From: Xiphias gladius
Taxonomy: Eukaryota; Chordata; Actinopteri; Istiophoriformes; Xiphiidae
Assembly: GCF_016859285.1 (NCBI RefSeq)
Contig: NC_053412.1
Location: 3,088,789-3,152,788, forward strand
Length of the DNA: 64,000 nucleotides
Direction: 5' to 3'
Shown: in pieces, positions 1 through 64,000 of the stretch
How positions within the stretch are numbered: position 1 is the first letter of the stretch
Layout: each line of letters opens with the position of its first letter
Position numbers and translations under genes: made by a program
The notes under the pieces: generated by a model
Databases searched by the model: none
Seen by the model: the letters and a program-made list of their open reading frames with translations, nothing else
Told to the model about the DNA's origin: nothing

Positions 1-78
1 GGAGACATTTGACGTATTCAAAGGAAAAACAATCAGCCCCTGTGTTGGCCAGACTTCATACAAAATTCCTCCACTTAC

Positions 79-2279
79 AGATAACCAGGAGTTGAGTCTT
101 GTTGGTGACTCGGTTGTTGATCTCCGACGTGTAGCTGCCGCTGTCGTTTCGAGTCAGTCCTTTGATCGTCAGCTCTCCAGTTAAACCATTCAGCAAACCA
201 CGATCTAAGAATATGCACAGACATGGTTGGATTCAGCTGCTAAACTTTACTCGTCTTTTGTTTTTCAGAGGAGCAACAGGTTCCCAGTGTTTGTCACTAA
301 ACAGCAGGCAGCTGGAGAAATCTGCACTTTAAACAGTTAACTTGTTTGTAGTACGGTAAATTTTTGACCCAAGGTAGTTAAGATATTTCTAGTGATCTCC
401 AGTATAACAACAAAAGTCAAGTTTAGAGTTCCCTTAGACTGAAACCCAATGAAAGTCAATCTTAATTCCATTCATTTACCCCTTAATAATTATGTAATTA
501 AGGTTTTTAATTGGGATTTTAACGGGATAATTAATAATTAAATTCATGGATTGCAATACATGTGGGGATTATATGCACAATTTAAGGAGTTTTTAAGGGG
601 TAAAATTTACTTAAACCTTTTTGAGTAAAGTGTTTACACTCAAAATGGACCTCAATGTTTCAATTAAGGTGTAATTTAAGGGATTGCATTGATGATATTT
701 AGTAGCCTTTAGAGATTTTGACCCCCCAAAATATATGACCATCCATTAACTGATCCATCTGGGAAACTTATTACATACATTTTAATGTGATTTTGAGGAA
801 AAAATTCATGTATTTCAGTATATTCAGGTATATTTAATGGATTATCTACTCAGTTAGAGTCATCCTTTATTACAGGTCATTAACTGATTCATCTGGACTA
901 AACCTATTACATACATTTATTCATAATAATAATAATAATGATGATGATAATAATAATAACAATAGTAATAACAGTTTTTATAACACAGTACAGACAGATC
1001 AAAGTTAATGATGAATGAAAATTGATTGAAATGATGAAAAGATAATGGGATAACATGTTGAGATATATCTATTGGATTATCAGCATGATTTTAGGGCTTA
1101 TTTTTACCGTGCATCTTAAAATGAACTTAATGTATCAATTGAGGTGAAAATTCAGGGATTGCATTCAAGATATTTGGTGTTTAAGTTACCTGGTTTACAC
1201 TTGAAAACACACACACAAAAAAAAGAAAAAACAAAACACATAAAACAAACTCCTTAATTTACACCTTGAAATGAACAAATTAATTTGAGAGTGTTACCCT
1301 TTAATTCTAAGGGTTTTTCCCATTGGAAAACTCTGATCCATGAAGGAATGCCATTGAAAATCCCTTGATATATTGAAATCCATTAATTTAACAACACTCA
1401 GTCTCTGAATGTACCTTTAAATTGTCGGTAGGAGTCAGTGTGGTTATCGTACCAATCCATGGCAATGGCAGATCCGTGTTTCCACGTTATGGTGGAGATG
1501 GGATCCGTCACCAAGCCTGGTGAGAGGACAACTGTGTCACCTACTTTCTTGTAGACTGGTATATCTGCAAAATAAAATAAAAACAACGAGACCAGAGAAC
1601 AATTAGTCGACTAATCGACTAATTGTTAATCGATTAATGATACTATGGTAATGATGAATTGTTTTAGCCGCTCATTCACTTTCTCTCATTCCAGCTTCTC
1701 AAACACAAAGATTTGCGGATTTTCTTCGTTTTGCATCATTGTGAAGTGAAAACCTTTTTTTCAAATCTGAAGAAGTAACTCTTGGCTGACGGAAATTATA
1801 ACAGGCATTTTATAGACAAAACGATTAACCGAGAAAATAATTAGAAGATTAATCGATCATGAAAACGAAAGCAGTAGTTGCAACCCAAAGTATACTATCT
1901 CACATTTAACTCTTTAACTGTACTTGGTCTTCAGTATCTGTAAGTGGCTGTTAGTCTGTTTTTTTTTCTAGAAGACGAATATCCATTGAAATGCTCTTTC
2001 AATATCGATTCATAAATAGGATATACGTATTGATAATAATAATTATTTTAATATCTCCACGGTTAATCTCGACGTGGGTATGGCCACAGAATTAAAACTG
2101 AACATGAAGAAAATATAATGCAAAATACGCACAGACAGGCTTCACCTATGTGTCATAATTTTCTAGACATACACATAAAGTAAAATTAGCATTATAGCAG
2201 ACTCGCCTGAGGGAGCTGCCACTGTGTTTAGAGGCAGAGAGACAAGAGACAAAATGGCCAGAATCGTCGGCGGCAACAT
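79..2279 (-). CDS. CD2/SLAM/CD48-like Ig receptor, 5' part
   Basis: Three exons are visible and the gene continues past the left edge. Exon 1 (2207-2279) encodes a 24-residue hydrophobic signal peptide starting MLPPTILAILSLVSL. Exon 2 (1415-1564) and exon 3 (79-204) together encode one V-type Ig domain, with TWKHG in the C-strand region and the F-strand signature NDSGSYTSEI. All junctions are phase 1, typical of Ig genes. The positions that normally hold the two disulfide cysteines are V (B strand, VVLSP) and S (F strand, YTSE); absence of that disulfide is known for the membrane-distal domain of the CD2/SLAM/CD48 family. The first donor reads CAG|GCGAGT, a GC-AG intron, and no GT donor of the right phase is near. 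The C2 domain, membrane segment and tail lie outside the window. Family membership is an inference; a specific orthologue cannot be named. Confidence 0.75.
922..960. repeat. (ATA)/(ATG) trinucleotide repeat
   Basis: Mixed ATA and ATG triplets in an intron of the Ig-like gene. Confidence 0.85.
1600..1886. repeat. TIR-type dispersed repeat (family A)
   Basis: Degraded copy with ATTAGTCGACTAATCGAC at one end and GTAGTTGCAACCC at the other. It shares with many other copies here the words CGATTAATCGA, TCAGAAAATAGTGAAA and TTCTCAAATGTGAGGATTTGC. No coding capacity; likely a MITE. It lies in intron 1 of the Ig-like gene. Confidence 0.6.
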
Positions 2280-3320
2280 CTTCTTTAGTAAATGAAAACG
2301 ACCAAAACGACACGGAAAACATCGGTGATTCTGCTCTTGATATTCAAAGCAATTCGAGGTCATAGAGACGAGAACTAGTGAAAGCTGTAAATGAGAAGAA
2401 GAACAAACCGAAAGTAAAGTAAAGCCGGAAGTAACTCTGTGTCACGTAGTTTGTACTGCGCCAGTCATTTTATCCATCGAGGAATTTAACCCAGAAACTT
2501 CTCGCCGAAGAAAGGCGAAGGCCGCCATTTTGTTTCAGCAGAAACGTCGCTAAATTCACTATGATTTAGTGAAAGTTAAACTTCTAAAAACAAACAGGAA
2601 ATTAAGGAGTGGAGGACGAGTTTCAAATAAAAATAAACATTAAAAAAACAGTAGTTCAATTCCCAGTTAACTACGGCACAGACAGAAAAACCAATCCTCT
2701 CATCGAACTCTTGGAAAGAAAGTAAATTTACCCAAACTTTTCTTTTAAATTAAACTTTGTGAACTCCAGGGCCAAATGAACCTGCTACAAGGGCCCGGGG
2801 CAAATATGAGTCATTTCCCCCCCTGGGGCCTTGGTGGTGCAAAGAAAAACTCACTCAAGAATTCTCCAGGACAGTTTTGACGTACTTCCAGTTTTTGTTT
2901 CTGATTTTTGTTTTTAGAATTTTTAATGATCTAATCATTGCTTTATTGTGAAACACTCGCTGTCTGGTTGAACTGAAATACACAGTCTGTGACAAGGTGT
3001 CACAAGCAAGTCAAAAAAGTAGGAAACCACTCTTCAAGACTAAGAAATAACCTGTCAATTAGGGCACTGAATCCTTAAATCGTTAAGTCTATAGATATGA
3101 CACCAAACTTTTAGTACTGAAAACCGGTCTGAATTTTATTTTTGTTGAATCAGTGTCGAAAGGCATCGTTTAGCTATAAAATGGATATTGTGAGAATTTT
3201 ACGATATAAAAAACATCTTTCAACTTTTTCACTAATATTCTGGACTAATATTCCTAATAGCTACTTAAATACATAAAGAAAGAAGGACCAAGACATAACT
3301 ACAACATAAATCTTAATAAT
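2280..3320. other. Intergenic stretch between Ig gene and abi2
   Basis: About 1 kb lies between the signal-peptide exon of the Ig-like gene and the end of the abi2 3' UTR. It should hold the promoter and 5' UTR of the Ig-like gene just above 2280. I see no further coding exon on either strand. Confidence 0.5.
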
Positions 3321-3326
3321 TTTATT
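3321..3326 (-). terminator. abi2: Candidate abi2 poly(A) signal
   Basis: AATAAA on the minus strand about 2.4 kb beyond the abi2 stop codon. It is the leftmost good hexamer before the neighbouring gene. Other AATAAA hexamers inside the UTR, for example near 4050, could give shorter transcripts. Cleavage would be expected around 3295-3310. Confidence 0.4.
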
Positions 3327-5720
3327 GTTTTTGTTCTCATGATTTTACAAATATGACACTTCTGCAATTCAACTTTAACTGTGCAACACAATGGCATTAT
3401 GGACTGTTAAACTTGACATCCCGAGGGACGTCTGTGACTCCAGGGGCTGTGAATCCTGCAGACCAAGGGCCTAATTTGGGATTTTTTTTCTAAGAGTGTT
3501 ATAAAACAAGAGCCAAGCTTTGCAAGTGATCTTGAGCGTTGCATTTATCATCAGTCATTCATCTCCCTCCCGCCTGTCGGGTTTCTTTGTCCGCAGGATT
3601 CACTAGCAGCTTACGCACAGGATTTTTCACCAGTGACGTAATGACGGCTACTGTCGAGGGGGAGGAAGCCGGGTTCCTCCCCTCCATCCTCCCACACAGG
3701 TCAGAGAGCGACTCCTCGGACGTGGGCTTGAAGTAAAGTTGTACAGTCTCTTTGGATGAGGCTGGTGGTACCTGGTCAGAGCTGCGAGGCTGTTTGTCTT
3801 TTTAAGAATGGGTGATCTCGCCACGTAGGTTTTTGGGACACCAGTACAGATAAAAACAATGGCATGCAAGACTCACATACAGACCCACTTATTATTTCTT
3901 TTTTTTTTTTTTTAATAGAAAATAAAGATTCTGACATAAGTACAAGCACTGAGCCCTCGCAAACACCCAACAGCCAAGCGTATTGGAAACTGTACGGAGG
4001 ACGAACGATGCCGAAACTGATGCCTTTTTTTTTTTTTTAATTTATTATTATTTATTTTTAAATTTATTTCAAAAGGAAGTATCGGGGGCTTGCGACGGTT
4101 AAAACCATTTCAACACAACAGTTGGCTTCTTTTCATATTCAGTAAGTCCTGTTTTGAGGACATGGTACATCTCACATTTATATTATTTCTTCTTCTACAC
4201 CTTTTGTACTACAAATGTATGTGCTTTTGATTTAAAATAATTTGGGAAAACTGATGAAAAAAAAGAAAATGAAGATTTGCAGTTCAACGACAATCCACCC
4301 CACTCTGGCCAATTTATTGCAAATGAAGTGATAACCTCTGAACAGCAACACACACTTCAATATGGCACAAGCATCTTAGAAATGACCTAAATGCATCGTT
4401 GTTGTTGTGGGTGAATATCAAAAACCAAACCACACCATATCTAAAAATATTAAGACATTAATCATCAGTAGAGCAGAAAAGAAAAGTTTTTTTCCCCCTC
4501 GTTGAAACATGCAGTTTGCTCCTCTGCAAGCAAAACTCGATTCTGGACCCCTTGGTACAACGCCAAAAATAATGTTTAAAAAAAAAAAAAAAAATCTTCG
4601 TCTCGAATGCATATGAACACTGCAAACGATTAGTGCGCCAGTTGAGCTAATATATTTCTTCTATTATTCATGTGAGGAGCTGCAGACTAAGACCTCAAAA
4701 TCCAGGTCATTGTGCAATTGAGGATCTCTCGCTTTCCTCTCTTATTTGAGGGCTGGATGAAGATTCCTTCACTCGAACAATGCACAATGGCCAGCAGAGT
4801 GAAGCATGTAGTGACTAAACTCGCCCCCTTCGAGTTCAACCTCGGACTTGCGTGGCGCAAAACATTTCAAATAATTAAATAAACTTTGAAAAAAATAAGG
4901 AAAATTCTGGATTTAAAGCACTCCTGGGGCTTTCTGTTTGCTTTCAGAGGTCTTTTCTGACCCACTTTTATCTAGCTCCCTGTGTGTCACCTTAAGACAT
5001 TTGATGTGCTTATCTTAGTAAATGTCAGCTTTGGCACACTCCCTGCTGAGTTACCTAACTAAAGGTTTTGTCAAGTACAGAAACTACTATTTTTTCCCAC
5101 CGAGGATATTGTTGTTGCATCACACTTTAAATACAGAGAGGAGTATTTTTCTCTAAAATGTCTCTGGAGTGTTAAGGAGAAAATCTACAAATGAAGATAT
5201 TCTCCTCCAGCCCTTTCTCCTGAGGCTGCGACATGGTCATCCCCGACTAAACCCCTCTCAGCAGCCCCATCTACCTGCTCAGCATTTATCCCACTACAAA
5301 ATCAAAATAAATATTGTTTAAAATAAGGGAAAATTGGTAAAATCAGAAAGAAGCAAAATCAATGTAGTGGCCTCATAATGTAACACAAAACTCTCAAAAT
5401 ACGTAACTCCATCACCGTCCAGTTCTCCTCAGTCAAATAAAGAAACAAAGAAAGAAATATTACAGGGAAGGATATATCTAGAGTAGTGGTTGTTTTACAA
5501 CGGCGACTATGTCGAGAAAATGACTGGGCATCAGTTTGTCATGTTGCAACTTCTTTAAAAACTGCTTCCTCTCTCACTCGCCCCTTTTTTCTCTATTCGC
5601 CTGGAGGTGATCAAACTCTGTCTGATTAAAGTCTTTGACCTTTAACCCTCAGCTCCCCTCCCCTCCCCCATCAAACGCTCCTCCCGCTCCTCTTCCTCGT
5701 CCACTCGGAGGGGGGATTGT
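3327..5720 (-). other. abi2: abi2 3' UTR
   Basis: About 2.4 kb follows the abi2 stop with no coding exon on either strand. It is AT-rich with poly-T/poly-A runs. I infer a long 3' UTR because nothing else occupies the stretch and a poly(A) signal closes it. Confidence 0.5.
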
Positions 5721-30196
<24,476 letters not shown>

Positions 30197-30202
30197 TTTA
30201 AT
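30197..30202 (-). terminator. cyp20a1: Candidate cyp20a1 poly(A) signal (ATTAAA)
   Basis: ATTAAA on the minus strand about 610 bases after the cyp20a1 stop, the last plausible hexamer before the repeat-rich intergenic stretch. The intervening 30203-30813 would be the 3' UTR. This is the weaker of the two common hexamers. Confidence 0.35.
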
Positions 30203-30813
30203 CATATGTAAGATATCTTTACAAAAAGGACTGAAATGTTTAAACGCCATGTGGCCTTTTTTAATAGACAAACAGGCCCCGTGTCACTGGAAATGCTGAC
30301 TCAAGGCAGTTGTTCTAAGAATTATAGAAAAACTTCTGGCGGCACAATTTGTGTTTCTCGGCGTTGTGGAGTATTAAGGTAGTGAATTTTCCTCCCTTAG
30401 AACAGATGGAGTCTTCAACAAGTGCAAATTTGACCTGTGGACAGACAAGGTAATAATGTGCTTCAGGCTTCAGCTGAAAAAGCACCAGAAAGACAACCGG
30501 GGGGGAATTACAGTGGTGGTGCAACTTGAGTGCAAAGAACGCACTGACTGTACATACAAAAATTCCACCAAGTTAAGAAAAAGCCTTCAAGAATGGTGCA
30601 AATCAAGAGTTTAATTCCCAAAAAGTGTCAACTATCGGAACGTTTTTTTAAAAAGACGGGAGGCAACGTGAGTCATGGGCTGAAAAAATGATGGATTTTC
30701 AACATTCGACAGACACTTTGCTGGTAATTCCTTTAACCAAGATGTTAAATATATTCCTTTTTTGGAACAGGACTCCTCAGCTCCTCTGCCTCCGGTGGTT
30801 TTAACGACTAGTT

Positions 30814-33800
30814 CTAGCTTCTTGGGCTGACGGTGATCCAGGTTTCGTCCTTAGGAGTGGATACCAGCTCAGATCTGACCTCCATGACTTGTCCTTTCAA
30901 CTTTTGAAGCTTCAGCTGCCGCGCCAAAGTGCTGAGCAGGACACTAGCTACAGTGTAGGCAAACCTGGCAGAGAGACAAAAGCTTCGCTGAAGTATGCTG
31001 GATATCCAATCACAGAGAGTTAGTCCTGATCATTTAATGTAAGTCAGTTCACATGTGCCTGAAATCAGGACAAGTCTATAGAATTTCACCAGACTGTTTT
31101 GGAACTAAATGACTGCACTGTGGGTCCAAAAGTCCGATACTCTCATCCCTTCGCACAGCCCCCAGTTAGAGGGATAATAACACATGGCCTTGAGCGTGGA
31201 GTTTGCGTTTTAATGTTAGTCTTTACCTGAGCTCCGGGCATGTTTGATTCCCCGAGAAGCCGAGCAGACAGAAGCTCTTCGTGGCTGATTCCTCCTCAAA
31301 TCGATCCGGGTCAAACCTGAAAGATGTCACAGTGATCACCTTATCAGGCACTGGACAAACCAATATGATAAACCCACAAAAAAAAAAAGAAAAAAAAAAA
31401 AGCCAACCTGTGATGCTGTTATGCTATGCTATTTTCGTCCATTTGTGTAAAGCAAACCTGTATGGGGTGGTCCAGGTGTCAGAATCTTGCAGGACTACTC
31501 CTAAAGCATAGATCACCAAAGTCTGAAATATGACAAGGACAATATCTTACCCTTTTGGACCTAGTAAGTACACGTTCCTTAATATTATTATTGACATTTT
31601 TTTCCCACTCTAATATAACTAGTGTTTCTTTTGGACCCCAGGAAAAGTGTCTGGCTGTAATAATGTGACAAAGAGCAGAGGAGAAACAGACAGACAGAGG
31701 GCCACAGACGGCTGGAAACCGGATACCTCTTTGGGGATGACGTGTTGATCGACTTTGCCCTCCACTTCCTGAAGCCGAGCCGCGACGGGGGTCAGCTTGG
31801 CAGTCCGCACCGTCTCGTTGAGGACCTGCCGGCAGTATCTTTTCAAGGACAGAAATTTAATAAGGTCAAGCCAGTGAAACGCACAAACCGTGTCTGGATG
31901 TGCCTCAACGTGGAGGAGGATTCAACAGTTCATCCTCACAGGTACTGGTGGTGTATCTGTCTCCTTAAATAATGCAACAAGAGTGTTAAATGTTCAGGTT
32001 GAATCAGAATCGCATCAGTGGCAAAGCACTTACAGCCTTTAAATGTCTGAAACTTTGACCTTGAATTATGATGCCTCTATCTGGGAAACCTGTGTAATTT
32101 TCTTTAACGATTAAACAAAGAAACGATATACGTCGTCCCTCCATGTTTGACTTTAACTGCACCGATGTCAGACGTCTAGTCAGAGATTTAAGCCAGGTCC
32201 GAAGAGCTTACCTAAGCTGAGGGATCTTGTCCAGGGAAACTGGATCCGAACCCAAAACCTCCTCCAGCTCCTGGTACAGCTTGTCCTGCACTTCCTCTGA
32301 GGTGGACAGGAAGTGAAGTGCCCAGATACACACTGCCAAATCACAACATTTTACACTGAAGCTTTAGGGATTCATCTGGAAAAGGAGTGTACTTAGTCTA
32401 GGAGGCTTTAGAAGCTATTTAATCATTTTAACCATAGAATAATGTGATATTTTGCAAGTAATTAAAAAAAATGCTTAAAAGTGAATTAAAGAGACTAAAA
32501 ATATCTGCTCAAATTAATAATTTCACTTTAACTTCCTTTCTGTGATCCCCTATGACGTGAAACTGAGGAGATTAGTTGATTGCTTTTAGAGTTGAAACAA
32601 TTCTATTTGATTTGTTGACAGAAAATTAACTGTCATCTATTTTGAAAACTAAATATCATTAATATCATTTAAATAATGTCAAACACTTCACACTGGTTTT
32701 CTTCACATTCCTCCGACGTGCAGATTTGCTGCTTCTTTCCATTTTACATACTGTAGCTAAACTAAATTTCGTGGGGTTTTCGAGGGTTTGTCAGACTCTC
32801 GACTGGGCCCCGGGAAATCGGGATTTATTTCAGTTAATCAAGAAAGTAATCATCAACGAATATAATTGTTAGTTGCAACCCTAATTCAGTTATCAATCAA
32901 TCTGTTTGATTGGGAGAATTGATCTCCAACTGTTTTGATAGTTACACATACAGTTGGCAGTGATGACGCATCCAGCCAAAGTGAAAACCATGCAGTCCTC
33001 CATGATCTGAAACAAACAACAGAATTCTTAGCAACTTTTTCAGAGCTTTGTGGGAACCGCGAAGATCTTTCAGTTATCTCTTAGGTTTTAAACCAGAGTG
33101 GGAGACTTCATCGGGATTCACCTGTCGTTCTGTGAGGCTGGACTGAAGCAGAGTGTCGACAAACACCGTCTGCTTCCTCTGGGCTTTTCTCTCCTTCGCC
33201 ACTGACAGCAGCACAGACTCCATCTCTGACAGAGCTGAACACCCGGGAAGAAAGAATAATAAGACACTGTCGTTTGACTTCAGTTACTTTTTTTTTTTAT
33301 ATTTAAGGCCCGACGCTCATAACTGAGTTTACAGGTTAGAGACCCTGCATTTCAAGAATCCATCTTGTTTCCGGTCCTTCAGACAGCATATCCGAGATTA
33401 ACTCCAGCCAGGAGCCGAGTGCCTGGAATAGTTCACATCAGCCAGTTCACATAGTTCACATCAGCTTACAATGGTGCAAACCTCACTCACCCTTCTCATA
33501 ATGTCCTTTTCTGCTGGAGCTCTTCTCCAGGGAGCCGTCCAAGTAGCCTTTCCCGATTTCTGACCAGATCTGGCGGTGTAAGCGGAATGATGGAAGATGC
33601 CAAAAATCAATCAAGTTATCCATTTCAACAGAACTTTAATAGGCCAAGTTCTTGGTTTATAGGACATTTCTAACCCCCACGGAAAATGGGAAACCTTTCT
33701 TTTCTCGGGCCGAATGAACAGAGCCGTTGGTAGAGGCACTGACGAGACTGAAATATGAAGAACCCGCTCACTACAGCAATGTCGGTGCCTTTACTCTGCC

Positions 33801-36066
33801 CATTTAACTATATAGTGCTGAGATGCCCCATTTTCTGTCCACTAAATTGGAAATACTGTACAAGTGGAGAAAAAGTAATCTGGTATATTTACACTGAAAT
33901 CACCAAAAGATATTGGTGTCAGTGTCCTGACAAAGAGCAAGGGCTTCTTTGTAGACATTCAACAAATACGCACGAAGAAGTCGATTGTAGAAGATGCACA
34001 GGACCACATTTTAACACCCACAGGAGCAGAGAAAAAGACCAGAATCCAACGCACAGAAATCAGCTGGGGTTTGTATAAGGCGTAAACCCTTTTCTCCACT
34101 AGAAAAACTCTCCCTCCACTGTCACTCTGGCTCTCTTCCTACAGGCAGGGGATGTTTATGGTGTTGAAAGCAGACCGCCTCACCGCGTCATGGTTCCTGC
34201 GGAAGGAAATGACCTCCGTGTCGTCTTTGAAGCGCTCACCCAGAGCCAGCTGGGTGACGGTCTTCATGGCCAGACCCAGCAGGTGGGCACACAGTGGGGT
34301 GTGCTGAGCCTCTGGGAACGACTTCCACTTTCCAACCAGCTCCTCCACCAGCTAGGAAACAAAACACGATTACAGAGGATATAGTTGATCATTTTTAATA
34401 CTTCTATATCAAATATATCAGTGGGTCGTGTTGAAGTTTTGCCTCGTCACTAGAGGTACGAACCTTGAGCACAAGAGGGAAGTTGTTCTTCAGCGTGTTG
34501 TTGATGGCACTCTCATACACCTTTTTCCTTATCACGGTCTCATTGGCCCCGCCTCCCGACCCTGACTGGTAACCTAGCAACGACTTCAGCATCGTCTCAA
34601 AGGAGTCGGCTGAGGGGAGCAGAGAGGAAGAGTTTTTGTTTACCGCAGCACAAAGAACGGTGATGATGGCATCATATCCTTCACTGAAGGGGATCAGCGG
34701 TGCAGTGTTTGGAGCGTCGATATGTCCCACTGTGTTAATATTCCTTCATGCCGGTGGACTTACTGGTGTGGTTGGGGTTGATGTGTTGCCGTAGCTGGTT
34801 CACAGAGCCCAGGCTGACCACCGGCCGACCGCCGAACCAGAACGACGCCACGGACCCATACTCCTGATGCAGACTGACGAGGAACTCGTGCAGACTGCCC
34901 CTGTTCACAATGTCCTGCAGGTTCCCATCCCTGAGAGAGCAGAAAGCCATGGGTATGTGTCTGATGCGAAAAGCCAGTCATGCACGTTCGCTACACACAA
35001 CCCCGTATGTGTGATATGTGTGATAAGTCATTGGGAGGTCGCTTCCTACAAAAAGTCTATCAGCTGAACAAATCTTGAATCATTGTTAAAAAATTACAAT
35101 CAATAATGTACCACAAACATATGCTTTATGTTGAAGAAGGGTAAAAACTTCATCAGCACATTGGACTCGTAGGGAGCCATTTATAAATGACAGGACTTGT
35201 ACAGGGAAGCTGGTTAATTGGGTCATATGAATTTTCCAAAATCCTTTTGCTGAATAAAAGTTAGTAGCAGCTGCAAAGCCAGAGGTAAATATATACACTC
35301 ACTTCTCATCTGTGGGGTTGAGACCTGGGATGCCAGAGGCCCTTCTGGATGACTGAAAATAGGGTTAGAAATGGGATTGCGCGGTCAATGTCAGTTAAGT
35401 GAGTGACTTGTTGTTTGTACAGTCTATGTTAGTACATACATATATGAGTGTACCGTCTACGCGCTCACACACGGTCTTCTCCAATGAGCTGACAGATCGG
35501 CTAAGCCTGTCCCGAACCCAGCTAGCGCCGATAACTTTGTGTTCCATTAAGTCACTTGGAATCCCATAGAGAAATATGACAATTTAGAGGCTCTTCGCCT
35601 AATGGCAACCACACACATTCTAAGACACCACCAAAGGTCCCCTAGATCAATTACTTGGATCTTCGGATAAAGTCGGCATACAAGCGGCGTACTTTGCAGC
35701 ATTTGATTTCTAGGTAATTAGGTAGGTAATTACTCGTTGCCGCCCGTTGTGAGTTTTTTTCTCCACCGAAGCTTGTTCTTGTTAGGTGTGTTGGATGAGC
35801 ACCAAAATTAGAAGAAAAAAAAAAAGCTCGTAAGGATTCGGTTTATTTCTTATACGAGACGTTACCGCTTGTCAAAGAGAAAGGAAACGATAAATTGACA
35901 CGTTTTTTTGGGAGGACACTGGCGTAACAATGTACCGGGATAACGGCCAGCTAACCGCTAACTTAAAGCTAACTTGAAACTTGCAGTGACATACCGGGTA
36001 CAAGTAGAGAACAGCGCCGACTAAAATGATGACAAACGTGACAGCAAAGATGGCAAAGTCCAGCAT
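30814..36066 (-). CDS. cyp20a1: Cytochrome P450 20A1, complete
   Basis: Thirteen exons: 35995-36066, 35303-35352, 34764-34930, 34464-34609, 34184-34351, 33491-33569, 33122-33234, 32952-33006, 32212-32332, 31727-31838, 31458-31522, 31227-31316, 30814-30964. They join to 462 aa, the same length as human CYP20A1. The start MLDFAIFAVTFV with LVGAVLYLYP is an N-terminal membrane anchor. The K-helix ExxR is E332-R335 (NETVRTAKLTP). The heme-ligand Cys is C409 in GFSGNQTCPELR. CYP20A1 is an orphan P450 with atypical motifs; this copy also lacks the usual basic residue two before the Cys, as in human. The I-helix region (FTLAGCVITAN) lacks a standard AGxDT. One acceptor (CTTGAAAAG at 31839) is pyrimidine-poor, but phase and homology support it. 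The neighbour is abi2, as in human 2q33. Confidence 0.96.
31227..31316 (-). CDS. cyp20a1: cyp20a1 heme-binding exon
   Basis: Encodes FDPDRFEEES and the heme-binding loop GFSGNQTCPELR, residues about 384-413. The Cys ligand falls at residue 409. The loop departs from the general P450 pattern FxxGxRxCxG, a known feature of the CYP20 family. Confidence 0.93.
32588..32885. repeat. TIR-type dispersed repeat (family A)
   Basis: Copy in a cyp20a1 intron, from TTAGAGTTGAAACAATTC to GTTAGTTGCAACCCT. Confidence 0.55.
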
Positions 36067-36180
36067 GACTGCTCGCTCTTAACAGCACTATTTTTACACT
36101 GAACTCATGAATATCTGGAGATTTCCAAGCCAACTCTTTTAAGTCACCGTTACCACGTCAACAGAAAGTGCAGGGGCAGG
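36067..36180 (-). promoter_or_regulatory. cyp20a1: cyp20a1 5' UTR / proximal promoter
   Basis: Short stretch upstream of the cyp20a1 ATG. I infer the promoter from position alone; no TATA box or other element is clear. Confidence 0.3.
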
Positions 36181-36469
36181 AGGATTTCTGTGTTCGACTA
36201 CACAGTCTGGACGGCAGTCAGAGGAAACTAATCAAAAGGGGTGAAATCGATACTGAACCCACTTTCGACAAAAAGTTTTTTTTATTTTTTTTTATTAATA
36301 AATCATTTACTAATATTTTTTGGATCAGTTTTGAGCCATTAAAAAGGAACGACTTTTGGGTTGCCAAGTTGTGGGAAAACCCTACTCCAAACAACAGAAC
36401 AGGGAGTTCTTTCTTTTCACCTAGTTCAGTTTTAAGTTTAAGTTTTCACTTTTCCGGTTTAATGAATAT

Positions 36470-36940
36470 TATGATATTACTTATATACTGTCTTACTTAT
36501 ATAAGTACAATTATCTATAGGTATAATTTAACCTTTAATCGGAAGCAAAGAAACATTATTAAAAAAAAATCAATTACAGTACATGTATTTAAAAAAACCT
36601 TGATCTATACTCATAAGTATTTTTACTCAACTACAGTTATGAAGCACTAGTACTTTACTAGAATATTACCATTTTATGTTACTTCATGCATCTAATCTAC
36701 TACATTTCTTTCCCAAAACTATTATTACTTTACCAGCTACAACATCAAAGTACTACTCATGTTCATGCCTCAACAACATTTGTTACTTGAAGTACATTTT
36801 GTTGGTAATATTTTTGACTTTCATCTAGCAACAGTTTGAAGACAGGACTTTTACTTGTAATGGAGTATTTTTATAGTGTAGTATTGCTAGTTTTAGTGGT
36901 AAATGAGCTTGATACCTCGTCCACCACTGCTCTTTCCACT
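36470..36940 (+). repeat. Degraded dispersed repeat (TACTT/AAGTA-rich)
   Basis: Sequence rich in TACTTTACT, AAGTACATTT and AATGGAGTATTTTTA and ending CCACCACTG resembles a very common percomorph interspersed repeat of the same wording. It directly flanks the N gap on the left. The name of the family is not something I can assign. Confidence 0.55.
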
Positions 36941-37000
36941 CTGTATATTATCATCGTACCTGATAAAGAGGAATGGCGACCTAGAAAAGTTAGAAATTGG

Positions 37001-37500
37001 NNNNNNNNNNNNNNNNNNNNNNNNNNNNNNNNNNNNNNNNNNNNNNNNNNNNNNNNNNNNNNNNNNNNNNNNNNNNNNNNNNNNNNNNNNNNNNNNNNNN
37101 NNNNNNNNNNNNNNNNNNNNNNNNNNNNNNNNNNNNNNNNNNNNNNNNNNNNNNNNNNNNNNNNNNNNNNNNNNNNNNNNNNNNNNNNNNNNNNNNNNNN
37201 NNNNNNNNNNNNNNNNNNNNNNNNNNNNNNNNNNNNNNNNNNNNNNNNNNNNNNNNNNNNNNNNNNNNNNNNNNNNNNNNNNNNNNNNNNNNNNNNNNNN
37301 NNNNNNNNNNNNNNNNNNNNNNNNNNNNNNNNNNNNNNNNNNNNNNNNNNNNNNNNNNNNNNNNNNNNNNNNNNNNNNNNNNNNNNNNNNNNNNNNNNNN
37401 NNNNNNNNNNNNNNNNNNNNNNNNNNNNNNNNNNNNNNNNNNNNNNNNNNNNNNNNNNNNNNNNNNNNNNNNNNNNNNNNNNNNNNNNNNNNNNNNNNNN
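37001..37500. other. Assembly gap, exactly 500 N
   Basis: A run of 500 N. A round length usually means a placeholder gap of unknown true size. Repeat sequence borders it on both sides. Reading frames drawn through the N run are artefacts. Confidence 0.98.
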
Positions 37501-37700
37501 AATTGTTCTACTATAGAAAATGTCAGAAAATAGTGAAAGATTTCCCAGAAGATTCCCCAGAGGTCGAGCTGACGCCTTTAAATATCCGATTTACACTGAA
37601 AAGCAGCGAATCCTCACACATGACAACTGGATATTTCTGCCCGACGGATGACTTAAACTATCCATTTATTATCAAAATTGCTGATGACTAATTGAACAAC
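37501..37700. repeat. Family-A repeat fragment at the gap edge
   Basis: AAAATGTCAGAAAATAGTGA and TTATCAAAATTGCTGATGAC mark part of a family-A copy cut off by the N gap. A repeat at the gap edge is a usual cause of assembly breaks. Confidence 0.55.
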
Positions 37701-38210
37701 TAAGCGTTACAGCGCTTGTGTATTTTTGTTTTTACTCAAAAATCTGTCTGAAATCCAAATTGTGCTGAAATGATCAGTTTACTCAAATGCAAAACAACAT
37801 ATTCTTATTCAGAAAAATCAGCTTATTCTCTCTTTTATTCAGTAAAACTACGAATTATTTGCTGCTTAGAGTTTAACAAAGTTCCCTGCTTTCCTTGGGT
37901 TCATATTTTTATAAAGTGTGCAGGTTTGTTTTTTGTTTTTTTTGCTGTTTGTCAGACTAAGCAGGACGTTACTTAGGAGTCCGTTGACTTGTAGCGGGGT
38001 GGATGGGTTTGCAGAGGTGTGCACAGTTCATCAACAATTATTTCCCAGCAGGACGAACCCTAAATGCAAAAAACTTTCCCTTTCAACGACTGTGCAGTTT
38101 TAAATGGGTCTGGCGAGTATCGGTAACCGCTGAGGCCCAGCACGGCGCTCTAATGAGGAACCGTCAGGAAGGAAGCCCGAGGTAACGACACCTGGATGTG
38201 ACTGACTCAC

Positions 38211-38602
38211 CTGTGGAAGAGGCGGGAGCTCCCTGGGTCGCATTTTCTATCATGAGTGGGGGGGGAAACAGACCGTTAGCGATATTTACAAATAACTTTG
38301 CAAGACGAATTTGTGTCGTTTAACGTAGAAAAAATTCTAACGTTACCACAGTAGAAGCTGAAGCCATTGGGTTTAACTGTTCCACTGGCGTTTGTTTATA
38401 CCGAAAATACTGTTTACTTAGACCGGTGCAGTAAGGTACAGAATCTCCGAGCTCGACAAAATTTAGAAATATTATATAAAACATAAATATCGCATGTATA
38501 AAATCGGTCGAAGTAACTTCTAAGGCTAGCCCCACAGCCACTCAAACGTTGCCGTTATTCATGAAAATAAACGTTAGCTACCTTTGAGCCTCCCGTATCC
38601 AT
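38211..38602 (-). CDS. tmem237: Transmembrane protein 237-like, first two coding exons only
   Basis: Exon 1 (38582-38602) encodes MDTGGSK with donor AAG|GTAGCT; exon 2 (38211-38246) follows acceptor CATGATAG, encodes KMRPRELPPLPQ and ends CAG|GTGAGTC. Both are phase 0 and join to 19 aa. Human TMEM237 has RPPRALPPVPS at the matching N-terminal place, and in human the gene lies immediately downstream of MPP4 on the same strand, as here. TMEM237 is a four-pass protein of the ciliary transition zone (Joubert syndrome 14). No further exons are recognisable between 38210 and the cyp20a1 start, so the rest is in the N gap, elsewhere, or lost. The short match is the main weakness; position and splice signals support it. 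Confidence 0.6.
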
Positions 38603-38800
38603 ACTCCGAAATTCTCTTAAAACTGCGCCTTTAAATATTCTTCCAGTTGAATCATCTTTAGTTTATAAGTATACATTTTTTTTTAAACTACAACCGTTTA
38701 AAAGTGAATAAAAGATGCTACTTTAATTGTTATTGGCTTCATCCGCGCCCTGCGAGCGGAGAGCTGCTACCCGGACGTATTATTGAGTGGCACACAAGAC
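38603..38800 (-). promoter_or_regulatory. tmem237: Likely tmem237 promoter
   Basis: Upstream of the putative tmem237 start the sequence contains a CpG-bearing patch (ATCCGCGCCCTGCGAGCGG, around 38741-38760) unlike the AT-rich surroundings. I infer a promoter from position and composition. Confidence 0.3.
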
Positions 38801-39271
38801 TTCCCGTGTCTTCAAAATAAAAGCTCCCAGACCAAGCGAGAGCAGGCAAGGTAGAAAAATAGGTGAATAAATGACTCACTAAATTAAATCCATGTATAAA
38901 TAAATTACTACCAGAATTGTTTTATTACTTTCACAGACAGGTAAAGATATGAAAATGCCATTGCTTTGCTTGCACTTTTGTTGCATATTACCCTGAAAAA
39001 CATGGTTTTTAATCACATAATTTGAATGAAATAAGGACACAAAGTGTTATTTTTGCGAGAGATTGCCATTTTGTTCATCTTTTGTAAATCTCGAACAATT
39101 TTTTGGCATGCAATGAGACACGTTAAGCTATAGCGAAACACAAAGAAATGATAAAAATGACCAAAAAACAAAAAAAACAAAAAAAACCAAACCAAAACAT
39201 TGAACAAGATTGAAAAAAAAAATAACTTTTCTCTCTGGTGTGTAAACATCGGTTTGAAAAAGTTCACATTG

Positions 39272-39277
39272 TTTATT
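39272..39277 (-). terminator. mpp4: Candidate mpp4 poly(A) signal
   Basis: AATAAA on the minus strand about 520 bases beyond the mpp4 stop. The interval 39278-39797 would be the 3' UTR and holds nothing else that I can see. Confidence 0.4.
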
Positions 39278-39797
39278 GCAGGTCTGTGTTACAAGAGTGG
39301 GGAGCAGGGCAAGAAATTAACTTGTTTTGTTCAACTTAAAGCTTCATGCAAAGCAGCAAACTACCTTTTTTTACGAGCACTCCTTTACTAAAATAATTTA
39401 AATATCCCGTAGTGCCATAAACACATCAATAGAAAGCGCCCCTGGTTGCAGAGTTACTATAATCGTCTAAGAACAGTTAGTCTTACAACTAGTCAAAAGA
39501 AAAAAAAGTAAAATGGTGACAAACTTAGTTTCAGGGATTTCTCTGGGCTTGAGTCCAGCTTCATTTTGTCTTTTTGGATCCTAAGAACCAGATCAAGCAC
39601 GTCAGAAACACCAAGACCAAAACGTTTGGATTTTTTTTTCATGCCCTACTCCCCTGAAACATGCAGCATAAGACATGAAAACAAATCGATTTCAATGTAA
39701 AGCTTTTCGGTTGATACTCCGGACTTTCCAAAATTTGCTGCCATAATAAAAAGGGGTCACATCTCTCTTGTCCCCTTGTTTTCTCCTCCGTCCTCGC

Positions 39798-42515
39798 TTA
39801 CGACTCGGCGGTGGGTCGTATCCAGCTGGCAGGGACCCACTGCGGCTCGTCCTGCGCCTTCCTCACCGCCGTCAGCAGCTGGACGCAGGAGTCCTGCAGC
39901 TCATCGTTGACGATCACTTTGTCGAAAAACTGCCAGTGGTGGGACTCGATCTTCCGGGCTGCCTCCTCCATCTCCTGGAAGTCCTCATTCTGTTGCAGGA
40001 CACAAAAGTCAGACGTGATTCCAGCTTCGGTTAGAATAAAATGTCTTAAACAGGTTTGAAATAAAGTATATCGTAATTTGTAAGCTTTCCCTCCATTTGC
40101 TCTTGAGAATTTAAACAAATCTTTACATTTCATCGTGATAATTTACTAATTGTTGGATCTAAGGGCAGGACCAAGATATACTGTTTATGTTGATATTTGA
40201 AATGTAACCATGTGACTTTATTTCTCATAGGTGACCAAATTCCTTCTTTTTGTGTATTTATTTTATTTGTGCTTCTTTCTGCCATTTTTTTTTAATCTGA
40301 TCTGATTCATATTTATTTAATAATCTTATCTGATATATATATATTTTTTTTGGTTATTTATTTTCTTTTCTATGTTTTTTTCATCTCTCTCACTTTCTTT
40401 CTATTTATTTGAAACCTGAACTGAAGCTTGTGTGGAAAAAAAAAATTCTGTCCTTCCTTATCATTTATTTTAACATCTCCATCTGTTTTAAACTTTTCTG
40501 TGTTTTTTCAGTTGTAATCACTAATAAGTGCAAATATCTTAACACTGAATTAAATAGGTTTTTGTGGCTTTTGTAACATCTAAAAACTTTAAATCAAGAA
40601 AAAAAAAAAAATCGTTCCACTGGCCTTGCTAACAAATACTGACAATATCTATATTAGTTCAATGTGGAATATAAATAAAGTAAGTACGATAAATGATAAT
40701 TATTGAAAAAACGTTATAAGATCTTTCTTGGAGATATTGTTCACATGCGACAGAGGCATTCGCAGCCTGAAGTGAGGAAGCAGACGGCCCGGAATGACGA
40801 AACGCGGCCACGGGAGAGCTCTTACTTTGAACGGTCGGTTGACGTAGTAGTTGGTGGTGATGTAGGAATCCTGCCTGGTCTCCCTGAGGCGCTCCTGGGT
40901 TGGAGGCTTCACGTAGATGATGTAGGCCTTCAGCTCGTGGGTCCTCACCGCCTGAATGGCCTGAACAGAGAGACGGGACACGAATGAAGAACATTCAAAT
41001 CAAAGCTATCGTTTGTACCATTTTATAAAGGTGACAGGAAGCACAAACCGACTTCCGTCGGTGGTACTTTGAAATGGCTACGTTCCAATTTAAACCCTTG
41101 GTTAACAGAATGATGTTAGTTTAGACATGACAGAAGATGATAACGTCATTACTTTTCAAATGGATGAACGTACATTTGGATAAAAGTCCTCCTTGACTCT
41201 CAACAGGGGCTTTAAAGCTTGAAATCTCAACCCTTAGTTAGCAAATTTGTCTCTCTCCGTGCCGTACTTACGTTTGGCTCGATGTCAACGACGCAGATCT
41301 GTCCGCTGTTTAAAACGTCCTTCACAGACTCGATGCTGGTGCCGTACAGATTCCCTTTATACTCCCCGTACTCCAGAAACCTGTTGAACATCATCGGTTC
41401 ACATCAAACACACAGGAAGCGGAAGTCCTTGATACTCGAACGTTCATTTCCGAACTCGTTTTGTGAGTATTGTGACTTTAATCTGAGCTGTGATACGTGC
41501 AAAAGCAGCTTTTTATGATTTCAGTGGGTGTTAAAAGGCAACATGGGACATTTTTCCTGCACGAATCAGGAGCAAAATGCATCTCTCCTTTATATTTAGC
41601 CTTAAGCCAGTTCAGCCCAAGCAGACTAATCATCATTATGTTTTAAAATGCCAGGACACAATATCAAACTGCACCGTCCTCTCACATTCAATGAAAAAAA
41701 AAAAGGTTTATAAATTCAGTAGTATTTAAAGTTTTACGTCTGCGAAAAATGTTATTGCCTTTGACTAACATTATAACTCCATGTCTCTCGGAGATACTTA
41801 GAAATTCTGACTTTCACTGAGAGGTCAGACGGAAAGTAAAACCAGATTTCCTTCTGAACCAGACCAGCAGTATACACTCTATTCCACACTCTGATTATCC
41901 TGCAGACTGTTTGAACAAGAAAAAAAGGCCCATAAATACGTTGTTATATTTATTAAATGAGCATTTTGCAGTTTGAAAATCGTAAAAGGTCAAAATGTTG
42001 TGTTTAGACTTTATAAAAACGACACTGATATGTAGCAGTGTCTCCACCACATTCGTTCGTTCTTCACGGATTCGCGGCAGACGCCGTTGTACCTGTTGTT
42101 ATAAACCATGTTGTCGAAGATTTCTCGGCTGGTGAAGAAATACTCTCTCCCAGACTCCTCGTATCCTTTGGGTGCTCTTGTGGTGTCTGGTCAGGGGGGG
42201 AAAAAAAAAAGAAACTCATTGCTCACATTTTACAAAACACCTGTTATTGTTTCTCTCTGAGACAGACGCTCATTTAACAACTTACAAAAGACTATCACAC
42301 AAAAGAAAAACACAGCTCTCAGAAAGACAGGACTTTGTGTGTTTTTCAGGGTGGTATTTTTTCGTGAGCTACGACAAATTTTTTGCCCATTTAGTTCATT
42401 GTAGATTCGCTGGATGACACTAATTGATACGCACGCGGGAGAGCTCCCCGGTAGATGTTGGGGTTCATTTCGATCAAGCGCCTCCGCAGCTCACTCACGC
42501 CCACACCCGACGGAC
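39798..42515 (-). CDS. mpp4: mpp4 guanylate-kinase-like domain exons
   Basis: Five exons plus the end of 42590-42763 encode the GK-like domain, from [16 protein letters not shown] to [14 protein letters not shown]-stop. The P-loop reads GPSGVGV, with Val where active guanylate kinases carry the ATP-binding Lys; human MPP4 has the same change. The domain is therefore expected to act in protein binding, not catalysis. Later motifs ([30 protein letters not shown]) follow the MAGUK pattern. Confidence 0.94.
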
Positions 42516-45500
42516 CTGCGAAAAACAGAAAACGTCTAAATCATCTGTCGTGTTTTATCTTCCCGTTAGCAGGGTTGGGTTCGGCGTACCTAGGAGGGCG
42601 ATGAGGCGGTGTGCGTCCTGTGGGTGGCGCTGGTACCGCACCACCTCCTCGTAGGGGCTGTTGAGGGCGCTGTAGCAGCTGCTGGGGCAGCGGGTGTGGC
42701 AGGGCGGCTGGGTGGTGCTGTGAGACCGCCGCCTGCACAGACGCATGCTGCGCCTGAAGCCCGCTGAGGGAAAATTGTATATAAAAAAAAAAAAAAGAGC
42801 GAATTCATCAACTGATCCTCGGGGAATGATCCATTAATACATAATCACAGAAACGTGTATATGAAACATAAAGGATGAGATACAAACGATCATATTTATG
42901 TCTGAGGACTTACCTAAGTAAATCCCTTCAATGTTGCTGCTGAAGTCATCCTCCCCTGGTTCGGTATGAAGAGAAGCACAGTGAAAAATGTGGGCGCGAA
43001 TGGAGGAAATGACGGGTAAGAAAATAAAGAAAATTTAAAAAAAAAAAAAAAAAGGAAAGAAGTGCAGATACTGAGGATACTACAGCTGCATGAATAACCC
43101 GTTTCGTAGTAATTAAATGCACAGCAATTTATAGAATATTCAGAAGAAGCTGATTTTTTCTACATCAGAGGGAAAAGAGACCGGTGTTGTGCAGAATCAC
43201 TGGTCTATCGTTCACATAGAGTGAGTGTCTCATGACAGTAAAGAGGAGGACATCCTAAAGAAATCTCCGACTAGAGCTGGACCCACATGTGCAAAAAAAC
43301 AGTAACGCTTCACTTTAGCATTTATATTCAGTATAAACACATTTAATAAATGGTTAAAAATGTATTCGTCAACAACTGTAACTCGTCATGTGGATAAATT
43401 GAGGCTGCTCTAGCGACAGATAATGTCAGACAATGTCGTAGTACACATCAGTAATAACATGAAAAATGTTACTGTACATTCATAAACACTTAAAAATGTA
43501 CTGTTAGATGCTTATAACTACATTATAGTGTGTAATAAACCATTTATTCCACGATATGGCTTATTAATGCAAAATAAGGGGGACTTAAAGTAAAGTGTTA
43601 ATGCAAAATCTAATTCCTCAATATTGTTGACTTAATTTCAATAAAAGGATAATATTTTGGGTAGGAGTGTTGTTACGTCAATAAAATACAAATTTAAACA
43701 GAGAAAAAAAAAGCTTAATTTTTATAGCTTTTAAAATAAAAATAAAAATAAAAAATCAACCTGAACAAAGTTTGTTAAGGGAAAAATAAAACCTGCTAAT
43801 GGGGAAAATCAATTATGCTGACAGAGGAAAAAAAAAAAAAAAAATTCTGATTTTATGTGTAAAACATAAAATAAATTAAAAGTCAAGTGAAATAATACTA
43901 TAGTCTATAGACATGGAATAAACAAAACGAAAGAGATCTAATGACTAAAAAAACAACCGGACTGAAAACAAGCTCCAACAGGTTTAATGGTTTGAAACCA
44001 AGAATTTTGGAGACGAAGCCTAAACTGTAGGAAACGGTCACGTCCAAAATATCTCTGTGTTTTCGTGACTTAAATTAGTACTCCAGGGGGTTTATCTTGC
44101 AGTACTGGAACCTACAGGGAAGAGAGTGGTCAAAATCGAAATAGCAGAGGCCGAGATATCCTGACTTTTAGTCCCTAGTCCAAAAAGTCTGGGTCCTACA
44201 ATTTCCAGAATGCAAAACACCTAGTATAGAAACAGACCTTTTGTTAAAAAATTTGTTGTCTCCAAGTACACCCGACTTGACTCTGAGATAAAATCAATTA
44301 AAACTGTCAGCGTACCCCTTTAAAAGCCCTAAAGGTATTTACCCATTTACTTTTTATTTGGTCGTGTTTTGTCCTCCGTACTTTTAAAGCGCTTTTACAA
44401 ATTTCTGAGTTTATGCTCCTGCAAGTAGATTAAAAGACAAGTGACCATGGTTTTCTCACCTTCTCTGAGCTCCTCTGACATTTCCCCGTCAGACAGCACA
44501 AAGGTTTGGAAAAGAAACAATGGCAAAAGGTTCAGATGAAGGGCAGGAGACGGAGTGGCGCTTTGTATTTGTACGACCGAATTCAGTATCAAAACAGATT
44601 AAATCAACAAAAACTTACCTACCAGATTCAAATGCCTCCTCATCTGTCAGAAAGAAAAACACACCGGCGGGGGAAGTTAATCGCAAAGCAGCGAAGACAT
44701 ACAATAGGTTTGTGTATAGGACATTAAAAGGGCACATGAACATGTTCAATAAAGCAACAAATGACAAGGGGGGCTTTACCTGCTTCGACACATTTCTCAT
44801 CAATGGCCATCATGTCTTCCTCTGTGGGGTGAAAAATAAATAGTTATATCTGCAACAGAACCTATAAAAACCGCGTGTAGTTTTCAGCTTTTTTCCCCAA
44901 ATCGTGAAGTGTAATCTCTCCTTACCTTCTTCTACAGTGCTCACTTCAGTAAGCGTGGAGTGAAATACAACGAAAACTCAACTGTGAAACCAGGTAGGCA
45001 CAGGGAATGTCACTTCTGACGCCGGTGGGGATTTTGATCAAAGTCTGTGGGACGGGTTAAAGAAAACTTGGGCGAACTTACAGGTCTGAATGCAGGCATG
45101 AGGCTGATAAGGCTGGGACCACCAGAACTCCCTCTGCTTCCTGTCAGGACATGCACATTCGGGTTTAAATGATGCCACTTCACACCAAATGCTACAAACT
45201 CTACAACTACATGCAGTATGTTGTACAACCTTTACCTCAACTTTCAAGCTATAATGCTGCGTCTTTAAGAAAGAGACATGTTTTCAGAAAATGAAAGTAT
45301 ATAAGTACAATGAGCTTTATGGATTTACTGTACTGTACCGACAACTGTAAAAGTTCCTCATTGTTTAACTGCAGTGGAATCAAATATTCAGCATCTAAGT
45401 TTGGAAAAACAACTCTTTGTCATTACACTGTGTTAAAATAATGTACGCCTGCAACATGCTTAAGTTTCTGACGATTATTTTCTCAATTAATCCATTAAAG

Positions 45501-48500
45501 TCTTTGAAATGTCACAGAATAGTGAGTAACGCCAATTATAACGTGGCGATTTCTTCAAATTGCTTTTATGTCCAACCAACTGTCCAAAACCCAAATGAAT
45601 TCAGTTTACAAAATTATAAAACAGTGAATATCCGCAGGTTTTCACATTTAAGAAGCCGTGCCTAAAACTGTATCAATGCTCTGATCACATTTAAGCAATG
45701 AGCCTCTCTTTATGTTTAAAACATCAGCAGAGAAAACAGAAAACATACTGGTCCCCTTTCGTGCTTCACCTCTTGTCCCTCAATTAAAAGCTGGTGGTAT
45801 GAATTCAAACACGGAGACACATTTTCGCTCTCATTTTCCCTGTTGTTTTTGTACTCGGAAGCTCCCTGTGGGAATTTGTGCAGCACAATAACACACCAGT
45901 AAACTAGAAAAGATATTGGAAAGCTGAAAAACGTAACAAAAACGAACTCTCCTGACCGTTTGAGCAGGTTGGTGGAGGGGATGAGGCCGGCGCAGGCCAT
46001 GTTGCTGGGCAGTTTCTTGGCCTGCCACCAGAGGGCGTCCGTCTGGTCCACGATCTCCAGGACGTCGCCCTTTCTGAAGCTCATGCCGGCGTCGGCGCAG
46101 GGGATGGCCGGGTCCTGCTGAGGGCTGTAGTCGGCCATGGCCCGCACGTAGAGCTAACGCCAGACAAGTTTGTTTATGGCGATGGTATGTAGGAGTTTTT
46201 ATGTGGTAAAAGAATGAGGTAGGTATGGATGATGATTTACCATCGTCTGGTTGTGGACCGGCCTTTCTGTGATGGGAACAACCTTAAACATGATGGTGCC
46301 CTGCGACCTCGCTTGCTGATTGTTTGTAGAGAAGCGACACGGGGTAATTAGCACATGTGCATGGCTCACAGCAGACAACGGTATGCATATTAAAGCATCG
46401 TTCACTGTGAAACTTAGACTAAGACGCTGTGGTGCATTCTGCTTTTAAAAACAAATTGTTGAGGAAGACAGGACACAGAAAACACAGGCGTCAGTGACTC
46501 AGAGACCAATCACCTACCACAACTTGGATAACTTGCTCAGGCTCCATCCCGTTCACAGGAAAACCATTCACCTCTATGATCCTGTCCCCTGCATGGAGCA
46601 GACCTACAAACAAACACACATAAATACAAATGAAACTAAAAATTAGGCTTTGAAATTCCCATTTTCCCTTTATTATGACCTTGAAAACGTGTCTTTCAGT
46701 GTGAAACAGAGATACCTATATTCCGAGTCCCTTTTAAGTGACGAAAACATGGTTATTTCTAAATTTACAGAAAAACAAAGAAGTAACGACTCATATCATG
46801 TCTTTTGTCTACTAGTTTTTGCCTTACTTATTATATAACATGACCGAAACTAGGTTAGAAAGTACAGATAAGATTAAAAATTTTACATAATCGACAGGAA
46901 ACAGCGGAATTTGAGCCCTGAGGATTATTCATGACCTTTGGGAAGAGTATGTAACATAATTATCAAAGCTCAAGGGTCCACTTACAAGCTTTCAGAGCTT
47001 CATCTCATGGTCTTCTTAAGTGGACGTAGCGGGTTCAGCTGTCATTACCTGACGAGTGTTGAACTTTGATCGTGTTATAAAGTGAAGTTTCCCACCTAGG
47101 GCATGTGAGGAGCCAGGTTCTTTCGCTGAATGGAGATGGTGAGATGCAGTTGAAAGCTCTGAAAGCTACTAAGTTTACCTTTGAGCTTAGGTTATTTTGC
47201 TAAAAAACAATGAAAGTCATGATTTATAAGTTTCTAAAACGGTAGCAGTCTCTGAGTTGTTGTGTTGTAGTATAAACATGTCATTGGTAAAATAAAGTTC
47301 TTTCACCTCCTATTTCACCTTCCAAAACTGGAATATACAGTACACCGACAACATCCAACACTATCTCTGGTAGGAAAGGCTCACCACTTCGATCAGCCAG
47401 CCCTCCATGGATCACCCGAGCGATGAAAATCTCCCCGGTGATCTCGTTTCTCTTTATAGTCGCTCCCTGGAAACAAAAAGAGTTAAAAACACTGAATAAA
47501 TAAACCTGGTATAATGTGTAGGTCAAATCGAATCACACATATGATGAAGAAAGAATGAAGCTGATGGAATCTGTGGGAAGCAACGACAGGATGTACAAAC
47601 CTGGGGGTGAAATGGAAAAAGAGGTTGGAAGGTTTAATTCATGACAATTCAGGCACAAACAAAACGATGGCACATGAATGCTGGTGAAGTTCCTGGAATG
47701 AAGGCTGGTGTGGAAATATGAAAGAATGAAGTGGTCCTTCTCCTACATAAACAACACAACACGACGGACGAAAACCACAAGAAATGTCAACTACCGCTGT
47801 GCATGTTTGCAGGTCAGCCACTCTGCGGAGACGGCTTGAAAGGACCCAAGAGGGCCATTCTTTGGACACTCTCCGGCGTGTCTCATGTTGCCTTCTTTCT
47901 CTTCTTCTTCCGCCGGTTTGAGCAACCTCCTTTCACAGCGTTGGACGTCTCCTTGGGCTCATCTAGCAGACCGTTGGTCAGAGGATGCTTGGACGCCTGG
48001 AGATCAGCGTGGATGTGCCTCCTCTGTGGTGAAGGGGCATTTTTGGTTTTTAGGGTAGGTCGAGGTGATCTGCGGCAAGATGCAGTCAGACAGCTGGTGC
48101 CCTGAGAGGTGGAGGGAGCATCCTGGGAGCTGCTGAGGGAGCAGGAGGAGGAGGAGGAGGAAGGAAGTGAGGGGAAGGAACGTCTGGATTGGTGAGCCAA
48201 TGACTGACACTGCCCTTGAGTCTTCATATTTTGGCTTTTCTTAAGTGCACTGTCTTGCCTTGTTGCTGCAGGATTTGGGGAGTTGATCTCAGTCCTGGTG
48301 GCGTCAAGGAGCATCTGCAGCCGGTCCACCACCTGACTGAGGAGGACTAAGGCGTGCGAGTTGTCCTGCACCGTGTCCGACATTCGTTCGGTGGCGGCTG
48401 CCATCTTCTCCCCCAGGAGCTTGATGTCCTTGGTGCTGTTCTCCATGGAGCTGGTGGCCAGATGCACAGTCGTCCTCAGCTCGTCCAGACTCTCCTGCTT

Positions 48501-51500
48501 GGCGAGCTCCACCGGCGGCCCCGGAGGCATCTCCACCACACGGCGAGGGCGCATGGGGCTCGGGGGAGCTGTGCGGCTGCGAGGGCTTTGGCTTCGGAGC
48601 CGTGGAGGCAGGCCTGGCTGGAGGTAGTCGTCTATGTTGGAATAGTAGGGTTCAGTAAGGCAGGGGGGAGACATGGTCCAACACCAGGATGTGGGAAGCT
48701 TGGATGGGAGATTGGCAGACTCTCCTGTTCCATCCTCACTACCACTGTCTCGCTCTTCTATGATGTTGTCTCCAATGAGAAAACAGAAATTGTTAATCCA
48801 CGAAAAACCACAAGTAGATGTGATGAATTATGGATGAAGAGGCGCAACGACGAATGATGAAAAACCAACAGGGCCTTGTTTCCTGAAAGCATCTTGGATC
48901 GTAACTGAAGACGCTCTTAAAAATGACCGTAGATTAACAAGTGGATTTGAAGAAGCTCCTGAACCTGCTAGACGAACCTCAAACGACAGATTTTATGGCT
49001 GTATCTTTTTTTTCTATTTTATTTATGGTTTGAGTCAGAGTTCGTTTCCACCAGATGAATCTAAGTCCAATATTTCTTCTCTTTTAGCTCTTTTTTTGGT
49101 CTCAGTTAGTCTTTAACTGTGTTTCTGCTGTTTCTGCCGCCGGACAGTTAAACAATGAACTGAAACTCATTATAAAGCTCCATAAAACCAAGGGGAGCAA
49201 AAGATTCAGCTCGTAATTTTCTGACATTGTTTCCACATTATCATTTGACAAATTGTTATTATAAAAACGTTGATTACAGCTGCTATAGATATGTAAAGTT
49301 ACTTAGAAGTATATTCAGCGTCATCTTCAGCACCACGAAAAACCCAACGTGAAGTAGCTTTCAACAGCATGTGCTGTGCACTTGCTCTTGAGTACTGCTT
49401 TGGAAAATGCGTGAAGCAACTTAAGAGCGTTTTTAACCTCTAAGATCTATCGTTACCCGGAAACGAGGCCCAGATCTTTTCTTACCAATCAGAACAGAGC
49501 TGTAGACCGAAGGCGCAGAGTGGTTCAGACTTTGCTGCCAGAGCAGGTTGGTGTAGCAAACTCTACACTGGCTCATCGGTTTTCTACAGCACACCTGACA
49601 GTTACTCATCGGCTTATATCGAGGCTGAGGGTACGGCCGAGCCCCTGCTGGGTGATGCAGTGGTTCAGTTGGAGGGTAGCTGCCTCTCCGAACGCTACAA
49701 CACGATGAAACCTTGACATCCAGGCTCTGGCTCTCGGCAGCCAGGCTCTGGACCCCGAACGCGCCACCTCGTTGAATCATCTGCCGGGTCGGGCCCCTCA
49801 GGGTGTCCCAGTGACTGCGGATCCCCCCTCTGGAGCTTTTTGCACAGGGAGGGGAAGCGCTGGGCAGCGGCGGCCTGACTCCCTGGCGGTTGCAAAGCTG
49901 TGAGACAAGAGAGTCACTCAAAGGTAGAGGCAAATGCTCAACGCAGGCACTGTGGGATTGAGAACTTCCACTGGAAAAACACAAGGTTTAAAGATGGAAT
50001 ATCCGCTACGAAAAGTGGGATTGAAGCCAAATTAGTCGTCAGTACTTTCTGTTAAAAGAACTGAACAGTAAGACATACCGAAAAGACATAACAATGACTA
50101 ACGGAAGATATGCATGTTAAGAATTTTTCCAGAGATTGATAATAAACGAGTGTCAGATGTGTCCGAACTATTTAATTTTTTTTTTTTCTTAAAAAATCCT
50201 TCTCCTCCAGGGGTTTCTGCTGTTAGGAATCGTCTGTAGCATCCACAGACGATTAGACAAGTCAGAGATTCTAAAACTCAAACATCTGCTCCCTGCTGGA
50301 TGCAGACAGTTTGATTTATATATGGCAAGAAACAAACAAAAAAAAAAAACAACGATAGCAACAACAACAAAAAACAATAACTCTAATATTAAAATAAAAA
50401 TATAAAAATATACAGCCCTTCACTGTGGTGCCATTTATCTATCCAAACGTATGTGCTGTATTGCTCACAGTCAGACAAAACTTCTTCTTCTTCTTCTACA
50501 AATCATTAAAATAAATGATTCAACATTTTTCTAAAGAAATATGGGAAGCTTAAAGGGTCAGTTAACCCAAATCACACAATAAATCTTCCTACCTACCCCT
50601 TTTGTTATCTTGCCATGGTGATAGTTTTGATTTAATGTCACTTTTGCATCCAGCCAAATACAGTGAATTTACATAGGATGGAAACATTTCCAAACTGCAC
50701 TATTTACCAAAAGTACGCAGACACCACTGTCCCGTATCTAGGTCATATACTGTACATGGTAACCCCACGCAGACTACAGAAAATGTGTTCTAGTGTCTAG
50801 AGTGGTTTAAAGATGATCTGGATTTGATGTCAATGGGGCGAGAGGACTAGAGGACTGGACATTTAATATACAGTGTATCTGTGATTCAGTTAGGGCTGCC
50901 CCTAAAAGTTGATGATTCACGGAGTCATCAGTAATTTTGTCAGGCCAATCACTGTACTTTTTTTTTTTTCTGTACTGATACAACCTCCTCTCTACTTCCA
51001 TCCGCGGTGATGAACTCTTTGGCTGACAGCGCTGTGAGCAACAGTTTCTCTGACTGCGAGGAGAAGTGATGTTTTCGCATCACGGAGGATGAGCAACGGC
51101 ATTGAAACGCGAGTCTAACAGGCAAAACCCGAGACTAATGTGGGCTTGTCAGATGACTTTAGTGCGGGGTGGCACTAACTGGCCAGGGGAGTGAAAATAA
51201 ATCCTGATTCGAGGACAGCCCTAAGTACAATATTCTATGATCCAGGTTTACTTACTAGCTTTGAAACTGAGCTTTCCAACGTATCCCACGATTTTCCTCA
51301 ACAAGAGGCAAGGAAGCTGTTTTTGCGCCTTGTCTTCTTTTTAAAAAAATGTCTGGAATTGAGATTTTTACGTATGATCCAGTTGTAACTCACAAAAGCT
51401 ATTGTCATTAGAACCATTTCCACAAGAAATAGTCCCGATATGGACCTTAATGGCCTCGACTCAGAACTTTCTTGACCGTGGCTACTTCAAAAGAGTGAGA

Positions 51501-53833
51501 GTTCAAGAGAGAGAGTTCAACTAAACCTTTTGTGGTATGACTTCATGTTCTCAAGCCATTTTTATGCTCTGTGAGGTTTTTCCGATGGGTTTCCCTAATC
51601 CCAACAAACCTGTTTTTGTGAAGAGGGATTAAAAAAATAAAATAATTCATGTGTAGGAAAAGGGGTGATCCCATCAAAATGTGGCCTCATTCTCAGGTCA
51701 CGTAGTGCCTGAATACAGAGTTTGAAAAGGGCTTGTCAGTCGACTAAGGCCTGAAGAAGCTCTCCTGAACAATACTGCAGCACAAACCAAACTTCATTCG
51801 CAGTTTTTATAATTTAACAGTGCTTAAATTTTGAGTGACCAATGAGGAGGCATAAGCCGTGCAGCTCACCAGAGGCTGTTTGTTTTTGACCAGGCAGACA
51901 ATCCTGGTGGCCTCCTCATCGTCCGGCAGGTCTTCAGGCATCGGCGGCAGCACTGGCTCATAGTCCCTCTGGGCCACCGTATCATGAGCAGAGAGAAGAG
52001 CCTACAAAACACGCAGATCCGACAGATTTTTCACCTCAAACGGCAGCGTTGGTTGTAAAAAAATTAAAATGTACGTTATTGAAAATGAGGGAAATCAGGA
52101 CAGTTATAGAAGTCCTGTTAAAGATTTAAAGTTTTAAAACTTAAAAAAAAAAACAATCCCACATCAGCACTATCAACTGGTTTTCTGTTTCTCTGTACAT
52201 TATATATAGAAATGAAGAAATGAAAGAAATAAACACACAAACCCGGACGTGGTTTCTTACCTGCAGGTGAGGCTGTCGCAGGAGACGGTAGAGCTCTTTG
52301 GCCTCTTCAGAGCAGCCTGGTAACGCCCTGATGTCGATCAGCAGCTACACAGACGGAAGACCACATGTCCACCATTTAAAAAAAAAAAAAAAAAGAGACC
52401 TCTACAAAACTACCAGGAACAGGACGTTAATGTTATGGAACAAATCTGAGTGCAACCTGAAGTGAGAGTCCAGAAGCGTAGTCCAGAGCCGGAGCTGGGG
52501 AATCTCTCAGGTACCTCTGCAGACACTCATGAACCTGAAAACAGTGACATCAAATCATTAAAAACTCAATCAGAAAAGCAGTTATCGTATTTCCAGCAAG
52601 TAGTTGATTACCTTAAAGGAAAAATATATCCCCACACCCTCTGAGGCTGTTATATCTTATCAATTTTTGATGTTATTTTGTGATTAAGTGCTTTTCTTTT
52701 CCTTTTCCGTGAGCCCAGGTTTTCCTCAACCTGCCTCCTTTATATCCACTTTAATGACTGAAAGGATTTGCTACATTTAGAGAGGCAGTTGTGTGCACAT
52801 CCCATCCTATACTTAGGCCAGTACGCTGGATTTTAGCTCTCGAAAACCTTTATATGACAAAAAATGCAGTGTTTTTGCTTCCAAACTTAGCTGCGGCGAA
52901 AATATCTTTCTTTCACTTCCAAGGTTCATTTATTGAGTTTATTTACTGATCCAGCTGACATAAGACACACACATTGCGTACAACTTAACCCGGCAAACAC
53001 AAACACGTTAAGTTGCCTAGAAGGTTAAATATGAAAAAAATACACAATATATACAACAAAAGATGAAAGAAAGCAATAGAATAAGCACTAAAAAGACAAA
53101 TCCATGTATCAAGGAGGAACAATTACTGTGACTTATAACTTCAATTTCAACGTACACGTGGGCATGTGAGCATTGTATTAAGACAGACTTGGAGAAAATG
53201 TTAACCTGTCCTTTAATTCTGGCTCTTTTGTTTTCGGAAATTTGCGAACAATGTGCCGCTTTGGACCGTACAAGTGCGCAAGTCCCAAATGTCGCCTGAA
53301 AAACTAAAATCTAGGTCCTGTTCCCATGCAGGCGCAGGCTCTGCGGTGAAAATATCTTGATTTGACGTGACAACTGTGTTTGGTTACCTATTAACAGCAG
53401 AAAGAGAATTCATTAAACAGAAAATAAAATGTTATTTTTGCTGTTTTGCTGCGGAGTCAGCGTTGAAATGATGACTGATGTCAATATTTTGCCAGGAGCC
53501 AAATTAATGAACGAAAGTAGTTTTTCAGTCCTTGTAGAGCAGAGTGTTTTCAGACCTTGAGCAGCGACTGCAGCCAGGAGGCGTTCAACAAACTGTGGAG
53601 AATCTCTGCCCCATCAATGTCCTGGTTTACTGACTGCCTCACCTCCTCAATCACATCTGTCAGGATCTGACGCAGGCCTACGACACACAAAACACACACC
53701 AACGGGTAAGAAGAAAACTAAAGCAGTATTTGTACATCACAAAATGTCATAATAAACTAAACGTCCCCTGCTGACCGTGTTCTCCAAGTTCACAGTGGGG
53801 GTTTAACACCTGAGCCTCCACCGCCTGCCTCAT
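39798..53833 (-). CDS. mpp4: MAGUK p55 family member 4 (Mpp4), complete
   Basis: Twenty-one coding exons: 53776-53833, 53556-53677, 52457-52534, 52261-52344, 51870-52001, 47385-47466, 46518-46603, 46241-46315, 45957-46153, 45082-45140, 44926-44943, 44780-44821, 44623-44643, 44460-44474, 42914-42955, 42590-42763, 42435-42515, 42093-42186, 41272-41380, 40826-40960, 39798-39989. They join to 631 aa (human MPP4: 637). Domains: L27 pair (about 20-125), PDZ (about 146-233), SH3 (about 242-305), hook (about 305-420), guanylate-kinase-like (about 420-625). MPP4 over other MPPs is supported by [40 protein letters not shown] and [19 protein letters not shown]4 is a scaffold at photoreceptor synapses and retinal membranes. 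The start ATG at 53833 opens [10 protein letters not shown] behind acceptor TTTTTCCAG (53875); upstream exons would be noncoding. A different gene model sits in intron 5. Confidence 0.95.
44460..44943 (-). CDS. mpp4: mpp4 hook-region microexon cluster
   Basis: Four tiny exons of 18 (44926-44943), 42 (44780-44821), 21 (44623-44643) and 15 nt (44460-44474), followed by one of 42 nt (42914-42955). All begin and end in phase 1. They encode the acidic linker [30 protein letters not shown] and [13 protein letters not shown], between the SH3 and GK domains. The first four match human MPP4 in order and wording. Any subset can be skipped without a frameshift. Confidence 0.88.
45957..46153 (-). CDS. 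mpp4: mpp4 SH3 exon
   Basis: One 197-nt exon encodes most of the SH3: [14 protein letters not shown], a short specificity loop ([12 protein letters not shown]), [19 protein letters not shown] and [11 protein letters not shown]. It corresponds to human MPP4 VRAMTEYWPQEDPDIPC and DQNDALWWQARK. The donor reads ACG|GTCAGG, phase 2. Confidence 0.94.
46241..47466 (-). CDS. mpp4: mpp4 PDZ exons
   Basis: Three exons (47385-47466, 46518-46603, 46241-46315) carry the PDZ domain: [36 protein letters not shown] and [14 protein letters not shown]. The carboxylate-binding loop lies at the end of the preceding exon (KNKQPL) and the start of GATI. A MITE-like hairpin lies in the intron between the first two exons. 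Confidence 0.94.
46969..47185. mobile_element. MITE-like hairpin element in mpp4 intron
   Basis: Left arm 46969-47008 and right arm 47140-47185 are imperfect inverted copies sharing CTTTCAGAGCTT and CATCTCA. The middle carries no coding sequence. Size (about 220 bp) and structure suit a nonautonomous DNA transposon. Confidence 0.5.
47633..47638 (-). terminator. Candidate poly(A) signal of nested gene
   Basis: ATTAAA on the minus strand about 245 bases after the stop of the nested gene and 170 bases before the next mpp4 exon. It would end the nested transcript within the mpp4 intron. Confidence 0.35.
47883..50089 (-). CDS. Unrecognised nested gene, 460-aa coiled-coil protein
   Basis: Three-exon model inside mpp4 intron 5, same strand. 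Exon 1 (coding 50079-50089) gives ATGTCTTTTCG then GTATGT; exon 2 (49486-49970) follows TTTTTCCAG and ends ATTG|GTAAG; exon 3 (48769 to the stop at 47883) is 887 nt. Phases 2 then 1 match and the frame is open for 460 codons. Visible parts: a Ser/Pro/Arg-rich N-terminal half; a duplicated Cys motif, KPMSNCQVC and [20 protein letters not shown]; a predicted helix/coiled coil (about [12 protein letters not shown] to [13 protein letters not shown]); a Ser run; and a basic tail ending [10 protein letters not shown]. It cannot be an mpp4 isoform through the listed exons because mpp4 exon 5 ends in phase 0. I recognise no family. Exon 3 (ORF with ATG at 48674) is firm; exon 1 is the weakest. Confidence 0.6.
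50887..51228. mobile_element. hAT-like MITE remnant in mpp4 intron
   Basis: Starts TTAGGGCTGCCCC and ends AGGACAGCCCTAAG, an imperfect terminal inverted repeat seen in abundant short hAT-type elements of teleosts. About 340 bp with no transposase. I could not find a clear 8-bp target duplication. Confidence 0.5.
51870..53677 (-). CDS. mpp4: mpp4 L27-region exons
   Basis: Four exons encode the tandem L27 region and linker: [73 protein letters not shown], then [21 protein letters not shown]27 domains pair with other scaffold proteins. All junctions after the first are phase 0. Confidence 0.92.
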
Positions 53834-53874
53834 GGTCACTGGACTCCCGACCGCTCACCTGGACCGGCAATAAC

Positions 53875-56837
53875 CTGGAAAAATGGAAGAAAGTTTGGTT
53901 AATTCCATTAAAACACTGAATTTTTGACAAGGTTAAGAATCCCTTGTTACTTGTATACTCGTCCCATTGAAGAGTACTTGGAATTAATAAAGATGTTTTT
54001 TTTCTAACACAATAAGTTTCTAACAAAATGCAAACAGATCCACTGGTTTATTCTTTTTTTTTTTTTTTTTTTTTTAAATACCAAGCAAAAATTCCCAAAA
54101 GCTGCAGTGAAATTTGATTTACTTTAAACCAAAAGAACAAGAAAAGAACATGCCATTGTTTGTTGTATGTTTTTTAGACCGTTGCTGTAGTAGTGTAATG
54201 AATTTGTATTATTGTCTACGTCGCCAGAATAGTTGGGAGTTTTGTTGGTACACTTTTTAAGGGGCTAATTGGAAACTTCCTTCAAGTTTGTTGATTTTTT
54301 TCTCCATCTTTGGCGGCGAGTTACCTAGAAAGCAGTACGATCAATTTTCATGGATTTCTGGTATCTTTTTTGATGTTTGTAGTGTTTTGAAAAGTTTTTT
54401 TGTTTTTTTCGTTTCTTTATTTCTTTCAGGCAAGTCAGAATCACTATGATTGCACTCTCCTCTCGGTCCTTCGCAAGCATGCGCAGGAGCACCAAGACGT
54501 TTACCTATGGGCCCCTGGCTGGTAATCCATCCAGCCGTGAGCGTGCGGCGGGATCAGCTACGGAGATGCAGTCACAACTCCATCGGCCTTTCGTGTGAAT
54601 GGGGTCAGGGGTTAATGGCACACTTTACGGCAGCTTGTAGGAGGTGTAAATACAGAGATGTGGAAACCATAATCTCTGGCTGGTGAGGCATCACCGTTTG
54701 TTATATTTTCAGGAAATAATCCAGCTGTGATGCTATTTTTACCTACATTAGGTCAATTTGACATTGAGGACACTGATCGACCAAAAAAAGGGGATAAACA
54801 GGTTAATAAACTAAGTTTAAGCAGGTTTTACTGCCTTTATATCTTTTGTCGTGACTGTAAAAACTATCACAAAGGTGCCAGCTGTGCAAGATGACAGACA
54901 TGATGATGTTGGATGAAAATAAATGTTAAAAAAAAAGTAAGAATTAAAACAGACGGCGCTACTCGAGAGGTAAAGACCCTTCTGGCAAATTTCTACTTAA
55001 AGGAGAGGAAGAGGATGATCCCTCTGGCCTTCCTCCAAGCCCTTTTCTTTTAAAAAAAAACAAAAACAACCCATTTTACCTCTACGTCCAAGTCCTTAGG
55101 GATGCCACAAGCCTTTATCCTCCAGCTCCTGCAGGTTTTAGCACTGTTGTGGGTGCAGGAAAACGTATCTATGATGGGAAAATATTCCCAGGGGACCGGA
55201 CGGAGCACTGCGCTTTCAGCGAGCTACGGGGAACAAGAGAGAGGGCTGTAATCTCTCCCGATCCCACTTAATCCCGGGCAAGTGAGCCGCCTGCCTCTGG
55301 CCACCGGAAGCCAGTTCCTCTCTCTCTCGCCGGCTGGCTGGCTGCCGCGGAGCTGCCAAATCGTCTTAACTCTTTCAGCTTTCGGTGGCACGCAGGAGGA
55401 GCTGCGGGGAGAGGAGTTAACGGACTGAGAAAAAGGGAGAAAACGTAGGTGTTGCTTCGAAAAGACAAGAGAAAGGTCAACTTCTTCAACCTTTTGTCTT
55501 CACAGTTTAGAGAAGTGTTTTATGGTTTCAGTTCTCGGGGGGGGGGGGGGTATTTAGAGTGTAATGAAATAGACAGGAAAAAAAGGAGTTGAACAAGACT
55601 TTAGTGAGTAATTAAAAGATCCGCTAATCTGCCACAACAGCTGGATTTAATGAAGTGTGGACACGAGGCTCAGATAAACAATCTTTCAGTCTCCTTTCTC
55701 AAGCCCAAAACTCTTGCAGGAACAGGGGGGGGGGTTAATCTCCTGATCGGTAATCTAATTCCCAAGGAAATTCGACAAAATCTCCCCTCCCTCCAGCCGA
55801 AGACAAAGTCCTGTGAAGCCATATTGTATCCAAAACACTGAGATTATCCTTTTACACTTGAGAGAATAGGCTTAAGGCTCTGAGCACAAAAGGTTTGTGT
55901 TTGTTGGTTAATTCTCACCTAACTAAAGTCTCAAAAAGAAGACCATTTATTGGTGCCTCCTTCCTAGTAAGACCCCCCCCCCTCTGACATGTGAAAGGGC
56001 TCCTTTTGACCCGGAAAAAAATAAAAATTAAAAAAACCCCATCTGCAATTAGATGGTGAATATATACACAAGATGCCTTTTAAAAAGCTGGTTTCAAATC
56101 TCACGTATTTGTCTATAGGCTGAAATAATCATGAATAAAGTTTGGAAAAAAGAACCCTTAGGGATTATATATATCAAGAGTTCAAAACCTCAGCTAATCT
56201 GCTTCACCAGGACTGTGATCAGGTTTCGATTGAAATTTCAACACTTAACATCACTTTTTTTCCAACTGACCAACACCCACTTCGAACCAGTGAGAGAAGA
56301 GCAAGGACAAAAAACAGAAGACACAGAAAATATCTCCTTCAAAACAGCCACGACTCAAGAAGGAAAAACCTGCGTTCATGCAAGACCCCTTGCATTTGCT
56401 AATTCTGCACAAAGCGCAGCTGAGACTGATGGGAATGTCATTAGTTTGCAGGTATTAGGCCATAAACAACAGCATTGGATACATTTACCTGTTGACCTGG
56501 TGATGGCGCCAGAGGAAAAGTCAGTAAATCGCCGAAGTCAGGAAGGATCCTCATCCTCTGAACATCTGTGCAAAATGTCATTCACAATCCATGTGATTTT
56601 TTTTTTTCCAGTCTGGAACAAAGTGGTGACTGACATTGCTGCTAGCGTGGCTAATGGCTAATTCAAATGTCTCGTTTTGTCCAAGCAACAGTCCCAAACC
56701 AAAACACATGCACTTTACAACGATGCAAAACAGAGACTGAGGAGCTGGGACCAGGGAATGTTTGGCATTTTTTAACCATTTTTGAATAACAGCAAAAATG
56801 TTGGAGCAGGTCAGTTAAGCAATGTCCATCATGTGAG
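53875..56837 (-). other. mpp4 5' region and als2-mpp4 intergenic DNA
   Basis: No coding exon is supported. A GC-richer patch near 55180-55420 (GAGCGG, CGGCTGGCTGGCTGCCGCGG) may hold the mpp4 promoter and a noncoding first exon. A pure G tract of about 12 lies near 55539-55550. Confidence 0.4.
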
Positions 56838-59800
56838 TTTATTGCCCTTTGTTATCATTTAAAGGTACAATACATTTGACATCATGTAAAAGACACACAG
56901 GTCATGTCATGTCATGTCAGCCAGCTGAAACACAAAATGTCAACGAAGGAACACCAAACTCCATTGATATTTTTTTTTTTTGTTTGTTTGGTTTTTTTTG
57001 TTTTTGTTTTTACACACAATGCAGGTATTTTCATGGTAAACAGCTGTTGAGGTCAGTAAATTAACAGGTCAGTTGTCACCGGGTTTAAATCAGGAACCCA
57101 ACATGAGCTTATGAACGTCATCTTCAGTTTACGATCGACCACATAACCGTTCAGTTTGGATTTGAAATAGCACTTCATGCCAGGGCGTCGGTTTGGGTAC
57201 AACCATCACAATAAATGTCCCCGTCTGCATTAGGAGTTTGGTTCGCAAGTCAGTTGTGTTGTCCACTGAGAATATTGGTTTGTCCTTTGTTTTTTTTTTG
57301 CGCGCAGCCTTTCAGATTCATGATGACACACACACACACACGCATACACAACATACTGAAGAGGACAGATGCAAAATAAACAAAATAACTTAATGTCTCT
57401 GGTTGACTAAATAACGTCAAACCTGAGGAATGGGTTTTTTGTTTTTCTGCAATGCGTCCGTAGTTTTTTGGGAATGATCTTCTCCATTACAAAGCCAATA
57501 TTGCTTCACTTTTTCGAGCGTCAGGCACATACGGTTTCAGCAGAAACAGGAGCTCATAATCTGTGATAGAAGCGCGTTACGAGGCCTGATTTTGAAAAGG
57601 TTATACTCTGAGATGTTAACTGCAAAACTGGGGATATTAGCATTTCAAATTCACAACTTTTTTAACAGTTCAAAGCACTGTTTCAGCTATTTTTGTTTCC
57701 ATTCATTTGTAAAAGCTTTGCTGCTGCATATGGCCTTTTAAAAAAAGGCCCCCCCAAAAAAAAAAAAAAAAAAAACGGGCCTCTGATCCGGTGGCTTTTC
57801 TATTGTTAAACCGTCTGAGAAAAACCAAAGCCGTGACATTAAAAAAGAAAAAATATCCTCTGAATCCTCTCTTAAGCCCTTTTATAAACTGGCATGTGTG
57901 ACGCAAATCAAAAACAAGCGACAATGTCTAACAGTTAGTGCTGTAGTGGTTTAAAAAAAAAAATAAAGAACAGTGAGTATTAACAGATCTGCTCTGAACA
58001 TCACATCTATAATAAGTGTTTGCATTAAGCCGACTGCCTGACTCTCTGCTGAAACTTCACCTGCTGCAAAATTAAACATTATACTACATCAGAGTGCTGT
58101 GTTGTCCGCAACAGTGCACGTATTCCAAACTCTTAAGGCAATTTTTTAGCTTGTTGATCTTCTCCCGAAGCTTATCGATCCCCCCGAAACCCAATTAGTA
58201 TTGAAGGTTAGTGGGAATGAGGTGAGCTTTATAGCTAGTTCAAACCTCCTGTCTTCTTCACCACTGTCAAAGAAAGAGATTTTCACTCATGATTGCCGTT
58301 CATAACACTACAACATAAGGACATCAGGAAATAAATATGTCGTCGCTGTCCTGTAAAAAAAAAACAAAACAAAAAAACAAAAAACAAAAAACACCATGCG
58401 TCTCCAAAACCTTTCAGGGGCTCCAAACCGGTTTTTCAGCTTTCTGGAAATACGTTTTTCAGAAAAGCTTCCGCGTTTTTAAACGGTTCATTTAGGATTC
58501 ATCAGAAAAATTCAAAATGACCAACTTTGGAGATACGTGATTTTTACACAACAGTAACGACATGTATGAGACCGAAGAGCAACTCGTTTCGATACATTTT
58601 TTGATTTTTTTTTTTTTGTCGCTTTCCAAACCGATCAAGACCTGAATTTGAACCCCATACTTTTTTGGATTTTGCAGGCCAGTGTAGGCACCCTGTCAAA
58701 ACTTATTAATACTTAAAACTGGGCTCAGAAACACACACAAGCGGCATTCAGATTGTCTAGGAAAAAAAAACAAAAACATTTCTATTCACTGTGATTCAGC
58801 TCTAAAATTTTCTGAGCCTGGTTTTGCATTAGGGAACAATGAGTTACGTCTGATGTGTACTTTCTTTTAAAGTCATTGAAGCTACAGGTCCTTCCTACCG
58901 TACAAGTCCGGGGGGTTTTTCTGGAAAAGGTTTGTGCTTTTAAGTCAATAATCCAGCTGACGCTTGTGTCCGACAGCCCTGACATTTGACATTTCTATAG
59001 CTGGATCTGCAGCAACAAGCCATGGTGATGATCGGTCCAACAGAAAACTGTCAGCGCTGGATTTTACTCTTCTCCCAGCAACACGACTGCATGAAATGGA
59101 AAGTTGGAGCGGCTGTATTCAACTGCAAGCTGGTGCAACAGGAGAATATTACTGTCATTTAGAGTTATAGTCAGGTCAGTTTACATGTAACCCTATGCGT
59201 GCTGTACATGATTTGATTTGTATGAATACAGTATCAAACCTTGCTGTAAATCAGCCCTGTTAGGGACTGTCGAATCCACTTTCTATGGGAGGGAGTTCCA
59301 GATACTTTTCATAGACAAACCCAAGGAAGCAGCTATGTGTTGCTTTTTAATTTAAGAAAAAAAACAAACAAACTGAAAACTACGAAAACTGTTTTGTTTT
59401 TTTAGCGAATTATCTTCCTCACCAACGCTAGGGAGCCGCTTCCCTGAGCTTTTCTATGGTAACCATTCAGGACTACAAGATCCCACGCGGTGGATAAGAC
59501 ACTGAACTGAGCTAGCTGTAAACATACTGCTGTCTCAGATGATAAAGACGCTAAATAAACAGTTTTGACAAGTTCATCAAGCCACATGCTTTTAGGATAG
59601 TGTGTCCTTCTTTGCTACGTCCGTTTCTTCATGTAGGTGTCAGGTGAGTGACAAGAATGGAGACAAAGAAACTTCACGTTTCAGCGATGAAAGTTAGTTT
59701 TCACGCTGAAAAATTGGTTCTTCTGAAAGAAGATAATGAGGTGCGGTATCTCACAGTACGCAGACTGATAGCAGAGGGACATGAGATCAAACCGGTCCCA

Positions 59801-60323
59801 TTGACACCAACTTAAAAAACAAACTGGTATAAACTTCTTCTTCCTTCCCAGGTAACCAATGAAAAAAAAACCCAATACGATATTAATTCTTTTTTCTCCC
59901 AATCGGGATTTCCCACAGGAGGTCAGTCAGTCAGTCAGTCTTTCTGCTGTTGACCTATTTCATCTGTTTCACACTGGACGTGTGGAAGTGGCTTATCTCT
60001 GGCAGTAAAATACCAACAATATTCACATGTGTACCTTCATGATCCATAGATAAAAGGCTTGTAAAGGTCACTGAAGGGCAAAAAGCTCCACAGAGTGTTT
60101 GTATGTGTGTGTGTGTGTGTGTTTGTCAGGGAGGGGGAGGTGATCCCGTCTCCGTGGCAGCAGCAGATGGAGCTGTCGGCAACCTGCTCGTGCGATCCTC
60201 CGCTTCCCACTGGCCGCTGCACACATCCGTCATCCCGAAGCCTGGCCGGTCCTGGCCCCGCGATTGGCTGTGGGGGTGGAGGAGGGGCAGCAGCATGCGG
60301 ATCACTGAGGAAGTAGCGCCGCA
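56838..60323 (-). other. als2: als2 3' UTR (inferred) and downstream DNA
   Basis: About 3.5 kb after the als2 stop without any exon that I can support on either strand. The AATAAA at 56838-56843 (minus strand) could close a long 3' UTR; an ATTAAA near 59346-59351 could give a shorter one. Contents are AT-rich with poly-A/T runs, a (CA)n tract near 57325-57345 and (TG)n near 60100-60122. Confidence 0.35.
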
Positions 60324-63300
60324 CTAAGTGATCTTCTCATGCTGGATCTGGTAGTAGCAGGCCTGCAGGTGGAAAAGACGTGCGAACAAACCACTTAAAC
60401 ACCAGTGCAGAAATATTAGTACAGGAAGTCACTGTTTTATCTTATTTGGATTTCAACTTAAAGCTAGGAGGTGTGTTGCAAGAATATCAGTTACACTCCC
60501 ATGAGGCTAAACTTGGGTTCTGTATTAAATGACAGAACAAATTAATGTGCACTCACCCGTAGACACATTTCACATTTTTTGCATGTTCAGCAACTAAAAA
60601 ACTCTTTAGGGTAGAACTGGCAGTGATTAATTGGTAGTATAACTGAACACTCTCTCCATTTCCCCATAATTAGCCCCAAAATAACACAATCACAATCATA
60701 TGAATATGCATTTACATCTCAGCTCCTGTCTATGAAATGACAGGAAACCGCGGGACCTGTGAAGTAAAGCTTTGTTGTGTGCGTGTGTGTGTTTGTGTGT
60801 GTTACCTTGAGCGTGGTGAACATGATTCCATGCTCTCCGTGCTGGACGCAGGGGTCCATCAGGTCTTCGATCAGGCTGACCTCTGACCCCAGGTTCCTGA
60901 TACTGAAAGGGGGAATCAGACGTCCAGTAAGTGTCATAAGATGCTGTTCAACAATACTGAAAATGATCGTAGACGCGTAACTGGAGCTGCTAAAATGAGT
61001 CAACTGATCGATTAGTTGATCGAAAGAAAAATGACTCTGCAACTATTTTGATAGCCGATCAATCGTCTAGGTCATTTTTCAAGCATCAGCTGGTTTCAGC
61101 TTCTCAAATGTGAGGATTTGCAGCTTTTCTTTGTCGAATCTGACAGTGAATGAAATATTTGGGGGTTTTTTCAGACTGTTGGTCTGACAAATCAAAGTAG
61201 GAACCCAATTCAGATCCTGTATGAACCTGTGCGTTTTTTTCACTACTTTTTAATATTTTATAGACTAAAAATATTAACACGATTATCTGAGAAAATAACG
61301 AAAACGATTGTTAGTTGCAGCCCTAGATGTAATATACATAGTATCGCTGTTGCTGATTAGATGCCCTAATAATGGCTCTACAAATAATTACGATGTGTCG
61401 TAATTTTTCAGCAGTACCATAAAAGACTCTTGATCATTTGCATCCATCAAATCTAATTTTTTTTTTTTTTTTTTTAAATGAAACCCAGGAGAAAGTCTCA
61501 GTTTCATCTTAAAGCTTGGGTAACATGGGATAGTTCACTTATCAAACGTTAATTCAGTTATCTGGAATTAGGGGATTACAGCAAGTGCGTTTCCTCCAAT
61601 TTGACACCCAATTTTGTGGCACTATCCTGTGCTTCAGTCAAAAAAATTACAGAATGTTCCTTTTTTCTTCTGATATCCCCCCCCTTTTACCCCATTTTCA
61701 TTTCTATCAACATTCACACCGACCTACAATAAAAGAATAGGCTCTCTGTTGCCTCAGCATCATTAAATGTGTGTATTAGCGTGTGACTGGGTTTGGTCCG
61801 GGGCTGACCGAGCTCGCAGCACAACGTAGAGGAAGACAGGGAAGAGGTCGTCCATGGACCACAAGAAGTCCTGCTTCAGCAGTGACTGGACCTCCTGTGT
61901 GATCTCCTCAAAGGTGAGCTGGATCACCTGCAGCTTGTCGGACGGGGTGAACGTTGTGCTGCAAACACAAAAGAAACAAGGAACTTTATTTCGGATAAGG
62001 AAGAATAACTTGAGAGTTCCTCTTCCCTGTTTATTTTTACTTATTAAATTCAATTGTAATTTAACTTCTTTGTTTTAATTGTTAATTTGTTTATACAATA
62101 TCTCTTTTTGTAACATGGAGGAAACTACAACTGTATTTCACTGTGCTTTTTTTTTTTGAATAACAACAGTAAAGCTGTTCCTTGAACTCTGCATGCAAAA
62201 CATGCATTGGTAAAACATTGGTTCATATTTGGTGCAAACTGCAGTTTGTTTTAACAATCAAACATGGTGCAGTTTATTTAAGATGAAAAACCACATTAGC
62301 AATTGAGACTCTCGTAACCGTTAAGCTTGTTTTTACAGTTGTTAGATGTTGTACCTGATCTGCTGCAGCGTTTCCACTGCGGAGGCAAAGCAGGCATCCT
62401 TGGTGCTGGAGAGGACCTGGAGGACACACAAAGGCCAGAACAGAGGCTGTTTACATTTCCATGCAGCACTCGTGGTGGACACACCGTCATATATTAGGTT
62501 TGTGGTTCACTAAAAATACTTCACCAAGAAATACTGTACAGGCTAATAATTCAAACTATACGCGTTAGGCTGCATTCAGACAGTAGGGGTACCAACACAG
62601 AGGGGAAAAAAGAAACGCAGGTTTAACCAGGCTCAACTTTTGCCGCAACGCGACGTGACGTTTAGGGCTGCAAGTAACAATTATTGTCATTAATAATTAA
62701 TCTGTCGATGATTCTCTGTGTTGAGCGATTAATCATTTAGTCCATAAAATTTGGAAAACACTCAAAAATGCGGGGACAGTTTTAAAATTGCTTTTTCTGT
62801 CTGACCAACAATCCATCAAAAAAAAAAAAAAAAAAAAAAAATCCCATTTACTCTCATTGAAGAGTCAGAAAACCTCCAAATATTCACATTTGAGGAGCTG
62901 ATGCGGGAGAAATTTGACTCATTAATCCAGCTTTAGTGACGTTTTCAGCAAAGCGCTGAAGCAGCCAATCAAATACTCAAGCTCACATTCATGGTGGATT
63001 CATTCTAAACCTGAACACTGTATTTCTACTGTTTACCTCACATAAAATCCTGTCTTACAGTTTTATAAATTCCTGCTTCTAAAACTAGAATCCCTGGATT
63101 GTTCCCGTCTGTCAGACACTTCCTCAATCAATCAAATGTGAGAGTCAACCGTACCTGCTGCTTCTCCCCCAGTGCAACCATGGAGACGGGAATGGAAACA
63201 GGCCAGAACTTCCTGAGGGAGGAAAGAAGACAGAGGAAGTAATCATTTTGGATTTACACACAAAACGTGAAATTAATCACAGCAGCCAGTGAGGGACTTA

Positions 63301-63687
63301 CTGCTGCACGCCCAGGAAGGCAAGGAGGGCAAGGTCGGGCTGCTTGTTGAGGCGGAGGACACATTCCCAATAGAGGTCGTCTTCTCTCTCCTTGTCCAGG
63401 GCGTAGAGGGTGAAGAGCGGCGGGTAGAGACGAGGCAGCAAGACGGGAAGCAGCAGAGCCGAGCTGCTCACAACCCGGCTGAGCGGAAAGGACACGCAGG
63501 CGAGGTTAATGTGACAAACTGACATGTGATGAACACTAGAGGCTTCAAAGGGACATCCCTCAGCCTTTACCTAGGTTTGGGTGACTCCAGCTGGGCATCA
63601 GTCGAGCCCGGCTCCTTCTTGTCCCGGAGGTCGGTGGTCGGCTCTGGAATTAGACCGCCCTCTTCCGGCAGGTCTGGGAACAGAAAC
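60324..63687 (-). CDS. als2: Alsin (ALS2), C-terminal exons
   Basis: Seven exons: 63571-63687, 63302-63478, 63155-63212, 62355-62416, 61809-61958, 60806-60902, 60324-60362. The gene continues past the right edge. They encode about 233 residues matching the end of human ALS2, through [93 protein letters not shown] and [20 protein letters not shown] to the stop after [12 protein letters not shown]. This is the VPS9-type domain, which with the upstream MORN repeats gives alsin its Rab5 guanine-exchange activity on endosomes. In human, loss of ALS2 causes juvenile motor neuron disease. The RCC1-like, DH-PH and MORN parts lie outside. The segment between [10 protein letters not shown] and the VPS9 core is shorter than in human and poorly conserved. 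The upstream neighbour of mpp4 is the same as in human. Confidence 0.96.
60985..61326. repeat. TIR-type dispersed repeat (family A), near complete
   Basis: About 340 bp from CTGGAGCTGCTAAAATGAGT to GATTGTTAGTTGCAGCCCTA, in an als2 intron. The best full-length copy of the family here, with both termini recognisable as inverted repeats. Confidence 0.65.
62662..62940. repeat. TIR-type dispersed repeat (family A)
   Basis: Begins TTAGGGCTGCAAGTAACAAT, in an als2 intron, interrupted by a poly-A run at about 62820-62841. Confidence 0.6.
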
Positions 63688-63936
63688 CTAAAGAACGTTC
63701 AAGAAACCACAGACAAAAATATAAACAAGAATATGAGATGAAATGATGATGGTAACTGAATATGAGGTTGTTTCCATACTCGTGTCAATATGTGAGAAAC
63801 ATTCCTTTTTCGGTGATTTTATTGATTGGCTTATTAAAAATCTGAATTATGGCTGTATCTTTTTCTGTGGTCTTTTTTTCCATTTGACTCATTTAGATCC
63901 AGGAATTACTTTACTTAATTAACTCTATTTGAATCT

Positions 63937-64000
63937 AGAGCTACAACAATTAGCCGATTCATCGATTAGCCGATCCACAGAAAATTAATCAGTAACTATT
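63937..64000. repeat. Family-A repeat cut by window edge
   Basis: TAGAGCTACAACAATTAGCC then TCGATTAGCCGATCCACAGA: one end of a family-A copy that runs off the right edge, upstream of the last visible als2 exon. Confidence 0.55.

Follow-up and report, generated by a model that had tools for sequence, protein, structure and literature searches.

The window, a 64,000-nt stretch of the Xiphias gladius genome, carries on its minus strand a gene of the MAGUK p55 type that we take to be mpp4; the names mpp3, mpp7 and abi2 used below are likewise our assignments. Pfam scans of the host exons identified L27, PDZ, SH3 and guanylate kinase domains, although scanning the exons singly left some pieces short of the cut-off. 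Within one mpp4 intron, between the L27 exon (52001-51870) and the PDZ exon (from 47465), lies a coding unit on the host strand. A preliminary description had drawn it as a three-exon frame, and joining 50089-50079, 49970-49486 and 48769-47883 indeed yields 460 translated codons followed by the frame's own stop; the shared strand and the downstream ATTAAA were equally borne out. The features are as follows.

51870..52001, minus strand: mpp4 exon, end of the L27C region; donor CTG/GTGAGC, phase 0, donor score 9.0
50079..50089, minus strand: doubtful exon 1 of the preliminary description, ATGTCTTTTCG; donor score 5.9
49486..49970, minus strand: exon 2; acceptor at 49970 (phase 2) or 49897 (phase 0); donor ATTG/GTAAGA, phase 1, donor score 7.4
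47883..48769, minus strand: exon 3 with stop; acceptor at 48769 or, in the same frame, 48757
48282..48506, minus strand: conserved long helix or coiled coil of ~75 residues, 51% identical to the C16 copy
47883..47918, minus strand: Lys/Arg-rich C-terminus; C16 counterpart KKKKKK-stop
47633..47638, minus strand: polyadenylation-like ATTAAA, 245 nt downstream of the stop
47385..47465, minus strand: next mpp4 exon; acceptor TTTCCAG/GGAGCG, phase 0

The coding observation itself—exons 2 and 3 inside the mpp4 intron—is real. Neither the exact gene model of the unit nor its standing as an independent gene is established.

When this fish's genome was searched with exon 3, one relative besides itself was returned (E 2.5e-14). 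It sits on contig C16, where a second mpp4 copy carries it in the corresponding intron and, as in the window, abi2 is nearby. The C16 host was also considered as mpp3, an identity ruled out by its grouping with the window gene in an unrooted FastTree tree (support 1.000) and by abi2 exon 1 lying close by. The two hosts are 70.5% identical over 166 columns, as against 46-58% between either of them and four other MPP-type genes (97 columns in the case of the C5 gene, which lacks an SH3 piece in the fetched stretch). None of these four mpp3- or mpp7-type genes (on C9, C3, C5 and C14) gave a tblastn match to the unit at E ≤ 1 within 20-kb stretches that included the whole corresponding intron, and relaxing the limit to E 10 brought up nothing but scattered short matches. 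With the corresponding introns negative, the unit does not appear to be a general feature of MPP3/4/7 introns. Further genomic copies of the kind that a transposon-derived origin would entail were not found: exon 3 matched two places including itself (10 candidates scored), the C16 coil two (3 scored), and exon 2 itself plus one stop-containing match at E 0.47 (4 scored), these repeat counts being lower bounds.

The coil, the Ser run and the Lys-rich C-terminus are kept in both copies; the exon 2 tail and donor phase are kept as well, less strongly. For exon 3, the local protein alignment of window and C16 scored 233, whereas the best of 1000 shuffles reached 106. Over the coil, 38 of 78 aligned codons are identical in amino acid, exceeding all 2000 random placements of an equal number of changes (mean 24.9, maximum 35), and the differences fall mostly on third codon positions (28, 20 and 46 at positions 1, 2 and 3). 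Frame-breaking indels and a dN/dS near 1 had been named beforehand as signs that would speak against a gene; in the comparison with the C16 duplicate alone, the frame is unbroken and the ratio over the coil is ~0.28 (NG86 dN 0.43, dS 1.53).

Open-frame length was assessed by first-order Markov resampling. A 314-codon frame arose in 2 of 2000 resamples of the window's own GC-rich segment and in none of 500 of the whole intron (maximum 269), and the 420-codon frame of C16 in none of 500 (maximum 241). Because two segment resamples reach 314 codons, length by itself is suggestive for the window. The main support comes from conservation at the protein level between the two copies, by which exon 3 is shown, on comparative sequence grounds, to be under protein-level constraint.

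Of the features noted earlier in exon 3, the helical stretch with its heptad-like pattern, the run of Ser and the basic tail are supported, the coil being modelled by single-sequence AlphaFold2 as one helix over residues 2-76 (mean pLDDT 91.4). The earlier failure to place the protein in a named family also holds: no Pfam-A match to exons 2 or 3 exceeded the curated cut-off, with three weak sub-threshold matches for exon 3 (best E 0.16) and zero for exon 2. PDB sequences yielded nothing significant (best E 0.1; best E with a coil profile 0.057, all weak), and for prokaryote genomes or viral contigs, where 127 and 101 stretches matched a peptide pattern, 0 relatives were confirmed. By eye, RSRTAPPSP in the window resembles RAHTAPSSP in C16. 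We regard exons 2 and 3 as a coding unit that is old, under selection and assigned to no Pfam family.

Homology of exon 2 between the copies appears modest at the protein level. The window-C16 alignment scored 75 (best of 1000 shuffles, 69) and tblastn against the six MPP stretches gave E 0.03-0.07; the C16 exon was absent from the matches listed at E ≤ 1 when the whole genome was searched with window exon 2. The conserved part is the tail of the exon, 16 residues, in which 10 of 15 amino acids are kept (random placement: mean 6.3, maximum 11), differences number 3, 1 and 10 at codon positions 1, 2 and 3, and resemblance at the protein level is confined to the sense frame. Ahead of the tail the similarity is not significant (its score was equalled in 58 of 1000 shuffles), so the beginning of the exon is uncertain; acceptors 49970 and 49897 score equally and differ in phase, while for exon 3 acceptor 48769 outscores 48757. 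In C16 the exon 2 frame runs 113 codons back to an upstream stop with zero Met, so that exon 2, if coding, needs an upstream coding exon.

As to what that exon might be, the four-codon exon 1 of the three-exon model has little support. Its ATG is preceded by a purine at -3 (G) but followed by T at +4, its donor is modest (5.9 against 9.0 for the mpp4 donor, on a vertebrate matrix), and C16 showed no recognisable counterpart. By the same matrix, the mpp4 donors (9.0 and 8.9) are the strongest upstream of exon 2 in both copies, and ATG-led first-exon candidates in these intron parts have donors of at most 6.8 in C13 (8 listed at ≥5) and 5.9 in C16 (6 listed at ≥3.5). No strong or shared ATG exon was seen in the two introns, in a scan that a very short exon could escape.

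The unit had been considered independent since it is out of phase with mpp4 splicing, which is true for the chosen acceptor 49970 only (phase 2; mpp4 donor phase 0). The argument is not supported: the equal-scoring acceptor 49897, 73 nt further on, is phase 0 and open. C16 likewise has open phase-0 acceptors (27622323, 27622116) as well as open phase-2 ones (27622153, 27622219). With a small matrix derived from 14 acceptor sites of MPP genes, phase-2 site 27622219 scores 9.4 and phase-0 site 27622323 scores 1.4; since the two acceptor matrices rank sites in conflict, acceptor scoring decides nothing.

We favour, at about an even chance of being correct, the reading that exons 2 and 3 form an alternative 3' end of mpp4 over that of an independent nested gene. 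The mpp4 L27C exon (donor 51870, phase 0) would be spliced to exon 2 through the phase-0 acceptor near 49897 and then to exon 3, the protein finishing in the Lys-rich tail and the transcript at a poly(A) site within the intron. Such a product would keep both L27 domains—and pairing with Lin-7-type partners would, we propose, still be possible for that reason—and would have PDZ-SH3-GuK replaced by a probably disordered Pro/Ser/Arg stretch, the ~75-residue coiled coil and the basic tail. It might serve as an L27 adaptor detached from the domains of the membrane scaffold, or compete with the full-length scaffold. In favour of this reading we count the Met-free exon 2 frame of C16, the higher scores of the mpp4 donors, the phase-0 acceptors open in both copies, the joint retention of host and unit in both copies after duplication, and a gap of only ~955 nt in C16 from the mpp4 exon to the exon 2 frame. 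Counting against the alternative 3' end, neither AATAAA nor ATTAAA occurs in C16 over the 1386 nt from the stop to the next mpp4 exon. The phase-2 acceptors open in both copies and the modest exon 2 homology were also counted against it.

The leading rival, to which we assign somewhat under an even chance, is an independent same-strand gene that has a promoter of its own and opens with a short coding exon ending in phase 2, of which the exact exon 1 drawn may be wrong. A selected coding frame does lie inside a host intron, the protein tail is unlike any MAGUK domain, and phase-2 acceptors are open in both copies, with 27622219 far above 27622323 by one matrix; the window also offers the ATG mini-exon with its phase-2 donor and G at -3, and TATA-like strings stand upstream of exon 2 at 50322 and 51811 (window) and at 27622620 and 27623260 (C16). 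Such a gene is, however, at odds with the lack of a shared or strong first exon in either intron, with the AT-rich sequence preceding exon 2 (stretches of 810 and 840 nt; GC 0.35 and 0.38; CpG o/e 0.57 and 0.50, no promoter island), and with introns that have no significant non-coding similarity to each other (best non-coding blastn match E 0.21). That exons 2 and 3 are a cassette or partly untranslated, with translation starting in exon 3 and exon 2 serving as 5' UTR, would suit the first Met upstream of the coil in both copies and the modest likeness of exon 2; it seems improbable given a tail whose protein-level likeness is confined to the sense frame, 10 of its 14 differences at third positions, and a conserved donor phase. 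Least probable is either a frame left open by chance where the intron is GC-rich, as 2 of 2000 resamples would allow, or a decayed gene: the duplicate conserves the frame, the coil and the basic tail that precedes the stop, the coil dN/dS is ~0.28, and neither copy has a stop inside the frame.

Spliced as proposed, the product would share the L27 domains of its host, MPP4 (MAGUK p55; L27-L27-PDZ-SH3-GuK), but carry a new tail without PDZ, SH3 and GuK. One report describes MPP4 as a photoreceptor-synapse scaffold in mice that binds Lin-7 mainly via L27C and whose link to PSD-95beta, an L27-bearing form, is ascribed to heterodimerisation (PMC7662862). An isoform with L27 domains and a coiled-coil tail was not met in the portions of the literature consulted. 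The Drosophila MAGUK locus varicose makes products with or without two L27 domains (PMC2414870) and resembles mpp4 in that products of one MAGUK locus differ by whole modules; there, however, the L27 domains vary, whereas at mpp4 the PDZ-SH3-GuK half would be exchanged. Similarly, OMP is described as nested in a calpain 5 intron (PMC6549253), likewise a coding unit wholly within a host intron; unlike it, the mpp4 unit has at least two coding exons on the host strand and no first exon of its own demonstrated, and was duplicated with its host. A further candidate precedent (PMC1802077) was rejected, 'nested gene' there denoting nested gene-specific primers and MPP4 appearing in a table.

Tentatively, and at slightly less than an even chance, we picture mpp4 as a two-product gene that swaps its C-terminal half by way of an intronic 3' end older than the mpp4 duplication in this fish lineage. 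One product would be a MAGUK scaffold; the other, an L27 adaptor, would finish in a coiled coil and Lys tail belonging to a protein family absent from Pfam. If true, the mpp4 locus would make a second protein, one that mpp4 knockouts, transgenes and antibodies would affect or miss.

The window (C13:3088789-3152788 in a genome of 690.8 Mb; 37001-37500 is a run of 500 N, either a gap or a withheld stretch) carries an mpp4 intron of ~4.4 kb, from the exon ending ...CLVKNKQPL (51870) to the exon starting GATIKRNE (47465). This intron holds a real, conserved coding unit, the gene model of which is doubtful at its 5' end. Joining the three pieces of the preliminary description reproduced its 460-codon frame and stop.
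near 52340-51870, minus strand: mpp4 L27 exons
50089-50079, 49970-49486 and 48769-47883, minus strand: exons 1, 2 and 3 of the frame
from 47465 downwards, minus strand: mpp4 PDZ, SH3 and guanylate-kinase exons

When exon 3 was searched in six frames against the whole genome (10 candidates scored), two places came up, exon 3 itself and C16:27620209-27620673 (E 2.5e-14, 39% identity). The latter sits between ...CLVKNNQPL and GATIRRDE in an mpp-type intron, on the strand of its host. Local alignment of the two copies scored 233 (best of 1000 shuffles, 106), the runner-up among frame pairs reaching 120. Over 222 aligned codons, identity was 33%, with 109/101/145 differences at codon positions 1/2/3. 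Within the 78 codons around a predicted helix (the ‘coil’; 48506-48282, minus strand), the differences were 28/20/46 and 38 amino acids were identical, as compared to a mean of 24.9 when as many changes were placed at random (maximum 35, n=2000). The dN/dS check proposed for exon 3, applied to these codons by NG86, gave a dN of 0.43, below a dS of 1.53 that is rough at such divergence. By itself, the length of the frame is weaker evidence: resampling the GC-rich segment 2000 times gave a frame reaching 314 codons twice. On C16, the exon 3 frame stays open for 420 codons, of which ~70 precede the likely acceptor (minus strand 1285-2547 of C16:27618709-27622173). Two open frames opposite exon 3 look like shadows of its coding sequence, because, against the C16 copy, the minus frames score ≤120 versus 233 in sense:
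48351-48857, plus strand: antisense open frame, 168 codons
47722-48105, plus strand: antisense open frame, 127 codons

The preliminary description had placed the protein in no named family, and a Pfam scan indeed yielded none above its cut-off. A PDB sequence search gave no convincing match; the PDB profile matches were mostly to what we take to be helical or coiled-coil chains. AlphaFold2, given 88 residues without an alignment, predicted a single helix (residues 2-76, mean pLDDT 91.4; the fifth model was poor, at 56.8). The proposed layout—Pro/Ser-rich stretch, coil, Ser run and Lys-rich, basic C-terminus—recurs in that order in the C16 copy. RSRTAPPSP (48555-48581, minus strand) and RAHTAPSSP (C16) may form a common short motif before the coil; the alignment did not place them together.

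Exon 2 stands on weaker ground than exon 3. Local alignment of its two copies scored 75 (top score among 1000 shuffles, 69), the sense pair alone exceeding 55, and tblastn against six MPP stretches recovered the pair at a collinear place with E 0.03-0.07; a whole-genome search with window exon 2 did not return the C16 exon at E≤1. The C16 counterpart ends LWKKGLNQSAPSVFSPASRTG directly before GTAAG, its final G opening a split codon, and the donor is phase 1 in both copies. In the 15-codon conserved tail, position differences were 3/1/10 (dS not computable) and 10 residues were identical; random placement reached 11, so the tail alone is not decisive. Before the tail, likeness between the copies was not significant (58/1000 shuffles reached the score).

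Querying the genome with the L27C exon retrieved six MPP3/4/7-type genes, including that of the window. The two carrying the unit cluster (unrooted FastTree, support 1.000; 70.5% identity over 166 columns), separate from the other four. In those four, the corresponding intron measures 572, 139, 16343 and 2408 nt, and neither copy of exon 2 or 3 matched them at E≤1, with just short scattered matches up to E 10. Near both unit-carrying loci, in equal orientation, lies a first exon of what is presumably abi2 (42 residues, 95% identity):
28312-28719, minus strand: abi2-like first coding exon, with a counterpart near the second mpp4 on C16
This arrangement fits a duplicated segment, which may stem from the teleost whole-genome duplication.

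We see about an even chance that the unit is an alternative 3' end of mpp4, and lean this way because host and unit were retained jointly in both copies and because the C16 stretch available for a private promoter is short. The C16 exon 2 frame, traced to its upstream stop, contains no Met, so that a coding exon 2 requires translation to arrive from an earlier exon. Among ATG-led first-exon candidates upstream of exon 2 in either intron (eight in the window, best donor 6.8, cut 5; six on C16, best donor 5.9, cut 3.5), none had a donor approaching mpp4's in strength (9.0 and 8.9; all donors scored with a vertebrate matrix). The first exon originally proposed has a donor of 5.9 on that matrix, and a G at -3 of its ATG.

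That the unit is instead an independent nested gene, as initially described, is a possibility to which we give somewhat less than even weight. The ATTAAA reported 245 nt beyond the stop is present in the window copy; the sole poly(A) signal found in a scan of the C16 copy is a weak AGTAAA at 612 nt. The argument for independence from splice phase did not hold up: the mpp4 donor is phase 0, window acceptors 49970 (phase 2) and 49897 (phase 0) tie at 3.6, and C16 offers open acceptors in phase 0 (27622323, 27622116) and phase 2 (27622153, 27622219), ordered differently by two scoring matrices. With open acceptors in both phases, splicing from mpp4 is not excluded by phase.

The available text of open-licence literature on MPP4/DLG6, MPP3/MPP7 and mpp4a/mpp4b yielded no description of such an intronic unit. 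According to the review PMC7662862, Lin-7 is bound by MPP4 mainly via L27C, and the MPP4-PSD-95beta interaction is ascribed to heterodimerisation, PSD-95beta carrying an L27 domain. If the unit is an alternative 3' end of mpp4, its product, in which a coiled coil and a Lys tail follow L27C, would retain the L27 contacts but not the PDZ-SH3-GuK part. For Drosophila varicose, also a MAGUK locus, PMC2414870 reports products that differ by modules, either having or lacking two L27 domains.
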